From contig NZ_CP116902.1 in the NCBI RefSeq assembly GCF_028471905.1, positions 1,090,501 to 1,154,500 of the forward strand: DNA of 64,000 nt. The letters run 5' to 3'. Every line of letters begins with the position of its first letter. Within the stretch, counting starts at the first letter, position 1. Positions 1 to 64,000 of the stretch are shown piece by piece. Position numbers and translations under genes: made by a program. The notes under the pieces are model-generated. The model was not told where the DNA came from and made no database searches. It saw only the letters and a program-made list of their open reading frames with translations. This stretch comes from Aneurinibacillus uraniidurans. GTDB taxonomy: Bacteria > Bacillota > Bacilli > Aneurinibacillales > Aneurinibacillaceae.

Positions 1-94
1 TTCCCCCGAAGATCGTGCCGTGGTAGTTTGTATCAGGTGGCAGGACAATATCGGCCATTACGGTACGGGATTCATTTGTTTTTTTACCTTGCAA
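1..94 (-). CDS. Acyl-CoA thioesterase, N-terminal fragment
   Basis: Only the first 31 codons lie in the window; the gene runs off the left edge. The peptide contains VLPPDTNYHGTIFGG, the N-terminal signature of the hexameric hotdog acyl-CoA hydrolases (YkhA type), which cleave fatty acyl-CoA in the cytoplasm. The start is a TTG at 94, chosen because GAAGGTGA lies a few bases upstream and the family motif begins shortly after. The neighbouring gene on the other strand is divergent. The family call rests on one motif. Confidence 0.75.
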   Translation of the reverse strand, partial: MQGKKTNESRTVMADIVLPPDTNYHGTIFGG

Positions 95-161
95 AAAATC
101 ACCTTCTTTTAAGATATTCGCCTAAATTGTCAGCTTTATAGGCAAGTGTCGTGGCTTCTTG

Positions 162-201
162 TACTGGGTATGAATACAGTGTAGCAGATATATACCCAGT
201 A
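162..201. promoter_or_regulatory. Inverted repeat upstream of the Tyr/His-rich gene
   Basis: TACTGGGTAT at 162-171 is matched by its exact complement ATACCCAGTA at 192-201, separated by 20 bases. The right arm ends 8 bases before the ribosome binding site at 210-215. It could be a regulator operator or a leader hairpin. No recognisable sporulation sigma-factor promoter was found around it. Confidence 0.45.
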
Positions 202-222
202 TAACGAATGGAGGAAGCACAC

Positions 223-537
223 GTGGATTACTATCATTATCCGGCAGTAGCCGGAACCGGCACAGTGACAGCAGTAGAAGTGGAGAAGTACACGTACCAT
301 GTGGAGAAAATGAAGTACTACCATTACAAGTGCCACAAACATTATCACCATAAAAAGCTGTATAAGAGATATTATAAACGTTATTGCTATCACAAAAAAA
401 TGTATGAATATTATTACAGCAAAGGTGTATATGCTCCGATGCCGTATTCACCGACAGGACCGATGGCGGGTGGGTATCCAGTCACGACTGCGCCCGGCTA
501 TCAGCAACCGTATGGAATGTACCGAGATGATGAATAA
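223..537 (+). CDS. Tyr/His-rich coat-like protein
   Basis: This 104-residue protein is dominated by Tyr, His and Lys (for example YYHYKCHKHYHHKKLYKRYY) and ends in a Pro/Gly-rich tail. Such composition is typical of small Bacillales spore-coat or crust proteins, which cross-link through tyrosines, but I recognise no named family. The start is the GTG at 223, because GGAGGA at 210-215 sits 7 bases before it; the in-frame ATG at 208 overlaps that site and is unlikely. It is monocistronic, with a hairpin terminator just downstream. Role in the spore is inference from composition. Confidence 0.65.
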   Translation: MDYYHYPAVAGTGTVTAVEVEKYTYHVEKMKYYHYKCHKHYHHKKLYKRYYKRYCYHKKMYEYYYSKGVYAPMPYSPTGPMAGGYPVTTAPGYQQPYGMYRDDE

Positions 538-550
538 TTGAATGAAAATC

Positions 551-585
551 AGTGCAGATGATTCATTGTCTGCGCTTATTTTTTT
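551..585 (+). terminator. Rho-independent terminator
   Basis: AGTGCAGA (551-558) pairs with TCTGCGCT (569-576), followed by a run of T. It ends the Tyr/His-rich gene and overlaps the 3' end of the convergent permease gene. Confidence 0.7.
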
Positions 586-1334
586 GGCCATCCTCTGAAC
601 TGGTGAGTTGATGTAAAAAGCGTAGGATAAATCAGATGACCAAGCATCATGCTAGTCAGAGCAGCGGAAGAGGCAAGTGAAAACATAATCAAAAGTTGAT
701 AGCGTACTGCTTCAATCGGGCTTGCCCCAGCCAGAATCAATCCGGTCATCATACCTGGGAGCTGGACAAGACCGACTGTTTTTAGTGCATCGATCGTTGG
801 GATCATGCCTGCCCGTACTGATTCCCGAAGAAGGGTTACACCAGCCTGACGGGCTGTTGCTCCAAGTGAGAGAGCGACGACAATTTGTTCCTGCATTAAC
901 TGTACGCGCTGCCGCATCTGGTTTACGAGCAGAGAGCAGGTCGTCATGCAACTCCCGATCACCATACCGCTAATCGGAATAAGTGCCTGCGGCTTCGGTT
1001 CAATTGTATGTAGAATGAGCATAAGTCCAATCGTAATTACAGTTACGGTTGTAATCGTCAGACCGATGTAGGCGGACACGTAGGGAATTCCTTGGCCGCG
1101 TGAGGCAGCATTGCGCGTAGCGACAAGTATCATCGTGAAAATCATCAGAACGATGAACAGCCAATGATCGCTTGCAAACACAAACGATAGTACATATCCG
1201 ACCGCAATTAGCTGAATGGCGGCGCGAATCATGCCAATAAACAGGTCACGCTCCAGTCCGAGCTGCTTCCAGGTAGAGAGAGCTATCGCAAGAAAGATAA
1301 AACTAACAGATGCAGCTGTAGCCCAGATGCTCAT
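576..1334 (-). CDS. FetB-type ABC exporter permease (UPF0014)
   Basis: This 252-residue integral membrane protein has about six to seven hydrophobic segments and the UPF0014/FetB pattern: GLERDLFIGMIRAAIQL near the start, TRNAASRGQGIPY in the first third, and PTIDALKTVGLVQLPGMMTG in the second half. In Escherichia coli, FetA-FetB forms an ABC exporter linked to iron homeostasis and oxidative-stress resistance. The start ATG overlaps the stop of the upstream ATPase gene by four bases (ATGA), so the two are translationally coupled. Substrate in this organism is not shown by the sequence. Confidence 0.82.
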   Translation of the reverse strand: MSIWATAASVSFIFLAIALSTWKQLGLERDLFIGMIRAAIQLIAVGYVLSFVFASDHWLFIVLMIFTMILVATRNAASRGQGIPYVSAYIGLTITTVTVITIGLMLILHTIEPKPQALIPISGMVIGSCMTTCSLLVNQMRQRVQLMQEQIVVALSLGATARQAGVTLLRESVRAGMIPTIDALKTVGLVQLPGMMTGLILAGASPIEAVRYQLLIMFSLASSAALTSMMLGHLIYPTLFTSTHQFRGWPKK

Positions 1335-2008
1335 CGAAGAACCACCTCGGTTAGCTGGCCGTTCTCAATCTGCCAGATGCGGCCTGCGATTCGCTTAGCC
1401 TGCTCTGCCGAATGAGTAATCCAGATGATGGTGTTTCCTTTCTGGCAGTACGCTGTAATCTCGGCTTCAATGTGTGCTGTGCTTTTCTCATCCAGAGCGG
1501 AAGTTGGCTCATCAAGCATCAGGACATCCGGGCATAGTGACAGAGAGCGAGCCAGATTTACTCGTTGTTTCTCGCCCCCTGACAGATCTTCTACCGCACG
1601 GTTCGCATAAGAGGGAGACAGAGCAACTCGGGTAAGCAGATCATGAATGGTGTCATCAGTAAGCATTTGACCTGTCAAACGGGATGGGTATGTGATATTG
1701 TCTGCCACAGTGCCTGGAAACAGAACCGGGCTTTGGAATACATAATGAAGACGGCGGCGTAGTTCTGTTGGTTCCCATTCAGTAAGGGGGCGTCCTCGGT
1801 ATATAACATGCCCTGAGTCTGGGTCTTCTAGCCGGGTAAGCAGGCGCAACAGCGTACTCTTACCGGTACCGGATGGACCGATGATTGTAATGAAGGCTCC
1901 CTCTGGAATAGAAGCAGTGACATGATATAGTGGAGTAATGGAATGGTTATCGAGTTCATACGATTTGGAAAGGTTATGTAGTTCAAGTACAGGCTCAATT
2001 ACGGACAA
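1331..2008 (-). CDS. FetA-type ABC exporter ATP-binding protein
   Basis: This 225-residue ATPase carries Walker A (GPSGTGKSTLL), a Q-loop (YVFQSPVLFP), the ABC signature (LSGGEKQRVNLARSL), Walker B (DVLMLDEPTSALD) and a switch His (IWITHSAEQ). It powers the FetB-type permease encoded directly downstream. A long upstream reading-frame extension exists, but the real start is the TTG at 2008, preceded by AAGGAGG at 6 bases. The extension overlaps the divergent rhomboid gene and is not coding. Confidence 0.85.
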   Translation of the reverse strand: MSVIEPVLELHNLSKSYELDNHSITPLYHVTASIPEGAFITIIGPSGTGKSTLLRLLTRLEDPDSGHVIYRGRPLTEWEPTELRRRLHYVFQSPVLFPGTVADNITYPSRLTGQMLTDDTIHDLLTRVALSPSYANRAVEDLSGGEKQRVNLARSLSLCPDVLMLDEPTSALDEKSTAHIEAEITAYCQKGNTIIWITHSAEQAKRIAGRIWQIENGQLTEVVLR

Positions 2009-2082
2009 AGTGTAACCTCCTTCGAAAAGTAGTGTGTAATCTATTATAATAGGGGGAAAGTATTTCAGAAAGGAAGTGACAC

Positions 2083-3282
2083 ATGGAGATAACCGTTTTG
2101 CATCATTATCTGGGAAAGACAGCGTATAGGTTAGTTGCGGAGCAGGACTATACGTTAATTGGAGCGGAAAAGGATGTCCTGCACTTAGGTCGCCTGAGTA
2201 GGCGGACGTATCAATATGTGCAGTTGCGTATATGCGACTTTGTATGGAGTGGGATGGCGGATTATGATCGTAAAGAGATAGCAGCCCGTCTTGATGGTAT
2301 AAGGCGTCAGACAGGTGCACAGTCAGTCGAGGGTGCTATTATTTATCTTATTATGCAGCCAGCAACAGAAGAGTTACAGGAGGCATTTGTGGGCGGTGCG
2401 CTTGATGAGTTCAGTATTGTGCTTACAACGGCAGGATATGTACCGCTTGCACAAAAATGGTTTGGTTCCAATCCGCCGGTGTCCGAAAAGCTGGTGAATC
2501 TTTCGGTATTTGATTATGAACCTGCACAGGAAGACGTACGCAGCACGGAATACTGGTTACAAACGATTCAGCAGTGGGAGCAGCGGCGCAAACAAGAGTT
2601 ACAGCAGGTGTTTTCGTATGGCAAGCCGCGTGTAACGTATGCACTTCTTTCTGTTATGATCGTCATCTTTCTGGCGATGGAAGCGCTTGGCGGGAGTCAG
2701 AATGAACAGGTGCTGTTGGCTTTTGGTGCTAAGTATAATCCGCTCATTCTTGCTGGTGAATGGTGGCGGTTTGTGACACCGATTTTCCTACATATTGGAT
2801 TTATGCATATCTTATTTAATGGCGTGGCGTTGTATTCGCTTGGTGCCATGACGGAGCGGCTATACGGTTCCGGACGGTTTTTCATTATTTTTATGCTGGC
2901 TGGCATTAGCGGAGTAGTTGCGAGCTTCGTATTTTCCCCACATATATCCGCCGGTGCATCCGGTGCGCTCTTTGGATTGTTCGGTGCATTTTTGTATTTT
3001 GGTATACAGAACCGAACGATGTATAAGCGAGTGTTTGGTAGTAGTATTTTGATTTTGTTAGGAATTAACTTAGCGATTGGTTTTCTTTCTTCCGGTTTGA
3101 TTGACAATTACGCACATCTTGGTGGATTAGGTGGAGGATTTCTGGCAGCAGCAGCAGTCGGGATGCCAGGACGCCGTGCTCAGATAAGCATACAAATCGC
3201 GGCTCTTACAGTTCTGGTGCTTCTTCTATGGTTAGGTATGACATCTGGTGGAGCACCTCTAGACACTTCACTTTTCCGGTAA
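2083..3282 (+). CDS. Rhomboid-family intramembrane serine protease
   Basis: This 399-residue protein has a soluble cytoplasmic N-terminal domain (about 1-180) followed by a six- to seven-helix rhomboid core (about 184-390). The catalytic dyad is visible: Ser293 in GASGALFG and His345 in NYAHLGGLGG. The HxxxN motif of the second core helix (HILFN, about 242-246) supplies the oxyanion residues. It resembles Bacillus subtilis YqgP/GluP, which cleaves membrane proteins such as the MgtE Mg2+ transporter, but lacks that protein's C-terminal TPR extension. Start ATG 2083 has AGGAAGTG upstream. Confidence 0.88.
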   Translation: MEITVLHHYLGKTAYRLVAEQDYTLIGAEKDVLHLGRLSRRTYQYVQLRICDFVWSGMADYDRKEIAARLDGIRRQTGAQSVEGAIIYLIMQPATEELQEAFVGGALDEFSIVLTTAGYVPLAQKWFGSNPPVSEKLVNLSVFDYEPAQEDVRSTEYWLQTIQQWEQRRKQELQQVFSYGKPRVTYALLSVMIVIFLAMEALGGSQNEQVLLAFGAKYNPLILAGEWWRFVTPIFLHIGFMHILFNGVALYSLGAMTERLYGSGRFFIIFMLAGISGVVASFVFSPHISAGASGALFGLFGAFLYFGIQNRTMYKRVFGSSILILLGINLAIGFLSSGLIDNYAHLGGLGGGFLAAAAVGMPGRRAQISIQIAALTVLVLLLWLGMTSGGAPLDTSLFR

Positions 3283-3309
3283 AGTCTTTTCCACAGCGAA
3301 CATGTCCGA

Positions 3310-3315
3310 TATAAT
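3310..3315 (+). promoter_or_regulatory. Candidate -10 box for the fumarase gene
   Basis: A perfect TATAAT lies 45 bases upstream of the fumarase start. The -35 region (TTTTCC around 3287) is weak. Confidence 0.4.
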
Positions 3316-3360
3316 GAAGAGTGACTATGAGTGATTCTTCACAAAAAGGGGATAGGAGAC

Positions 3361-4893
3361 ATGGAACAATTCAAAGATAGCGTGTATAAGCTAATTGTTG
3401 AAACATCGACAAACTTGCCGCCAGATGTGCGCCGCGCAGTTGTAAAAGCACGCCAAAATGAAAATGCAGGCACACGCTCTGCGCTGTCACTGGCAACAAT
3501 CGCACAAAACATCGAGATGGCTGAAACGAATGTATCACCAATCTGTCAGGATACAGGCATGCCAACATTTGAAGTGCACACTCCGGTTGGCGCGAACCAG
3601 ATCGAGATGAAAAAAGCAATTCGTGAAGCCATCGAACTCGCGACTAAAAACGGTAAACTGCGTTCGAACTCTGTTGATTCACTTACAGGCGAAAACAGTG
3701 GTACGAATCTTGGACCAGGAACTCCGGTTATTCACTTCGATCAATGGGAAAAAGATGACATCGAAGTGAAGCTTATCCTCAAAGGCGGTGGCTGTGAGAA
3801 CAAGAACATTCAGTACAGCCTGCCAGCAGAAATCGAAGGACTTGGCAAAGCAGGCCGTGACCTTGATGGTATTCGCAAATGCATTATGCATAGCGTATAC
3901 CAGGCGCAAGGACAAGGATGTAGCGCAGGCTTCATCGGCGTTGGTATCGGTGGTGACCGCACAAGCGGGTACGCACTTGCGAAAGAACAGCTGTTCCGCA
4001 AAGTCGATGACGTGAATCCGAACCCGGATCTGGCGAAAATGGAAGCATACATCATGGAAAAAGCGAATGAGCTTGGAATTGGAACAATGGGCTTTGGTGG
4101 AGAAACGACTCTTCTTGGCTGTAAAATCGGCTCGATGAACCGTCTGCCAGCAAGCTTCTATGTTTCAGTAGCATATAACTGCTGGGCATTCCGTCGCCAG
4201 GGTGCACTCATTGACGCACAAACAGGCGAAATTAAAGAATGGTTGTACAAAGATGGAGAAGCCGTTAACCTGCATGCAGGTGTACAACAACCTGCACAAC
4301 AAGAAGAACGTCGTGAAGTTGTTCTTCAATATCCAATCTCAGAAGAGCAAATCCGCAGCCTCAAAGTGGGTGATGTTGTTATCATCAATGGTCTTATGCA
4401 CACAGGTCGTGATGCGTTCCATAAATACATGATGGATCATGACTGCCCAATCGATCTGAACGGTGGCGTTATTTACCACTGTGGTCCGGTTATGCTCAAA
4501 GACGACAGTGGTGAATGGCATGTTAAAGCAGCAGGTCCGACTACAAGTATTCGCGAGGAACCGTATCAGGCAGATATCATGAAGAAATTCGGTATCCGCG
4601 TTGTAATCGGTAAAGGCGGTATGGGACCAAAAACGCTTAAAGGCTTGCAAGAGCATGGCGGCGTATACTTGAATGCAATCGGTGGTGCAGCACAGTACTA
4701 TGCAGATTGCGTGAAAAAAGTAGAAGGCGTTGACTACATGGAATTCGGTCTGCCGGAAGCAATGTGGCACCTGCAAGTAGAAGGCTTTGCTGCAATCGTA
4801 ACAATGGATTCACACGGCAACAGCCTGCATGCAGACGTAGAGAAATCTTCTCTTGAGAAGCTGTCGCAACATGCGGAAGTTGTGTTCAAATAA
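3361..4893 (+). CDS. Class I fumarate hydratase (4Fe-4S)
   Basis: This 510-residue enzyme converts fumarate and malate in the TCA cycle. It is the single-chain class I type, with the alpha (about 1-285) and beta (about 330-505) parts fused. PICQDTGMPTFEVH (Cys62), GQGCSAGFIGVGIGGDR (Cys187) and GCKIGSMNR (Cys254) hold conserved cysteines, the likely cluster ligands. The GPTTSIREEP and GKGGMG blocks mark the C-terminal domain. Start ATG 3361 is chosen over an in-frame GTG at 3331 because GGAGA lies just before it and the family N-terminus begins there. It is monocistronic with its own terminator. The malate formed could feed Mqo at 41 kb. Confidence 0.92.
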   Translation: MEQFKDSVYKLIVETSTNLPPDVRRAVVKARQNENAGTRSALSLATIAQNIEMAETNVSPICQDTGMPTFEVHTPVGANQIEMKKAIREAIELATKNGKLRSNSVDSLTGENSGTNLGPGTPVIHFDQWEKDDIEVKLILKGGGCENKNIQYSLPAEIEGLGKAGRDLDGIRKCIMHSVYQAQGQGCSAGFIGVGIGGDRTSGYALAKEQLFRKVDDVNPNPDLAKMEAYIMEKANELGIGTMGFGGETTLLGCKIGSMNRLPASFYVSVAYNCWAFRRQGALIDAQTGEIKEWLYKDGEAVNLHAGVQQPAQQEERREVVLQYPISEEQIRSLKVGDVVIINGLMHTGRDAFHKYMMDHDCPIDLNGGVIYHCGPVMLKDDSGEWHVKAAGPTTSIREEPYQADIMKKFGIRVVIGKGGMGPKTLKGLQEHGGVYLNAIGGAAQYYADCVKKVEGVDYMEFGLPEAMWHLQVEGFAAIVTMDSHGNSLHADVEKSSLEKLSQHAEVVFK

Positions 4894-4919
4894 GTAAAAA
4901 TAAAGAAGTAATGTTTGCA

Positions 4920-4948
4920 CGCTCCGGTATAGCAGCCGGGGCGTTTTT
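4920..4948 (+). terminator. Terminator after fumarase gene
   Basis: CGCTCCGG (4920-4927) pairs with CCGGGGCG (4936-4943), followed by TTTTT. Confidence 0.75.
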
Positions 4949-4982
4949 CTAAATATATGAAACAAAGATAAGGGGGAGCGGG

Positions 4983-5786
4983 ATGAGCACATTGAACATC
5001 GCCATCTGTCAGATTGATATTGCATTCGGGCAGCCGGAGCAAAACGAAGCAAAAATTCGGGAAAGTTTTGCGAAACTTGCCCTGCAGGAAACAAAGCCGG
5101 ACATCGTATTGTTTCCGGAATTATGGAACACAGGCTACGACCTGACCCGTTTAGACGAGATTGCAGATGAGGAAGGACAGCGCACCAAAGCGCTGATGGG
5201 TGAACTAGCTAGCAAGCATGGTCTGTATATTATTGCGGGTTCCATTGCAGAGAAAAAAGCCGATGGGATCTACAATACGACTTTCGTATTCGCCCCGGAT
5301 GGTCAGGTGACTCATGAATACCGCAAGGCTCATTTGTTCCGCCTGATGGACGAAGAGAAGTTTTTGGTACCCGGTCAATCACTTGTAGGCTGCACAATTG
5401 ATGAGATGCCTGCGCTTGTGCAGATTTGCTACGACATTCGCTTCCCAGAAAGCATCCGCAGCGGCGCACTCGCCGGTGCGGAGGTATTGTTCGTCAGCGC
5501 CGAGTGGCCGCATCCGCGCCTTGCACACTGGCGTCAGCTGCTCATTGCGCGAGCGATTGAAAATCAGATGTATGTGGTGGCGTGCAACCGAGCAGGAAAT
5601 GATCCGAAAAACACCTTCTGCGGTCATTCCCTGATTATTGACCCGTGGGGAGAAATCGTAGCAGAAGCAGGAGAAGCAGAAGAAATCATTACCGGCACGA
5701 TTGATCGTGCGCTTGTAGCAGACGTGCGCAGCCGCATTCCGATTTTTGCAGATCGACGCACTGATTTATATGATCTGAATCGATAA
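4983..5786 (+). CDS. Carbon-nitrogen hydrolase (nitrilase family, omega-amidase-like)
   Basis: This 267-residue cytoplasmic enzyme has the full catalytic triad of the nitrilase superfamily: Glu46 (LFPELWNTGYD), Lys115 (YRKAHLF) and Cys149 (QICYDIRFPE). It would hydrolyse a C-N bond in an omega-amide such as alpha-ketoglutaramate; the closest functional types are YafV and B. subtilis MtnU. The exact substrate cannot be read here because no methionine-salvage genes are adjacent. ATG 4983 follows AGGGGGAGCGGG. Confidence 0.85.
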   Translation: MSTLNIAICQIDIAFGQPEQNEAKIRESFAKLALQETKPDIVLFPELWNTGYDLTRLDEIADEEGQRTKALMGELASKHGLYIIAGSIAEKKADGIYNTTFVFAPDGQVTHEYRKAHLFRLMDEEKFLVPGQSLVGCTIDEMPALVQICYDIRFPESIRSGALAGAEVLFVSAEWPHPRLAHWRQLLIARAIENQMYVVACNRAGNDPKNTFCGHSLIIDPWGEIVAEAGEAEEIITGTIDRALVADVRSRIPIFADRRTDLYDLNR

Positions 5787-5789
5787 AGA

Positions 5790-5844
5790 AAAGGCGAGGA
5801 GGGGCAGGGAAACACAGCAGTGTTTTCACCCGTACCTCGCCTTT
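5790..5844. terminator. Bidirectional terminator between convergent genes
   Basis: AAAGGCGAGG (5790-5799) pairs with CCTCGCCTTT (5835-5844); the stem starts with A and ends with T on both strands, so it can stop transcription from either side. Confidence 0.65.
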
Positions 5845-5853
5845 ATTCATTCC

Positions 5854-6048
5854 TTAGCAGAAATCGTCGTCATAGTTGTCGGACATAAGATCAATCGCGC
5901 CGAGTACAACATGTGCCAGGCCGAAGCCTGCCACGCCCCAGGCATATGGGTTGTCAGAGCGTATGTCTGTATGACGGCGGTTTAGCATGCTTAAACCGGC
6001 TGCGGTAACCGCTGTGCCGAGCGCTACGGGTATGATGCCTTTTTTCAT
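5854..6048 (-). CDS. Small membrane protein of unknown function
   Basis: This 64-residue protein has two short hydrophobic stretches (IIPVALGTAVTAAGLSML and GVAGFGLAHVVLGAIDL) and an acidic, Cys-ending tail (DNYDDDFC). I do not assign a function. The start ATG at 6048 has AGGAGG 8 bases upstream. An in-frame codon three residues earlier lies too close to that site. It is a single gene, convergent with the amidase gene. Confidence 0.7.
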   Translation of the reverse strand: MKKGIIPVALGTAVTAAGLSMLNRRHTDIRSDNPYAWGVAGFGLAHVVLGAIDLMSDNYDDDFC

Positions 6049-6185
6049 TGCAAACACCTCCTGCTAACAGCATGCCCGACGGTGGCAGGTGCTATGTTGG
6101 GAGTGTTTACCCGCAATGGGTGTGCAAGTATATTGGGAAAGTATAGTACAATAAAAAGAGAAACTACAGAGGAAGGAAACAGAAT

Positions 6186-7085
6186 ATGTCATACTTTCGT
6201 TCCGTGCTGCTTGTGCTGGCCGCTTCTTGCAGCTACGGAGTACTTTCAACGTTTGTGAAATTGGCGTATGCAGAAGGATTTGGACCTGGTGATGTAAGCG
6301 GCAGTCAAATGTTTCTGGGAATGCTAATCATGTGGGGGATCGCACTTGCAGTCGGGAGATTCCGGCTGAGTGTAAAACAGTGGGGATTGCTTATTGTGGC
6401 AGGAACGACAAGTGGATTAACGGGTTTGTTTTATTACCGGGCGCTTCAATACATCCCGGCTTCTCTAGCCATTATCTTGTTATTTCAGTTCACATGGATG
6501 GGTGTGCTTATCGAACTGATCATAGAAAAGCGTAAACTTGGCCTATCACGTCTATTCGCGCTGGTACTTCTGTTTGGGGGGACACTTCTCGCTAGTGGCA
6601 TCGTAGAAGAAGGACTTCATAAGTTGTCACTTATTGGTACGGTGCTTGGGCTTCTGTCTGCTGTGATGTATGCTTTGTTTATTATTGCGAGTGGGAAAGC
6701 TGCTCCGGAGGTAAATCCGTACTGGCGAGCTGCGATTATGCTCATCGGTTCGGTAGCGATCACATTTGCGATTTCACCACCACATTTTCTTGTGAATGGG
6801 GCACTTACACATGGGCTGTGGCGCTGGGGCATTTTATTAGCGTTGTTTGGTGCGATTATTCCGCCCCTGTTTTTTGCGATTGGAGTTCCGCGGATAGGAG
6901 GTGGCCTTACTTCTATTCTGGGGGCTGCTGAGCTGCCGACTGCGGTGCTGATGTCTCGCTTTGTGCTAGGTGAGCATGTTGGTGGGCTTCAATGGATTGG
7001 AGTCATGGTGATTCTTGCGGGCATTATTGTGCCAGAATGGCTGACAGTACGTCGGGCAAAGGCGACGAGGACGACTGCATCATAA
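6186..7085 (+). CDS. EamA/DMT-family transporter
   Basis: This 299-residue protein has ten predicted membrane helices arranged as two EamA repeats; [23 protein letters not shown] and [19 protein letters not shown] are typical family blocks. It is a cytoplasmic-membrane secondary transporter for metabolites or drugs, with the substrate unknown. AGAGGAAGG precedes ATG 6186. It ends 20 bases before the M42 peptidase gene, so the two are probably cotranscribed. Confidence 0.85.
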
Positions 7086-7105
7086 TGTATAAGGAGGAGA
7101 AGAAA

Positions 7106-8173
7106 ATGGATCAGCAGCTTACTTTGTTTAAACGTCTGACAGAAGGGTGTGGGGCTCCTGGGTTTGAAGGAGATATCCGCACGATTATGAAAGAATACAT
7201 AAGCGATACGACAGATGAGATGGTATATGATAATCTTGGCAGCTTATTTGGCGTACTGCGCGGCGATGAGAATGGACCTACGATTATGGTTGCGGGGCAC
7301 ATGGATGAAGTGGCCTTTATGGTGACTCGAATTACCGACAAAGGGTTTTTACAATTCCAGCCGCTTGGTGGATGGTGGAGCCAGGTGCTGCTTGCTCAGC
7401 GCGTGCAGATTATGACGGTAAATGGCCCGGTATACGGTGTGATTAGTTCCATTCCACCGCATGTGCTTCCGGACAATGTAAAGAACAAGCCAATGGATAT
7501 AAAAAATATGTTTATCGATGTCGGCGCTGACGATAAGGAAGACGCGGAAAAAATGGGCATTCGTCCAGGACAGCCGGTACTGCCAATCTGCCCGTTCACT
7601 GTGCTGGGAAATCCGAAGAAGCTGATGGCGAAGGCGTGGGATAATCGCTACGGGTGCGCTTTGGCGGTCGAGATGATGCAGGAGATGAAGAATACAGCGC
7701 ATCCGAATGTGATTTACGGCGGAGCAACGGTACAAGAGGAGGTTGGCCTGCGCGGTGCGGGAACAGCGGCCAACATGATTAAGCCGGATTTGTTCTTTGC
7801 ACTTGATGCCAGTCCAGCTGGAGACATTCCTGGAGTGAAAGATGGAATGGGTAAGCTAGGGTCCGGCTTATTGATGCGAATTATGGACCGGACAATGGTG
7901 ACATTACCAGGATTGCGTGATTTTATGATTGATACAGCAGAAGAGCTGGGTATTCCGTATCAGTTCTTCGTATCACCAGGTGGAACGGATGCGGGTAAGG
8001 TGCATTTGACTGGCAATGGCGTGCCGTCTGCTGTGATCGGGATTCCAGCACGCTACATTCACAGTCATGCCGCCATCATTCATCGCGATGACTATGAAGC
8101 AGCCAAAAAGCTGTTGCTGGCATTGCTTACGCGAATCGATGGACCAACACTTACGCGCATCAAAGAGCGGTAG
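7106..8173 (+). CDS. M42-family aminopeptidase (glutamyl aminopeptidase type)
   Basis: This 355-residue dinuclear metallopeptidase has its metal ligands visible: His65 and Asp67 ([10 protein letters not shown]), Asp179 (AWDNRYGCA), the Glu211-Glu212 pair ([11 protein letters not shown]), Asp234 ([10 protein letters not shown]) and a C-terminal His ([10 protein letters not shown]). Such enzymes trim N-terminal residues from peptides in the cytoplasm; B. subtilis YsdC and YtoP are examples. An upstream in-frame extension from 6992 overlaps the transporter; ATG 7106 is the start, with AAGGAGGAG in front. The next gene follows after 10 bases. Confidence 0.9.
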
Positions 8174-8183
8174 GAGGTATATC

Positions 8184-8687
8184 ATGCAGTATTTATATTT
8201 GCACCGGGTGCAGGAGCAGGGTACAGCACGATACGTGTATGTATTCGATGAACATAGCTTATCGCCTAATAATCTGGTGCTGCGCAATTTGTTTCGCTGC
8301 ATGATCGAGGCAGTAGAGGCGGAGATCGATCAGATCGAAATGGAGTACAGCGACACTGTGACAGCGAAGCGGATGGGAGTAGAGCGGGCCGTACAGATGC
8401 TGAAGCTGATGGGTGCAAAGGAGGCGGAACAGGCTGAGAATTGGCAGGAAGGTGTTTTGCTAAGTCGAACGTTTGCTGTATCAGCTACAGTTGAACGTAT
8501 AGAGTATCTTCGCCATATACGAGAACTTGATGAAGTATATCGGATCAAGTTAAGTGGAAACGGGGCGGAAAAGGTACATCTTTATTTTGCGCAAACTCTT
8601 ACCTGCCTGCTTACGACGGAACAAGAAGGTGTTTTTACAAGCTTACTTGCGCAAAGAAACGTTCCACACAAAATTTTGGGAAATTAG
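8184..8687 (+). CDS. Conserved-looking protein of unknown function
   Basis: This 167-residue soluble protein is rich in Glu, with a likely helical middle (about 35-100) and no membrane segment. I recognise no family or catalytic motif. ATG 8184 has TAGGAGG at 7 bases and lies 10 bases after the M42 peptidase stop, so it should be the last gene of that operon. An upstream extension inside the peptidase gene has no ribosome binding site. Confidence 0.65.
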   Translation: MQYLYLHRVQEQGTARYVYVFDEHSLSPNNLVLRNLFRCMIEAVEAEIDQIEMEYSDTVTAKRMGVERAVQMLKLMGAKEAEQAENWQEGVLLSRTFAVSATVERIEYLRHIRELDEVYRIKLSGNGAEKVHLYFAQTLTCLLTTEQEGVFTSLLAQRNVPHKILGN

Positions 8688-8818
8688 CCACACTTTTTGT
8701 CGGTTTTTGTTTAAAAATCGCGCTTTATCCTAAAAATTTCTATTGTCCTTTGGTGTATTTTATATTATTCTTTTAATGACAACTTATTCAATAGGTTGAG
8801 AGTTGTTGTTTCTCTTTG

Positions 8819-8842
8819 CCCCGCCTAGCGGGGTTTTTTTTT
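8819..8842 (+). terminator. Terminator of the EamA-M42 operon
   Basis: CCCCGC (8819-8824), a CTAG loop and GCGGGG (8828-8833) are followed by nine T. The rest of 8688-8991 is AT-rich with nothing else I can name. Confidence 0.8.
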
Positions 8843-8991
8843 GTATAAAAAAGAAATCTAATATATTGAATGTAGAACCAGGCAAGAGATGGAGCAAACT
8901 TCTATTATGAAATGTGAAACTTTTATCGGGTTATATTCGTAGGAAATAGTAGGGAGAAGGAGTAGTAGCACACAGAATAGGAGGAAAAGAA

Positions 8992-9093
8992 ATGGATCAG
9001 CAGATACGTCGATTATTTGGGGTATGCGTATCCGCCGCTTTATTTATTGGAACACTTGTTGCGATTACCGGAGTTATTAAGGTATCTTTATAA
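8992..9093 (+). CDS. 33-residue single-pass membrane peptide
   Basis: ATG 8992 is preceded by AGGAGG at 8979-8984 and opens a 33-codon frame: MDQQIRRLF, then a hydrophobic helix (VSAALFIGTLVAITGVI) and KVSL. It is short, but a strong ribosome binding site, a charged N-terminus, a clean membrane segment and a terminator directly after the stop support a real gene. Its function is unknown. Confidence 0.55.
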   Translation: MDQQIRRLFGVCVSAALFIGTLVAITGVIKVSL

Positions 9094-9100
9094 AATAAGC

Positions 9101-9138
9101 AAAAGAGCTTGGCCCATTTACGGGGCCAAGCTCTTTTT
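9101..9138. terminator. Bidirectional terminator
   Basis: AAAAGAGCTTGGCCC and GGGGCCAAGCTCTTTTT form a nearly perfect stem between the small peptide gene and the convergent acyl-CoA ligase gene. Confidence 0.85.
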
Positions 9139-9155
9139 ATATAAGACGTTGTTAA

Positions 9156-10745
9156 TTAGTTCACGCGGCGACCGTTCTCCCAGAATGGCTCGCGCAGGAC
9201 AACCTTTTGAATTTTACCGGAGGCTGTTTTTGGCAGTTCAGCAACGAACTGAACGGATTTTGGACATTTGAAGTGAGCCATACGCTCACGGCAGAAAGAA
9301 ATAATGTCTTGCTCGGTAGCTGTCTGTCCCTCGCGCAATACGCACACTGCATGCGGAACTTCGCCCCACTTCTCATGCGGGATGGCAATGATCGCAGCTT
9401 CCAGAACAGCTGGATGCTCGTACAGCGTTCCTTCTATTTCAATGGAAGAGATGTTTTCGCCACCGCTGATAATAATATCTTTTTTGCGGTCGACAATGTC
9501 GATATAACCGTTCTCATCAAGCGTTGCCATATCTCCGGTATGATACCAGCCATTGACGATAGCGCGCGCTGTTTCTTCCGGCTGCAGCCAGTAGCCGTCC
9601 ATAACGGAATTGGAGCGGCAGATTACTTCCCCTACTTCTTCGCCATTCGGTTCGATATCCTCTCCGTCTTCATTTACAACACGCACTTCCATCATCAGCA
9701 TGCTCATGCCTGCTTTTGCTTTGAGGCGGTGAATGCGGTCCATGTCATTTTCATCGCGGATCGCTTTTTTGATGTGGGATACGGTCAAGAATGGAGAGAC
9801 TTCTGTCATGCCATATACTTGAACGAATGTCCAGCCCAGTTCATTTTCTACTGCTTTTACAAAAGACGGAGGTGGAGCAGAGCCTGCAAGTACGACACGA
9901 ACTGGCTGCTTGATCGTTGCTTGTTTGGCCGAAGGGTCATTAAAGATCATATTTAGCACAGTTGGCGCCATGCAGGCGACCGTTACGCCTTCCTCTACGA
10001 TCAAACGGGTAATAAGTGGTGGATCAATTTTGCGCAGCATCACATGTGTGGCCCCCATACCGGTAAACGAGAACGGAGTGCCCCAGCCGTTTACGTGGAA
10101 CATTGGGAGTGTATGTAATAGGACATCCTCATCTTCTGCACGCAAGTGGATGATCGTATTGAGAGCATTGTTATACAGGCTGCGGTGTGTTTGAATAACG
10201 CCTTTCGGACGACCTGTTGTACCGCTTGTATATAAGATCGTCGCCATATCTGTTTCTTCCATTTCTTCGTATACAGCATTTTCGGAAGCGCTCTCAATCA
10301 TGGCATCATAAGAGAGCCAGTCTGCATTTGTTTCAAATCCGTCAACTGGAAGCGTTACATACGTCTGAACTGTGGAGAATTTTTCAAGAACTGGTTCGAT
10401 AAGAGGTGCCAGTTCTGCATCTACCATAAACATCGCCGCACCGGAGTGGTTTACAATATACTCGTAATCTGCCGGAACGAGACGGGTATTAAATGGAACA
10501 ACGACCGCGCCGATTTGAAAGGCGGCATAAAATGTTTCATACATTTCTAGGCGGTTAGGTGACAAGACGGCAACCCGGTCTCCTTTGCGGATACCGCGTT
10601 CGCGCATTGCATTGGATAAGCGGTTTACACGTTTCTGGATTTCGGTATAGGTAAAGCGGCGTTCGCCATCAATTACGGCTGTTTTCCTTGGATAATGGTA
10701 TACAGCTCTCTTTAGGAAATCGTGCAATAAAAATGGTACGTGCAT
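9156..10745 (-). CDS. Long/medium-chain acyl-CoA ligase (AMP-forming)
   Basis: This 529-residue ANL-superfamily enzyme activates fatty acids to acyl-CoA through an acyl-AMP. Its core motifs are all present: A3 YTSGTTGRPKGV, A5 VYGMTEVSPF, A7 YHTGDMATLDENGY, A8 DRKKDIIISGGENIS and the A10 lysine in KTASGKIQK. N- and C-terminal domains have normal size. ATG 10745 follows AGGAGGAGAG. It is monocistronic, flanked by terminators on both sides. The preferred chain length cannot be read from the sequence. Confidence 0.9.
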   Translation of the reverse strand: MHVPFLLHDFLKRAVYHYPRKTAVIDGERRFTYTEIQKRVNRLSNAMRERGIRKGDRVAVLSPNRLEMYETFYAAFQIGAVVVPFNTRLVPADYEYIVNHSGAAMFMVDAELAPLIEPVLEKFSTVQTYVTLPVDGFETNADWLSYDAMIESASENAVYEEMEETDMATILYTSGTTGRPKGVIQTHRSLYNNALNTIIHLRAEDEDVLLHTLPMFHVNGWGTPFSFTGMGATHVMLRKIDPPLITRLIVEEGVTVACMAPTVLNMIFNDPSAKQATIKQPVRVVLAGSAPPPSFVKAVENELGWTFVQVYGMTEVSPFLTVSHIKKAIRDENDMDRIHRLKAKAGMSMLMMEVRVVNEDGEDIEPNGEEVGEVICRSNSVMDGYWLQPEETARAIVNGWYHTGDMATLDENGYIDIVDRKKDIIISGGENISSIEIEGTLYEHPAVLEAAIIAIPHEKWGEVPHAVCVLREGQTATEQDIISFCRERMAHFKCPKSVQFVAELPKTASGKIQKVVLREPFWENGRRVN

Positions 10746-10838
10746 ATCTTCTCTCCTCCTAAGAAAATTTGGAAACCTACTTAATCAAAATACCATAAAA
10801 TTTCTGAAAAAAATACATTGCCAGGGAAAAAATGAAAG

Positions 10839-10868
10839 AATCCGCTTTTGCATGAAGAAAAGCGGATT
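10839..10868 (-). terminator. Terminator of the chemoreceptor gene
   Basis: AATCCGCTTTT (10839-10849) pairs with AAAAGCGGATT (10858-10868), with T-rich sequence on the minus strand beyond it. Confidence 0.65.
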
Positions 10869-10876
10869 ATATTACT

Positions 10877-12562
10877 TTACAAATGAAATTTTTTTACTTC
10901 GCTTTGCAGTTCTTGGGCTAAGCGACTTAGTGAATCAGAGGAAGCAGTGATTTCTTCGATAGAGGCAAGCTGTTCCTGGGAAGAGGAAGAGATCCCTTGC
11001 ATACTTCCGTATATTTCTCCGGAAACATAAGTAAGCTGATCGACGGAAGCGGTGATTTGTTGTGTACTGGCTGACATCTGTTCTGTGGCGGCGGAGATTT
11101 CCTGAATGTCGCCTGCCACTTCTTCAATCGCATGGAGAATACGCTGGAATGTTTCTCCTACTTCATTGACCACTACAGTGCCTGATTCAACTTCCTCCGT
11201 GCCGCGCTCCATTGTATGAACGGCTTTTTCTGTGTTCAGTTGAATTCCTTCAATTAGAACCGCGATTTGTTCGGTAGATTGGCGCGATTGTTCTGCTAGC
11301 TTACGCACTTCTTCCGCTACAACGGCGAATCCTTTGCCATGTTCTCCGGCACGAGCCGCTTCGATTGCTGCATTTAACGCCAGCAGATTTGTCTGGTTCG
11401 CAATCTGGTTAATAGTTTCTACGATATGTCCGATTTCTGCTGAACTTTCACCAAGTGTACGGATGACAGAAGCAGACTCGTGTACAGCTTCACTGATAGA
11501 CTTCATCTGATCGATTGTACGTGCAATGACCTGACTGCCCTGCCGTGCATCCTGGAGCACACCACTAGATGATTCAGATACATTTGTTGTTGATTCGGCA
11601 ATCCGTTGGACAGCGAGGGAGTTCTCCTCAATTGCTTGACGGTTTTCGGACATACTTGCTCTCTGAGAGTCTGCCCCGTTGGCTACGTCTTGAATGGCAT
11701 TGGCAACAATTGTGGCTGCTTCAGATGACTGTTCTGCACTTGCATACAGTTCTTCTGATGCTGCGGAAACGTGCTCAGAACTCTCGTTTACTTTACTGAT
11801 AAGTTCGCGTAGATTCGTTTTCATTTCATTAAAAGCTGTTCCAAGTTCACTAATTTCATCTTTTCCTGTGATAGGAATCGCAGCGATAGACAGGTCACCG
11901 GTTGCGAGTTGACGGGCTGATTTGGAAACAGCAATGATCGGCCGTGAAATAAGACGGCTGATGAACCAGGAGATGAAGATACCGCCTACAAATGCCAGGA
12001 TACTCAGGATAAGAATCCAGGTTTTAGATGAATTTGCATGGTCGCTTGTTTGCTGAGTTACGGTTTGCATATGAGCTGTGATAGTGCTGGACAGTTTTTG
12101 GGCCTGATTTACAAAGGTATCGATTTGTTGTTTTGCACTTGTGCGGCTGATCTGTTCATATTCTGCTGTTTTGTTTGCTTTTTTTAGTGCGAAGAGCTGC
12201 TGGGCTGTGCTATCAAAGTCATCATTTACCTTATTAAGTGAAGTGAGCATAGCTTGGCTTTCATCGGTTGTGAGTAGAGGGCTTAGCTCTTTAACGAGTA
12301 CTCTATATTCATGATCGGCTTGTTTGTATGCATCAAGTGAACCGACATCCCCAGTAAGCAAATATTTATCAACTTCTTTGGATTGTTTATAGGTATTTGC
12401 AACTAATTTCTCTGTTAATACATCAGCATGGGCATCACGATTGAGGAGCTCGGTGTAGTTGGAGTTGACAGCCGAAAGTTGAGAATAACTAATTCCTGCT
12501 GTACAGGTTAATAAAAATAGGATAATACCAAATCCTAAAATAAGCTTCGCTCTTATAGTCAT
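10877..12562 (-). CDS. Methyl-accepting chemotaxis protein
   Basis: This 561-residue transmembrane receptor starts with a short cytoplasmic tail and TM1 (about 8-28). A four-helix-bundle sensor domain (4HB_MCP type, about 30-185) and TM2 (about 186-206, [19 protein letters not shown]) follow, then HAMP (about 207-260) and the coiled signalling domain. The signalling tip shows [49 protein letters not shown], here cited as its two conserved blocks around [19 protein letters not shown] and [16 protein letters not shown]. It relays an unknown ligand to CheA. No che genes are nearby. Confidence 0.92.
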
Positions 12563-12651
12563 AAATACTCACCACCATCTGTTTTTTAGTAATATATATC
12601 TAATACAATATTACCATAATATAAGGGTAGGATGTAAGAAAAAGCAAAATA

Positions 12652-12679
12652 AAAAAAGCTGCAAGATTTACAGCTTTTT
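12652..12679 (-). terminator. Terminator
   Basis: AAAAAGCTG and CAGCTTTTT form a stem that ends transcription of the minus-strand gene at 12705-13205. Confidence 0.65.
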
Positions 12680-12704
12680 CGATATAAAAGTATGTAGTAC
12701 ATCA

Positions 12705-13205
12705 TTAAACAACGGTCAGGGATATAATCTGACGGATCGGACTATCCATATTACGACCGTCTCCGTAATATAAGTATACAGGACCATCTTCACGAATCGG
12801 CTTGCCATCAATGGCAAAACAAAGGATGGCCTTTTCTGCCTCTGCAAGGGGGAGGTGATATTCTTCGCCTGTTTCGGTGCGACAAATAAGCGCAATCGCA
12901 TCCGCCGCTGGTTCAGCATTGCGCAGGAATGGGACGAGCGGCATGCCATAATCGCCGCTGATCTGTTTTTTCTCAACGAATAGCTGCTCACTTTGTTTGG
13001 TCGGAGTCGAACCATGTTCTAGTTCTTTATCCCATAGGCGCCCCATTCGAGTGATATCATCTTCTTTTTCTTTCTTTTCCTCCATTTGACCGGCACCGGC
13101 GAAGAAGTCTTCCATCTTGAACTTGCGGTCATCAAAAATCCAGATGCTTGGGTCAAGGGTAATGCTATAAGCGACTTTTCCATTAATTGATATAATGTCT
13201 GCCAT
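12705..13205 (-). CDS. Conserved-looking protein of unknown function
   Basis: This 166-residue soluble protein has an N-terminal stretch SITLDPSIWIFDDRKF, a charged Glu/Lys-rich middle (about 42-85) and a beta-rich C-terminal half ending GPVYLYYGDGRNMDSPIRQI. The last block loosely recalls surface loops of sulfite-oxidase-fold domains, but no cofactor-binding Cys is visible, so I do not assign that function. The start has GGAGGATATACAC in front. It lies downstream of the cax gene, 25 bases apart on the same strand. Confidence 0.6.
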   Translation of the reverse strand: MADIISINGKVAYSITLDPSIWIFDDRKFKMEDFFAGAGQMEEKKEKEDDITRMGRLWDKELEHGSTPTKQSEQLFVEKKQISGDYGMPLVPFLRNAEPAADAIALICRTETGEEYHLPLAEAEKAILCFAIDGKPIREDGPVYLYYGDGRNMDSPIRQIISLTVV

Positions 13206-13230
13206 GTGTATATCCTCCAGATTTTGTACT

Positions 13231-14286
13231 TCAGATAAAATAGAATGCAGTTCCTACTATAATATACACGACCAAAAGTAAAATTCCTTCATACCAGTTT
13301 GTACTTCCATCGCGCGCAATCGAAGAAGCGATAAAGACAGCAACCCCGATGGCGGCCAGTTCATAGGACGTGAATACGAGATTCATTTGACTGCCGAACA
13401 ATAAGCTGACAAATACAAGGGTTGGAGCTACGAACAGGGAAATCTGAAGGCTGCTTCCGACGGCGATCTCAACAGATGCGCCAATTTTGTTTTTCAGCGC
13501 CATAAAAACAGCAGCGCTATGCTCGGCGGCATTCCCGACAATGGCAATTACAAATGCCCCGACGAAGATTTCAGACCAGCCAAGCGACTTAGCTACCGCA
13601 TCAATGCTATGTACGAGCCATTCGCTTGTGATCGCTACAAATACAGTCGCGACGAGCAGAATGAGAATAGATGTGCTTTTGCTCCATATTGGACTCTCCT
13701 CTTCATCAGTGGAATCTTGATCAGAGAGAACGTCTTTGTGCGTGACCATGGAGAAGATGAGCCATAAAACATACGCAACAATCAGGAGCCCAGAGATCAT
13801 AAGGCTGAGCTGATTGATATGTGGAACGTTTAATTGCCGCATAAAGACAGCCGGAATAAACAGAGAAATGACAGCAAGTAGCATAAGAGAAGAGTTATGT
13901 CCGGCCAGCAGTGTGTTAAACCGCTGCTCTTTGAATTTAAGTCCGCCTGCAATGACGCTTAAGCCAAGTACAAGCAGCAAGTTGCCAATAATCGAGCCGG
14001 TAATACTTGCCTTTACCATATCGAATAGGCCTTCTTTAATTAGGAAAATCGAAATGATCAATTCAGCAGCGTTGCCGAATGTAGCATTTAGAAAGCCCCC
14101 GATCCGCTCACCTGCATAATGGGCTACGCTTTCCGTTGCTTTTCCAAGCAGCGCGGCAAGTACGATGATTGCAGCGGCTGCGGTTGCAAACTGCAGGCCC
14201 GATGAATGAGTAAAATAGTGGGCCCAGGCACTTAGTGCAGTGAAAAATACGACCAAACTGTAAAACAGTTTTTGATTCACACTCAC
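13231..14286 (-). CDS. cax: Ca2+/H+ antiporter (CaCA superfamily)
   Basis: This 351-residue protein has eleven predicted membrane helices and the two inverted alpha-repeat signatures of the CAX family, GNAAELIISIFLIKEG and GNAAEHSAAVFMALKNKIG. It exports Ca2+ in exchange for protons across the cytoplasmic membrane; B. subtilis YfkE (ChaA) is the characterised Bacillales example. An acidic loop between the halves (SDQDSTDEEES, about 193-203) corresponds to the family's central acidic region. It may be transcribed with the small gene downstream. Confidence 0.9.
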   Translation of the reverse strand: MSVNQKLFYSLVVFFTALSAWAHYFTHSSGLQFATAAAAIIVLAALLGKATESVAHYAGERIGGFLNATFGNAAELIISIFLIKEGLFDMVKASITGSIIGNLLLVLGLSVIAGGLKFKEQRFNTLLAGHNSSLMLLAVISLFIPAVFMRQLNVPHINQLSLMISGLLIVAYVLWLIFSMVTHKDVLSDQDSTDEEESPIWSKSTSILILLVATVFVAITSEWLVHSIDAVAKSLGWSEIFVGAFVIAIVGNAAEHSAAVFMALKNKIGASVEIAVGSSLQISLFVAPTLVFVSLLFGSQMNLVFTSYELAAIGVAVFIASSIARDGSTNWYEGILLLVVYIIVGTAFYFI

Positions 14287-14374
14287 ATCCTCACTTTCTT
14301 TATGTATGTTTTCTTACATGAACATACTCTTTTTTAGTCAAAATGAAAAGAAAAACATTGGAAGGGACAAGAAG

Positions 14375-14411
14375 AAAAGCGGAGTTGTCGCCTTGACACA
14401 TCCGCTTTTTT
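14375..14411 (-). terminator. Terminator of sleB
   Basis: AAAAGCGGA (14375-14383) pairs with TCCGCTTTT (14401-14409). Confidence 0.6.
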
Positions 14412-14417
14412 GTACAA

Positions 14418-15176
14418 TCAGTTGCAGAAAATATGCTTGCCGATCTTCTTAATCTGTGGTCGGCTCCAAATCCACGCTGATGTCGCGGTGTCTGGATTGA
14501 AATAGTACAGCGCACCACCCGTTGGATCCCAGCCATTCAGCGCATCTTGAACCGCTTTAACGGCTGTTTCATTCGGAGTCAGCCATATCTGACCATCCGA
14601 TACAGCCGTAAAAGCTCCTGGTTCAAAAATAACTGCACTCGGTGAGTTAGGAAAGGATGGGCTTTTCACTCGGTTGAGAATAACGGCGGCTACCGCTACC
14701 TGGCCGACATATGGCTCGCCGCGTGATTCCCCGTATACTGCGTTCGCCATCATTTTTAATTCGTTTTGAGAGAAGTTAACATTTGTTTTTGGCAGTTTCT
14801 TTGGTGCTGTGGCTGTTTCAGTTTTTGCAGGCGCTGTTTCTGGTGCGCCTGGGCGCCAGTTTTTCGTCGCTTCCCACAGTTTTAACTTTGTTTTCGGTCC
14901 AAGTATGCCATCAATAGGTATGCCGAATTCATACTGGAAATTGCGCAGTCCGTTATACGTACGCCACGAGAAAGTACCATCTACCGGTCCGGTATAAAAA
15001 CCGAGAAATTTGAGCCGTCCCTGCATTTCAGTAACGTCTTTTCCGCTTGATCCGACATATACCGTTTCCTCGCTGAACCCGTGCGCAGGCGATGGCGCAA
15101 GCCACGGCATCGTCATGGCAATGGCCAGAATCAGTACCACGGGCCAGATACGATTGTGGCGCATATATTTTTTCAT
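14418..15176 (-). CDS. sleB: Spore cortex-lytic enzyme SleB
   Basis: This 252-residue exported protein degrades cortex peptidoglycan during spore germination. It has a signal peptide (about 1-33, cleaved near PAHGFS), a peptidoglycan-binding domain (about 37-100, SSGKDVTEMQGRLKFLGFYTGPVDG) and a C-terminal hydrolase_2 domain (about 140-252). That domain carries MMANAVYGESRGEPYVGQVA, the catalytic Glu region, and the typical end ALYYFNPDTATSAWIWSR. ATG 15176 follows AGGAGGG. The usual partner gene ypeB is not adjacent: the next gene downstream is cax. Confidence 0.92.
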   Translation of the reverse strand: MKKYMRHNRIWPVVLILAIAMTMPWLAPSPAHGFSEETVYVGSSGKDVTEMQGRLKFLGFYTGPVDGTFSWRTYNGLRNFQYEFGIPIDGILGPKTKLKLWEATKNWRPGAPETAPAKTETATAPKKLPKTNVNFSQNELKMMANAVYGESRGEPYVGQVAVAAVILNRVKSPSFPNSPSAVIFEPGAFTAVSDGQIWLTPNETAVKAVQDALNGWDPTGGALYYFNPDTATSAWIWSRPQIKKIGKHIFCN

Positions 15177-15284
15177 GGGAATCCCTCCTGTAAAAGGTAG
15201 TACCCATATTTTGCACGTCTCGATACGAAAACATGTGTATAATAAAAGAGAAGAAACAAAGGAAATGATTGGAGAATCCTTGCT

Positions 15285-15557
15285 ATGGAAATTAAATACG
15301 AACAGATCGTATCCATCTGCAAAGCGCTCGGCCACCCGGTACGGTTGCGTATTTTCACCTTGCTGGCAGAGCAAGGTGAGTCATACTGCGGGGATATGGT
15401 TTCACTTGTCGGGGTGGCGCAGTCCACAGTGTCGCATCATCTCAAAATTTTAAAAGACAGTGGATTGGTTACAACGGAGGAGCAGGGGACATTCGTTTGC
15501 TACCGGGTGCAGCGGGACCGCCTGCGGGAATTGACACACTTACTTCAAGGATTGTAG
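15285..15557 (+). CDS. ArsR-family transcriptional regulator
   Basis: This 90-residue winged-helix repressor has the ArsR pattern: ALGHPVRLRIFTLLAEQGE, then the recognition helix region VAQSTVSHHLKILKDSGLV and wing TTEEQGTFVCYRV. A metal-binding CVC motif is absent; the cysteines seen are isolated (Cys12, Cys35 and one in the wing), so it may be redox- or non-metal-responsive. It is divergent from sleB and 90 bases upstream of the Asp23 gene, a possible target. Confidence 0.85.
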   Translation: MEIKYEQIVSICKALGHPVRLRIFTLLAEQGESYCGDMVSLVGVAQSTVSHHLKILKDSGLVTTEEQGTFVCYRVQRDRLRELTHLLQGL

Positions 15558-15647
15558 AAAAAAGTGGGGCAATTGCCTGAAACAAGTTGCCAGCGCCCAG
15601 ATGAACGAATACAATGAAAATTAATCAGATATAAAGGAGGAATTCCA

Positions 15648-16037
15648 ATGGCTGATGTAAAAGGAAACGGAGTGGTACGGATTGCGGATGATGTCGTGGC
15701 AGTAATTGCTGGGATTGCCGCAACAGAAACCGCAGGAATCGCAGGTATGTCAGGTGGAATTACCGAAGGATTAGCTCGTCGTGTAAGTGGAAAAAACGTG
15801 CAAAAAGGTGTTTCCGTAGAAGTGGGAGAATTCGAAGCGGCGATTGATCTGCGCGTAATTGTAGCGTACGGCAGTAAGATCGATGAAGCATGTCGCACGC
15901 TCCAGCAGAATGTACGAGATGCGGTGGAGTCCATGACGGGCTTACGTGTCGTGGAAGTAAATGTGAAAGTAGAAGGGGTAGAATTCCCGAAACCTGAAAA
16001 AGAACAGCTGCCAGAAGCAGCGCAGCGTGTGAAATAA
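15648..16037 (+). CDS. Asp23/Gls24-family envelope stress protein
   Basis: This 129-residue protein has the Asp23 fold pattern: GVVRIADDVVAVIAGIAATETAG, VEVGEFEAAIDLRVIVAYGSKI and the C-terminal VVEVNVKVEGVEF. Members are cell-envelope-associated or alkaline-shock proteins of Firmicutes. ATG 15648 follows AAAGGAGGAATTCC. It is monocistronic or follows the ArsR gene; a bidirectional terminator lies after it. Confidence 0.88.
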   Translation: MADVKGNGVVRIADDVVAVIAGIAATETAGIAGMSGGITEGLARRVSGKNVQKGVSVEVGEFEAAIDLRVIVAYGSKIDEACRTLQQNVRDAVESMTGLRVVEVNVKVEGVEFPKPEKEQLPEAAQRVK

Positions 16038-16051
16038 AAACAGAGTCATGT

Positions 16052-16089
16052 AAAAAGCGCAGGGCATTTATTATGTCACTGCGCTTTTT
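16052..16089. terminator. Bidirectional terminator
   Basis: AAAAAGCGCAG (16052-16062) pairs exactly with CTGCGCTTTTT (16079-16089) between convergent genes. Confidence 0.85.
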
Positions 16090-16094
16090 CGTTT

Positions 16095-16274
16095 TTACGC
16101 AACAGCAATTTCAATAGTCGATGGAACTTTTGGATTTTTTACCCCGAATAACCCAATAATGACAAGTAATCCGAGTAACAGTGATACAGCCAATGGATTA
16201 TCTGCTGCACTAGTTCCATTTGTGTTTGGAGTTCCGCTTGTGCTGGAAGTTCCGGTTGGGCTCGAATTTTTCAT
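16095..16274 (-). CDS. 59-residue single-pass membrane protein with Ser/Thr/Gly-rich N-terminus
   Basis: The frame begins MKNSSPTGTSSTSGTP, a low-complexity Thr/Ser/Gly segment with a repeated GT(S/P) theme. A membrane helix follows (about 29-44, AVSLLLGLLVIIGLFGV), then a short tail. AGGAGGGAGATAC precedes ATG 16274. It starts 15 bases after the stop of the gene at 16290-16649, so the pair forms an operon. I recognise no family; a spore or envelope role is possible from context only. Confidence 0.6.
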   Translation of the reverse strand: MKNSSPTGTSSTSGTPNTNGTSAADNPLAVSLLLGLLVIIGLFGVKNPKVPSTIEIAVA

Positions 16275-16289
16275 GTATCTCCCTCCTGA

Positions 16290-16649
16290 TTACGGATCCT
16301 GCATTCGCCGCTTAAGAGCAGCCAAAATTTCATCCAGTGTAATCGTACCGTTATTACGTAGGAAGTTAGCAAGTTCGCCGACACGATTTTCCTGCTGATT
16401 CTTCTGGCAGGGATTCTGTAACTTTCCGACCAGCGAAACGATAATCCCTCCATCGCGTCCGAACTCAATGGAATCGGTGATGAGTTCTCCAGATAAAAGC
16501 AGAGCAGCCGTAATAATTTCAAGTTGTTTCGAGGAGAAGAAATGGTCATACGGAGAAGAATGGGTGCTATTTGTTTGTGTATTGTTTGTCTGCGTTTTGT
16601 TTGTTTGTCCGCTTGATTTTGTAGTCTCGGTATTCCTACGCTTCGCCAT
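16290..16649 (-). CDS. Small protein of unknown function with Asn/Thr/Gln linker
   Basis: This 119-residue protein has a basic start (MAKRRNTETTK), a Thr/Asn/Gln-rich linker (about 12-30, SGQTNKTQTNNTQTNS), then a folded part beginning PYDHFFSSKQLEIITAALLLSGEL. Its end (ELANFLRNNGTITLDEILAALKRR) looks like an amphipathic helical pair. The linker is encoded by a run of imperfect TTTGT repeats on the plus strand (about 16560-16610), which could slip. GGAGGGGAGAAA precedes the start. Confidence 0.6.
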   Translation of the reverse strand: MAKRRNTETTKSSGQTNKTQTNNTQTNSTHSSPYDHFFSSKQLEIITAALLLSGELITDSIEFGRDGGIIVSLVGKLQNPCQKNQQENRVGELANFLRNNGTITLDEILAALKRRMQDP

Positions 16650-16699
16650 TTTCTCCCCTCCCTCTTACACAGTATGCAGGAGTGGGCCGGATGCGCCGA

Positions 16700-17188
16700 T
16701 TATCGCGGCTCAATTAATTGGAACGCGCCTGTGCCGGCTAGTATAAGTCGCCCTTTCTCATTATGAATGCGGCATTCACATACACAACGAGTACGTCCTC
16801 GCCTCAGTACAGAAGCGGTAGCGATTAATCTTTCTCCCTTGCCAGGAGAAAGGTAGTGAACGTTCATCTCGGTAGTGACGACCTTATAACCTGTAGTCCG
16901 ACTTGCTACTGATCCCATCACGCTATCGGCGAGAGTAGCTGTCATACCGCCGTGTACAATACCGAGTCGATTCATCATAAAAGGGGTAATAGGCACATCA
17001 AAGCGGTATGTCCCATCCTCCAGGTATTCTCCTTGCAGTCCAAGGAAGCCGGAAATATAGGCTGTTTTACGTTCCTGCATGTATTCTATAGCCTGGCGGG
17101 CAAGATATAGAATCTGTTGATCTTCCTCTGATCCATTCTCAAGCGTATCTTTTACAAATTGAAGCAATGCTTCCTGGTCGTGTCTCAT
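16700..17188 (-). CDS. PaaI-family hotdog thioesterase
   Basis: This 162-residue protein has the PaaI/YbgC-like hotdog signature, RLGIVHGGMTATLADSVMGSVAS, followed by TTEMNVHYLSPGKGERLIATASVLRRGR. It would hydrolyse acyl- or aryl-CoA thioesters. ATG 17188 is chosen because AGGTGAAAGC precedes it; a longer frame from a TTG at 17242 has no ribosome binding site. The substrate is unknown. Confidence 0.82.
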   Translation of the reverse strand: MRHDQEALLQFVKDTLENGSEEDQQILYLARQAIEYMQERKTAYISGFLGLQGEYLEDGTYRFDVPITPFMMNRLGIVHGGMTATLADSVMGSVASRTTGYKVVTTEMNVHYLSPGKGERLIATASVLRRGRTRCVCECRIHNEKGRLILAGTGAFQLIEPR

Positions 17189-17287
17189 GCTTTCACCTGT
17201 CCTTTGTAGGATTGCTTTGTCGTGTTCTTTTGTAGTATACAAGATTTTTGTGGAAAACTACTTTTCGTATAACAAGGAACGTGCAGT

Positions 17288-17315
17288 TTGTCTTGACGTA
17301 GGAAATGTGTATACT
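17288..17315 (+). promoter_or_regulatory. Candidate sigma-A promoter
   Basis: TTGTCT (17288-17293) and TATACT (17310-17315) are spaced by 16 bases, upstream of the helicase-associated gene. Confidence 0.4.
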
Positions 17316-17353
17316 TACTTACAACAATGTTTTGTATTCGGATGGTGAACCGT

Positions 17354-19234
17354 ATGATTCAAACAAATAACGATGTTTACACAGTAGATCGGATTCTTGG
17401 CAGTATTAATGAAAGGCTGTATACGCAGCTTGCTTCCGTAAATAACTGGCCAGAAAGAAACAGGGCAGCGCTACATCTGCTTACCCCAACAACAGTGGAA
17501 CAAACGTGGCAGGCGATGACACAGGAAGAAAAACAAATGCTTGTGTATATGCTGTTCGCGATCGGTCACGATATGCTTACATACCGACAGATGGAGCAAT
17601 ATGCGCGTACTACATCGCCACTTGCTGCTTATAGTGGCTTAACAGGACTTAGAAGACGGGGGCTTGTATATACACTCCGCCGATTATGGGGAGAAGTCGC
17701 ATATATCATGCCATACGACTTGCAGGCAGTGTGGCGAGCTCACATCCGAGCTAGCGAAAAAAAGGGTGGATCATTACACATAAGAATGGATGGATCTGAA
17801 CCTGTACCTGCTATATGGGATGTATTATTTACGACTATACATACATACCGTCATGAGCCCATTGCGTTAACAAAAAAGGGTACATTGCCGATGAAAATAA
17901 GGCGACGCCTGCAGGCGCTTATTCCGTATGAGGAAGAGTTGATCGCTGCTGTATATGTACCAGATACCGATTACACAGCAAGAGAAAGATTTGTAGTAGA
18001 CTTATTACTTCAGACAGGAGCGCTTCAGCTTTATGAAACAGATGCAGGGCTCGTATATCAGGTGGAAAATAAAGCGGTATGTCGCTTGTTTGCAGATAGG
18101 CGATCAAACGTGCAGGCTCGCGTATGGCAAGCGACTAAAGAGATTGTAGGTCGTTTACATCCGCTGTATCCGGGTATGCTAGAAGGACTTACGCTGGCTG
18201 ATGAAGTGGATGTGGAGGCTTTGTATGACCGGGAACGTATTCTTCTTGCGGAAGCAGGGGTCACCTTGGATCAACAGGCATGGGATGGTTTTATTGATCA
18301 TGTGCTGCCGCTTCTTGCCGGGTTAGGTTTTGGATGCTGCCATACCAACGAAAGCCGTGTGTGGTTTAGCTGGAATGGCCAAAAACCAGGCATGTATGAA
18401 GAGGAAACAGGAACAGACGAACGCCTGGGATACGTGCAGCCGACAATGGATGTGCTCCTACTTCCGTCTGCTCCGTATGATGTTCGCTGGGAAATGGGGG
18501 CTTATGCAGCGCTTGCGGATCAGCAGGAGGTGTGGACGTTCCGGCTTACACCGCAGAGCGTTCGGGACGGTATGCGTTCCCGAGGGCGTGCCGATCTGAA
18601 AGTGCTTCTTACGAAGATTCAGGGGGCGGACATTCCTGAGCCTGTACGAAAACAGCTTGAGCGCTGGATGAACGGTGGGCAGACCGCGACTTTTGATCAT
18701 GTCCTTTTTTTGCGCTGTCCGGATGAAGCAGTGGCAGACTGGCTAGCTGGCGAGCCATCTCTTGCGCATGCTGTACGAGAGCGCTTGAATACGTGTGACT
18801 TTCTCATCCACGAAGCAGGCTGGAACATTGTCCGTACTGCGCTGGAAAAACATAATATTCTTGTCCAGTCTGCCGAGGAACCCGTATTGCGTCCGTTTGC
18901 AGTACAAAAGGCAGATGAGATAGGATTTAAGGTAGAATCAGTATTTCCAGTACTGGAAGACTCCCTTCCAGAACTGCGGAATATTCCTGCTATCTGGTAT
19001 AAAAACTGGCAGACGTATCATGCGTCCACACTTCGTAACATGTTGTCCAAAGCTCAGGTGCTCGGGGTGCCGCTTCGACTTGAAGTCGGAACGAGCGAAT
19101 GGGAAGGTGCACGTGTAACAGAAATTCGAAATGAAGATGGTCACTATCGTGTTCGATTTGCTATCGCAGACGATAGCATGACGGTTCCGCTTCAAGAAGT
19201 TGGTCGGGTCAGTTGGAAGCTCTCCTTCTTCTAA
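17354..19234 (+). CDS. Helicase-associated (XPB/Ssl2-like) domain protein without motor
   Basis: This 626-residue cytoplasmic protein begins with winged-helix-like segments (about 40-150, LVYMLFAIGHDMLTYRQMEQ and GLTGLRRRGLVYTLRR) and ends with a beta-rich region (about 555-626, PLRLEVGTSEWEGARVTEI). The pattern resembles Bacillales proteins annotated as XPB/Ssl2 helicase-associated, with a FtsK-like or WYL-like end. No Walker A or DEAD box is present, so it is not itself a helicase. ATG 17354 has GGTGA in front; earlier ATGs at 17327 and 17342 are alternatives. The family call is tentative. Confidence 0.5.
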   Translation: MIQTNNDVYTVDRILGSINERLYTQLASVNNWPERNRAALHLLTPTTVEQTWQAMTQEEKQMLVYMLFAIGHDMLTYRQMEQYARTTSPLAAYSGLTGLRRRGLVYTLRRLWGEVAYIMPYDLQAVWRAHIRASEKKGGSLHIRMDGSEPVPAIWDVLFTTIHTYRHEPIALTKKGTLPMKIRRRLQALIPYEEELIAAVYVPDTDYTARERFVVDLLLQTGALQLYETDAGLVYQVENKAVCRLFADRRSNVQARVWQATKEIVGRLHPLYPGMLEGLTLADEVDVEALYDRERILLAEAGVTLDQQAWDGFIDHVLPLLAGLGFGCCHTNESRVWFSWNGQKPGMYEEETGTDERLGYVQPTMDVLLLPSAPYDVRWEMGAYAALADQQEVWTFRLTPQSVRDGMRSRGRADLKVLLTKIQGADIPEPVRKQLERWMNGGQTATFDHVLFLRCPDEAVADWLAGEPSLAHAVRERLNTCDFLIHEAGWNIVRTALEKHNILVQSAEEPVLRPFAVQKADEIGFKVESVFPVLEDSLPELRNIPAIWYKNWQTYHASTLRNMLSKAQVLGVPLRLEVGTSEWEGARVTEIRNEDGHYRVRFAIADDSMTVPLQEVGRVSWKLSFF

Positions 19235-19302
19235 GCAGGCTTGTCGAGCAAAGACTATGCACAGTGAGGACAAAATGATACAATAATGGGCGAGGTGAGG
19301 AA

Positions 19303-19767
19303 ATGGCAAGCAAGTCAATCAAGGTGCTAGATTGGAACGATGTATTAGAACGTGCCTATCACATTGGCGAACAGCTGACCCACTCACAGGAAATGCGGCG
19401 TTATAAGGAGACGCGTCAGGAGATGGAAGCTGACGGAGGGGCCGCCGCACTGATTGAGAGCTTCAAACGCCTAAAAGAAGCGCATGAAGAAGTGGAACGA
19501 TTCGGGACTTATCATCCTGATTATCATACTGTTACTCGTGGTGTCCGTGAGAAAAAGCGGGAGCTTGATAAAGTGTCAAGCATTGCCGCATTCAAGCAGG
19601 CTGAGAATGATTTAGATGAACTGTTGTATCGGGTAAGCCGGGTAATTGCTGATTCCGTATCGGAGCAGATTAAAGTGCCAAGCAATAACCCGTTGTATGA
19701 GCTTGGTGGGGGATGCGGCAGCGGAGGATGCGGTACAGGCGGAGGATGCGGCTGCTCATCACGCTGA
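19303..19767 (+). CDS. ylbF: YlbF-family regulator with Cys-rich tail
   Basis: This 154-residue helical protein matches YlbF (RicF): MEADGGAAALIESFKRLKEA and REKKRELDKVSSIAAFKQAEN lie in the antiparallel helices. In B. subtilis, YlbF with YmcA and YaaT forms an iron-sulfur complex that promotes mRNA processing by RNase Y, competence and sporulation. The last 20 residues are Gly/Cys-rich (CGSGGCGTGGGCGC), a plausible cluster-ligand site. GCGAGGTGAGGAA precedes ATG 19303. ylbG follows, the standard Bacillales order. Confidence 0.88.
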   Translation: MASKSIKVLDWNDVLERAYHIGEQLTHSQEMRRYKETRQEMEADGGAAALIESFKRLKEAHEEVERFGTYHPDYHTVTRGVREKKRELDKVSSIAAFKQAENDLDELLYRVSRVIADSVSEQIKVPSNNPLYELGGGCGSGGCGTGGGCGCSSR

Positions 19768-19811
19768 CCTAAGAGCTAAGCAATGCTAGTATGAAGAAGG
19801 AGAGTCGAAGC

Positions 19812-20132
19812 ATGAGAGAAAGACGCGTAGGGCTTGCCGTATACGTGAAAAGCTTAAAAGCGGCCCGCAACTTACGCAAGTTTGGCAATATCCACTACAT
19901 GTCACGCCGCCTGAATTATGTGTCGATGTATATAGCGGCTGATACATTTGAGCAGACAGTCGAACGTATCGCACGCTTAGACTTCGTTACGCGTGTAGAA
20001 CACTCTCATCGCCATGAGATTAAGACGGTGTACGACAATGCCAAGCCAGATAAGGCGAAAGAATTCGACTACAAAATGGAAGAGAACCAGATTTTGTCGA
20101 TTGCGCGTGGAGAACAGCATAATAGCCTATAA
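19812..20132 (+). CDS. ylbG: YlbG-family protein (UPF0298)
   Basis: This 106-residue protein matches YlbG: RVGLAVYVKSLKAARNLRKFG, VSMYIAADTFEQTVERI and VTRVEHSHRHEIKT are diagnostic blocks. The molecular function is unknown. ATG 19812 is the start because AAGGAGA lies before it; the ATG at 19791 would place that site inside the gene. It is 44 bases after ylbF and likely cotranscribed. Confidence 0.88.
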   Translation: MRERRVGLAVYVKSLKAARNLRKFGNIHYMSRRLNYVSMYIAADTFEQTVERIARLDFVTRVEHSHRHEIKTVYDNAKPDKAKEFDYKMEENQILSIARGEQHNSL

Positions 20133-20153
20133 AAAGCATAAAATGATTCTGAA

Positions 20154-20180
20154 GAAGCAGCCGATAAGGGTTGCTTTTTT
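20154..20180 (+). terminator. Terminator after ylbG
   Basis: AAGCAGCC and GGGTTGCTT form a short stem with one G-T pair, followed by seven T. Confidence 0.65.
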
Positions 20181-20247
20181 TATTCATTGTTTGGTAATAG
20201 TGCCAATGGTATAATGCATAAGTACACAGAGAAAGGGAAAAACCAAA

Positions 20248-21411
20248 ATGTTTATGCATAACCACATTAAGAGTAAACTCCGCTTCGTTTCGTTAACGGT
20301 GATTACGCTATCATACTTTCTTGTTAAGGATTATCCCGGATTTAATGGGATTGTGTTCTGGGGATTGACACTAACCGGATGGATTATTGCAGCTTTTGTA
20401 TACAGTTGGAAAGGGAAGAAGACAGGAATTTTTCTAGAAGAGAATGAGAGCAAACTTCGTTTTATGGACTTTGCATTTGTACTTTGTTATATGACTGTAA
20501 CAGGAGGCATTGAAGAAAGTCCTTATTTATACTTGATTTATCTAGGAATCGCATCTGTAGGACTGTACGGTTCAAAGCGCTTTGGTCTAATATACTCGCT
20601 ATTGGCACTTATAATTTTGGTTGGATACGACTTATCTTACCATCAGATCATGGAGGGCCGGTTTGTTGGGGTGGGGCACATATGGCCCAAGTTATGTATG
20701 CTACCGGTATTTGGTCTGTTGGCTGATATGTTAATGGTGCATTTCCAATCGATGCAGGAGAACGAAGAGATTGTACTTGATCAGCTTGTGACAAGTCTTG
20801 CCAAAGCGATTGGTAGTAAAGATTCATATACACTTGGTCATTCAACGCGCGTGCAGATGTATTCACTTGCGATTGGCAATGAGCTTGCACTTACCCAGGA
20901 AGATATGTTTACGTTGCGGTACGGAGCGTTGTTGCATGATATTGGGAAAATTCATATTCCGTCCAGCCTGCTTAATAAAACAGGTCGCCCTACGCTTGAT
21001 GAATGGAATGAACTTAAAAGTCATTCCACGGAAGGTGCACGCATTATGGAAGGGCTTCAAAAATTGAGTGGTGTGAGGGATATTATCCTGTATCATCATG
21101 AAAAATATGATGGAACTGGCTATCCGAAGGGACTGGCGGGAGAAGAGATTCCATTTCTTGCAGCTATTGTAAACGTTGCCGATTCGTTCGATGCAATGAC
21201 GTCTACGCGGTCGTATAATCAGCCGAAGACAGTAGAGGAAGGAATGGCAGAAATCCAGAGCTGTATGGGGAAACAGTTTCATCCAAAAGCGGCAGCAGCA
21301 GCACTTGCTCTGTTTGAACGAGGGGAGTGGCCGCGCTTTAAGCAGCTTGAGGAAAAAGCAGATAGTGAACATTGTACGAAATCTGCAAAGAATTTTGCCA
21401 TAAGTAAGTAA
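20248..21411 (+). CDS. Membrane HD-GYP phosphodiesterase
   Basis: This 387-residue protein has a membrane-embedded N-terminal sensor with about five helices (about 10-165) and a C-terminal HD-GYP domain (about 178-360). The metal ligands include the HD pair His230-Asp231 (ALLHDIGKIHIP), and the signature HHEKYDGTGYPKGL at 283-296 is intact. Such enzymes usually hydrolyse cyclic-di-GMP or related dinucleotides. No GGDEF partner is adjacent, but a YajQ-family nucleotide-binding protein gene lies at 63 kb. Confidence 0.88.
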   Translation: MFMHNHIKSKLRFVSLTVITLSYFLVKDYPGFNGIVFWGLTLTGWIIAAFVYSWKGKKTGIFLEENESKLRFMDFAFVLCYMTVTGGIEESPYLYLIYLGIASVGLYGSKRFGLIYSLLALIILVGYDLSYHQIMEGRFVGVGHIWPKLCMLPVFGLLADMLMVHFQSMQENEEIVLDQLVTSLAKAIGSKDSYTLGHSTRVQMYSLAIGNELALTQEDMFTLRYGALLHDIGKIHIPSSLLNKTGRPTLDEWNELKSHSTEGARIMEGLQKLSGVRDIILYHHEKYDGTGYPKGLAGEEIPFLAAIVNVADSFDAMTSTRSYNQPKTVEEGMAEIQSCMGKQFHPKAAAAALALFERGEWPRFKQLEEKADSEHCTKSAKNFAISK

Positions 21412-21487
21412 CATAATTGTGACAACTTTTTTTATTCGAACATGTTACAATGAAAGAGAAAATGAATACAGCTAGGGGGAAAACAGA

Positions 21488-21934
21488 ATGTTTACTAAAA
21501 TAGTGGTTGCGATTGATGGCTCTGAGATGGGAGTAAAAGCACTGGAGGCTGCGATTGCACTTAGCGCCGAGCAGAAGGCGGAACTTGCTGTGTTGCATGT
21601 AGGCAGAGAAGTCTTTGTCTCTCCATATATTGTAGGGGAAATGGCGTATTTGACGAAAGACTTTGATGAGAATGTAAATGAGGCAATTCGTAAAGAATCG
21701 CAAAAATTACTTGAAGAAGCGAAAGAAAAAGCGATGGCGCGTGATATTGCGATTCAGGCTGTATATGTAACAGGAGATCCAGCACATGAGATCGTTAAGT
21801 ATGCAGAGGAAAATCAAGTAGGCCTCGTCGTTATAGGAAGTCGTGGACTTGGTAGCTTGAAAGAAATGATGCTAGGAAGTGTTAGTCATAAAGTTTCTCA
21901 GCTCGCTTCTTGCCCGGTTCTTATCGTGAAATAG
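21488..21934 (+). CDS. Universal stress protein (UspA family)
   Basis: This 148-residue protein has an N-terminal KIVVAIDGSEMGVKALEAAI and the ATP-binding end motif VIGSRGLGSLKEMMLGSVSHKV (G-2x-G-9x-G-S), so it belongs to the nucleotide-binding Usp class. It acts in the cytoplasm in stress survival; the mechanism is unknown. A GGGGGAAAACAG ribosome binding site precedes ATG 21488. It is monocistronic. Confidence 0.9.
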   Translation: MFTKIVVAIDGSEMGVKALEAAIALSAEQKAELAVLHVGREVFVSPYIVGEMAYLTKDFDENVNEAIRKESQKLLEEAKEKAMARDIAIQAVYVTGDPAHEIVKYAEENQVGLVVIGSRGLGSLKEMMLGSVSHKVSQLASCPVLIVK

Positions 21935-21944
21935 TGAGAGATTT

Positions 21945-21982
21945 AATCCCTGATCCGATATGAGCGAATCAGGGATTTTTTA
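21945..21982 (+). terminator. Terminator after the usp gene
   Basis: AATCCCTGAT (21945-21954) pairs with ATCAGGGATT (21968-21977), followed by T. Confidence 0.8.
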
Positions 21983-21992
21983 TTGTACGAAA

Positions 21993-22006
21993 AGTAATCG
22001 CTTTCT
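21993..22006. promoter_or_regulatory. Candidate CcpA cre-like site
   Basis: Read on the minus strand this is AGAAAGCGATTACT, which matches 12 of 14 positions of the TGWNANCGNTNWCA consensus. It lies about 20 bases upstream of the -35 box of the acetate transporter gene. Regulation of acetate uptake by CcpA would be sensible but is inference. Confidence 0.35.
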
Positions 22007-22024
22007 TTTTTATGTTCTAGACTG

Positions 22025-22053
22025 TTGACAATCAACTGTAAATAATGTAAGTT
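22025..22053 (+). promoter_or_regulatory. Candidate sigma-A promoter of the acetate transporter
   Basis: A perfect TTGACA (22025-22030) is followed after 17 bases by TAAGTT (22048-22053). Confidence 0.5.
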
Positions 22054-22119
22054 TAATCCGTTAGAAAAATTAGATAAATAGAAAAAGAGAGAAAAAACAG
22101 AAAAAGGGAGAGAATGTTT

Positions 22120-22791
22120 ATGAAGAGTAACCAGGAAGTTGCAGAAACAAAGATCGTAATGTCAGATCCAACCGCACTCGGTGTGTTTGGATTGGCGATG
22201 GTAACGTTTGTGGCATCATCACAAAAACTTGGGTGGACGACTGGCACTACTTATTTATTGCCATGGGCGATTTTCCTTGGCGCAATTGCTCAAATTTGGG
22301 CTTCAACTGTAGATTTTAAGAAAAACAATTATTTCGGTTCGATTGTTCTAGGCGCATACGGATTGTTCTGGATCGGGGTTGCGTCGCACTGGATGATCGC
22401 CCTTGGGTGGTTTGGGGATGTTGGAAAATTAGCAGACCCGAAACAACTGGCTTTCGCATTTTTTGGATACTTGATCTTTTCTTTATTTATTACAGTAGCA
22501 GCATTGGAAGTTAATAAAGCGTTTGCAGCGATTCTGATCTTGATCGATGTTCTTTTATTCTCACTTGCACTGGCAACACTCGGTGTGAATAAAGAAATGT
22601 TCTCGAAGCTTGCCGCTTATTCTGAACTTATTATTTCTCTTATTGGTTTTTACGCAGCAGGAGCTGCATTCCTCAACGCTTTCTTTGGTAGACAAGTCCT
22701 GCCGCTTGGTAAGCCGCTTGGTCTGATCAAGAAAACTGCACCAGCAAATAGCCAGCCTGCTACCGGTCGAAAAGTGGCAGCAAACGAATAA
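22120..22791 (+). CDS. Acetate uptake transporter (SatP/YaaH, GPR1/FUN34 family)
   Basis: This 223-residue protein has six membrane helices and the family's N-terminal motif near helix 1 (DPTALGVFGLAMVTFVASSQ). It imports acetate, or succinate, with protons or as a channel. ATG 22120 is preferred because GGGAG at 22106-22110 is 9 bases away; the ATG at 22114 is too close to that site. It is monocistronic, between two terminators. Confidence 0.85.
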   Translation: MKSNQEVAETKIVMSDPTALGVFGLAMVTFVASSQKLGWTTGTTYLLPWAIFLGAIAQIWASTVDFKKNNYFGSIVLGAYGLFWIGVASHWMIALGWFGDVGKLADPKQLAFAFFGYLIFSLFITVAALEVNKAFAAILILIDVLLFSLALATLGVNKEMFSKLAAYSELIISLIGFYAAGAAFLNAFFGRQVLPLGKPLGLIKKTAPANSQPATGRKVAANE

Positions 22792-22814
22792 TTTTTCTAA
22801 CATACGTACATTTT

Positions 22815-22844
22815 CCCGCTGAGTAGATCAGCGGGATTTTTTTT
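22815..22844 (+). terminator. Terminator
   Basis: CCCGCTGA (22815-22822) pairs with TCAGCGGG (22828-22835), followed by A and eight T. Confidence 0.85.
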
Positions 22845-22866
22845 GCAGAAAAGTGTCGGGAAAGAG

Positions 22867-22894
22867 TTGTTCTCTTGTAAGTATATGGTATAAT
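22867..22894 (+). promoter_or_regulatory. Candidate promoter of the comG operon
   Basis: TTGTTC (22867-22872) and a perfect TATAAT (22889-22894) are spaced by 16 bases, 24 bases upstream of comGA. I found no clear pair of ComK AT-boxes (AAAA-N5-TTTT) in this short region. Confidence 0.5.
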
Positions 22895-22917
22895 TTGGTA
22901 AAAAAGGAGGGGTAAGG

Positions 22918-24036
22918 ATGCTGGATGTGTCGGAATATGTCATAGCGGTTATCCGGGACGGAATTGCCAGGGGCGCAAGTGATATTCATATTGAACCAGC
23001 GACGAATGAACTTGTCATCCGATTTCGCCTAGATGGATATTTGCAGGAAGTAGAGCGTAAAGAAGAAGCCTGGGGACCTCCTGTCATCTCACGTCTTAAA
23101 CTGATGGGAGGTATGGACATTGGAGAGAGGAGGCTGCCACAGGATGGCGGATTTTCGTTGGAATCTAAGGAAGAAGAGCACGGGGAGATGATTGATGTAC
23201 GGGTGGCAACGCTTCCGACCATTTATGGCGAGAAAGCTGTGCTTCGTCTACTTCCGCACGCACCTCGCTACGGCACCCTTACTTCGCTTGGCATGAATGA
23301 GACGGATGCCTCCCGCGTTCGCTCCATGCTTTCGGGAACACAGGGAATGATTCTGGTAGCGGGAGCGACCGGAAGTGGTAAAACAACGACGATGTACACG
23401 ATGCTTCAGGAGCTGAGCAGTGAAGGGCGTAACATCGTATCGCTAGAACAGCCGGTGGAATATCGGATTCCAGGGATTAATCAGGTGCAGATTCATCCGC
23501 GTTCCGGCCTATCCTTTCATGAAGGGCTGCGAGCTGTACTGCGGCAGGACCCGGACGTTATTCTGGTCGGAGAGATTCGGGACAAGCTGACAGCAGAGAT
23601 TGCCGTTCGGGCTGCGCTTACAGGTCATCTCCTTATATCGACGATTCATACAAAAGATGCGGTTGGCACGATTGTTCGTTTGCTTGATATGGGAATTGAG
23701 CCGTACCTGCTTACATCTGCACTGGTCGGTGTAATTGCCCAGCGGCTTGTACGCCGCCCATGTCCGAATTGCTACGGTGAGATGCCAGCATGTTCATCCT
23801 GTCATGGAAGTGGCCTGTGTGGTCGTATAGGGATTTATGAAGTGCTGGTGGTAGCCGATGATTTTCATCCGTATATTCTTCATCGCTGCTCAGCGGATGA
23901 AATGAATCGTTATTTACGGACAAACGGATTTGTTCCCTTGTCGGTCTCTCTTGAACAAAAAATAGCGGAAAGAGAAGCGGAGCCAGATGCTCCGATGTTA
24001 TACAAGTCGTATGCGTCTACGAATCAAGTGGTCTGA
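22918..24036 (+). CDS. comGA: Competence pseudopilus assembly ATPase ComGA
   Basis: This 372-residue cytoplasmic hexameric GspE/PilB-type ATPase drives assembly of the DNA-uptake pseudopilus. It has an N-terminal N1E-like part (ASDIHIEPATNELVIRFRLDG), Walker A (GATGSGKTTTMYTML, about 143-157), the Asp box (VSLEQPVEY), Walker B (DPDVILVGEIRD) and the His box (TGHLLISTIHTKDA). A four-Cys zinc-type motif (CPNC...CSSC) follows, as in GspE. ATG 22918 follows AAAGGAGGGG. It is the first gene of the comG operon, and comGB overlaps its end. Confidence 0.93.
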   Translation: MLDVSEYVIAVIRDGIARGASDIHIEPATNELVIRFRLDGYLQEVERKEEAWGPPVISRLKLMGGMDIGERRLPQDGGFSLESKEEEHGEMIDVRVATLPTIYGEKAVLRLLPHAPRYGTLTSLGMNETDASRVRSMLSGTQGMILVAGATGSGKTTTMYTMLQELSSEGRNIVSLEQPVEYRIPGINQVQIHPRSGLSFHEGLRAVLRQDPDVILVGEIRDKLTAEIAVRAALTGHLLISTIHTKDAVGTIVRLLDMGIEPYLLTSALVGVIAQRLVRRPCPNCYGEMPACSSCHGSGLCGRIGIYEVLVVADDFHPYILHRCSADEMNRYLRTNGFVPLSVSLEQKIAEREAEPDAPMLYKSYASTNQVV

Positions 24037-25042
24037 TGTCTTGCTCTCCCGTCTATGTGACAGTCTCTCTCATCTGCTAGAAGGTGGAATTCCGCTTCTT
24101 GATGCGCTGGATGTTACAAGTTCTCATATGCCGCTTTTATATAGACGGCAGCTTCAGGCCGTCAGGAAGGAGCTTGAAGCTGGCTATCCACTATCTCATG
24201 CACTCGAGCAAATTCGGCCCCCTGCATTTTTTCTCTCATTGCTTTCGGCAGGGGAAGCTCATGGTGATTATGCTCGTTGCTTTCGATTTGCGGCCCTGCA
24301 TTATCAAAAGAGGTATGAATGGAAGCAGCGTCTCAGGCAGCTTCTTAGTTATCCGTTGTTGTTACTTGTTCTTTCCTCTTGTAGTCTACTGTTTTTGCTC
24401 CATACGATTTTGCCTCAGATGATTTCGATGTATGCGTCGATGAATCTTCAGCTTCCTGTTTTTACTCGTCTATTTCTTCAGGCTAGTTCGGTTACGCTAT
24501 CGGCTCTACCCATTGTGATTCTCCTAGTAGCTGGCATGACACCTCTTCTCCTATGGGGGCGAAATCATGCTTCTCTCGGCTTATTCTGGCTTCGGATTCC
24601 TGGTATACGAACTTTTTGTCGGATTGCATATACCCAATATTTTGCACGCCAGGCAGGGCTTTTGTTTCAGGCGGGTGTGTCTATTCTTGACATTTGTACG
24701 CTGTTTTATGAGAAAGCTCCGTGGGCTGTAATGAGGCAGGAGATGCATCTGTTAATAGGGGAACTGCTGAAAGGGCAGAGCTTGAGTGCTACGATGCGGA
24801 ATCGCGTTTGTTTTACACAGGGATTGATCCGCTGTCTTGAACTTGGGGAGCAGAGTGGGCAGATTGATGAATGTCTGCTTGTGTATAGTGAGCAGCTGGA
24901 AAGGCATGTTCGTCATAGGATCGAACAGATGCTGCGCTGGATCGAGCCGGGACTTCTGCTTGGGATTGGGCTGATCGTGTGCGGCGTCGTTTTTTCTTTG
25001 TTTTTGCCTGTATTGTATATGATGAGTCGTATTTCACAATAA
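23987..25042 (+). CDS. comGB: Pseudopilus membrane platform protein ComGB
   Basis: This 351-residue polytopic protein contains two GspF/T2SSF domains: residues about 15-135 (LSHLLEGGIPLLDALD) and about 215-340 (AGLLFQAGVSILDI, CLELGEQSGQIDECLLVYSE). It has three main membrane helices and anchors ComGA and the pseudopilins in the membrane. The start is inside comGA: ATG 23987 or ATG 24011, with no good ribosome binding site to choose between them, so translational coupling is likely. Confidence 0.88.
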   Translation: MLRCYTSRMRLRIKWSDVLLSRLCDSLSHLLEGGIPLLDALDVTSSHMPLLYRRQLQAVRKELEAGYPLSHALEQIRPPAFFLSLLSAGEAHGDYARCFRFAALHYQKRYEWKQRLRQLLSYPLLLLVLSSCSLLFLLHTILPQMISMYASMNLQLPVFTRLFLQASSVTLSALPIVILLVAGMTPLLLWGRNHASLGLFWLRIPGIRTFCRIAYTQYFARQAGLLFQAGVSILDICTLFYEKAPWAVMRQEMHLLIGELLKGQSLSATMRNRVCFTQGLIRCLELGEQSGQIDECLLVYSEQLERHVRHRIEQMLRWIEPGLLLGIGLIVCGVVFSLFLPVLYMMSRISQ

Positions 25043-25064
25043 AGGAAGGAGCCGTATAGATCAG

Positions 25065-25424
25065 ATGAATCGCATGGGAACGAAGCATAATGAACGAGGT
25101 TTTACCTTAATTGAAATGCTGGTTGTAGTCGCGATTATCGGCGTGTTTTTGTCGCTTGCCCTGCCTGTTTATAAAGATACGGTTGTGAATGCACAAAATC
25201 GGAGCTGTGAGTTAAACAAGCGAATGTTGAAAGTAGCGATGGAAACGTATTATTTGAATAACGGGAATGTATACCCGACAATGCGAAAAGAGATTGATGA
25301 ACTGTTGGCTAAGCATTATTTAGAAGAACGTCCGACGTGTTCAGGTGGAGGAACGTATACGTTTACTCCATCGGCAGATGGTAAGTCGGTGGACGTATCC
25401 TGTACGATACATCATGCACCGTAA
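25065..25424 (+). CDS. comGC: Major pseudopilin ComGC
   Basis: This 119-residue prepilin has a short basic leader, then G-FTLIEMLVVVAIIGVFLSLALPV; the prepilin peptidase ComC would cut after the Gly and methylate the Phe. Two Cys in the body (SCELNK and RPTCSGGG) with a third near the end (VSCTIH) suggest a disulfide in the mature subunit. AAGGAAGGA lies about 15 bases upstream of ATG 25065; ATG 25074 is an alternative. It is the main building block of the DNA-uptake pilus. Confidence 0.92.
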   Translation: MNRMGTKHNERGFTLIEMLVVVAIIGVFLSLALPVYKDTVVNAQNRSCELNKRMLKVAMETYYLNNGNVYPTMRKEIDELLAKHYLEERPTCSGGGTYTFTPSADGKSVDVSCTIHHAP

Positions 25425-25881
25425 TCGATCAGGTCAATATGATGGTGAGCGAGGCTTCACCTTGATTGAAATGCTGCTGACCATAACAATTCTTACCTGC
25501 ATGCTTGCTATTATAATGCCGGTTGTCCAGTACAGTGTTCAGCGGATGCAGGAGCGGCAGTATATTGAACAGCTGACGGCGGATCTATATTGGGCAGCCA
25601 GTGAAGCGCGCTGCCGCCAGAGTACGATTACAATCAATTTCGCAGCAGATGCTTCGGGTTATACGATTCGAACGGCATACGGACAACCGCTTAAACAGGC
25701 ACCATTACCTGTTGGCTTTCGTCTGTATCATAACTTTCAAGGGCTGATGGTTTATTTTAACGAATTGGGACATATCAGTCGTGCTGGGACGATTCGACTG
25801 ATTAATCCGGAAGGGAAGGAACGAAAGGTTGTGTTGTATATAGCAAGTGGACGGTTTCAGGTGGATGGAGGGAGTGAATGA
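25414..25881 (+). CDS. comGD: Minor pseudopilin ComGD
   Basis: This 155-residue prepilin-like protein has the cleavage motif RGFTLIEMLLTITILTC after a 14-residue basic leader, a membrane helix, and a beta-rich body. ATG 25414 overlaps the comGC stop by 11 bases, so it is translationally coupled; a longer frame from 25345 lies mostly inside comGC. Position and order, rather than sequence detail, identify it as ComGD. Confidence 0.82.
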   Translation: MHRNRSGQYDGERGFTLIEMLLTITILTCMLAIIMPVVQYSVQRMQERQYIEQLTADLYWAASEARCRQSTITINFAADASGYTIRTAYGQPLKQAPLPVGFRLYHNFQGLMVYFNELGHISRAGTIRLINPEGKERKVVLYIASGRFQVDGGSE

Positions 25882-26258
25882 AGAGTCAGGATGGTTTTTC
25901 GTATGTTGAGACAGTGATCAGTATTTTACTGGTGGCTCTGCTTGTAGGCGTGACCGGGCAGATGACGGCGCTAGCTGTGCAAATTCGAGAGGGGCAAGCA
26001 GAGGAAACACAGGGATATTTACTCGCTTATTCTATGGTGGAGCGATGGAAAATGGATGGAGTTGTTGGAACGTTTCAAAAGGAGATAGAAGGCTGTCGTT
26101 ACGACATAAGGATACAGAGTGAGTCGCTTACCGAACGAGTGGAACGGTGTGAGGTGCTGGTGCAATGGGGAGCAGAAGCAGAGCGCAAACAGGTTCAGGT
26201 AAAAGGGAGCCGTTTTCTGGGAAGGACTCCTGCAAGAGGAACTGGGAGCGGGGGATAA
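25878..26258 (+). CDS. comGE: Minor pseudopilin ComGE
   Basis: This 126-residue prepilin-like protein starts MKSQDGFSYVETVISILLVALLVG, a prepilin cleavage site with Glu at position +5 and a hydrophobic helix. The start overlaps the comGD stop (ATGA). The identification rests on the motif and on its place in the operon. Its last 31 codons are overlapped by comGF in another frame. Confidence 0.75.
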   Translation: MKSQDGFSYVETVISILLVALLVGVTGQMTALAVQIREGQAEETQGYLLAYSMVERWKMDGVVGTFQKEIEGCRYDIRIQSESLTERVERCEVLVQWGAEAERKQVQVKGSRFLGRTPARGTGSGG

Positions 26259-26686
26259 CGCTGTTAGAAAGTCTGATTTCGTCTCTGGTGCTCTTCTTAC
26301 TAGCTGCCGTTGTGCTGGTACTGTATGTGCAAGTAGAGCGAGAGATGCAGCAGGTGCAAGAGGTGAAGCGACTGGAGATAGAAGCTCGTTCTTTTTTCAT
26401 GTATATAGAGGAAGAAATTCGTCGCAGTGATCAGTTTGAAACACCGACTTCATATGTGCTCCGTTTTCGGGATGATGCGGGGGGCACGATCATGTACTGG
26501 ATGACAGGAAATCGGTTATGTCGACAAGTAAACGGTACTGGTTATGTCGTGATACTGCAATATGTAAGTCGGGTGGATTTTACCGTATTTCCGAATGGCT
26601 GCCAGGTGTACATTGAACTTACAAAAGGCGGTGTATCCTGGAAGGGGGAAGTGTTCATCGCCAAAAGAGTAGAACTGGCTGCATGA
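26165..26686 (+). CDS. comGF: Minor pseudopilin ComGF
   Basis: This 173-residue protein has the prepilin motif RGITLLESLISSLVLFLLAA about 30 residues from the first ATG, followed by a ComGF-like body (FFMYIEEEIRRSDQF, VSRVDFTVFPNGCQVYIEL). The leader before the cleavage site is unusually long if ATG 26165 is used, and overlaps comGE by 94 bases. No other ATG, GTG or TTG lies in frame before the motif, so either the long leader is real or a rare start is used. Confidence 0.78.
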   Translation: MGSRSRAQTGSGKREPFSGKDSCKRNWERGITLLESLISSLVLFLLAAVVLVLYVQVEREMQQVQEVKRLEIEARSFFMYIEEEIRRSDQFETPTSYVLRFRDDAGGTIMYWMTGNRLCRQVNGTGYVVILQYVSRVDFTVFPNGCQVYIELTKGGVSWKGEVFIAKRVELAA

Positions 26687-26697
26687 GAGGTGGTATA

Positions 26698-27072
26698 ATG
26701 CAGAAAAATCAGACGCGTTCCCGTGGGTCGGCTCTGCTCATTATTATTGTGTATACGCATTTGGTGCTGCTGCTCATTTTACATACAACTGGGATTTTGT
26801 ATACACTCGGTCGGATTGCGGCAAATGATCGCGCACGCCTAGCGAATAAATATCGGGCAGAAGCTGCTGCATATATGGCAGTGGAATACTTACTGCGAGA
26901 GGCTTCGTTGCCGAATACAAGCTGGTATCAGGTAGACGGAGAGCGGGTGAAAGTAGATGTGCTCAAGCGAAACGGTGTATATGTGATGATTGGAGCAGTG
27001 GCCGATCGTGCGAGCGTGTGCCTGACAGTAGAGACGCAAGCGGGACGTATTGTGAAGTGGAGTGAAAGTTGA
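26698..27072 (+). CDS. comGG: ComGG-like competence protein
   Basis: This 124-residue protein has a basic leader, RGSALLIIIVYTHLVLLLILHTTG as the membrane segment, and a body with AEAAAYMAVEYLLRE like PilX/ComGG. It lacks the Glu at +5 of true pilins, as ComGG proteins do, and would cap or prime the pseudopilus. ATG 26698 is preferred because AGAGGTGG lies before it; an ATG at 26683 overlaps the comGF stop and is the alternative. Confidence 0.75.
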   Translation: MQKNQTRSRGSALLIIIVYTHLVLLLILHTTGILYTLGRIAANDRARLANKYRAEAAAYMAVEYLLREASLPNTSWYQVDGERVKVDVLKRNGVYVMIGAVADRASVCLTVETQAGRIVKWSES

Positions 27073-27590
27073 TGAGACATGTTATTTTGATCGGATTCAT
27101 GGGAACAGGAAAAACAACGGTAGGGGAGGCACTTGCCAGACGGCTTGGCTGCAGACAGGTTGATTTGGATGAGTGCGTGGTCGAACAGGCAGGCCGAAGC
27201 ATTCCGGATCTGTTTGAGACGGAAGGAGAGGAAGGTTTTCGTTTGCGCGAGACGCAGGTGCTGCGTGAGTTGGTGCAGCGCGTAGATGGACAAGTTCTTA
27301 CAACGGGAGGCGGTGTTGTAACGCAGCCGCGCAATATTGAAATTATGCAGGCGAGTGGAATTGTTGTTGCGCTGTTTGCGCGTCCAGAGACGATTGTTGA
27401 GCGTGTTCGTGGGGATGCAAACCGACCGCTTCTGGCAGGGGATGTGGAGGAACGGGTACGAAAGCTGTTACAGGAGCGAGAGGGGCTGTATGATTTTGCC
27501 CCGATTCATATCCAAACGGACGGCAAAACCGTACAGGAAGTCGTAGAGGAGATTATCGCACATCCTGCATTTGTGGCGACGTCGGTGTGA
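27072..27590 (+). CDS. aroK: Shikimate kinase
   Basis: This 172-residue cytoplasmic P-loop kinase phosphorylates shikimate at O3 in aromatic amino-acid synthesis. Walker A is GFMGTGKTTVGEALA, shikimate-binding residues lie in DLDECVVEQAGRSIPDLF and GFRLRE, and the TTGGG loop (LTTGGGVV) is intact. The LID region is RGDANRPLL. ATG 27072 overlaps the comGG stop by one base, so aroK is expressed with the comG operon at least in part. Confidence 0.92.
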   Translation: MRHVILIGFMGTGKTTVGEALARRLGCRQVDLDECVVEQAGRSIPDLFETEGEEGFRLRETQVLRELVQRVDGQVLTTGGGVVTQPRNIEIMQASGIVVALFARPETIVERVRGDANRPLLAGDVEERVRKLLQEREGLYDFAPIHIQTDGKTVQEVVEEIIAHPAFVATSV

Positions 27591-27650
27591 TTGAAAAGAT
27601 GTGCGGGGGGATATACTAGAAACAAATGAGCGTACAGGAGGTGGGGACCA

Positions 27651-27833
27651 ATGTCCTCTCAGGAATACGTTCGGTATTTAACGCAGCGCTTTGTTACGTA
27701 TGTGGAAACACCTAAGCAGGAGCGTCCCAAACGAGTACGGGAACCATGGTCATACCGCTGGTTTGGCTTACTTCCTTTAGCGCTCGGTATGCTGTTTCAT
27801 CGTCGCCCGAAGAGAAGAACCCGGAATTTGTGA
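27651..27833 (+). CDS. yqzE: YqzE-family protein
   Basis: This 60-residue protein matches YqzE: SSQEYVRYLTQRFVTYVETP and EPWSYRWFGLLPLALGMLF, with a basic tail. In B. subtilis the gene lies directly after the comG operon, as here, and its function is unknown. AGGAGGTGGGGACC precedes ATG 27651. Confidence 0.82.
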   Translation: MSSQEYVRYLTQRFVTYVETPKQERPKRVREPWSYRWFGLLPLALGMLFHRRPKRRTRNL

Positions 27834-27846
27834 TCCGGGTTCTTTT
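27815..27846. terminator. Bidirectional terminator
   Basis: AAGAACCCGGA (27815-27825) pairs with TCCGGGTTCTT (27834-27844), with T after it on both strands. It separates yqzE from the convergent yqhG. Confidence 0.85.
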
Positions 27847-28657
27847 ATTGTTTTTTTAGATAAAACAATCCACCGTTGATGAGAGTAACGTCGATGCGTG
27901 GTTCATATTGCCAGCGTAACTCTTCCATCCGCCGGGTGTGCGAGGTGGTGTAGTCTGTTTCCTCTTCGGCTGACTCCGCTTGTCGTGTGTAAAATTGCTC
28001 GGCCATCTCGAGTTCAGCGGCAAGCCGCTCTTGTGCGCGGGCTGCCCAGGCGGTATCCTCTGCGCTGATGCGTTCAGACAGGTACGTGCGAAGGCAGGTC
28101 CGGGCTGATTCCAGACTATAAATAGGGCGCATTGTATACGCATATGCAGGCAAGGCAGGCTGGAGGGTGGTTTGTTCCATTTTGGCATAGAAGTCTTCTA
28201 CGATATGCCCGTGGATCAGATTAAAACCGAGCGAGAATAATAAATCTTTTTTGCGATCACATACAAAGGAAATTTTATAGTTGATGCCAAGCCAAGGAAC
28301 GAGTGCGGTCTGTTCACTTGATACGTCAGACGAAGTTTGTTCGTACAGGCGCACATAGCGACCGTGCCGCTCAGCTGAGGCAAAAAATTGCTGCAGCCGG
28401 GGCGAACCAAATGTGAGATCTTCCCCTCGTATATCTGGAGGAGCAGCCTGTCGCTCAAACACGCAAGTCATGTTCATTGGTTGAGGAGGGAGATCGAGCT
28501 GCTCTACATATGTCCAATAGAACGGGCGGTTGCCGAGATCTTTGTCTACTTTGATCGGAAGCTCAACGACAAAGTAGGCAGGATGCCGTTCGATATAATG
28601 TGTCTGATGGGCGTCGAAATAACGTTCAAGAAAGGAGCGAACCTCCTGCTGATTCAC
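27845..28657 (-). CDS. yqhG: YqhG-family protein
   Basis: This 270-residue soluble protein matches YqhG: FLERYFDAHQTHYIERHPAY, VELPIKVDKDLGNRPFYW and YEPRIDVTLINGGLFYL. Its function is unknown, but it is always next to the SNF2 helicase yqhH in Bacillales. Its start overlaps the yqhH stop (ATGA), so the two are made together and may act together on nucleic acid; that is inference. Confidence 0.88.
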   Translation of the reverse strand: MNQQEVRSFLERYFDAHQTHYIERHPAYFVVELPIKVDKDLGNRPFYWTYVEQLDLPPQPMNMTCVFERQAAPPDIRGEDLTFGSPRLQQFFASAERHGRYVRLYEQTSSDVSSEQTALVPWLGINYKISFVCDRKKDLLFSLGFNLIHGHIVEDFYAKMEQTTLQPALPAYAYTMRPIYSLESARTCLRTYLSERISAEDTAWAARAQERLAAELEMAEQFYTRQAESAEEETDYTTSHTRRMEELRWQYEPRIDVTLINGGLFYLKKQ

Positions 28658-30363
28658 GGCAGCACCGATCCTTCCAGTGTCTCGCGTGCTGTTGACGGTA
28701 TTTGCTTGTGTGCAGACCGGATGATTTCACCCAGATTCTCCATTTTAATCCGAACCTCTCCTTCACTTTTGGATGCGAGCAGAATGTTAATGATATTTTG
28801 TTCCAGCGACTTTTGTAAATGAAGTCGGTCAATAATCGTATCGAGTTCACCGATGACCATTTCGAACAGATTAATTTTCTCATATAACAGATGAAGAATT
28901 TTTTCTTCAATTGTATTGGCTGTAGCAAGATTATAAATGTATACGTCCCGCTGCTGGCCAAGTCGGTGTATGCGGCCAATTCGCTGCTCAACACGCATGG
29001 GATTCCATGGCATGTCATAGTTAATGAGGCGGTTGCAAAACTGGAGGTTGATTCCTTCGCCGCCTGCTTCCGTCGCAATCAACACCTGGGCACGTGACTC
29101 AAACAGCTGGCTCATCCAGTCTTTTTTACTGCGCTTAAAGCCCCCGCGAAACAGGACGGACGTAATGTCGTGTTCGGCAAGCAGATGCTGCAAATATTCC
29201 TGCGTGGCCCGGTATTCAGTAAAAATAATCAGTTTATCGTCAGATTCCCGAATGATGTCGACTGCTTTTTGCGCTTTTGTGTGACGGTCAATTTTTTTGA
29301 GCATGTGCACCAGCTCCACAATATGAGCGCGAATCGGGGAGTTTTCTGGTGCCCGATTATGCATGTTGACAAGTGTCATAAAAGCAGCGTCCCGGCTGCT
29401 GCATACTTCTCGCTGGAGTGTGATTAGCGACAGGGCATTGCTTGCGCCTTGTGCAGTCGTATATTGTTCTTGTACGAACTCGGTGACGCCGTTATATAGT
29501 GCCTGTTCTTCTGCTGACAGTTCAATGGGGACTGTAATGACATGACGGGTCGTGAATTCCACATTGCCATCCGAGCGTCGATTGCGGACCATCACCTTGC
29601 GCAGCTCCTGCTTGAGCGTGTCGTTGTTTTTCACGTTCCGTTTGCCATGTGCATAGCTTTGCTGGAAATGTTCAGCCTGTCCAAGGTGACCGGGTTTAAG
29701 CAGGGTGATCAGGTTATACAGCTCATTGAGCGTATTTTGAATCGGCGTAGCGGTTAGAAGCAGACAGTATTTTTTCGTCAGCTGCTGAATGAACTGATAG
29801 TTTTTCGTTTGTTTATTTTTTAGTTTGTGTGCTTCATCCACAATGATTAAGTCATATGGTTGGTTCAATACGATGTCGCGATGCGGTGGACGCTTGGCTG
29901 TGTCGATTGATGCCACAAGAATATCGTGACGTGTCCACATGTATTCTTTCGTCTGAGCTACCGCAGGGATGGAGAATTTTGTGTTTAGCTCTCGCACCCA
30001 CTGGACGACAAGCGAGGCGGGAACGAGAATAAGTGCTTTTTTCACGAGACCGCGTACCATATATTCTTTCAGGATCAGGCCCGCTTCAATTGTTTTGCCA
30101 AGACCAACTTCATCAGCAAGCAGGGCACGCCCGTGCATATCTCGAATGACGGTTTGCGCCGTAGTAAGCTGGTGATCGAGCGGTGTGAGATGAGGGAGGT
30201 AGCGCAGACACTGGAGTTCATCAAAATCTCCAATCGCATTGGCTTGAGTTGCCTCCCATGCCAGACGAAATAACTCACGTTGATCCCATGGACCATCATC
30301 GGTTATACGCGTCTGCAAGTCTTCAAACCATTCGTCCTGGAAGGAAACGGAGATGTGTGTCAC
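28654..30363 (-). CDS. yqhH: SNF2-family DEAD/DEAH-box helicase YqhH
   Basis: This 569-residue ATPase has both RecA lobes of SNF2 enzymes: motif I LLADEVGLGKTIEAGLIL, motif II LIIVDEAHKLKN, motif III LLLTATPIQN, motif V ATEAGGEGINLQF and motif VI QRIGRIHRLGQ. It translocates on double-stranded nucleic acid and could remodel protein complexes there, like RapA. No DNA-binding extension is visible beyond the core. It sits upstream of yqhG and is divergent from, though not adjacent to, the gcv operon; in B. subtilis yqhH and gcvT are neighbours. Confidence 0.9.
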   Translation of the reverse strand: MTHISVSFQDEWFEDLQTRITDDGPWDQRELFRLAWEATQANAIGDFDELQCLRYLPHLTPLDHQLTTAQTVIRDMHGRALLADEVGLGKTIEAGLILKEYMVRGLVKKALILVPASLVVQWVRELNTKFSIPAVAQTKEYMWTRHDILVASIDTAKRPPHRDIVLNQPYDLIIVDEAHKLKNKQTKNYQFIQQLTKKYCLLLTATPIQNTLNELYNLITLLKPGHLGQAEHFQQSYAHGKRNVKNNDTLKQELRKVMVRNRRSDGNVEFTTRHVITVPIELSAEEQALYNGVTEFVQEQYTTAQGASNALSLITLQREVCSSRDAAFMTLVNMHNRAPENSPIRAHIVELVHMLKKIDRHTKAQKAVDIIRESDDKLIIFTEYRATQEYLQHLLAEHDITSVLFRGGFKRSKKDWMSQLFESRAQVLIATEAGGEGINLQFCNRLINYDMPWNPMRVEQRIGRIHRLGQQRDVYIYNLATANTIEEKILHLLYEKINLFEMVIGELDTIIDRLHLQKSLEQNIINILLASKSEGEVRIKMENLGEIIRSAHKQIPSTARETLEGSVLP

Positions 30364-30454
30364 GATTGTACCACCTTTGGTTTACTAGAATCGTAACTAG
30401 TATGTGCGCTGTCTTAAAAACTATGTAGCCGAGAGAAGAGAAACGGAAAGAAAG

Positions 30455-30485
30455 ACAAAAAACGCCGATCTCGTGGATAGGCGTT
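30455..30485 (-). terminator. Terminator of the ion-channel gene
   Basis: On the minus strand AACGCC and GGCGTT form a stem followed by six T. Confidence 0.65.
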
Positions 30486-30489
30486 CTGG

Positions 30490-30864
30490 TTATTTATCTC
30501 GCTGGCGAATGGAAATGCGAAAGCGGCGGATCGAGGGAGTAAACACGTAGCGGATGACGAGAGCACCAGGGAGAACATAGCCGATCAGTGCTTCGAGAAT
30601 GGCCACACCGCGTGCCCAGCCGAACGGAGATAGATCACCGTAGCCAACGGAGAGAAGGGTAATGGCGCTAAAATAAAGCGTACGGGTAATGCGGTCGCTC
30701 CACTGCTTCTGGTGGGCAGCGGAGGCGTAATGGTCAAGAATAAAGCCTAAATTCGCCCATTCGACTACCCAGTATAGGAGGGCAAAAAATATCACCAGAT
30801 TTACATACAGAAAAAACAGCGTTACAAAGTTGTACCAGGTTTTTTGTTTGGAAATCTGATTCAT
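30490..30864 (-). CDS. Two-helix potassium channel
   Basis: This 124-residue protein is a minimal ion channel: TM1 (about 12-33), pore helix and selectivity filter TLLSVGYGDLSP (about 76-87), then TM2 (about 91-109). The GYG filter marks K+ selectivity, and four copies would form the pore. It has no RCK/TrkA regulatory domain. A basic end (RRFRISIRQRDK) follows TM2. Gating cue is unknown. Confidence 0.88.
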   Translation of the reverse strand: MNQISKQKTWYNFVTLFFLYVNLVIFFALLYWVVEWANLGFILDHYASAAHQKQWSDRITRTLYFSAITLLSVGYGDLSPFGWARGVAILEALIGYVLPGALVIRYVFTPSIRRFRISIRQRDK

Positions 30865-30938
30865 GGAAAGACTCCTTCATACAAGGGTTACATCTGTACG
30901 AATACGATCTTGTACATATGTATGCGGGAGTCTATCGT

Positions 30939-31352
30939 TTATAATCGGCTGCGGTAAAAATGCTCGTCCCCGTCCTCATCATAGCCTTTTTTGCTAGCGT
31001 CTGATTGAGTAGGTTTCTTTGCCTGTTGAATTTCTTGCTGAAGCTCGTTTATACAATTCATGCAGTATGCCCCGGCCGTAATGGCGGCGCCGCATTTTTT
31101 GCAGGCATACATCATGCTTGGATAACGGGTTACATCAAAATATTTTTCCTTAATTAAGTATTCTATATAAACAATCGGAATATCGAGGTCTTTTGAAATT
31201 TGTGCAATGGGAGCATTTCGATTTTCTTTTGGTTTTAAGTATTGGCGAATTCGCTTAACGGTCTCAAGTTCTTTACGCGCACAATCCGGACATACCGGTT
31301 TGGAAATTTTTAGGTATATTTTTCCGCATACCGCGCAGTTAGAAGGTATCAT
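30939..31352 (-). CDS. YvyF-like zinc-ribbon protein
   Basis: This 137-residue protein has an N-terminal CxxC pair (NCAVCG) with a second pair (VCPDCARKE), a middle helix-turn-helix-like part (AQISKDLDIPIVYIEYLIKEKYF), and a second zinc ribbon (YACKKCG...YCMNC). This resembles the TIGR03826/YvyF flagellar-operon protein, but no flagellar genes are nearby. ATG 31352 follows AAAGGAG; an upstream extension has no such site. Confidence 0.68.
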   Translation of the reverse strand: MIPSNCAVCGKIYLKISKPVCPDCARKELETVKRIRQYLKPKENRNAPIAQISKDLDIPIVYIEYLIKEKYFDVTRYPSMMYACKKCGAAITAGAYCMNCINELQQEIQQAKKPTQSDASKKGYDEDGDEHFYRSRL

Positions 31353-31634
31353 AGCGGTACTCCTTTCTTTAAAACGTACAGTAAAAAACATTCATACTTC
31401 TATAATAAGATGTTTCGGTCTGTTCCTCCTATGTTTTCTTGTCTTTTTTTACAAAATGAGAAAATAGCACCTCATTGCAAATGCTGTTTTTGTATAAACT
31501 AGTCTTAAAATACTACTTGATTAGAAATGATATACAGTTTAACGTAAAGAGAGATTGAATAAATAAAGGTGCAGTGAAATAAGTAGTAGATAAAAGAAAG
31601 AATTCTATCCCGTACCAGGAGGAGAGTGTAGAGA

Positions 31635-31817
31635 ATGGATAAGAAGCCAGTAGTCTGTCATATGGATGAAAAAGGGAATATCCTGCTTCCAGCAGAGTTT
31701 CAAAACGTTCTTGGTTATGGTGTTATTGAATTTGTCATTGAGAATGATTGCATTGTACTAACGAAAGCAGAACCGATTTATACAGGCACCCTGGATGTAA
31801 AACGGAATCGAAATTGA
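31635..31817 (+). CDS. Short AbrB-like (swapped-hairpin) protein
   Basis: This 60-residue protein has the AbrB/MazE-like hairpin pattern: HMDEKGNILLPAEFQNVLG, then VIEFVIENDCIVLTK. It has no second domain, so it could be an antitoxin-like or transition-state DNA-binding regulator. No toxin gene adjoins it. AGGAGGAGAG precedes ATG 31635. It lies upstream of the gcv leader on the same strand, separated from gcvT by an attenuator-like hairpin. Confidence 0.6.
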   Translation: MDKKPVVCHMDEKGNILLPAEFQNVLGYGVIEFVIENDCIVLTKAEPIYTGTLDVKRNRN

Positions 31818-31869
31818 TACATAAAGAAATTTTTTATTTTCCTGAATATTTCGCATGCTAAAGCATAGA

Positions 31870-31936
31870 TTTTACATAGTAGCGGATGAGTGTAGCGGGA
31901 AGAGCCGCGTGATGGCACACGTCGCGCAAAAGGAGC
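31870..31936 (+). promoter_or_regulatory. Structured leader of the gcv operon (degenerate glycine-aptamer-like)
   Basis: The leader carries GGGAAGAGCC (31897-31906), resembling the conserved 5' strand of glycine aptamer stem P1, and then a hairpin at 31906-31926. GCAAAAGGAG and CAAGGACAG follow, close to the conserved 3' end GCAAAAGGACAG of glycine riboswitches. The central conserved part of the aptamer is missing or much changed. GCGG (31895-31898) can pair with CCGC (31905-31908), excluding the 31906 hairpin. This is suggestive, not an identified riboswitch. Confidence 0.4.
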
Positions 31937-31976
31937 AAGGACAGAGATGGGGAATTCCCTATTCCTGTCCTTTTTT
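31937..31976 (+). terminator. Attenuator-like terminator before gcvT
   Basis: AAGGACAG (31937-31944) pairs with CTGTCCTT (31965-31972), enclosing a palindromic GGGAATTCCC (31950-31959), followed by six T. It is 24 bases before gcvT, so it can act as an expression platform or simply end the upstream gene. Confidence 0.75.
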
Positions 31977-31999
31977 ATATAACGTGTGGAGGTGGAAAC

Positions 32000-33100
32000 A
32001 TGACCAAATTACGACGAACCCCGCTGTATGCGCTGTATGAGAAGTACGGGGCAAGGACGATTGATTTTGGTGGATGGGAACTTCCGGTTCAGTTTGCAGG
32101 TATTCAGCACGAGCATGAGCGAGTGCGGACAAAAGCGGGACTATTTGATGTTTCGCATATGGGAGAGATTGAAATAAGCGGGCGGGATGCGCCTGCCTTT
32201 CTTCAGAAGATGATGACGAATGACGTATCGCGTCTTATGACAGGTTGTGCCCAGTATACATTGATGTGCACGCCTAACGGTGGTACAGTGGATGACTTGC
32301 TTGTGTATAAACGGAGCGAACAGGAGTACTTGCTGGTCGTGAATGCGGCCAATACCGAAAAAGATGAAGCGTGGCTTAACAAGCATGTGACAGGCGATGT
32401 TGTCATAAAAAATGTATCAGATGAAATGGCGCAGCTTGCCTTACAAGGTCCGCTTGCCGAGCGGATTCTGCAGCAACTAACAGCTGAGCCAATTGCAGCT
32501 ATTCGCCCGTTCTGCTTTCGAGAGCATGTGCAGATTGGGGCAGTGCGTACGCTCATTTCACGTACCGGATATACAGGAGAAGATGGATTTGAACTGTATG
32601 TAGGAGTGGAAGACGCTCCTAAACTGTGGACACAAATTCTTGACGAAGGTGGGAAAGATGTGATGCCATGTGGTCTTGGTGCACGTGACACGCTGCGATT
32701 TGAAGCGCGGTTGCCACTGTATGGACAGGAACTTAGTGAAAGCATTACACCTCTTGAGGCGGGCCTTGGATTTGCGGTCAAACTTGAGAAACCGATGTCC
32801 TTTATTGGGCAAGAAGCGCTTCGGCGTCAGAAAGAAGCAGGGGTTTCACGCAAACTTGTTGGCATTGAGATGACAGGTCGCGGTATTCCACGAACGGGTT
32901 ATGCTGTGTATGCAGGTGATCAGGTAATTGGGGATGTGACCACGGGTACACAGTCTCCAACGTTTAAGAAAAATATTGGTCTTGCACTTGTGCAGGCGGT
33001 GCACAGTACTCCAGGGACTGAAGTAACCGTTGAGATTCGTGGCAAAAAAGTGGCGGCTGTAGTGGTACCGACACCGTTTTATAAACGAATAAACCCATAA
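32000..33100 (+). CDS. gcvT: Glycine cleavage T protein (aminomethyltransferase)
   Basis: This 366-residue enzyme transfers the methylene group of aminomethyl-GcvH to tetrahydrofolate, releasing ammonia. Typical blocks are [21 protein letters not shown], the [15 protein letters not shown] segment, and [12 protein letters not shown] with the folate-binding Glu and Asp, followed by [23 protein letters not shown] 32000 follows GGAGGTGG. It is the first gene of the gcv operon. Confidence 0.95.
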
Positions 33101-33114
33101 AGGAGGCGCAGCCT

Positions 33115-34467
33115 GTGTCCTACCGTTATCTGCCGATGACAGACCGAGACCGTCAGGAGATGCTCGATATGCTCGGTATTGCGAATGTAGAGGAATTGTT
33201 TGTTGATATTCCAGAGGTGGTACGTTTTCAAGGAGAGTTGGCGATTCCAGCTGCGCTGTCTGAGCCTGCACTCATCAGACATATGGGACAGTTGGCAGCG
33301 AAAAATGTAAATGCAGCGGACTGTATTTCGTTTCTTGGAGCCGGGACGTATGATCACTACATTCCGAGTGTAGTTAATCATGTGATTTCTCGCTCGGAGT
33401 TTTACACGGCTTATACTCCATATCAGCCAGAGATCAGCCAGGGCGAATTGCAAGCGATCTTTGAATTTCAAACGATGATTTGCGAGCTAACAGGCATGGA
33501 TGTGGCAAATTCCTCGATGTATGACGGAGCGACAGCATTGGCAGAAGCGGCGGCGCTAGCAGTTAGGAAGACGGGCCGAGCAAAAGTAGTCGTGTCGGGC
33601 ACAGTGCACCCCGAGACACGTGATGTACTTAAGACTACTGCCAAAGGGCATGGCTATCTTGTAGAAGAAGTTGGATTTGAGAGTGGCATAACAGAGTGTA
33701 CGGCGCTTGCTGCGGCAATCGATGAAGAGACGGCTGCTGTACTCGTGCAGTATCCGAACTTTTTTGGTGGGCTGGAAGATTTATCTGCCATCGAAGCGGT
33801 GGCACATGGGGAAAAAGCATTGTTTGTTGTAAGTGCGAATCCACTTGCGCTCGGAATTTTGAAGCCGCCGGGCGCGTATGGAGCAGATATTGTAGTAGGG
33901 GATGTACAGCCATTCGGCATTCCGATGTCATATGGCGGGCCGCACTGCGGGTATTTTGCAGTGCGGAAGGAATGGATGCGTCAGATCCCAGGCCGAATTG
34001 TCGGCCAGACGCAGGACGATCAGGGGAGGCGTGGATTCGTGCTGACGCTGCAGGCGCGTGAGCAGCATATTCGTCGGGAAAAGGCGACCTCTAACATTTG
34101 CTCGAATCAGGCACTGAACGCACTAGCTGCTGCGGTAGCAATGACAGCACTTGGCAAGCAGGGCGTACGGGAGATGGCGCGTCTAAACATCCAGAAAACA
34201 CAGTATGCAAAGCAGCGCATTCAGGCGCTTGCCGGGTATGACGTGATCGGGGGTGCGGCTGTTTTTAATGAGTTTGTCGTTAAGGTACCTGGTTCAGTTG
34301 CACAGGTAAATCGGATGTTACTTGCAGACAGGATCATTGGTGGACTTGATCTTGCCCGTTTTTATCCAGAGTTTGCCGGACATATGCTGCTGGCTGTAAC
34401 GGAGATGCGTACGAAGGAAGATATTGACCGGCTTGTGGATCGACTGGGAGGGATTTGTCATGCATAG
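33115..34467 (+). CDS. gcvPA: Glycine dehydrogenase (decarboxylating) subunit 1
   Basis: This 450-residue subunit forms half of the PLP-dependent P protein, which decarboxylates glycine and passes the aminomethyl group to lipoyl-GcvH. Blocks include [40 protein letters not shown] and [13 protein letters not shown]. The start is a GTG at 33115 with AAGGAGG in front, 14 bases after gcvT. Its end overlaps gcvPB by 8 bases. Confidence 0.94.
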
Positions 34468-35929
34468 TGAGGGACGCAAACAAGATCAGGCGCTTATTTT
34501 TGAGGTGAGTCAGGCGGGGCGCAGCGCATGTTCGCTTCCAGTGTGTGATGTACCGGAAGTAGAGCTTGCTGATGTATTGCCGATCGGTCATCTACGTGAA
34601 GTAGCTGCTGAGCTGCCGGAAGTGAGTGAACTGCAGTTGATTCGCCATTATACGGCATTATCTCGCCGGAATCATGGAGTGGACTCCGGATTTTATCCGC
34701 TTGGCTCTTGTACGATGAAATACAATCCGAAAATCAATGAAGATGTTGCGCGTTATCCTGGATTTGCCCGCATTCATCCGTATCAGCCGGAAAAGACCGT
34801 GCAGGGAGCACTCCAGCTCATGTACGAGTTACAGTGTGATTTGGCAGCGATTACAGGGATGGATGCAGTGACGCTCCAGTCGGTGGCGGGTGCTCACGGT
34901 GAATGGACAGGGTTGATGATGATTCGTGCGTATCATGAAAGCAGGGGGGAGACACGAACGAAGGTGATTGTGCCGGATTCTGCCCACGGTACGAATCCAG
35001 CCTCTGCGAGTGTGGCGGGACTTACAGCGATAACGATTCCATCGGATGCGGATGGTTTTGTAGATGTAGAGGCGTTGCGACAGGCGGTTGGCCCGGATAC
35101 AGCGGCGCTTATGCTGACAAATCCGAATACGCTCGGTCTATTTGAGAAAAACATCGCAGAGATTGCTCAGATCGTCCATGAAGCAGGCGGGTTATTGTAT
35201 TACGATGGAGCGAATGCAAACGCCGTTCTTGGCAAGGTGCGTCCGGGTGATATGGGATTTGATGTCGTACACCTCAATTTGCACAAAACGTTTACCACAC
35301 CGCATGGCGGCGGTGGACCGGGGTCCGGTCCGGTAGGAGTGAAAAAAGAATTGATTCCGTTTTTACCAAAGCCCGTCGTTGTGAAAGAAGGAGAGATGTA
35401 CCGACTTGACGATGATCGCCCACAGTCGATTGGACGGGTTAAAGCGTATTATGGTAACTTTGGGATTAATGTGCGGGCGTATACGTACATTCGTACAATG
35501 GGACCGGAAGGACTACGTCTCGTCTCAGAGTATGCAGTGCTGAACGCGAACTATATGATGCGTCGTCTGGCCGAGCAATATGATTTGCCGTTTGATGTGG
35601 TGTGCAAGCATGAGTTTGTTCTCTCGGGCAACCGTCAGAAAAAGCTTGGGGTACGCACGCTTGATATTGCGAAACGATTGCTTGACTTTGGGTATCATCC
35701 GCCGACGATTTATTTTCCACTTATTGTGGAGGAATGCATGATGATTGAGCCGACGGAAACCGAAACGAAAGAAACGCTGGATGCTTTCATTGAGGTGATG
35801 CTGCAAATTGCGCAGGAGGCGGAAGAAACACCAGAACTCGTGCAGGAAGCACCGCATCATACGGTAGTGGGTCGCCTGGATGAGGTGCTGGCGGCTCGCA
35901 AGCCGAAGCTGCGGTATACAAAAGAATAA
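34460..35929 (+). CDS. gcvPB: Glycine dehydrogenase (decarboxylating) subunit 2
   Basis: This 489-residue subunit carries the PLP-binding lysine in [18 protein letters not shown]. Other family blocks are [20 protein letters not shown] and [19 protein letters not shown] 34460 has GGGAGGG just upstream and overlaps gcvPA, so the two subunits are coupled. A longer frame from 34424 lies inside gcvPA. gcvH is not in this cluster. Confidence 0.94.
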
Positions 35930-35943
35930 GCAAGAAAACTGTG

Positions 35944-35976
35944 ACCACCCGACATCTGTATCCGGGTGGTATTTTG
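35944..35976 (+). terminator. Terminator of the gcv operon
   Basis: ACCACCCG (35944-35951) pairs with CGGGTGGT (35963-35970), followed by a short T-rich stretch. Confidence 0.6.
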
Positions 35977-36055
35977 TATGCGTCGCTGCTAAATACTACA
36001 GGTAAGTACGCCGCTTGCGGTGTGCATTTTGTGCTGGATTAAGGAGGGAGAACGG

Positions 36056-36823
36056 ATGCTGTCTTCTCAGGACCTTGCGTATTTTCGTGAACGCCTTACG
36101 CGTCAGCTGCATGACTTGAAAACACGTTTAGTCGACAATGATCATTATGGGACAGGACGTGCTGCCATGCAGGAGTCGATCGGAGAACTTTCCAATTATG
36201 ATAACCATCCGGCAGATACCGGAAGTGAAATGTTTGAGAGGGAGAAAGACATTGCGTTAACGGAACGAACGGAACAGGATATGTATGATACAGAGCAGGC
36301 GCTTACAGCCATTCAGAACGGCACGTATGGCACATGTGAGGTGTGCGGGGCAGAAATTCCGCGCGAACGTCTTGAAGCTATCCCACAGGCGCTTTGCTGT
36401 GTACAGCACGCCGAGCAGAACGTGCGGAACCATCGTCCGATAGAGGAAGTGGTGCTCGGGCCTCCGTTTGGCGCTTTTGATTATGATCGCTGGGATGCGA
36501 CGATGTATGATGCAGAAGATGCGCTTCAAGAGGTGACGCGATACGGCACGTCGGATTCGCCAGCGGATCATCCGAGTCGGGATGGGCTTAGCTACAATGA
36601 TATGTATCTGGAGGCAGAGGAGCCGGTTGGGTATGTAGAAGAAGTAGAGGGTCTGGCGATCTCGGACATGGAGGGCCATTATATAGGGATTAATACGGAC
36701 TCTCTGCTCCATGAGCGTTATGAACGGCGCATTGACGAAGCGGATACGGAATGGATGACACGCCTCGAACAGTTGGATGAAATCGGTGGCGAAGCGCATG
36801 AGCGCAGCGTAGAGAGAAGATAG
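36056..36823 (+). CDS. yteA: YteA-type sporulation protein with DksA/TraR zinc finger
   Basis: This 255-residue protein has a helical N-terminal part (about 1-85, FRERLTRQLHDLKTRL) and a DksA-type C4 zinc finger (GTYGTCEVCGAEIPRERLEA...LCCVQH, about 91-122). A long acidic tail with SYNDMY and EEPVGYVEEVEGL follows, as in YteA-family sporulation proteins. ATG 36056 follows AAGGAGGGAG. It is monocistronic; B. subtilis has a rhodanese gene (yqhL) near this position instead. Confidence 0.8.
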   Translation: MLSSQDLAYFRERLTRQLHDLKTRLVDNDHYGTGRAAMQESIGELSNYDNHPADTGSEMFEREKDIALTERTEQDMYDTEQALTAIQNGTYGTCEVCGAEIPRERLEAIPQALCCVQHAEQNVRNHRPIEEVVLGPPFGAFDYDRWDATMYDAEDALQEVTRYGTSDSPADHPSRDGLSYNDMYLEAEEPVGYVEEVEGLAISDMEGHYIGINTDSLLHERYERRIDEADTEWMTRLEQLDEIGGEAHERSVERR

Positions 36824-36831
36824 GGAAAGCC

Positions 36832-36863
36832 AAAAACCCCGATTCCTTTGAGTCGGGGTTTTT
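36832..36863 (+). terminator. Terminator after the yteA-type gene
   Basis: AAAAACCCCGA (36832-36842) pairs exactly with TCGGGGTTTTT (36853-36863). Confidence 0.85.
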
Positions 36864-36932
36864 GGGTAGTCTAAATATAGAGAAGAATATATGGTACAAT
36901 ACAAAAGTAAGTTGGATGAAAGGAGAGTCAGT

Positions 36933-37751
36933 ATGGAACAGTGGCGTTTTCTTGATACCGGCACAAATTCTCCAGCCATCAATATGGCGATTGATGAAGC
37001 GGTTTTGACGATACATAGTAAGGGGCTGACCCGTCCTTCCGTTCGTTTTTATGATTGGAATCCGGCGACGGTATCCATTGGTTATTTCCAGAAGGCTGAA
37101 AAAGAAATTGATCTTGCTCGTGTGCAGGAGCGTGGACTTGGATTTGTGCGCAGGGCAACAGGTGGGCGAACGGTACTGCACGATAAAGAGCTGACGTATA
37201 GTGTGGTCGTATCTGAGCACCATCCGCTTATGCCATCTGGCGTCACGGATGCGTATCGCATCATTAGCCAGGGATTGTTAGAAGGATTTCGTCTGCTTGG
37301 TATGCAGGCAGACTTGATGAATCCAGAGGCGGCGAAATTCGCAGAACCATCATCTGCTGCTTGCTTCGATGTACCGTCCTCATACGAGCTTGTTGTAGAA
37401 GGACGTAAAGTAGCAGGAAGTGCCCAAACGAGGCAGAAGGGCGTGATTTTACAGCACGGCTCGATTTTGCTGGATATGGATGCAGAACTTTTGTTTGACA
37501 TTATACGATTTCCGAATGAGCGAGTGCGGGATCGATTGTTAAAAAGCTTCTATGAAAAGGCGGTTGCCATTAATGAACTGCGCAAGCAACCTGTCACGCT
37601 TGCAGAGGTAAAGCCGGCATTTCGAGAAGGGTTTGCACGCGGATTTGCAGTTGAACTAATAGACGATGTTTTAACGCAGGAAGAGTGGGAGCTAGCCGAG
37701 CAACTTGCTTATGAAAAGTATGGGAATGACGAGTGGAATTTTAGACGGTAG
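36933..37751 (+). CDS. lipM: Octanoyltransferase LipM
   Basis: This 272-residue enzyme moves octanoate from acyl carrier protein to GcvH, the first step of lipoate assembly in Bacillales. RRATGGRTVLHDKELTYSVV is the BPL/LplA fold motif, the catalytic Cys is Cys144 in ACFDVPSSYE, and Lys159 (GRKVAGSAQ) is the activating lysine. ATG 36933 follows AAAGGAGAG. Nearness to the gcv operon fits, since the glycine cleavage H protein is its substrate. The ligase LplJ has a similar fold but lacks this Cys arrangement. Confidence 0.9.
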   Translation: MEQWRFLDTGTNSPAINMAIDEAVLTIHSKGLTRPSVRFYDWNPATVSIGYFQKAEKEIDLARVQERGLGFVRRATGGRTVLHDKELTYSVVVSEHHPLMPSGVTDAYRIISQGLLEGFRLLGMQADLMNPEAAKFAEPSSAACFDVPSSYELVVEGRKVAGSAQTRQKGVILQHGSILLDMDAELLFDIIRFPNERVRDRLLKSFYEKAVAINELRKQPVTLAEVKPAFREGFARGFAVELIDDVLTQEEWELAEQLAYEKYGNDEWNFRR

Positions 37752-37759
37752 AAAAAGGA

Positions 37760-37786
37760 GACGACCGTGTTTCGGTCGTTTTTGTC
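37760..37786 (+). terminator. Terminator after lipM
   Basis: ACGACCG (37761-37767) pairs with CGGTCGT (37773-37779), followed by T. Confidence 0.75.
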
Positions 37787-37814
37787 TTGATTATTATGAT
37801 GGCAAATGAGGAAT

Positions 37815-37830
37815 TATCTATATATTGTGT
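37815..37830 (+). promoter_or_regulatory. NrdR box 1
   Basis: TATCTATATATTGTGT matches the NrdR-box consensus ACACWATATATTGTGT closely. Box 2 has its TATATTG core exactly 32 bases downstream, the three-helical-turn spacing typical of paired NrdR boxes. Confidence 0.7.
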
Positions 37831-37846
37831 TTAAAATTTTAAGTAC

Positions 37847-37862
37847 ATACAATATATTGACG
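37847..37862 (+). promoter_or_regulatory. NrdR box 2
   Basis: ATACAATATATTGACG shares the TATATTG core (37853-37859) and overlaps the -35 box of the nrdJ promoter, a position suited to repression. Confidence 0.6.
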
Positions 37863-37885
37863 TGCATCCAACGCTAGGGTAGACT
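37857..37885 (+). promoter_or_regulatory. nrdJ promoter
   Basis: TTGACG (37857-37862), a 17-base spacer, then TAGACT (37880-37885). Confidence 0.6.
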
Positions 37886-37961
37886 AATAAGACATTGATT
37901 AACTGTATCAGACAGGCCGCCTTACGGTCAATTGGTACATAGTATAACTGGAGGGTGAAAA

Positions 37962-40529
37962 ATGGAGGCAGTAACTGAATCACAAGGAAAAATGAGGCTT
38001 GAAGGTTTAAGCGAGAAAATTTTCCTTGATCGGTATGCTCTGAAAGATACAGATCCAGACCACATTCAGGAAGGCGATACGGTTCTTGTTCTAACGCATG
38101 ACGATCCGAAGTTTCCGAAGAAAGAAGTCGGGATTGTAACAAAACGGACAGGTAGTGAGCTCGAGGTTGAGCTGCGGAACGGTGAGATGGTGACATCGAA
38201 TGCCGATAAAGCACTCCGCACGCTAGAACAAACACCGGAAGAGATGTGGGATCGCCTGGCAAAAACGATTGCATCAGTAGAGACAACACCTGAGAAGCAG
38301 CAGGAATGGCAGGAGAAATTCCGTAGTCTATTGGATGACTGGAAGCTTGTGCCGGGCGGACGGATTGCAGCTGGAGCGGGTGCCAATGATGAATTGACAC
38401 TGTATAACTGCTATGTAATCCCTTCTCCGCATGACAGCCGGGGCGGCATTATGGAAACGCTCGGTCAAATGACAGAGATCATGTCCCGAGGCGGTGGGGT
38501 TGGAATCAACCTTTCAAGTCTTCGCCCGCGCCGTGCGCAAGTAAAAGGCGTGAACGGATCGTCAAGTGGTTCGGTGTCATGGGGTGGACTGTTTAGTCAT
38601 ACGACCGGATTAATTGAGCAAGGTGGGAGCCGCAGGGGAGCATTGATGCTAATTATGAACGACTGGCACCCTGACCTGCTGGAGTTCATTACCGTTAAAC
38701 AAAACATGGGCATGATTACAAATGCCAACCTGTCAGTAGCAATAAGTAATGGTTTTATGAAGGCTGTAAAAGAAGACCTGGAATGGGAACTGAAATTCCC
38801 GGATACGACAGACCCGGAATACGACGAAGTATGGGATGGAAACCTGGATAAATGGCTGTCACTCGGTAAAGAAGTGCGCGTATACAAAACGGTTCGCGCG
38901 CGCGATGTGTGGCACATGATTATTGAATCGGCATGGAAGTCTGCTGAACCAGGTATCGTATTCATGGAATACTACAACCAGATGTCGAACAGCTGGTATT
39001 TCAACCCGATTATTTGTACGAATCCGTGTGGGGAGCAAGGTTTGCCAGGATGGGGCGTATGCAACCTTTCTGCTATTAATCTATCAAAATTCGCTAAAGA
39101 TGGCGAAGTTGATTGGGACAGCCTATCTACAGCAGTTCGTTATTCCGTTCGCTTCCTCGATAACGTGGTCGATGCAACACCGTATCATTTCGAAGAAAAC
39201 AAAGCGAATCAGAAAAACGAACGTCGCGTAGGTCTTGGTACGATGGGCCTTGCAGAAATGATGATTCACCTGAAAATCCGCTACGGCAGCCCGGAATCGC
39301 TTGAATTCCTGGACAAGCTGTATGCGTTCATCGCTCGTGAATCATATCTGGCATCGTCTGAAATTGCCGCAGAAAAAGGCAGCTTCCCGGCGTTTATCGC
39401 AGATAAATTCCTGGAGAGCGGCTTCATGAAGCAGTTCGATGACGAGCTGCGTGAAACGATTCGTGAAAACGGTATGCGCAACGTAACTGTTCTGACACAG
39501 GCTCCTACTGGGTCCACAGGAACCATGGTTGGAACAAGTACCGGAATTGAGCCTTTCTATGCATTCGAATACTTCCGTCAAAGTCGCCTCGGCTTCGACA
39601 AACAGTACGTGCCAATCGCGAAACAATGGGTGGAAGAGAACGATTCCGAAACGCTGCCAGATTATTTCGTAAGCGCAATGGATCTGTCCGCAGAAGACCA
39701 CGTGCGCGTACAAGGTGCGATTCAGAAATGGGTGGACAGTTCCATCAGTAAAACGGCAAACGCTCCGGCTGATTTCACAGTTGAAGAAACAAAAGCGCTG
39801 TACGAACTCGCCTTTGACCTTGGCTGCAAAGGGGTTACCATTTACCGTGATGGCAGCCGCGATGTACAAGTTCTGACAACGAAAAAAGACGAGAAAGACA
39901 GCAAGAAAGAACCGGAAAAAGCCGAAAAAATCGCGCAATCAACCGACCTTGATGAAGCAGCACCAACGAAAGACTACCGTCGTCGCCCACTTCGCCTCAA
40001 AGGTGCTACATACAAAATGAAAACACCACTTGGCAAAGCGTACATTACGGTGAATGAAGCAGATGGTGCTCCATTTGAAGTAATTGTAAACGTCGGAAAA
40101 GCAGGTAGTGACGTATTTGCGATGTCTGAAGCGCTGGGTCGTGTATCGACACTGTTCCTCCGCTTCGGTCAACTGCCAGACGGAAATAAAGCTCGCCTGT
40201 TGATTAAGCATCTCAAAGGCATCGGTGGATCAGGTGCAGTCGGCTTCGGCGCTAACCGTGTCGATTCGATTCCAGATGCGGTAGCGAAAGCGATTGAATT
40301 CTACCTTGATGGGGAAGATGACAGCGCACCGGTTGCTTCAGCAAGCGAAGTAGCTTATGCAGATATGACGGCGGCTTCAGCAACGGATACACACAAGCAC
40401 GACCGTGATGAAGATGGCGATGTGTATCGGGAAGGACTTGATCTGTGTCCGGAATGCGGTGCGGCAGCCCTTGTTGCGGAAGAAGGCTGCAAGCATTGTG
40501 AGGCATGTGGATATTCACGTTGTTCATAA
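37962..40529 (+). CDS. nrdJ: Adenosylcobalamin-dependent ribonucleotide reductase (class II)
   Basis: This 855-residue enzyme reduces ribonucleotides to deoxyribonucleotides using adenosylcobalamin as radical source, without oxygen. It carries NCYVIPSPHDSRGGIMETLGQM, GGVGINLSSLRPR, NPCGEQGLPGWGVCNLSAINLS (active-site Cys region, written here as NPCGEQ and GVCNLSAINL) and APTGSTGTMVGTSTGIEP. A C-terminal zinc or redox tail (CPECGAAALVAEEGCKHC, then CGYSRCS) follows. GGAGGGTGAAAA precedes ATG 37962. Two NrdR-like boxes lie in its promoter. No cobalamin riboswitch was seen. Confidence 0.93.
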   Translation: MEAVTESQGKMRLEGLSEKIFLDRYALKDTDPDHIQEGDTVLVLTHDDPKFPKKEVGIVTKRTGSELEVELRNGEMVTSNADKALRTLEQTPEEMWDRLAKTIASVETTPEKQQEWQEKFRSLLDDWKLVPGGRIAAGAGANDELTLYNCYVIPSPHDSRGGIMETLGQMTEIMSRGGGVGINLSSLRPRRAQVKGVNGSSSGSVSWGGLFSHTTGLIEQGGSRRGALMLIMNDWHPDLLEFITVKQNMGMITNANLSVAISNGFMKAVKEDLEWELKFPDTTDPEYDEVWDGNLDKWLSLGKEVRVYKTVRARDVWHMIIESAWKSAEPGIVFMEYYNQMSNSWYFNPIICTNPCGEQGLPGWGVCNLSAINLSKFAKDGEVDWDSLSTAVRYSVRFLDNVVDATPYHFEENKANQKNERRVGLGTMGLAEMMIHLKIRYGSPESLEFLDKLYAFIARESYLASSEIAAEKGSFPAFIADKFLESGFMKQFDDELRETIRENGMRNVTVLTQAPTGSTGTMVGTSTGIEPFYAFEYFRQSRLGFDKQYVPIAKQWVEENDSETLPDYFVSAMDLSAEDHVRVQGAIQKWVDSSISKTANAPADFTVEETKALYELAFDLGCKGVTIYRDGSRDVQVLTTKKDEKDSKKEPEKAEKIAQSTDLDEAAPTKDYRRRPLRLKGATYKMKTPLGKAYITVNEADGAPFEVIVNVGKAGSDVFAMSEALGRVSTLFLRFGQLPDGNKARLLIKHLKGIGGSGAVGFGANRVDSIPDAVAKAIEFYLDGEDDSAPVASASEVAYADMTAASATDTHKHDRDEDGDVYREGLDLCPECGAAALVAEEGCKHCEACGYSRCS

Positions 40530-40591
40530 GATGAGTTTTCTATAAATAGCTGGATTTTCTGTGATTTTTCACTATTGATGAATAATTATAC

Positions 40592-40626
40592 AAAAAGGTG
40601 AAGACAAACATGTCTTCACCTTTTTG
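40592..40626 (+). terminator. Terminator after nrdJ
   Basis: AAAAAGGTGAAGACA pairs with TGTCTTCACCTTTTT (40611-40625), a long perfect stem. The rest of 40627-40930 is AT-rich with no supportable gene. Confidence 0.9.
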
Positions 40627-40939
40627 CAGGAATTTAAAAACTCACATAAAAAAGCAGAAACGTTATTTTAGAGTTTAATAATTGAGAGATTCTATGATAG
40701 GTTTATAACTAAATTTGCTTTTTATAGATACACAACCAAGATTTATCCTTTGTGCATAAAAGGGTATAGGATTATTCTATATTTATAAGGATTTAGCGAA
40801 GAAAAGATAATCCGTTATCAAATCTGTCATTTAAGAAACCTCTCTATTTATTACTCGTCTTATCTAATGTTGTTGATTCTTTTAAAATAGTAAAAAATAT
40901 TTTCAATCTATAAATAATAATGATACACTATGATAGGAT

Positions 40940-40945
40940 TATAAT
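40940..40945 (+). promoter_or_regulatory. -10 box of the mqo promoter
   Basis: A perfect TATAAT puts the likely transcript start near 40952, exactly where the structured leader begins. The -35 region is not clear. Confidence 0.5.
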
Positions 40946-40951
40946 CGATAC

Positions 40952-41021
40952 AGAAAAGATGTGTGATTAGGTCGTGCCTGGCTTGCTATAGCGTCTAAGA
41001 AGGAGCGCCTACATCTTTTCT
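40952..41021 (+). ncRNA. Structured 5' leader of mqo
   Basis: AGAAAAGATGT (40952-40962) pairs exactly with ACATCTTTTCT (41011-41021). The stem continues after a five-base bulge, with TAGGT pairing to GCCTA next to the right arm. The enclosed about 35 bases can form smaller helices. The leader ends 28 bases before the mqo start and has no T run, so it is not a terminator. It matches no riboswitch class I know; it could be a cis-regulatory RNA or a protein-binding site. Confidence 0.5.
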
Positions 41022-41049
41022 GCAAATCTTAGATAAAAGGACGATAAAA

Positions 41050-42549
41050 ATGAGCAACCATACTAAAACAGACGTTATCTTAATTGGTGCCGGAATCATG
41101 AGTGCCACTTTGGGGACACTTCTGAAAGAATTAGTACCGGACTGGGACATTACAGTGTTTGAGAAGCTCGCAAACACGGGCGAGGAAAGCTCTAACGAAT
41201 GGAATAATGCAGGAACGGGGCATGCGGCACTGTGCGAGCTTAACTACACCGTCGAAAAACCGGACGGATCGATAGATATTAGTAAAGCGATAAAAATCAA
41301 TGAACAGTTCCAGACTTCAACGCAGTTTTGGTCTTATCTTGTAAAGCACAATCTGATACGTAATCCGCAGGACTTTATCAGGGCATTGCCTCATATGAGT
41401 TTCGTACAAGGGGAACAAAATGTAACGTTTTTAAAGAAACGTTTTGAAGCGCTGTCTAACAATCCTCTATTCCAAGGGATGGAATTTTCTGATGACCCGG
41501 GAAAACTGATGGAATGGATTCCGCTTATTATGAAAGACCGGACATCGAATGAACCTATAGCAGCAACAAAAATCGACTCTGGAACGGATGTCAACTTTGG
41601 CGCTTTAACACGCATGTTGTTTGACAACTTAAAGAGTAAAAACGTCGATGTAAAATTCAAACATAGTGTTGATAATATTAAACGTACGAGCGACGGCTCA
41701 TGGGAATTGAAAGTGCGGAATGTCGATAGCGGTACCGTCGAACGCCATACTGCAAAATTCGTCTTTATCGGTGGCGGGGGAGGAAGCCTGCATTTACTGC
41801 AAAAATCCGGTATTCCTGAAGGGAAACATATCGGAGGATTCCCGGTAAGTGGACTATTTATGGTGTGTAATAACCCAGATGTTGTAGAGCAGCATCATGC
41901 AAAAGTATACGGAAAAGCTAAGGTTGGGGCTCCTCCAATGTCTGTTCCGCATCTTGACACAAGATTTATCGATAATAAGAAATCGTTGCTATTTGGACCG
42001 TTTGCTGGCTTCTCACCAAAGTTTTTAAAATCCGGTTCAATGTTCGATTTGTTAACTTCCGTAAAAACGGATAATCTCGTAACTATGTTGGCGGCAGGCG
42101 CAAAAAATGTTCCATTGACAAAATACCTGATCGAGCAAGTTATGTTATCGAAAGAACAGCGCATGGAAGAATTACGGGAGTTTATCCCAAGCGCTAAAAG
42201 CGAGGATTGGGGTATGGTAGTAGCGGGTCAACGTGTACAAGTTATTAAAGATACTGCAGCCGGCAAAGGAACGCTTCAATTTGGTACGGAAGTTGTTAGT
42301 GCCGCTGATGGCTCAATAGCAGCATTGCTTGGCGCTTCTCCGGGTGCTTCTACTGCCGTTCACGTTATGCTTGAGGTAATAAAAAAATGCTTCCCGCAAC
42401 ATCTACAAGAATGGGAATCGAAAATAAAAGAAATGATTCCTTCTTATGGTGTGTCACTACTGGAAAATCCAGAGCTTATCGATGAAATTCATACTTCAAC
42501 AGCGCAAACACTTGGCTTAGAGGATAAAAAACAGTACGCGTACGTATAA
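41050..42549 (+). CDS. mqo: Malate:quinone oxidoreductase
   Basis: This 499-residue membrane-associated FAD enzyme oxidises malate to oxaloacetate and reduces quinone in the TCA cycle. The FAD-binding motif is [18 protein letters not shown], and [19 protein letters not shown] is the Mqo signature; [19 protein letters not shown] lies mid-protein. Length is normal for the family. AAAGGACG precedes ATG 41050. It is monocistronic with its own terminator. It would use malate made by the fumarase at 3.4 kb. Confidence 0.93.
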
Positions 42550-42646
42550 GACGGTCCTACTGTATGCTCAGACATTAGAAAGACAAATGAGCAATGCCGT
42601 ACTAGAAAAATTGGCAAATCCAGAATAACCAAAAAACTCGTATGTT

Positions 42647-42694
42647 AAAGGAAGCATAAATTGCCGTTTTGGCAAATTTATGTTTCCTTTAGTT
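42647..42694 (+). terminator. Terminator after mqo
   Basis: AAAGGAAGCATAAATTGCC and GGCAAATTTATGTTTCCTTT form a long stem with few mismatches. Confidence 0.75.
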
Positions 42695-42893
42695 GTTTTA
42701 AGTACCTTTATTGGTTTAGTCGACAGATGTCAAGTTTGATGACTGTTGGCCAATCGTTTTTCTGCCTATATATCCTTTTCCTATAATTATATAATCTTAT
42801 TGTAAAATATATGTTTTTATTTCTAAAAATTTAAAATAAATCTAGGTAAATGAATTTTAACATTTCTTCAAAATTAATCAGACAGAATGATTG

Positions 42894-42918
42894 AGCCTGG
42901 TAGAATATCTACCAGGCT
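42894..42918. repeat. Isolated perfect hairpin
   Basis: AGCCTGGTAGA and TCTACCAGGCT form an 11-bp stem with a three-base loop, about 95 bases upstream of the phosphodiester glycosidase gene. No T run follows on either strand. It could be a leader hairpin or operator. The rest of 42695-43014 is AT-rich without a gene. Confidence 0.45.
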
Positions 42919-43014
42919 ATTCATGTTATCGATATACTTTTTCTTAGCCTATTCTAAGAAAACAATGATACACTATTCTTTGCTGTACGATATCAAGAAA
43001 AGGAGAGAATTTTT

Positions 43015-44061
43015 TTGTATAAACCACCTGTAAAACAGCCGGTTGAACAAGAGCCACAAACTACAAAGAAAAGAGTTACCCGAAAAAAGCCAAAGAAAAA
43101 GTTCAGAAGAAGGGTGTTTTTCCTTTTTCTTGGATTATGTTATATATATGTTTCTACCGCTTTATTTGTTTTTAAGGGACCCTATCAAAATGTGAAAGAT
43201 TACGCACTTCAATCGCTGGGGACTACACAGCATCCGAATCTTTGGATCTCTCTTTTTTCACTAAATACCGTTTCTGCGGCAGAAATTGCGAAGTATACGG
43301 TTGGAACTGGACAGCCTACTGTGGACAGCAGCGGGAATGCAACTGGATTTGGTGATTTTGGAGGCATTAAGGACAGCTCGATCCAAATTGAGGATTACAA
43401 AGATAATACGTACTCCGCAAAGATTATGCTTGTTCGTGATCCGATGCGCCTCAAAGTTGCCGTTACCAATCAAATAGGTAAGGTTGGCCAAACAGTAAGT
43501 GAAATGGTGCGTGATAACAATGCGGTAGCTGGCGTGAACGGTGGGTCGTTTCAGGATGTTGGCTGGCATGGAACCGGGGGAGATCCGCTCGGGACAACCA
43601 TGCATGATGGAAAATATTATGCCACTAGTGAAAACAGCAATGTGATTGGGATCACCTCAAGTGGTTCTTTGATTTCAGGAAAATATTCAGTGAAAGAACT
43701 GCAGGATATGGGAGTGAAGGAAGCTCTCTCATTTGGACCGATTCTTGTGAAAGACGGGCAAGGACTGGTTCGTGGCAATGGTGGCTGGGGGAATGCTCCC
43801 CGTACGGCAATTGGTCAGAAGGCCGACGGTACGATCATTCTTATTGTTACAGACGGTCGCTTTGTTCATGGACCTGAGAATCTCGGGGCAACCTTGCATG
43901 ACATACAGGATCTTATGTTGAAATACGGAGCTGTCACCGCAGTTAATCTGGACGGCGGTTCTTCTACTACGATGGTGTATAATGGGAAGCTGGTAAATGA
44001 ACCAAGTGATGTACTTGGAGAAAGAAAAATCGCGACTTCATTTATCGTTATGCCGGAATAG
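43015..44061 (+). CDS. Phosphodiester glycosidase (NAGPA-domain) protein
   Basis: This 348-residue protein has a basic, Pro-rich cytoplasmic N-terminus (about 1-38), one membrane anchor (about 39-57, VFFLFLGLCYIYVSTALFVF), and an extracellular NAGPA domain. Its motifs are NAVAGVNGGSFQD, RTAIGQKADGTIILIVTDGR and VNLDGGSSTTMVYNGKLVN. Such domains cleave sugar-phosphodiester bonds in exopolysaccharide or wall polymers. The start is a TTG at 43015 behind AAGGAGAG. The gene at 44073 follows after 11 bases and is probably its partner. Confidence 0.85.
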   Translation: MYKPPVKQPVEQEPQTTKKRVTRKKPKKKFRRRVFFLFLGLCYIYVSTALFVFKGPYQNVKDYALQSLGTTQHPNLWISLFSLNTVSAAEIAKYTVGTGQPTVDSSGNATGFGDFGGIKDSSIQIEDYKDNTYSAKIMLVRDPMRLKVAVTNQIGKVGQTVSEMVRDNNAVAGVNGGSFQDVGWHGTGGDPLGTTMHDGKYYATSENSNVIGITSSGSLISGKYSVKELQDMGVKEALSFGPILVKDGQGLVRGNGGWGNAPRTAIGQKADGTIILIVTDGRFVHGPENLGATLHDIQDLMLKYGAVTAVNLDGGSSTTMVYNGKLVNEPSDVLGERKIATSFIVMPE

Positions 44062-44072
44062 GAGGAGGCAAT

Positions 44073-45035
44073 TTGAAAAAAGTTATTTGGTTTTTGTTAC
44101 TTGTAACGGGGATGCAAATTGGAATACTCTCGCATTATAATCACTTGCTAGATAGGGGAGTCAAAGGGACGGATACAGCTGCGGTTACACTTTTTGACGG
44201 GCAGACCGATCTGATGGCTTTGTCTGCTAGCAAAAATCTTGTTGCGTATGTTGATGAGCAGAATACACTTCATGTAAAAGACGTAACAAGCAACCAAGAA
44301 GTGTATACGCTTAGCAATGAAGGCAAGATCGATTATATAACTTGGATTCAGGATAACGGATTGCTGCTTGGAATTAGTAAAGGAAAAGGCTCGAATAAAA
44401 AACTGGTCGTAAAAACAGCGATGCTTTCAACGAATAATGTTCGGACTATCCGGACGATTGGCCCGGTATCGTCCACTTCGACGTTTAAACAGATGACGTT
44501 TAGCCCGTTTACGAACGATATTTATATACTGGTTGGCAACAAAAATATCTCTAAGCTTTATCATGTCGGTACAAGTGGGGACTTTAAGATGATGAATGTC
44601 AGCAGTTACTATGTTGATGATATTCTTATGGCATCCACCAAAAATGAGCTGTTTTTTGAAGATGTAAAACAGCACATTCCGTACTTGCATAGCCGGGATG
44701 AAAAGGGAACTCATCGAATCGAAAAGAATGCGGTACCGCTTCGAGCGATTAACGATACGTTGTATTACGGCAAGCTTGATGATACTGGTGATGTTACTTC
44801 TATCTATACGTATGAACAGGGGACCTCGAATAAAATTATCGACATCAGTCAGCCGATTAAGCCGGATCGTCTACTTGTCAAAGAAGATGGGACGCCCATA
44901 CGTGTTGAGGATACAAAATATATTGATCTGAAAACGAACAAGGAAACGGCGATAGCCGGAGAAGGACAGGCGATCGTAAAAAATAATTTACTATTTAAGT
45001 CATCGCCATCAGGTACAACGCTTATCGACTTATGA
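44073..45035 (+). CDS. Membrane-anchored extracytoplasmic protein, possible beta-propeller
   Basis: This 320-residue protein has an N-terminal signal anchor (about 3-16, VIWFLLLVTGMQIGIL). The rest is beta-rich, with repeated strand-turn units such as DNGLLLGISKGKG, NDIYILVGNKNISKLYHVG and NELFFEDVKQ, which suggests a small propeller. No catalytic motif is visible. TTG 44073 follows GGAGGAGG. It is cotranscribed with the glycosidase gene and could present or sense its substrate; that is inference. Confidence 0.65.
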   Translation: MKKVIWFLLLVTGMQIGILSHYNHLLDRGVKGTDTAAVTLFDGQTDLMALSASKNLVAYVDEQNTLHVKDVTSNQEVYTLSNEGKIDYITWIQDNGLLLGISKGKGSNKKLVVKTAMLSTNNVRTIRTIGPVSSTSTFKQMTFSPFTNDIYILVGNKNISKLYHVGTSGDFKMMNVSSYYVDDILMASTKNELFFEDVKQHIPYLHSRDEKGTHRIEKNAVPLRAINDTLYYGKLDDTGDVTSIYTYEQGTSNKIIDISQPIKPDRLLVKEDGTPIRVEDTKYIDLKTNKETAIAGEGQAIVKNNLLFKSSPSGTTLIDL

Positions 45036-45080
45036 AAAAGGCCAGAGGTCAATTCATTCGGATTGACTTCTGGTTTTTTC
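45036..45080 (+). terminator. Terminator
   Basis: CCAGAGGTCAAT (45042-45053) pairs with ATTGACTTCTGG (45062-45073), followed by six T. Confidence 0.85.
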
Positions 45081-45088
45081 ATTTTTGG

Positions 45089-45118
45089 TTGACTTTTCCT
45101 CCTGTCCCAGTGTACTAT
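45089..45118 (+). promoter_or_regulatory. Promoter of the GntR/ABC operon
   Basis: TTGACT (45089-45094) and TACTAT (45113-45118) are spaced by 18 bases. The -10 box lies inside the dyad operator. Confidence 0.5.
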
Positions 45119-45132
45119 ATATCTAGAACACT
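45109..45132. promoter_or_regulatory. Dyad operator for the YtrA-type regulator
   Basis: AGTGTACTA, TATATC, then TAGAACACT form a 9-6-9 dyad with a single mismatched position per arm. It covers the -10 box and has the AGTGT...ACACT form reported for YtrA-type GntR repressors, so the regulator at 45945 probably represses its own operon here. Confidence 0.65.
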
Positions 45133-45163
45133 AAAACACAAATACAAAAGGAGAGGACGAAAA

Positions 45164-45940
45164 ATGGAAGTGTGGATCCGATTACTCGGAAAAGATTTAA
45201 AGATGATGAAAGGATGGTTTCTAGGCGGCATTGCTGTAATGATTGCGATCAACATACTGGGCGCATGGATCGCATATGAAACACGCGTAGGGGCATCTAG
45301 TTTTTTACTGTCGTTTGTGCTCTTCATCCATGCTCTGTATGTACCGGTATATATATGGATTAGTTTGTCTAAAGAATGGAGGGGAACGTACGTATACTGG
45401 TTGCAATTCCCCCAGTCCAGCTGGACATTACTAGCGATCAAATTAGGGAGCGCTCTTATTAGCCTGTGTATCTCTTATGTTGCTGCTTTTGTTATGTTTT
45501 ATGGCATAAACCAGATGGATTTGAACAGCAGCAAATCGTTGATGAACATTATGACAGGTCCAGATGCTTTTGATATACGCGGGTATGTTGACTATATGAA
45601 CGAGCATTTTTTCTCGGTGTTTTCCCTTGTGTTATATATGAATGTTGTTTTCGGCGTATGGGCTCTTCTGTTTAACATTTCGATCCAGGCTGTACGACGT
45701 AGATTACATCGTTTTAGTGGGATTGTTATGTTTGTGATTTTTGCCTTTTTACTTTGGGCAGAATTTAAATTTAGTACCACGAACCTGTATAGTTCAGTAA
45801 CGAAATGGGGAGCGTTTTCAGGCGATTCCGTATGGGCGTATTTAGAGATGAATATGGGAGAACTTTTATTTGACCTTCCCATCATGATCGTATATTTCTT
45901 TTTGGCGGGATGGTTAGTAGAGAGGAAGGTCGAGGTGTAG
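45164..45940 (+). CDS. ABC transporter permease-like membrane protein
   Basis: This 258-residue protein has six predicted membrane helices with no conserved catalytic residues, in the manner of ABC-2-type permeases of ytr-like operons. ATG 45164 has AAAGGAGAGGA in front; the longer frame from 45032 covers the preceding terminator and is not coding. It is followed four bases later by the GntR gene and then an ABC ATPase, which should energise it. Substrate is unknown; such systems often answer cell-wall antibiotics. Confidence 0.75.
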   Translation: MEVWIRLLGKDLKMMKGWFLGGIAVMIAINILGAWIAYETRVGASSFLLSFVLFIHALYVPVYIWISLSKEWRGTYVYWLQFPQSSWTLLAIKLGSALISLCISYVAAFVMFYGINQMDLNSSKSLMNIMTGPDAFDIRGYVDYMNEHFFSVFSLVLYMNVVFGVWALLFNISIQAVRRRLHRFSGIVMFVIFAFLLWAEFKFSTTNLYSSVTKWGAFSGDSVWAYLEMNMGELLFDLPIMIVYFFLAGWLVERKVEV

Positions 45941-45944
45941 TCAG

Positions 45945-46313
45945 ATGGGAGAAGAATTTAATACTTCCCAGCCGATTTATCAGCAGATTGTGGCACGTAT
46001 TTGTCGGCAAATCGTTCGAGAAGAAATCAAAGCGGGAGAGAAGCTTCCGTCCGTGCGGGAAATGGCGGTACAGTCGGGCGTGAATCCGAATACGGTCCAA
46101 CGTGTTTATTCAGAGTTGGAACGGATGAACATTGTAGAAGCGAGAAGAGGGCAAGGTTCCTTTGTGACAGAGAATCAAGAAGAATTGGAGCGATTGCGGG
46201 TGGAGCTGAAGGTTGAATACATTAGAGATTTCGTAAGTAATATGCAGGAAATGGGTTTTTCTCCTTCTGAGATTATGGAAGGGATTCAGAATTATTTGCA
46301 GCAGGAAAAATAA
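45945..46313 (+). CDS. YtrA-type GntR-family regulator
   Basis: This 122-residue protein has an N-terminal GntR winged helix (QPIYQQIVARICRQIVREEI, KLPSVREMAVQSGVNPNTVQRVYSELE) and a short helical C-terminal dimerisation tail, which defines the YtrA subfamily. These repress ABC transporter operons that respond to wall-active agents. It lies between the permease and ATPase genes rather than first, which is unusual. Confidence 0.88.
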   Translation: MGEEFNTSQPIYQQIVARICRQIVREEIKAGEKLPSVREMAVQSGVNPNTVQRVYSELERMNIVEARRGQGSFVTENQEELERLRVELKVEYIRDFVSNMQEMGFSPSEIMEGIQNYLQQEK

Positions 46314-46339
46314 ATCATATAGGTAGGAGGGAGAAATAT

Positions 46340-47041
46340 ATGTCACATATGTTGGTGAAATTTCAGCATGTATCCAAAAAATATGCGCGGCAAGTTGCGC
46401 TGCAAGATGTAAGTTTTGAACTGCCAAGTGGAAAAATTATCGGACTAATCGGTGTAAATGGAAGTGGAAAGTCGACCATGCTGAAACTGATGGCAGGGAT
46501 GATCAGACCAAGTAGCGGAAAGATTATAATGAATGAACACGAAATAAACGGTCGGATTCCTGAGCAAGTGGCCTTTTTGCCCGATGGCGACGAATTGTAT
46601 TCGTTCTACACAGTTGTAGAGACGATTGAATTTTTTAGCAGCCTATATGGTGACTTTGATAAGAAGAAAGCGTATGAGATGCTAACGTTCATGGAATTGC
46701 CGCGCGATCAGCAAGTAAAAAGCTTATCTAAAGGGAATAAAGGGCGGCTGAAGATTATTCTCGCTCTTTCCCGTCAAGTTCCGTTACTCTTGATGGATGA
46801 GCCATTGTCCGGGCTTGATCCGCTCGTTCGAAGTTCGATTATTAAAAGTCTCATTTCTTTTATTGATATCGAAAAGCAAACAATTATTATGTCAACCCAT
46901 GAGGTGGCAGAAATTGAACCGCTGCTTGATTTGGTTGTGCTAATTCATAATGGTCAACTGAAAGCTGTTCAAGAGGTGGAGCAGATTCGTCTAACTAGCA
47001 GTCTAAGTCTCGTTGAATGGATGAAAGAAACGACCAAATAG
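46340..47041 (+). CDS. ABC transporter ATP-binding protein
   Basis: This 233-residue ATPase has Walker A GVNGSGKSTMLKLMAG, a modified signature SLSKGNKGRLKIILALSR, and Walker B LLLMDEPLSGLDPLVR followed by STHEVAEIEP. The signature SKGNK form is common in ABC-2 transporter ATPases. ATG 46340 follows TAGGAGGGAG. It would pair with the permease at 45164. Confidence 0.87.
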   Translation: MSHMLVKFQHVSKKYARQVALQDVSFELPSGKIIGLIGVNGSGKSTMLKLMAGMIRPSSGKIIMNEHEINGRIPEQVAFLPDGDELYSFYTVVETIEFFSSLYGDFDKKKAYEMLTFMELPRDQQVKSLSKGNKGRLKIILALSRQVPLLLMDEPLSGLDPLVRSSIIKSLISFIDIEKQTIIMSTHEVAEIEPLLDLVVLIHNGQLKAVQEVEQIRLTSSLSLVEWMKETTK

Positions 47042-47175
47042 TTTTGCGAAATCCTCTCCATAAAATAACAATGACTTTACCGAAAATTAATATCAATTCC
47101 TTATACTAAATGTTGTATTTAATATTTTTGGTAAATAAAAGAGTAGATGTTAATTTGGAGAGGAGTTCATCATTT

Positions 47176-49071
47176 ATGAAGAAAAAAGGTATGATCGTTT
47201 CCATTTTAAGCATGGCGCTGTTAGTACCAGCTATCTCACCTGTGCAGGCGGTAGCTGCGAAAGAGGCGAAGGTACAATCCGTTGAATTTATCGGCATGGA
47301 TGCACCGGCTGCTGCGGGGGATATGGCTAAAGTCTACTCGACTGCTAAAGTAGAAGTTACATATACAGATAAAACAAAGAAGACATTTCCGCTGTCTTAT
47401 AAAATGTTGATGAAATCTACAGAGAAGATCGGTGGTATTCAGGCAGGCGCAGCGCTGGATGTGACAGGTAAGCCGATTATGGACAACAGTGTGCCGGGAA
47501 GCCAGGTTCCGTTTGTTTCAGACAGCCCGGATTCGAACAGCTTAATGAAGATTGAAGGAGCTGCCCCAACTGGCAAAGGGGGCAATCCGCTGTCGCTCAT
47601 TACGCATTATGAATACATTACAAACGATCAATCCGGTCAGTCTGCCTACGGTCTCGTTCCGGCTTCGATGAGTCTAAGTATGATTGATCAGAATAAAACG
47701 AACGGTGAGCTGAGTGTAACTGGATTGAAAAAAGTCGACTTTTCATCCGTAGATGGTCTATGGATTCCATGTAACGGCTCACTCACACCGTGGAATACCC
47801 ATCTGAGCAGCGAAGAGTACGAACCGGATGCGCGTGACTATGAAGCCGATCCGACTAAAACATATGTCGCTCCATTTACGAAAAACTATTTCCAGGATGC
47901 GAATAAAAAAGGAAATCCATATGCGTATGGATTCATACCAGAGATTACCGTACATAGCGATAATTCAACAAGTGTCGTCAAGCATTACAGCATGGGTCGC
48001 TTCTCACATGAATTAGGACGAGTGGCGCCGGATAAGAAGACCGTATTTTTCGGGGATGACGGCAGCAATACGATGCTGTTTATGTATGTAGCGGATAAGG
48101 CGGAGGATTTATCTTCCGGAACGCTTTATGCCGGCAAGTGGATACAGACTAGTGAGAAAAATGGCGGGACAGCCAACCTGCAGTGGATTCAACTGGGGCA
48201 TGCGGCCGATCAGGAAGTGAAGCAGTATATTGATAAAGGGATCAAGTTCAGTGATATTTTTGAAACAGCAGACAAAGAGACAGCAGGCTTCACCAAAATT
48301 AAAACGTATCCGAGTGGAAAAGTCGAATGGCTAAAAGTAAAGCCGGGCATGGAGAAAGCTGCTGCCTTCTTGGAGTCTCGTCGCTATGGGGCGATCCTAG
48401 GAGCTACATCCGAATTTAACAAGATGGAAGGCGTCGCTGTAAACGCGAAAGACAATAAGCTGTATATTGCCATGTCCTATGTAGAGAAAGGCATGGAGAA
48501 GGATGAAAAAGGCGAAGCACAGGATGATATTCAACTGCCAAAATTGAAATCAGGCGTAACATACGAATTGGATATGAAAGCAGGACAGAAGGATAAGAGT
48601 GGAAATGTGATTCACAGTCAGTATGTCCCATCTGTGATGAAAGGGTTAGTTGTGGGTCAGGACCTGAAAACCCCGGATGAAAAGGGAAATACCGCAGATG
48701 TGAATAAAGTCGCTAATCCTGATAACCTTTCTTTCTCAGAAGACATGCGGACGTTGTTTATCGGAGAAGATAGCGGTATGCATACGAATAACTTCGTGTG
48801 GGCGTACAACGTGGACACCGGTAAATTGTCTCGTATTCTATCTGTCCCGGCAGGCGCAGAAGCGACTGGCTTACAGGCAGTGGATAATCTAAATGGCTTC
48901 CGCTATATTATGAGCAACTTCCAGCATCCAGGTGATGAGCTAGATAATTTTAAAATGCCTGCCGACCTAAAGGCAGAAGTAGTTAAACAAATCAATGAAA
49001 ACTTTGATAGCAAACGTGCTGGCGCGATCGGATATATTAGTGGATTGCCGAGCGCAAGTGTAACAAAATAG
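47176..49071 (+). CDS. PhoX-like (DUF839) phosphatase
   Basis: This 631-residue exported protein has a signal peptide (about 1-28, MVPAISPVQAVAA-like end) and a PhoX propeller. Blocks are FFGDDGSNTMLFMYVADKA, MEGVAVNAKDNKLYIAMSY, PDNLSFSEDMRTLFIGEDSG and the C-terminal RYIMSNFQHPGDE. PhoX enzymes are extracellular, Ca2+/Fe3+-dependent alkaline phosphatases that release phosphate from organic esters. ATG 47176 follows GGAGAGGAG. It is monocistronic, with no clear PhoP box seen upstream. The family call is good, the activity is inference. Confidence 0.8.
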   Translation: MKKKGMIVSILSMALLVPAISPVQAVAAKEAKVQSVEFIGMDAPAAAGDMAKVYSTAKVEVTYTDKTKKTFPLSYKMLMKSTEKIGGIQAGAALDVTGKPIMDNSVPGSQVPFVSDSPDSNSLMKIEGAAPTGKGGNPLSLITHYEYITNDQSGQSAYGLVPASMSLSMIDQNKTNGELSVTGLKKVDFSSVDGLWIPCNGSLTPWNTHLSSEEYEPDARDYEADPTKTYVAPFTKNYFQDANKKGNPYAYGFIPEITVHSDNSTSVVKHYSMGRFSHELGRVAPDKKTVFFGDDGSNTMLFMYVADKAEDLSSGTLYAGKWIQTSEKNGGTANLQWIQLGHAADQEVKQYIDKGIKFSDIFETADKETAGFTKIKTYPSGKVEWLKVKPGMEKAAAFLESRRYGAILGATSEFNKMEGVAVNAKDNKLYIAMSYVEKGMEKDEKGEAQDDIQLPKLKSGVTYELDMKAGQKDKSGNVIHSQYVPSVMKGLVVGQDLKTPDEKGNTADVNKVANPDNLSFSEDMRTLFIGEDSGMHTNNFVWAYNVDTGKLSRILSVPAGAEATGLQAVDNLNGFRYIMSNFQHPGDELDNFKMPADLKAEVVKQINENFDSKRAGAIGYISGLPSASVTK

Positions 49072-49087
49072 TCGGAAAAAAATTCCC

Positions 49088-49137
49088 AACCGGCAAAAAA
49101 TTCCGCCCTACAGCGGATTTTTTTGCCGGTTTTTTCT
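49088..49137 (+). terminator. Terminator after the PhoX-like gene
   Basis: AACCGGCAAAAAA with CCGC, and GCGG with TTTTTTGCCGGTT, form a long stem followed by six T. Confidence 0.85.
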
Positions 49138-49169
49138 TTTAAGTGCTTCATTTGCTTGTATTTTTAAAA

Positions 49170-49185
49170 TGGTATGAATATTGCA
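49170..49185 (+). promoter_or_regulatory. Sigma-54 promoter
   Basis: TGGTATG-AATA-TTGCA matches the TGGCACG-N4-TTGCW consensus, with the GG (49171-49172) and GC (49183-49184) dinucleotides exactly 10 bases apart. It lies about 50 bases before the TAXI solute-binding protein gene. A response regulator with a GAFTGA loop, required to activate sigma-54, is encoded 5 kb downstream in the same module. Confidence 0.8.
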
Positions 49186-49233
49186 CTAATATTTGGTGAA
49201 CATATACAAAACATAAAAGGGGAGGAAATAATC

Positions 49234-50238
49234 TTGAAAAAGTTTTTTGCACTTTTTTCTACGTGTCTGCTCGTATTCCTGACACTTGTGGGCTGTTCTA
49301 GCAGCAAGCCAACGCAAGGAGGAGCGGAAGGAGCGAAAAAGCCTGATCGCATCACGATTGCTACCGCAACGACAGGCGGTGTATATTATCCACTTGGTAA
49401 CGCAATGGCGAAATTATGGACAGAGAAAAGCGGCGTGCAAGCAGTAGCCCAAACAACGTCCGGTGGTGTAGCCAACATCAATATTTTGAAGAAGAAGGAA
49501 GCAGAAATTGCTTTTGTTGAAAATGGAATCGTTTACTTCGCGCAAAACGGAACGGAAATGTTCCAGGGCAAAAAGACAGAAAACTTGCGCGGTCTAACGT
49601 ATTTGTACCCGAATGTCATTCAGTTTGTTGTGAAAGCGGATTCTAACATCAACTCGATTAAAGACTTAAAAGGAAAACGTTTCGTTCCAGGTAGTGTTGG
49701 GTCATCTACAGAAGCCAATTCTCGCATTATTTTAGGTGCATATGGTCTGGATTATCGGGATCGAAAAGATGTAACAGTTGATTACATGGGTTTTACTGAA
49801 GCGGCAGAAGCTTTGAAAAATGGACAAATTGATGCATTTGCTGTATCCGGTGGTATTCCAACGGCATCGATTATGGATGTGGCAACAAGTGCGAACATTA
49901 AACTTCTCTCAATTGACCAGGATGTAATCGCAAAAATTAAAAAAGACTATCCATTTTATGATGAGTACTCCGTTCCGAAAGGTACGTATAAAAATCAGCA
50001 GCAAGATGTGAAAACAGTTTCGGTGGCGAACCTGCTCGTTGTACGTGAAGATTTACCGGCAGATTTCGTTTATAACTTAACGAAATCGATGTATGAAAAC
50101 TTGCCGCAATTAGTTGCTACGCATAAAGCGATTAAAGATTTGAAAAAAGAAGATGCGCTTAAAGGGATGATTATTCCGTTACATGAAGGAGCGAAAAAAT
50201 ATTACAAAGAAATCGGTCTGAATGTAGACGGGAAATAA
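49234..50238 (+). CDS. TAXI-family TRAP solute-binding lipoprotein (1)
   Basis: This 334-residue extracellular lipoprotein has a lipobox LTLVGC (Cys21). The TAXI fold follows, with RITIATATTGGVYYPLGNAM, QTTSGGVANINILKK, RGLTYLYPNVIQFVVK and KGKRFVPGSVGSSTEANSR. It delivers a small organic acid to the fused TRAP permease downstream. The start is a TTG at 49234 with GGGGAGG in front. It is the first gene after the sigma-54 promoter. The exact ligand is unknown. Confidence 0.88.
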   Translation: MKKFFALFSTCLLVFLTLVGCSSSKPTQGGAEGAKKPDRITIATATTGGVYYPLGNAMAKLWTEKSGVQAVAQTTSGGVANINILKKKEAEIAFVENGIVYFAQNGTEMFQGKKTENLRGLTYLYPNVIQFVVKADSNINSIKDLKGKRFVPGSVGSSTEANSRIILGAYGLDYRDRKDVTVDYMGFTEAAEALKNGQIDAFAVSGGIPTASIMDVATSANIKLLSIDQDVIAKIKKDYPFYDEYSVPKGTYKNQQQDVKTVSVANLLVVREDLPADFVYNLTKSMYENLPQLVATHKAIKDLKKEDALKGMIIPLHEGAKKYYKEIGLNVDGK

Positions 50239-50254
50239 CCTGAATTTTTCTCGA

Positions 50255-50289
50255 CCTGCCTTCGAATGTATGTTTTTTTCGAAGGCGGG
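50255..50289 (+). repeat. Intercistronic hairpin
   Basis: CCTGCCTTCGAA (50255-50266) pairs with TTCGAAGGCGGG (50278-50289), with one mismatch. No T run follows, so it is not a full terminator; it may stabilise the mRNA of the binding protein, which is needed in excess over the permease. Confidence 0.6.
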
Positions 50290-50326
50290 TTGAAATTCGA
50301 TTACGATCATATAAGGGGGATTGGAA

Positions 50327-52294
50327 GTGGAAAAAACAAACCCTGTACAACAAGAAGAACAGGTTGATATTCAAAAGCTGCTCGAAGAAGTGGACCACGA
50401 ATCGAGATTTAGAAAATATGTCGGTCCGATGGCCTTCATCGTTGCTGCTATTGCCATTGGAATGAGTATGTTTCAATTGTATACATCTGGATTTGGCTTG
50501 CTAGAGTCAATTCGCCAGCGTTCAATGCACCTTTCCTTTTTGCTCGTTCTTGTATTTTTGCTGTATCCAGCTCGCATGAAAACAAGTAACCGGAATATGC
50601 CAACGCTGATCGACTTTGTGTGGGTGATTCTTGGTCTTATTCCTCCGCTTTATTTGTTCTTTACGATTGAAGAGATTCAGTTTAATGGTGGAATTCTCGG
50701 GGAGACGGATTATATTGTCGGTGCTATTGGCATTATCGTTTTATTCGAAGCGTCTCGCCGCGTATTAGGTATGGGATTAACAACAGTCGCCTTTGTTTTT
50801 ATGCTGTATACGTTATTGGGGCATTATATTCAAGGTTCACTTGGGCATAGACAGTTCAGTTTCGAAACGATTATTGAACATTTCTATTTTTCAACAGAAG
50901 GGATTTTTGGCGTTCCGCTTGGCGTTTCAGCGACGTATATTTTCTTATTTGTCCTGTTCGGTGCATTCCTGCAGGAAACAAAAATGACGAATTTTATTAA
51001 TGATTTAGCGCTGTCCATTGCGGGACGCACGCCAGGTGGTCCGGCTAAAGTAGCGGTAATTGCTTCCGGTTTTATGGGCATGATTACAGGAAGTTCAGTA
51101 GCGAATGCCGCGTCCATTGGTTCATTTACGATTCCGCTTATGAAGAAATACGGGTATCGCTCGCATTTTGCTGGTGCGGTAGAGGCGGTAGCCTCCACAG
51201 GTGGGCAAATTATGCCGCCGATTATGGGAGCGGCAGCGTTTATCATGGCAGAGTTTTTAAATATTCCATACAGCCGCATTATGCTGGCTGCGATCATTCC
51301 GGCGCTATTGTATTATTTGGCGTGCTGGGTCATCATTCACCTAGAGGCAAAGAAGAATGGATTAAAAGGATTGCCAGCTGACGAAGTGCCGAAGTTTACA
51401 CAGGTATTGAAAGAAGGCGGGCACTTATTACTGCCAATCATTGTGCTGATTTACTTGCTTGTTTCCGGTGTTACGCCGCTTTACTCGGCAGCATGGGCCA
51501 TTGTTGCGGCTATTGTCGCAAGCTGGTTCCGAAAACATACGGCAATTGGCTGGAGAGGAATTCTTCGTGCGTTAGAGATGGGCGCACGTGGGGCTATTTC
51601 TGTCGGGATCGCATGTGCGATTGTAGGGATTGTGGTTGGAACGATTTCCATTTCGTCGCTCGGATTAACGGTTGGGAATAGCATCATTGGACTTGCGGAT
51701 GGTAGTCTGCTGATGACGATGATCTTGACGATGATTACATGCTTGATTATGGGGATGGGTGTTCCGACAACCCCGATGTATATTATTGTGGCGACCGTAG
51801 CCGCTCCGATTTTGGTGCAAAATTTTGGGGTGTTACCGCTTGCTGCCCATTTATTTGTCTTCTATTATGGTGCATTAGCTGAGATTACGCCGCCGGTAGC
51901 ATTGGCTGCCTTTACAGCTTCCGGTATTGCCAAAGCGAAACCGTTACAAGTTGCTGTCACAGCGTGCCGCCTAGCATTAGCTGGTTTTATCATTCCATAT
52001 TTCTTTGTGTATAGCCCTGTACTATTATTTGAGGGAAATAATTACGTAGAAATTATTACCGCGATCGTAACGTCTGTTCTGGGTGTTATCGCGCTTGGTA
52101 TCGGTCTGCAAAATTGGATGTTCCAGCAAACAAATGTGATTCAGCGTATTGCCATGTTTGCAGCGGCTATTTTGTTGATTATACCTGGGATGATGACAGA
52201 CATTGCCGGAGCCGCTTTATTTTTGAGCGTATTCATCTGGCAAAAGTTGTCGCAGAAAAAAATAAGCAGCGCTGAGCATTCTTCTATGGCGTAA
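50327..52294 (+). CDS. Fused TRAP transporter permease (4TM/12TM)
   Basis: This 655-residue protein joins the small DctQ-like part (four helices, about 35-140) to the large DctM part (about twelve helices, about 150-640), as is usual for TAXI-TRAP systems. VIASGFMGMITGSSVANAASIG, TGGQIMPPIMGAAAFIMAE and MGMGVPTTPMYIIVATVAAP are the family's transport motifs. It moves the substrate with Na+ or H+. GTG 50327 is the start because AAGGGGG lies seven bases upstream; TTG 50321 is too close to it. Confidence 0.9.
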   Translation: MEKTNPVQQEEQVDIQKLLEEVDHESRFRKYVGPMAFIVAAIAIGMSMFQLYTSGFGLLESIRQRSMHLSFLLVLVFLLYPARMKTSNRNMPTLIDFVWVILGLIPPLYLFFTIEEIQFNGGILGETDYIVGAIGIIVLFEASRRVLGMGLTTVAFVFMLYTLLGHYIQGSLGHRQFSFETIIEHFYFSTEGIFGVPLGVSATYIFLFVLFGAFLQETKMTNFINDLALSIAGRTPGGPAKVAVIASGFMGMITGSSVANAASIGSFTIPLMKKYGYRSHFAGAVEAVASTGGQIMPPIMGAAAFIMAEFLNIPYSRIMLAAIIPALLYYLACWVIIHLEAKKNGLKGLPADEVPKFTQVLKEGGHLLLPIIVLIYLLVSGVTPLYSAAWAIVAAIVASWFRKHTAIGWRGILRALEMGARGAISVGIACAIVGIVVGTISISSLGLTVGNSIIGLADGSLLMTMILTMITCLIMGMGVPTTPMYIIVATVAAPILVQNFGVLPLAAHLFVFYYGALAEITPPVALAAFTASGIAKAKPLQVAVTACRLALAGFIIPYFFVYSPVLLFEGNNYVEIITAIVTSVLGVIALGIGLQNWMFQQTNVIQRIAMFAAAILLIIPGMMTDIAGAALFLSVFIWQKLSQKKISSAEHSSMA

Positions 52295-52310
52295 ACATAG
52301 CAGCTTTATA

Positions 52311-52347
52311 AAAATAGGCTATCTTCATCATCGAAATAGCCTATTTT
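52311..52347 (+). terminator. Terminator after the TRAP permease gene
   Basis: AAAATAGGCTAT (52311-52322) pairs with ATAGCCTATTTT (52336-52347), followed by T-rich sequence. Confidence 0.8.
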
Positions 52348-52405
52348 TATTATTTTTGATAGACTTTTTCATAAGAATGTGTTTTTGGTGAAGGGTGCAC
52401 ACGGT

Positions 52406-54430
52406 ATGAATAGATCTTTCTTTCGTTTTTTTGTTCTGCTTGTTTTGTGTTTCATCATAGTATGGCCAGCTTTTTTTACTGATGCCGCAGCAGAAAAGCC
52501 AAAGATCGCAAACAAAAAAGTCTATCGCATCGCTGGTGAGAAATATTTAGCTCCATTTTCGTACATCGATGAAAGTGGCCAGTTTACCGGTTTTAGCATC
52601 GATTTTTTGAATGTGATTGCCAAGGAACAGAACATTACATTTCAATATGTGCCAATGGATATACATCAGGCCATTCAGGCGCTGAAAGCAGGGCAAGTCG
52701 ATGCCATCATGGGACTAAAATATTCTGCTACATATGGTGATACATTTTTGTTCTCGAATCCGTACTTTACGATGGCAGATGCGGTTGTCATTCCAAAACA
52801 AATAGAAAAAGAGATTCATACGTTAGCAGATTTCCAGAATAAAACGATTGCCATTCGGGATGAGCCAGGAGCATTTACTTTGCTGTTAAATGTACGGCGA
52901 GCGAATTTTCAATTAGCGCTTAATTCAAAAGATGCGCTCGGCTTTATGATGATGGGAAGGGCAGATGCTTTTTTAGGAAATAAATGGACAGCACGTTTCT
53001 ATTTGGAGCAATCGGGGAGGAGTAATGATTACGTCATTAGAGAGAATTTATTTGAAGTACCCGTTGATTTTTCTGTCGTAGTTAATCGACAGAACGAATC
53101 GCTTCTTTCCATTATTAATTTTTCGCTTGCTCGGATGCAGGGAAGTGGGGATTATCAGAAATTATATACGAAATGGTTCGGAGAAACGGAAGAGCAAGTG
53201 CATCGTTTGCGAACGTGGATTACACTTTTACTTGTCACAATACTCGTATCATTGCTAATTGTATGGATGATATACATGTGGAATAAACGACTCAAACAAG
53301 AGGTGGAAAAACAAACCGAGGCGCTGGCAAAAGCGAATCTTAGTTTGGAAGCGCATCAGCGTGCGATTGAACAAAGCGATGCGTTTAAAACACAGATTAT
53401 TGAAAATGTATATTCAGGTATTGTAACACTGGATGAGGATTTTCTTGTGACGAGTACGAATCAGCGAGCTTGTGATATGTTAGGAATTCAACTGGGGGCT
53501 TGCCGACAAAAAGCTTATAACATCCCCCTTTTGCAGCATATTTTGAACGAGTATGCAGCCGTACGTAAGCAGGAAAGCAAAGGGCAGATTTTTTCCTATG
53601 AAATGGAATATGAGAAGGCCGGAAAGCATTTGTTTGTGCTATATCGAGTCATTCCCTTGTACGATCAATCAGATATGTTGACGGGCTATTTAGTTACATT
53701 AGCGGATCGAACTGAGGAAAGAATGCTGCAGCACAAGCTGACTACACAGGAGAAAATGCGAGCATTAGGACAGCTAGTGGCAGGGGTAGCGCATGAGATT
53801 CGCAATCCTTTGACGTCTATGAAAACATTTATTGATTTACTGCCACGAAAATATGAAAGTTCTTCCTTTCGTGATGAACTGCTGCGCCATGTACCGGAAG
53901 CTTTACAGCGTATGAATCGAATTGTCGAAGACTTACTTGATTATGCAAGGCCTAAGTATCCTAGGCGAACCATCATCGATGTTTCATCGCTGCTTGATTC
54001 TCTTATTATCATTATAAGTCCAACACTAAAAAAGGAAAATGTTCACCTTTCCTTTGCTGTTGAACCAAATATGCAGCTGTATAGTGATCCCGACCAGCTC
54101 AAACAAGTCCTATTAAATTTGATGTTAAATGCGATTGATGCAATGAAAGAGAGTGCAGAAAGACATCTATCGATTGAGATGAAGGTAGAAGGGGAAACTG
54201 GATGCATTCGCATTACCGATACAGGTTGTGGAATAAAAGAGAGCAATCTATCCCACATTTTCGAGCCATTTTATACATCCAAAAGCAGTGGGGTTGGGCT
54301 GGGGCTTACGTTATCGTATCAATGGATTTGTGAAAATAACGGAGAAATTGAAGTGATCACGAAAGAAGGGCATGGCACGACGTTTTGCATTACATTGCCG
54401 ACTACAGACAAGGAAGGAGCCTCTCCATGA
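52406..54430 (+). CDS. Sensor histidine kinase with solute-binding sensor domain
   Basis: This 674-residue membrane kinase has a signal anchor (about 5-24) and an extracellular SBP_bac_3 domain (about 38-262, YLAPFSYIDESGQFTGFSIDF). TM2 (about 270-290), a coiled coil (about 296-325) and a PAS domain (about 330-435) follow, then HisKA with His463 (GVAHEIRNPLTSMKTF) and HATPase_c (NLMLNAIDAM, DTGCGIKESN, GVGLGLTLS). It should sense an organic acid directly through a TRAP/ABC-like binding domain. ATG 52406 is preferred. The response regulator overlaps its end (ATGA). Confidence 0.9.
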   Translation: MNRSFFRFFVLLVLCFIIVWPAFFTDAAAEKPKIANKKVYRIAGEKYLAPFSYIDESGQFTGFSIDFLNVIAKEQNITFQYVPMDIHQAIQALKAGQVDAIMGLKYSATYGDTFLFSNPYFTMADAVVIPKQIEKEIHTLADFQNKTIAIRDEPGAFTLLLNVRRANFQLALNSKDALGFMMMGRADAFLGNKWTARFYLEQSGRSNDYVIRENLFEVPVDFSVVVNRQNESLLSIINFSLARMQGSGDYQKLYTKWFGETEEQVHRLRTWITLLLVTILVSLLIVWMIYMWNKRLKQEVEKQTEALAKANLSLEAHQRAIEQSDAFKTQIIENVYSGIVTLDEDFLVTSTNQRACDMLGIQLGACRQKAYNIPLLQHILNEYAAVRKQESKGQIFSYEMEYEKAGKHLFVLYRVIPLYDQSDMLTGYLVTLADRTEERMLQHKLTTQEKMRALGQLVAGVAHEIRNPLTSMKTFIDLLPRKYESSSFRDELLRHVPEALQRMNRIVEDLLDYARPKYPRRTIIDVSSLLDSLIIIISPTLKKENVHLSFAVEPNMQLYSDPDQLKQVLLNLMLNAIDAMKESAERHLSIEMKVEGETGCIRITDTGCGIKESNLSHIFEPFYTSKSSGVGLGLTLSYQWICENNGEIEVITKEGHGTTFCITLPTTDKEGASP

Positions 54431-55809
54431 ATACAGCCATTCTTATTATTGATGATGAGCAAGCAATTGGCTCCTCTCTTTACTTCGCCTTTGAAAATGA
54501 CTACGATGTTTCGGCAACGACAATGGTGTCAGACGCCTATACGATCATTCAGACAAAATCGATCGATGTGGTACTGCTTGATTGGCGGTTAGGTGAGCAT
54601 GATGGACTGGATGTATTAGTGGAAATTAAAAAGCTCAGTCCGTCCACGGAAGTCATCATGATGACAGCGTATGGAACCATCGAATCGTCTGTCGAAGCAA
54701 TAAAGCGAGGCGCGTATCATTATATTACCAAGCCGCTCGATATTGACGAGCTGCAGCTTTTGGTTGAAAAAGCAGTGGAGTACAAGCAGCTTCAGACACA
54801 AATTGCAGAGTTAACAGAGACCATTGATAAAATCAAAGGCTACGCTGAAATGATTGGTCAAAGTCCTGCGATGCAGCACGTATTTTCCGTGATTGAGCGG
54901 GTGAAGGACATTGATTCAAGTGTACTTATTTTTGGGGAAAGTGGAACAGGAAAAGAGTTGGTCGCTCGGGCTATTCATCGAAAGGGAAAGCGAAAGACTA
55001 AGCCGTTTATCTCTATCAATTGTGCCGCCATTCCAGAGAATTTACTGGAAAGTGAATTGTTTGGGTTTGTAAAAGGGGCGTTTACAGGTGCGGTACGTGA
55101 TAAAAAAGGAAAGCTCGAAGAAGCACATGAAGGGACCTTGTTTCTTGATGAAATCGGAGAAATGCCCCCGAACTTACAAGCTAAATTATTGCGGGTGATT
55201 CAAGAAAAAGAGGTTACCCCTGTGGGAGCCAGCTATGCAAAGAAACTTGATGTACGAATTGTAAGCGCAACGAATAAAAATTTGCTGCGCATGGTACAAG
55301 ACGGAACATTTCGGGAAGACTTGTACTTTCGTTTGAATGTAATCCCGCTTGAGCTTCCGGCACTACGGGAACGCAAGGAAGATATTCCGCTACTTATTTC
55401 GTATTTTCTCGATAAATATTCCATCGATATGCAGCGTCCGTTACGTTCCCTCTCAGACCGAGCGTATGAACGTTTACTCGCGTATGAGTATCCAGGGAAT
55501 ATACGGCAGCTAAGCAACATTATCGAATATGCGGTCGCTTTATCGAAGCAACCAGTCATCGAAGAAAGTGATTTACCGATTGCTGTACAAAGTTCGCCGG
55601 TTTCACATTCTTCAGGAACGACTGTACAATCGCATGACAATATACTAACGATTCGTATCGGATCTACCATGAAAGAAATCGAACAAGCTGTGATCGAGGC
55701 AACTCTTACATATTGCCAGGGAAATCGGCGCCAGACCGCCCAGCTATTACAAATTAGCGAGCGGAATTTACGAAATAAGCTGCATGTATATCGTGAGCAG
55801 GATGAATGA
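54427..55809 (+). CDS. NtrC-family response regulator activating sigma-54
   Basis: This 460-residue regulator has a receiver domain with phosphorylation site Asp52 (VVLLDWRLGEHDG), and an AAA+ domain with Walker A GESGTGKE (170-177), the sigma-54 contact loop GAFTGA (217-222) and Walker B TLFLDE (237-242). The Fis-type helix-turn-helix ends the protein (RRQTAQLLQISERNLRNKL). The GAFTGA loop means it activates sigma-54 promoters, such as the one at 49170. ATG 54427 follows AAGGAGC and overlaps the kinase gene. Confidence 0.93.
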   Translation: MNTAILIIDDEQAIGSSLYFAFENDYDVSATTMVSDAYTIIQTKSIDVVLLDWRLGEHDGLDVLVEIKKLSPSTEVIMMTAYGTIESSVEAIKRGAYHYITKPLDIDELQLLVEKAVEYKQLQTQIAELTETIDKIKGYAEMIGQSPAMQHVFSVIERVKDIDSSVLIFGESGTGKELVARAIHRKGKRKTKPFISINCAAIPENLLESELFGFVKGAFTGAVRDKKGKLEEAHEGTLFLDEIGEMPPNLQAKLLRVIQEKEVTPVGASYAKKLDVRIVSATNKNLLRMVQDGTFREDLYFRLNVIPLELPALRERKEDIPLLISYFLDKYSIDMQRPLRSLSDRAYERLLAYEYPGNIRQLSNIIEYAVALSKQPVIEESDLPIAVQSSPVSHSSGTTVQSHDNILTIRIGSTMKEIEQAVIEATLTYCQGNRRQTAQLLQISERNLRNKLHVYREQDE

Positions 55810-55838
55810 CGAAAAAGGAAAAGCAGAGGAGGCTGGTG

Positions 55839-56861
55839 ATGAAAACATGGATGATAGTTTCGGTGATAGCTTGTTTCATCATCGGACTTACAGCAGGATG
55901 CAGCGATCAGTCTGCCTTCTCATCGGGAAATGCTGAGGGCGGAAATATACAAACTCCTCTCAAGAGAGCTGCTATAGAGGACAAATATGTCACGATCGTC
56001 ACAGGGGGCACATCGGGTGTATACTTTCAACTTGGCAATGCATTAGCGAAAGAGTATGGAGAGAAGCTGGGAGCGAGAGCAAGTGCCCAGACAACAGGGG
56101 CATCCGTTGAAAACATCGAGAAGATTCATCGGAAGCAGGCCGAGCTTGGCTTTGCGATGGCTGATATTGTGGGGGATGCGTATGAAGGAAAAGGAACGTT
56201 TTCTAACGTTGGTCCGCTGCAAAATCTGGCAAGCATCGCTTCTTTATATCCGAATTACATGCAAATTGTCACCACAAAAAAAAGTGGAATTAAAACATTG
56301 CAAGATATAAAAGGAAAACGAGTAGCAGTTGGTGCGATCGGAAGTGGCACCGAAATTATGACCAGACAAATCCTGGAGGGTGTTGGACTTACGTATAACG
56401 ATGTGAAAGCAGATTTTCTATCGTTTGCAGAAGGGGTAGAAGGAATTAAACATGCAACGATTGATGTTGCCTTTTTATCTTCGGGATATCCGAATGCAGG
56501 CATTATGGACCTTGCGGAAACACATGACATTTATTTAATTCCGATTCCGAACGAGCTAACAGAAAAGTTGAAAAAGCAGCACCCATCTTATTCGTATTCT
56601 ACCATTCCTGCTAATACGTACAAAGGCGTTACAAAGGCGGTGGCAACGATTACCGCCAACAATATTTTAATTACACACAAAGATATGACAGATGATGAAG
56701 TATACGAATTGACGAAAACACTGTTTGAAAATATCGATACGTTGCACAGTACTCATAGCTCAGCCCAGCAAATTAAGCTAGAAACAGCTGCATATGGGCT
56801 GCCGATTCCGCTTCATCCAGGAGCGGCACGATACTATACAGAAAAAAATGTTTGGCCGTAA
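55839..56861 (+). CDS. TAXI-family TRAP solute-binding lipoprotein (2)
   Basis: This 340-residue lipoprotein has lipobox LTAGC (Cys21). TAXI motifs parallel those of the first protein: YVTIVTGGTSGVYFQLGNAL, QTTGASVENIEKIHR and GKRVAVGAIGSGTEIMTRQ. No second permease accompanies it, so it may feed the same permease or present the ligand to the kinase. ATG 55839 with GAGGAGG in front is chosen over an overlapping start at 55806. Confidence 0.86.
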   Translation: MKTWMIVSVIACFIIGLTAGCSDQSAFSSGNAEGGNIQTPLKRAAIEDKYVTIVTGGTSGVYFQLGNALAKEYGEKLGARASAQTTGASVENIEKIHRKQAELGFAMADIVGDAYEGKGTFSNVGPLQNLASIASLYPNYMQIVTTKKSGIKTLQDIKGKRVAVGAIGSGTEIMTRQILEGVGLTYNDVKADFLSFAEGVEGIKHATIDVAFLSSGYPNAGIMDLAETHDIYLIPIPNELTEKLKKQHPSYSYSTIPANTYKGVTKAVATITANNILITHKDMTDDEVYELTKTLFENIDTLHSTHSSAQQIKLETAAYGLPIPLHPGAARYYTEKNVWP

Positions 56862-56906
56862 GCTGCGCTGCATATTTACGATCAAAACAGCAGGAGGAGT
56901 GGGATA

Positions 56907-58313
56907 ATGGTACTGAATAGAAAGCAAATCGAGGAAATCCGAACGATTATCAAGAGCGGACAAGTGCTAACAGAAGAGAGTGATCGCTATAGCTATTCAT
57001 TTGATGCATCATTCGGCACGTATTTGCCGGATGCGGTTGTACAAACGAAAAGCGTAGACGAACTCATAGCGCTTGTAAAGCTGGCCAATCGAGAGCTGAT
57101 TCCGATATATCCACGCGGCCAGTCAACCAGCTTAAGTGGTGGACCACTACCGGTACAGGGCGGGATTGTTCTTGATTTATCTGTGATGAATGACATATTG
57201 GAAATCGATGAAGAAGATTTGGTAGCAATCGTCTCACCTGGTGTGCTGACTTCCGCAATTCACAAGGCAGCAGAGGAAAAAGGGTTATTCTATCCGCCTG
57301 ACCCGAGCAGTTCGCACGTATCGACGATTGGCGGGAATCTCGCGGAGAATTCCGGCGGACCACGCGGGCTTAAATATGGCGTGACGAAAGATTACGTTAT
57401 TGGTCTTGAAGTCATTACGCCGGAAGGAGAACTGATTCGAACGGGCGGGCGTACGGTGAAAAATGTGACCGGCTATGATTTGACGAAGCTGATTGTCGGT
57501 TCAGAAGGTACGCTTGGCATTATCACCAGGGCAATTTTGCGTCTGCTGCCGAAGCCGCCCGCTTCTGAAACGGTGATGATTACGTTTGATAGCCTAGTGG
57601 ACGCCGGGCGAGCAATCTCCCGGATTTTATCCTCTGGCATCCTGCCAGCAAAGATGGAATTGATGGATCAGGCATCCATTGTGGCAGTCGAAAACTATGA
57701 ACCATCCAACTTGCCAGTCGATGCCGAAGCGATTATTTTACTAGAACTTGACGGTCATCCGATGGCAATTAAAGATGAAGTAGAAAAGGTAGCAGCCTTG
57801 TGTGAAGCGGTCGGTGCACGAAATGTCCGTATTCCAAAGAACGCTGCCGAAAAAGCGGACATCTGGCGGGCACGTAAGCTTGTTTCTCCGGCTATTGTGC
57901 GGATTAAGCCGACTAAAATTTCCGAAGATGCGACCGTTCCACGCAGCAAAATCCCGGATATGTGCGCACGCCTACAGGAGATTCGCAAGAAATATAACAT
58001 TCATCTCGTCGTATTCGGCCACGCTGGAGATGGCAATCTCCATCCGAATATTATTGCGGACAAACGTGATAAGGAAGAGATGCACCGGGTAGAGCAAGCG
58101 GTAGCCGAGATTTTTGCAGCCGCGCTTGAACTCGGAGGTACGCTGTCAGGAGAGCATGGCATTGGCACGATGAAAGCACCGTTTATGGAGATGGAGCTTG
58201 GTGCGGTTGGGCTTGATATGATGAAACGCATCAAGCAAGTATGGGACCCGAATAACATCATGAACCCTGGTAAAATCTTTCCGGAGCCGGGGCAAAAACT
58301 GGAGTTGACGTAA
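56907..58313 (+). CDS. glcD: FAD-linked glycolate oxidase subunit GlcD
   Basis: This 468-residue enzyme has an N-terminal PCMH-type FAD domain (IPIYPRGQSTSLSGGPLPV, PPDPSSSHVSTIGGNLAENS, GLKYGVTKDYVIGLEVI) and a C-terminal FAD-oxidase_C domain with VFGHAGDGNLHPNII and GGTLSGEHGIGTMK. It oxidises glycolate or D-lactate-type 2-hydroxy acids. GGAGGAGTGGG precedes ATG 56907. The next gene overlaps its stop by one base. Confidence 0.9.
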   Translation: MVLNRKQIEEIRTIIKSGQVLTEESDRYSYSFDASFGTYLPDAVVQTKSVDELIALVKLANRELIPIYPRGQSTSLSGGPLPVQGGIVLDLSVMNDILEIDEEDLVAIVSPGVLTSAIHKAAEEKGLFYPPDPSSSHVSTIGGNLAENSGGPRGLKYGVTKDYVIGLEVITPEGELIRTGGRTVKNVTGYDLTKLIVGSEGTLGIITRAILRLLPKPPASETVMITFDSLVDAGRAISRILSSGILPAKMELMDQASIVAVENYEPSNLPVDAEAIILLELDGHPMAIKDEVEKVAALCEAVGARNVRIPKNAAEKADIWRARKLVSPAIVRIKPTKISEDATVPRSKIPDMCARLQEIRKKYNIHLVVFGHAGDGNLHPNIIADKRDKEEMHRVEQAVAEIFAAALELGGTLSGEHGIGTMKAPFMEMELGAVGLDMMKRIKQVWDPNNIMNPGKIFPEPGQKLELT

Positions 58314-59614
58314 TGAAGGAATCTCTTGAAGCGTTGCGTGCCGAATTTGCCTATGAGAAAACGAACAGCTGTGTTCAGTGTGGCTACTGCCTCCCGGTTT
58401 GTCCGACATATGCATCGATGGGAAAGGAGACGCACTCGCCACGGGGGCGCATCAATCTGGTGAAAATGGTCGGAGAAGGACGTATTACTGATCTGTCTGT
58501 GCTAGAGGAGCCGCTTGACTTATGTCTGGGCTGTCGCAACTGTGAAACTGCCTGCCCGACTGGAGTGGAATACGGAGTCATTCTTGAAGCTGCCCGTGCT
58601 GCACTCGTCCGGCGCAAGACGTTCTCGGCTCCGGTGCGGATGCTGCGGAATACGATGTTTACGAAAGTCTTTCCGAGCAAAAAGATGATGAAGCTGGCCG
58701 GGAATGCACTCTGGCTGTATGAAAAAACCGGATTGCAAACGGCTATCCGTAAGTCTGGATTGCTCAACAAGCTTCCGTATCATATGGGCGCGTTTGAAGC
58801 CATTACCCCGGGGGCGGCATCGCCTGCTGAACGGAAACAAATGCCGCAGCGTATACAGGCAAAAGGACAAGCAAAGTATACCGTGGCGTTTTTCACTGGA
58901 TGCATCATGGATGCGATGTTTCAGCGAATTAATCGTCTATCGGTACAACTGCTGGCAGCAGCGGGCTGTAACGTAGTCATTGTTTCGGAACAGACGTGCT
59001 GCGGGGCGCTGCAGGCACATGCGGGAGAGATGGCCGAAGCGAGGAAGCTAGCAAAGCGAAACATTGCGGCTTTTGAAAAGGAAGAAGTTGATTTTATTGT
59101 CAATAACGCAGGGGGATGCGGCGCTGCGCTGTATGAGTATGCTCATTTACTGGCGGACGAGCCAGAATGGAGTAAGCGGGCGCAGGCGTTCACGGAGAAA
59201 TCACGGGATATCAGCCAGGTTCTCGCTGTCTGCGGTGGACTGCACCTTCAACCTCGCTCAGGTGAGCGGGTTACATATCAGCCCTCCTGTCACCTGACCA
59301 ACGTGCAGAGGGTGACACGCGAACCATTAGAACTCATTCGCAGTGTGCCGGGTATTGAATTTATCGAGATGGGGCAGGCGCATATGTGCTGCGGTTCGGC
59401 GGGTATTTATAATCTGGTGCATTATGAACAGTCGATGGATATTCTTGATGAAAAAATGAAATATACGAAAGCGACCAAAGCTGATGTTGTGATCACAACG
59501 AATCCGGGCTGTCTGTTGCAAATGAAAATGGGCATTGGAAGAGAAGGGCAAGCTACTTCTATACGAGCGGTTCATCTTGTTGAATATCTGGCAGAAGCGG
59601 CAGGGATATCATAG
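58313..59614 (+). CDS. glcF: Glycolate oxidase iron-sulfur subunit GlcF
   Basis: This 433-residue protein has two 4Fe-4S ferredoxin motifs (CVQCGYCLPVCPTY and CLGCRNCETACPTGVEYG) and two CCG domains (TGCIMDAMF with TCCGALQAHAG; SCHLTNVQ with MCCGSAGIYN). It passes electrons from GlcD to the quinone pool at the membrane. There is no GlcE subunit, as in the B. subtilis YsfC-YsfD pair. ATG 58313 overlaps the glcD stop. A strong terminator follows. Confidence 0.9.
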   Translation: MKESLEALRAEFAYEKTNSCVQCGYCLPVCPTYASMGKETHSPRGRINLVKMVGEGRITDLSVLEEPLDLCLGCRNCETACPTGVEYGVILEAARAALVRRKTFSAPVRMLRNTMFTKVFPSKKMMKLAGNALWLYEKTGLQTAIRKSGLLNKLPYHMGAFEAITPGAASPAERKQMPQRIQAKGQAKYTVAFFTGCIMDAMFQRINRLSVQLLAAAGCNVVIVSEQTCCGALQAHAGEMAEARKLAKRNIAAFEKEEVDFIVNNAGGCGAALYEYAHLLADEPEWSKRAQAFTEKSRDISQVLAVCGGLHLQPRSGERVTYQPSCHLTNVQRVTREPLELIRSVPGIEFIEMGQAHMCCGSAGIYNLVHYEQSMDILDEKMKYTKATKADVVITTNPGCLLQMKMGIGREGQATSIRAVHLVEYLAEAAGIS

Positions 59615-59640
59615 GAAATTCCCATCCGATCATCATAAGA

Positions 59641-59685
59641 ACCTCCTGTGCAATGATATGAGTTCATTGCACAGGAGGTTTTTTT
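59641..59685 (+). terminator. Terminator after glcF
   Basis: ACCTCCTGTGCAATGA (59641-59656) pairs exactly with TCATTGCACAGGAGGT (59664-59679), followed by T. Confidence 0.9.
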
Positions 59686-59701
59686 GTTGGCGTTTCCCTA
59701 G

Positions 59702-59732
59702 TTGACTTAGAGTGCGCTCTAAGATGTAAGAT
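59702..59732 (+). promoter_or_regulatory. MerR-type promoter with operator
   Basis: TTGACT (59702-59707) and TAAGAT (59727-59732) have a 19-base spacer, longer than usual and typical of MerR-activated promoters. The palindrome CTTAGAGTGCGCTCTAAG (59706-59723) sits in that spacer. Confidence 0.8.
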
Positions 59733-59738
59733 TACTCC

Positions 59739-60131
59739 ATGGAACAATATTTGAGCATTCGAGCCATATCTGATCTTACTGGAATCAGCGCATATACCTT
59801 ACGTTACTATGAGAAAAATGGATTGATTCATGCCATAACCAGAGGTTCAAACGGTCGTCGTCAATATTCCGCAAATGACCTGGAATGGATTCGTTTTTTA
59901 GTAAAACTTCGAACTACAGGAATGTCCATTCGACAAATGCAGCAAGTTGCCAACTTGAGGAGGCAAGGTCCAGCTACAAGTAAAGAAAGGAGAATATTAC
60001 TGGAGGCTCATCAACAAGAGGTAACGGAACGAATTAAAAAGCTTCAAGAAAATATGGAATCCATCAGTGCAAAAATAGAATTTTACCGTCAATGGGAATT
60101 AGAAAACAACGAACAGGAGAGAAAGAAATGA
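59739..60131 (+). CDS. MerR-family transcriptional regulator
   Basis: This 130-residue regulator has a MerR winged helix (SIRAISDLTGISAYTLRYYEKNGLI, RRQYSANDLEWIRFLVKLRT) and a C-terminal coiled coil (about 85-125) for dimerisation, with no Cys, so it senses no metal by the usual cluster. ATG 59739 is 7 bases after the -10 box and has no ribosome binding site; a stop codon four codons upstream rules out an earlier start. It overlaps the next gene by four bases. Confidence 0.87.
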   Translation: MEQYLSIRAISDLTGISAYTLRYYEKNGLIHAITRGSNGRRQYSANDLEWIRFLVKLRTTGMSIRQMQQVANLRRQGPATSKERRILLEAHQQEVTERIKKLQENMESISAKIEFYRQWELENNEQERKK

Positions 60132-60895
60132 ACTCATCATACGCAATCGGAAAGAAACTTTTATATGAAACTTATGAGGAAGGGATTCAAGGAGTGCTCG
60201 ATCATTTACATGACATATCTCCACACATCGGTAGATACATTATCGAATTTTACGGGCAAGCTTTCAGCAATCCACTACTTACACATCAACAAAGACAGAT
60301 GATCACGATCTCCGTATTAACCTCATTAGGAGATTGTCCAACTCAACTGAAATGGCACATCAATTTCGGGTTAAAAGTAGGACTAACTCCAAACGAAATT
60401 GTAGAAATCATCACCCATTGCATTCCGTTTTGTGGTGCCCCTCGCGCTCTAAATGCTATTACTATTACGAAGCACGTTTTTGAAGAACAAAATATTACAG
60501 TAAACATAAAGGATGAACTAGAGAATGAGGGAAGAAGACGGGAAAGAGGGCTGGAAAAGCTTCAGGAAATCGATGGAGAACACGGAGAAGCAGTTGTTCG
60601 TTCACTTACCGAGATTTCTCCTGCTTTAGCAGAACAAATCATCGAATTTGCGTTTGGTGAAATCTATAGCCGCCAGGTACTGGACTCTAAGCAGCGACAG
60701 CTCATCACTTTGGGAGCCTTAACGGCACAAGGAGGGTGTGAGCCACAATTGCATGTTCATATCAATGCCGCAATTCGTATAGGTCTAACGAGACAAAAAA
60801 TAATCGAAGCACTGCTACAATGTTCTCCGTATACGGGCTTTCCTAAAGTATTAAACGCCATAAATGTTGCGAAAAAGATCTTCTTATCCCAATAA
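60128..60895 (+). CDS. Duplicated carboxymuconolactone decarboxylase-family protein
   Basis: This 255-residue protein holds two CMD/AhpD-like repeats (about 30-125 and about 145-245): QRQMITISVLTSLGDCPTQLKWHINFGLKVGLT in the first and QRQLITLGALTAQGGCEPQLHVHINAAIRIGLT in the second, quoted as their QRQ(M/L)IT and CPTQ/CEPQ cores. AhpD-type members use a CxxC; here only one Cys per repeat is visible, so antioxidant activity is doubtful. ATG 60128 overlaps the merR stop (ATGA), and GGAGAG precedes it. Confidence 0.82.
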   Translation: MNSSYAIGKKLLYETYEEGIQGVLDHLHDISPHIGRYIIEFYGQAFSNPLLTHQQRQMITISVLTSLGDCPTQLKWHINFGLKVGLTPNEIVEIITHCIPFCGAPRALNAITITKHVFEEQNITVNIKDELENEGRRRERGLEKLQEIDGEHGEAVVRSLTEISPALAEQIIEFAFGEIYSRQVLDSKQRQLITLGALTAQGGCEPQLHVHINAAIRIGLTRQKIIEALLQCSPYTGFPKVLNAINVAKKIFLSQ

Positions 60896-60957
60896 ATTTA
60901 GGCCTGATGTCTAAAAGTATAAGTATGGTTCTACTACCTTGTATGAAGTCGATGTCC

Positions 60958-61095
60958 TTACTCTAGATGAATATAATCAAGGAACGGATAGGATATACCC
61001 ATAATGCTTGTTATCTTGCCTGTTGTAGCATCAATGTCTATAATAGCCCGATTCGACTTTGGATTATTTGTGTAGAAAATAGACTGCCAATAGCA
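60958..61095 (-). pseudogene. PepSY-domain remnant
   Basis: Minus-strand translation gives about 45 residues without an initiation codon, including YWQSIFYTNNPKS and AIIDIDATTGKITSI, the strand-turn of a PepSY domain, and ends in a stop. A stop codon lies directly upstream. It appears to be the 3' end of a lost PepSY gene. The rest of 60896-61266 has no gene I can support. Confidence 0.55.
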
Positions 61096-61266
61096 TAGTT
61101 AATCTAGAAACAGGAATGTTTGTTTTTTTGAATCTCTCATTCCCATCACCAAAGTTGCTTTTTTTACAATTTCCCTTAATTCTCCGACAGTTTTTCCGCA
61201 TTTATTCGCTATCATGATGGCAATCAACCGAATGCTTGGAAAGACGAAACGAATGGGGAGATCCTG

Positions 61267-62435
61267 ATGTTTAAAAATTTCACAGACTATCCAATTAAAC
61301 TAAAGCATGCCATTGTCGCAGGAGGGATTGCTGTTCTCCTCTTACTGGCTGGCTTCTGGTTGGGGCTAAAGAATGCAGGGTATCTCAGACTATAGACGAT
61401 ACACTGAAAGCTTCGGCTACAAGTCAGACGACTTCAGTCGTGGCTACGCCAACGATTGCTGGCACAGACGATAATTCGATTACAAGTGTAGTCAAAAAAG
61501 TCGGCCCGGCTGTTGTCGCCATTGAAACAAAATCAACGCGCAACATTGAATCATCCAATAACAGAAGGTTTAACCGGAATTTCGGTGCGACTCCATACTC
61601 ACAACAAGAACAAACCGAACAGGGGCTTGGTTCTGGTTTTATCATCTCCAAAGATGGATATATCTTAACCAACAATCACGTAATTGAAGGAGCTGATTCG
61701 ATTAACGTTAGGCTGCAAGGAGACACGACGACAAAAGAAGCCAAAGTCGTCGGAACAGATGAAGCGCTCGATGTCGCGCTCCTAAAAATTGATGCAGGTA
61801 AGGACTTACCAGTTGTGGCGATGGGAAATTCGGATGCGATTGAGGCAGGTGACGGAGCCGTTGCCATTGGCAACCCATTTGGCCTTGATCATACGGTAAC
61901 AGCAGGGGTCATCAGTGCAAAAGGTAGACCACTAACAATCGGCACACAAAACTTCAAAAACTTATTGCAAACGGATGCCTCCATTAATCCAGGGAATAGC
62001 GGTGGACCACTTCTGAATCTGAAGGGAGAAGTAATCGGGATTAATACGGCGATTAATGCAGAAGGCCAGGGACTTGGATTTGCCATTCCGATTAATACCG
62101 TACAAGAAATTCTTACGGATCTGGTCAAAAAGGGGAAAGTATCTCGGCCGTGGGTTGGTGTGTCCATTGAAGACATGACGCCGGAACTTGCTGCTTATGC
62201 GGGAGTGGATAGTGAAGAAGGTGCGGTTATTGCTCAGGTCGTGTCGGGAAGTCCGGCTGAAAAAGCGGGGCTCAAACAAGGCGATATTATTGTGGAAGTC
62301 GATAAACAAAAAATAACGGATAGTCAAAGCTTTTCTGATAAAATTAGCAGTTTTAAGGTAGGGACAAAAATCCAGCTGCGCGTATCACGGCAGGGTACGC
62401 TGAAAACCATTGATGTTCTTTTAGGTGAGAAATAG
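61267..62435 (+). pseudogene. htrA: HtrA/DegP-like serine protease, frameshifted
   Basis: ATG 61267 behind GGGGAG opens a membrane-anchor frame (HAIVAGGIAVLLLLAGFW) that hits TAG after 42 codons. The protease continues in another frame from about 61383. Adding one G to the GGG at 61378-61380 would join them (NAG-V-SQTIDDTL). The trypsin part keeps His (LTNNHVIEGA), Asp (DVALLKID), and Ser (NPGNSGGPLL), and a PDZ domain follows (SPAEKAGLKQGDIIVEV). A later GTG at 61440 could make an unanchored form. A real mutation or a sequencing error are both possible. Confidence 0.8.
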
Positions 62436-62440
62436 AAGAA

Positions 62441-62483
62441 GAGGCTGTCTCAGCCGCCTTGTTACGGCCTGTGAGACAGCCTC
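62441..62483 (+). terminator. Terminator-like hairpin after htrA
   Basis: GAGGCTGTCTCA (62441-62452) pairs exactly with TGAGACAGCCTC (62472-62483). Confidence 0.65.
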
Positions 62484-62488
62484 CTTCT

Positions 62489-63109
62489 CTATCTCGGCAT
62501 TGATCCCGGACTACCTGGAGCCTGTGATGGACTACTCGGGGCAGGACTACCTGGAACATGCGCTGGACTACTTGGAACCGGACCACCTGGAACATACCCC
62601 GGACCACTCGGACCGTGTCCCGTACCAGGCCAAGGACCATGTCCTGGACCGTGCCCTGGCCCATGTCCTGGTCCAGGGGCTGGACGGAGAGATTGGAATG
62701 ATACGCGCAGAATCGTATCAAGCACGCGTGCCTGTGTAGCAGGAGCTACCCCATACAGGTTCATAATCTCGAAAATCCACGCACGCTGGCGACGCAGGGC
62801 GCGTTCCGCTTGGGTAACTCTTTGATCAAGCGTACCTGTGTATTGATTATATGTGTCATCAACAAACCTGACAATCGAGCGGAATAAATAATTGACGAGT
62901 CGATAGTCCATGCCAAGCCGTGTCAGTTCCTGATACAAGTACCCATAGTGAGCATGTAATATATTCATAACTCGTGTTACATCCTGAGGAGCGCGTTCCT
63001 CTTCTTCGAACTCGCTATCCACTCGTTCATCATACGGATATTCCCATCCGGCATACGAGGAAGGGTAGGCAACATAGCCATATGTGTATGGATAATAAGA
63101 TTGGTACAT
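62489..63109 (-). CDS. Repeat-tailed protein of unknown function
   Basis: This 206-residue protein starts with a Tyr-rich segment (MYQSYYPYTYGYVAYPSSYAG), has a helical middle (about 38-135, including RLVNYLFRSIVRFVDDTYNQY) and a low-complexity tail of GPGH units and SSPA/VPGSP units. Tyr-rich head and Gly/Pro/His tail fit a spore-surface or coat protein; no family was recognised. AAGGAGG precedes ATG 63109. The tail is coded by tandem DNA repeats. Confidence 0.7.
   Translation of the reverse strand: MYQSYYPYTYGYVAYPSSYAGWEYPYDERVDSEFEEEERAPQDVTRVMNILHAHYGYLYQELTRLGMDYRLVNYLFRSIVRFVDDTYNQYTGTLDQRVTQAERALRRQRAWIFEIMNLYGVAPATQARVLDTILRVSFQSLRPAPGPGHGPGHGPGHGPWPGTGHGPSGPGYVPGGPVPSSPAHVPGSPAPSSPSQAPGSPGSMPR
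62508..62681. repeat. Tandem short repeats coding a Gly/Pro/His tail
   Basis: Three to four 12-base units (GGACCATGTCCT, GGACCGTGCCCT, GGCCCATGTCCT) lie at 62634-62681, and longer imperfect GGACTACCTGGA-type units at 62508-62620. Copy number could vary between strains. Confidence 0.75.
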
Positions 63110-63256
63110 CCAATCGCCTCCTTATCAATTTTCATCCTATCTTATGTAGGCGGGGATTGAATGACAGAAAGTTGGGCTTGACCCCCTTCGTTTCTTTTCT
63201 GTGTAAAATTTGGTACGATAGAAAGTAAAATCGGATGATACATCAGGAGGGAAAAA

Positions 63257-63748
63257 ATGAGTAAGGAAAATTCATTTGATATTGTATCGAAAGTAGAACT
63301 ATCAGAAGTAACAAATGCGATCACTCAGGCAACGAAAGAAATTGCCCAGCGGTATGATTTTAAAGGCAGCAAAAGCACCATTTCACTTGAGAAAGAGGAG
63401 CTTGTTCTCGTGTCTGACGATGAGTACAAGCTTGAGCAGGTGAAGGACGTACTAAGCAGCAAGCTGATTAAGCGAGATATTTCCTTGCGCAACATTGATT
63501 TTGGCAAGATTGAACCGGCGAGCGGTGGTACAGTCCGTCAGCGCGGTAAAATCGCCCAGGGAATTGATGCGGATAACGCTAAAAAAATTAACAAGCTGAT
63601 TAAAGACAGTAATTTGAAAGTCAAAAGTCAGATTCAAGCGGATCAGATTCGAGTTACTGGCAAAAGCCGTGATGATCTTCAACAGATTATCGCGCTGCTC
63701 AAAGGTGCTGATTTGCCACTTGATCTACAGTTTATTAACTTCCGCTAA
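63257..63748 (+). CDS. yajQ: YajQ-family nucleotide-binding protein
   Basis: This 163-residue protein matches YajQ/UPF0234: [20 protein letters not shown], the [14 protein letters not shown] motif, and [23 protein letters not shown] near the end. Members bind cyclic-di-GMP or nucleic acid and affect gene expression. AGGAGGG precedes ATG 63257. It is monocistronic with its own terminator. Confidence 0.9.
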
Positions 63749-63752
63749 AGAG

Positions 63753-63784
63753 GAAAGCCCTGGCGTTTTTGTCAGGGCTTTTTG
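63753..63784 (+). terminator. Terminator after yajQ
   Basis: AAAGCCCTG (63754-63762) pairs with CAGGGCTTT, followed by T. Confidence 0.85.
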
Positions 63785-63833
63785 CTGCCCTCCTGTCTGT
63801 TTAGGTACACACTAACAGATAAGGAGGGAAGAG

Positions 63834-64000
63834 ATGAGCACACATATAATTGAGATACCACATAAGCCAAGATTGGTTCCGTTCGAGCCAGATCAGGTAT
63901 TTTTTGAACCGGGAGCGCTGCACTATCCGCTCGGGCAGGAATTGCTTGCGCGTTTCAAGGCGAAAGGTACACCGATTCAGATGACAACGTCACACAATCA
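63834..64000 (+). CDS. splB: Spore photoproduct lyase, N-terminal fragment
   Basis: The first 55 codons lie in the window and run off the right edge. The blocks FEPDQVFFEPGALHYPLGQEL and MTTSHNQ match the N-terminus of SplB, the radical-SAM enzyme that repairs spore photoproduct in germinating spores. The radical-SAM cysteines lie beyond the edge. AAGGAGGGAA precedes ATG 63834. Confidence 0.82.
   Translation, partial: MSTHIIEIPHKPRLVPFEPDQVFFEPGALHYPLGQELLARFKAKGTPIQMTTSHN

Follow-up and report, generated by a model that had tools for sequence, protein, structure and literature searches.

Directly upstream of mqo in Aneurinibacillus uraniidurans, a long inverted repeat lies between the putative promoter and the start codon, which raises the question of whether the mRNA of this gene begins with a functional RNA structure and, if so, what this structure does. 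The window, i.e., the whole stretch of DNA analyzed here, comprises 64,000 nucleotides of contig NZ_CP116902.1, and the promoter box, the parts of the leader and mqo, as mapped below, lie on its forward (+) strand.

The mqo Locus and Its Leader

The gene at 41050..42549 encodes a 499-aa malate:quinone oxidoreductase, as indicated by the NCBIfam models NF003604 (955.5 bits, cut-off 737) and TIGR01320 (730.2 bits, cut-off 549.95). Mqo is a quinone-linked alternative to NAD-dependent malate dehydrogenase. The upstream neighbor of mqo encodes a B12-dependent ribonucleotide reductase, and the position of mqo suggests that it has a promoter of its own, with a putative -10 box TATAAT at 40940..40945. 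Judging by this box, the leader presumably starts at the transcription start, and its location suggests that it controls mqo. The next sizeable open reading frame 3' of mqo (43015-44061) had no NCBIfam match.

The first-pass annotation had described an exact 11-bp outer stem. It is indeed exact, and one pair longer: a perfect 12-bp inverted repeat (40951-40962 / 41011-41022) encloses an interior of 48 nt, begins 5 nt past TATAAT and ends 27 nt short of the mqo ATG at 41050, close to the 28 bases given before. The 5' arm of this stem, named P1 (40951..40962; CAGAAAAGATGT in the window, consensus CAGAAAAGGUGU), resembles a Shine-Dalgarno (SD) sequence, with per-column identity of 0.76-0.97 in 33 divergent long leaders. 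The 3' arm (41011..41022; ACATCTTTTCTG in the window) consists of the pyrimidine tract ACAUCYUUUCUG, whose complement is found in the 5' arm and, in part, in the SD. A predicted 6-nt 5' bulge (40963-40968) separates P1 from P2, an imperfect inner hairpin (40969..41010; AGG-u-CGU-CCU / AGG-a-GCG-CCU) with a variable apical loop. The first-pass annotation had given five pairs past the bulge, whereas the predicted fold has nine (AGG/CCU, a bulged U, CGU/GCG, a G.A mismatch and CCU/AGG), capped by an apical hairpin of three pairs. At the foot of P1 lies the conserved, single-stranded CAAAU (41023..41027; columns 74-78, identity 0.82-1.00 in the 33 divergent long leaders), followed by the SD core AAGGA of mqo (41037..41041), where AAGGANGG is conserved across long leaders.

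Taken alone, the predicted fold of the window is only moderately unusual: the minimum free energy of 40952-41021 is -21.5 kcal/mol, which 11 of 200 dinucleotide shuffles equaled or bettered (z -1.75). Exact 12-bp inverted repeats with loops of 4-60 nt are more numerous in the window (8 distinct) than in 40 dinucleotide shuffles (mean 0.225), which makes a chance origin unlikely, yet is no proof of function; conservation is the stronger evidence. In agreement with the first-pass annotation, no T run follows the stem. A scan of 40400-41200 found a single terminator-like site at 40589-40628, 3' of the upstream gene and called on the minus strand, and none in the leader, which accordingly lacks the makeup of a transcription attenuator.

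The earlier remark that the leader resembles no riboswitch family familiar to that reader also held, as no Rfam 15 family matched the window at its gathering threshold (the best permissive match was SSRC34, 18.7 bits against a threshold of 64). Among 20 loci with divergent leaders, four Rfam matches were obtained at E <= 0.5, all to miRNA families, below threshold and away from the leader. Titles and abstract openings among the literature matches listed, with subscription journals outside this search, mentioned no mqo leader RNA, and the exact-phrase match concerned Plasmodium. We file the leader as a new, uncatalogued family of cis-acting leader RNA in Bacilli, of a kind that is itself known.

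Two further elements were noted in the promoter region. The palindrome ATAGTGATACACTAT overlaps the likely mqo -35 region in other Aneurinibacillus, several Paenibacillus and Brevibacillus (twice in loci L103 and L192), and the window carries an imperfect form of it, ATAATGATACACTAT, at 40917-40931. Its role as a regulon operator was rejected, since the window's own genome contains three one-mismatch places against two for the reversed control, i.e., no regulon signal. In L053, L056, L062 and other Bacillaceae loci, the mqo promoter is repeatedly preceded by a long block rich in A+T (like TTATAATTATCATATAATAGTAGATATTTTAATCTATAAATAATTG), part of which seems to resemble a PerR/Fur-type box.

Distribution and Association with mqo

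When 61 genomes were searched at the DNA level, 16 of them other than the window's own contained the leader, with 76-89% identity (E <= 2e-8). Out of 349 mqo loci in named genomes, the best 80 were retained; these came from Aneurinibacillus, Paenibacillus, Cohnella, Brevibacillus, Domibacillus, Peribacillus, Cytobacillus, Metabacillus, Shimazuella and other genera. In 73 of these 80 loci the 5' arm lies within four mismatches of the consensus (the match in L091 was judged spurious by eye); as for the remaining seven, the leader is diverged in L060 and L067, lost in L050 and rearranged in L076, L096 and L107, and no start codon was found in L043.

A covariance model built from 60 leaders, with ten candidates scored per class genome, gave 110 matches in 109 of 398 Bacilli genomes; an mqo-family gene is present in 274 of them. 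At the level of the order, 14 of 15 genomes (150 candidates scored) had one match each, except G010 with two, and this set overlaps that of the class. Among 299 genomes sampled from the phylum, four were matched, all of them Bacilli already contained in the class set. Every one of the 109 matches checked lies directly upstream of mqo (94 were read with the downstream mqo sequence, as 97 loci with three repeats, and 15 were placed by coordinates; the match in G374 was left out). Moreover, we read 40 mqo upstream regions not matched in the class search (38 from genomes without a match, plus the second copies L225 and L238): many show the same layout in diverged form and others have lost it. As 25 of the 40 reach the model at E <= 0.01 when searched alone, 109 of 398 is a lower bound. 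The leader is conserved, precedes mqo in every match checked and retains a long 5'-terminal hairpin formed by P1 and P2.

Altogether, 220 upstream regions were collected, including repeats of the same place, which left 202 distinct ones. Both arm motifs occur in 140 of these, the 3' motif only in 25, the 5' motif only in 13 and neither in 24 (background in mononucleotide shuffles: 0.066 for the 5' and 0.016 for the 3' motif). For arm statistics, 29 of the 220 regions lacking one of the two anchors were excluded, leaving 191 (166 distinct), and in 122 of the 166 distinct leaders the gap between the -10 box and the stem is exactly 5 nt. The two arms are less than 10 nt apart in L192 and L227, and up to about 50 nt apart in other leaders. 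After loss of the interior, a short 5' hairpin with similar arms is left in L192, L227 and L255, and the 3' arm is lost in L074, L086 and L108. Lineages differ in the apical region (columns 29-45, identity 0.33 to 0.88 in the 33 divergent long leaders), which is shortened or deleted in a number of leaders, and no conserved multi-helix pocket was seen in the leaders.

Several single loci are worth recording. A deletion inside the apical hairpin of the leader sets apart the two Brevibacillus panacihumi genomes represented by L103 and L110, and shortened interiors occur also in L065 and L192. In L219 the leader is lost and an arm-like ACAGAAAAGG stands at the expected place of the SD. The second mqo locus of G010 (L143) has a leader in front of an mqo remnant matching residues 1-25 and then 307-498, and the same genome has a full-length mqo copy with a leader (L126). 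Among second mqo copies, L225 of G014 keeps the 3' part of the leader only, and none is visible in L238 of G012; another mqo copy in each of these genomes does carry the leader. Finally, L071 lies on a contig labelled as a Planctomycetes metagenome-assembled genome with a typical Bacilli mqo (86% protein identity) and leader; this label probably reflects contamination or mislabelling.

Comparative Support for the Hairpin

The fold supported by comparison is one long imperfect hairpin made of P1, the 6-nt 5' bulge and P2 (AGG-u-CGC-G.A-CCU...). Some comparisons took subsets of the loci (100 and 53 sources, and 75 for the scoring of two models). In two structure-fitted alignments, A3 (101 rows) and A4 (51 distinct rows), changes on both sides occur in 20 of the 24 pairs of P1 and P2, and none of 500 shuffles reached any of five measures. 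Sliding the partner by 1-3 columns lowered pairing from 87.6% to 44-53% in A3 and from 78.8% to 40-53% in A4, and all six slid controls were lower in both percentage paired and covariation score. In the close set A2 (60 leaders chosen from 81, i.e., the window and the 80 loci) there was little covariation, and shuffles reached the percentage paired in 25, the number of double-change pairs in 157 and the covariation score in 40 of 500 cases.

Because structure-fitted alignments lean towards the structure, tests not fitted to it were added, using a MAFFT alignment of 108 long leaders, an Mqo protein tree (which 144 of 145 translated Mqo proteins entered) and substitution rates matched by column. 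The predicted value for P1 was 0.189 against 0.110 in the rate-matched tree null (1 of 60 nulls as high) and that for P2 was 0.235 against 0.119 (0 of 60), and these were the only two of four helices to exceed the tree-based null. Event counts, made for seven helices and uncorrected for that number, agree modestly with this result: the pair-keeping ratio was reached by the rate-matched null in 2 of 200 cases for P1 and 6 of 200 for P2, and double changes in 19 and 8 of 200, respectively. The arms of P1 also pair better with their own partner than with that of other species (0 of 2000 permutations; 1 of 5000 with 65 divergent representatives), and P2 shows compensatory changes in L200, L193, L158, L119, L137, L182, L073, L080 and others. 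We gave little weight to a plain own-versus-cross permutation, as it was positive alike for P2, the alternative hairpin H3, the pairing of the SD with the 3' arm and a pseudoknot, and unclear for P1 (44/400).

No single pair covaried significantly under the tree-based null, with the best E of 0.57 in 144 anchored leaders and 2.0 in the 108 long ones; for P1, this is probably because the arms hardly vary. The structured leader that the first-pass annotation had seen in front of mqo is supported by the matches in other Bacilli and by P1 and P2 exceeding both shuffles and the tree-based null. The stem is conserved; a lack of conservation in relatives had been named as one half of what would count against that reading.

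Three other pairings were rejected under the rate-matched null. The pseudoknot CCUAAG / CUUAGG, whose changes seemed compensatory between the window and the genus, showed no excess (102/200 for both double changes and pair-keeping); it exceeds the plain permutation, as related sequences can without structure. The strand-swap hairpin H2 (GUCGCGC with downstream UGUGAC; 27/200) and a loop helix AGGUGU/ACGCCU (37/200) were unsupported. A leader peptide read by eye (UUG-GCU...UAA) was dropped as well, since interior length and sequence differ between lineages.

A Candidate Alternative Fold

The 5' arm is SD-like and the 3' arm complementary to the SD, so a second fold, mutually exclusive with the hairpin described above, can be drawn. 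Here a candidate hairpin H3 (GUGUGAC-UAG-GUCGCGC; GUGUGAU-UAG-GUCGUGC at 40961..40977 in the window) would be incompatible with P2 and use up the end of P1, and the 3' arm would pair with the SD. The evidence for this fold is divided. Compared with the rate-matched null, double changes in H3 (9 against a null mean of 4.26; 4/200) and the pair-keeping ratio of the pairing between the SD and the 3' arm (2/200) stand out, whereas the pair-keeping ratio of H3 (42/200) and double changes in the SD pairing (105/200) were not unusual. Neither helix exceeded the thermodynamic null built on the tree, which equaled or surpassed the observed value in 24 and 26 of 60 cases, respectively, and the energies of the SD pairing showed no within-species gain over cross-species pairing.

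A model of H3 with the SD pairing outscored that of P1 with P2 in 53 of 75 loci, none identical to any training sequence, a comparison confounded by internal deletions, which penalize the model of P1 and P2 more. In 109 of 162 leaders, the predicted energies of the two folds differ by no more than 3 kcal/mol, a count made without a null. The C commonly present in the 3' arm disrupts a pair of P1 and suits the SD: in the 108 long leaders, its pair is canonical in 0.31 of cases with P1 against 0.91 with the SD. The SD itself is not paired more than after shuffling that leaves the SD intact (0.571 against 0.541, p 0.30; 61 representatives), and is paired less than when the 3' arm alone is shuffled (0.571 against 0.636, p 0.024).

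In the window species, P1 has a mean predicted pairing of 0.97, and the open fold (P1 and P2) is predicted to lie about 7 kcal/mol below the closed one, whose SD pairing, read from the sequence, would be weak (five pairs, CUUUU/AAAAG). The window is atypical in this respect, since P1 is the dominant predicted structure in no more than 33 of 165 leaders.

Proposed Mechanism and Alternatives

These data are best explained by a new, mqo-specific 5' leader RNA of Bacilli, for which we tentatively infer, as the best single mechanism, that it acts as a two-state translational leader. In the open state, the SD-like 5' arm would hold the 3' arm in P1, leaving the ribosome-binding site accessible. When closed, the leader would instead fold its 5' arm and a strand of P2 into H3, and the freed pyrimidine 3' arm would pair with the Shine-Dalgarno sequence AAGGAUG, lowering translation of mqo. 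Some trigger, which may be a metabolite, a protein, a small RNA or temperature, would set the balance. Given the predicted advantage of the open fold, any switch in the window species would be strongly biased to that state, and the leader would be mostly on. Some translational riboswitches mask the SD. The mqo leader is like them on paper in having two exclusive folds, with the SD freed or paired, and differs in that no conserved ligand pocket was seen in it and that its closed state is only partly supported.

The main rival is a constitutive 5'-terminal stem-loop that stabilizes the mqo mRNA without any switching, hindering decay from the 5' end, with ribosome binding downstream adding protection. 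There is a precedent: the Bacillus subtilis aprE leader is described as stabilizing its mRNA via a 5'-end stem-loop (PMC11805744), and a review, which cites the aprE work, describes stabilization of mRNA by 5' secondary structures in E. coli (PMC3997798). The aprE leader as described there is likewise short, with a 5'-terminal stem-loop followed by the SD (PMC11805744); the mqo leader stands apart in that both arms are conserved in sequence over many genera, one of them being complementary to the SD. A plain stabilizer would fit the stem standing at a fixed 5 nt from the -10 box, the short 5' hairpin persisting after loss of the interior, the tree-based null being exceeded by P1 and P2 alone of four helices, and an SD that is not unusually hidden. 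It fits less well with P1 being predicted to dominate in a fifth of leaders only (33/165), with an arm sequence conservation exceeding the need of a plain stem, and with the restriction to one gene, which it leaves unexplained; on balance, we regard it as possible but rather unlikely.

A riboswitch proper, thrown by a small molecule bound in the region of P2 (perhaps malate, oxaloacetate, a quinone, a flavin or some other metabolite of central metabolism), would agree with the tie to one metabolic gene, the sequence conservation of the long form and the possibility of alternative folds. We rank it low and think it improbable, because the partial-arm and short forms fit a ligand pocket poorly, the apical columns 29-45 being variable or deleted and a conserved multi-helix pocket not being seen. 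Ldh_2 enzymes form a family other than Mqo. The ldh2 motif (SRC-18-2) is another orphan structured RNA before malate/L-lactate dehydrogenase genes, and differs in being described as a three-stem junction found in Negativicutes before Ldh_2 genes (PMC8632094).

It is quite improbable that the leader serves mainly as a docking site for a factor acting in trans, be it CsrA or another RNA-binding protein, or a small RNA of the iron-sparing FsrA/IsrR type that pairs with G-rich sequence preceding the SD. In favor of this reading, long leaders show good conservation of AGGG and AAGGANGG, and the SD of many mqo leaders seems to resemble the CsrA consensus. IsrR sites were also predicted for Mqo of Staphylococcus aureus, whose lower level missed that paper's significance criterion (PMC11257911). 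Against it, the conserved P1 stem would be superfluous for this purpose, and many short forms carry AAAAGGUU, without GGA. That the repeat acts at the level of DNA, as a protein operator or a relic, we hold to be most improbable. Conservation of the arms as sequence and the lack of significant single-pair covariation would be expected of it, but arm spacing is not fixed, spanning less than 10 nt to about 50 nt, and compensatory changes occur in separate lineages.

Returning to the two-state leader, its boldest form would be a gene-exclusive RNA switch, present through a large part of the Bacilli and acting as a sensor of TCA-cycle or respiratory-chain state, in which a 5' SD mimic restrains an anti-SD strand and so sets the amount of the membrane malate oxidase; this must be considered speculative and somewhat doubtful. 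To our knowledge, the choice between Mqo and NAD-dependent malate dehydrogenase in Bacilli has received little attention. A leader RNA found so widely in front of mqo would offer a direct way into this choice, and the leader RNAs known from Gram-positive bacteria would gain an uncatalogued family.
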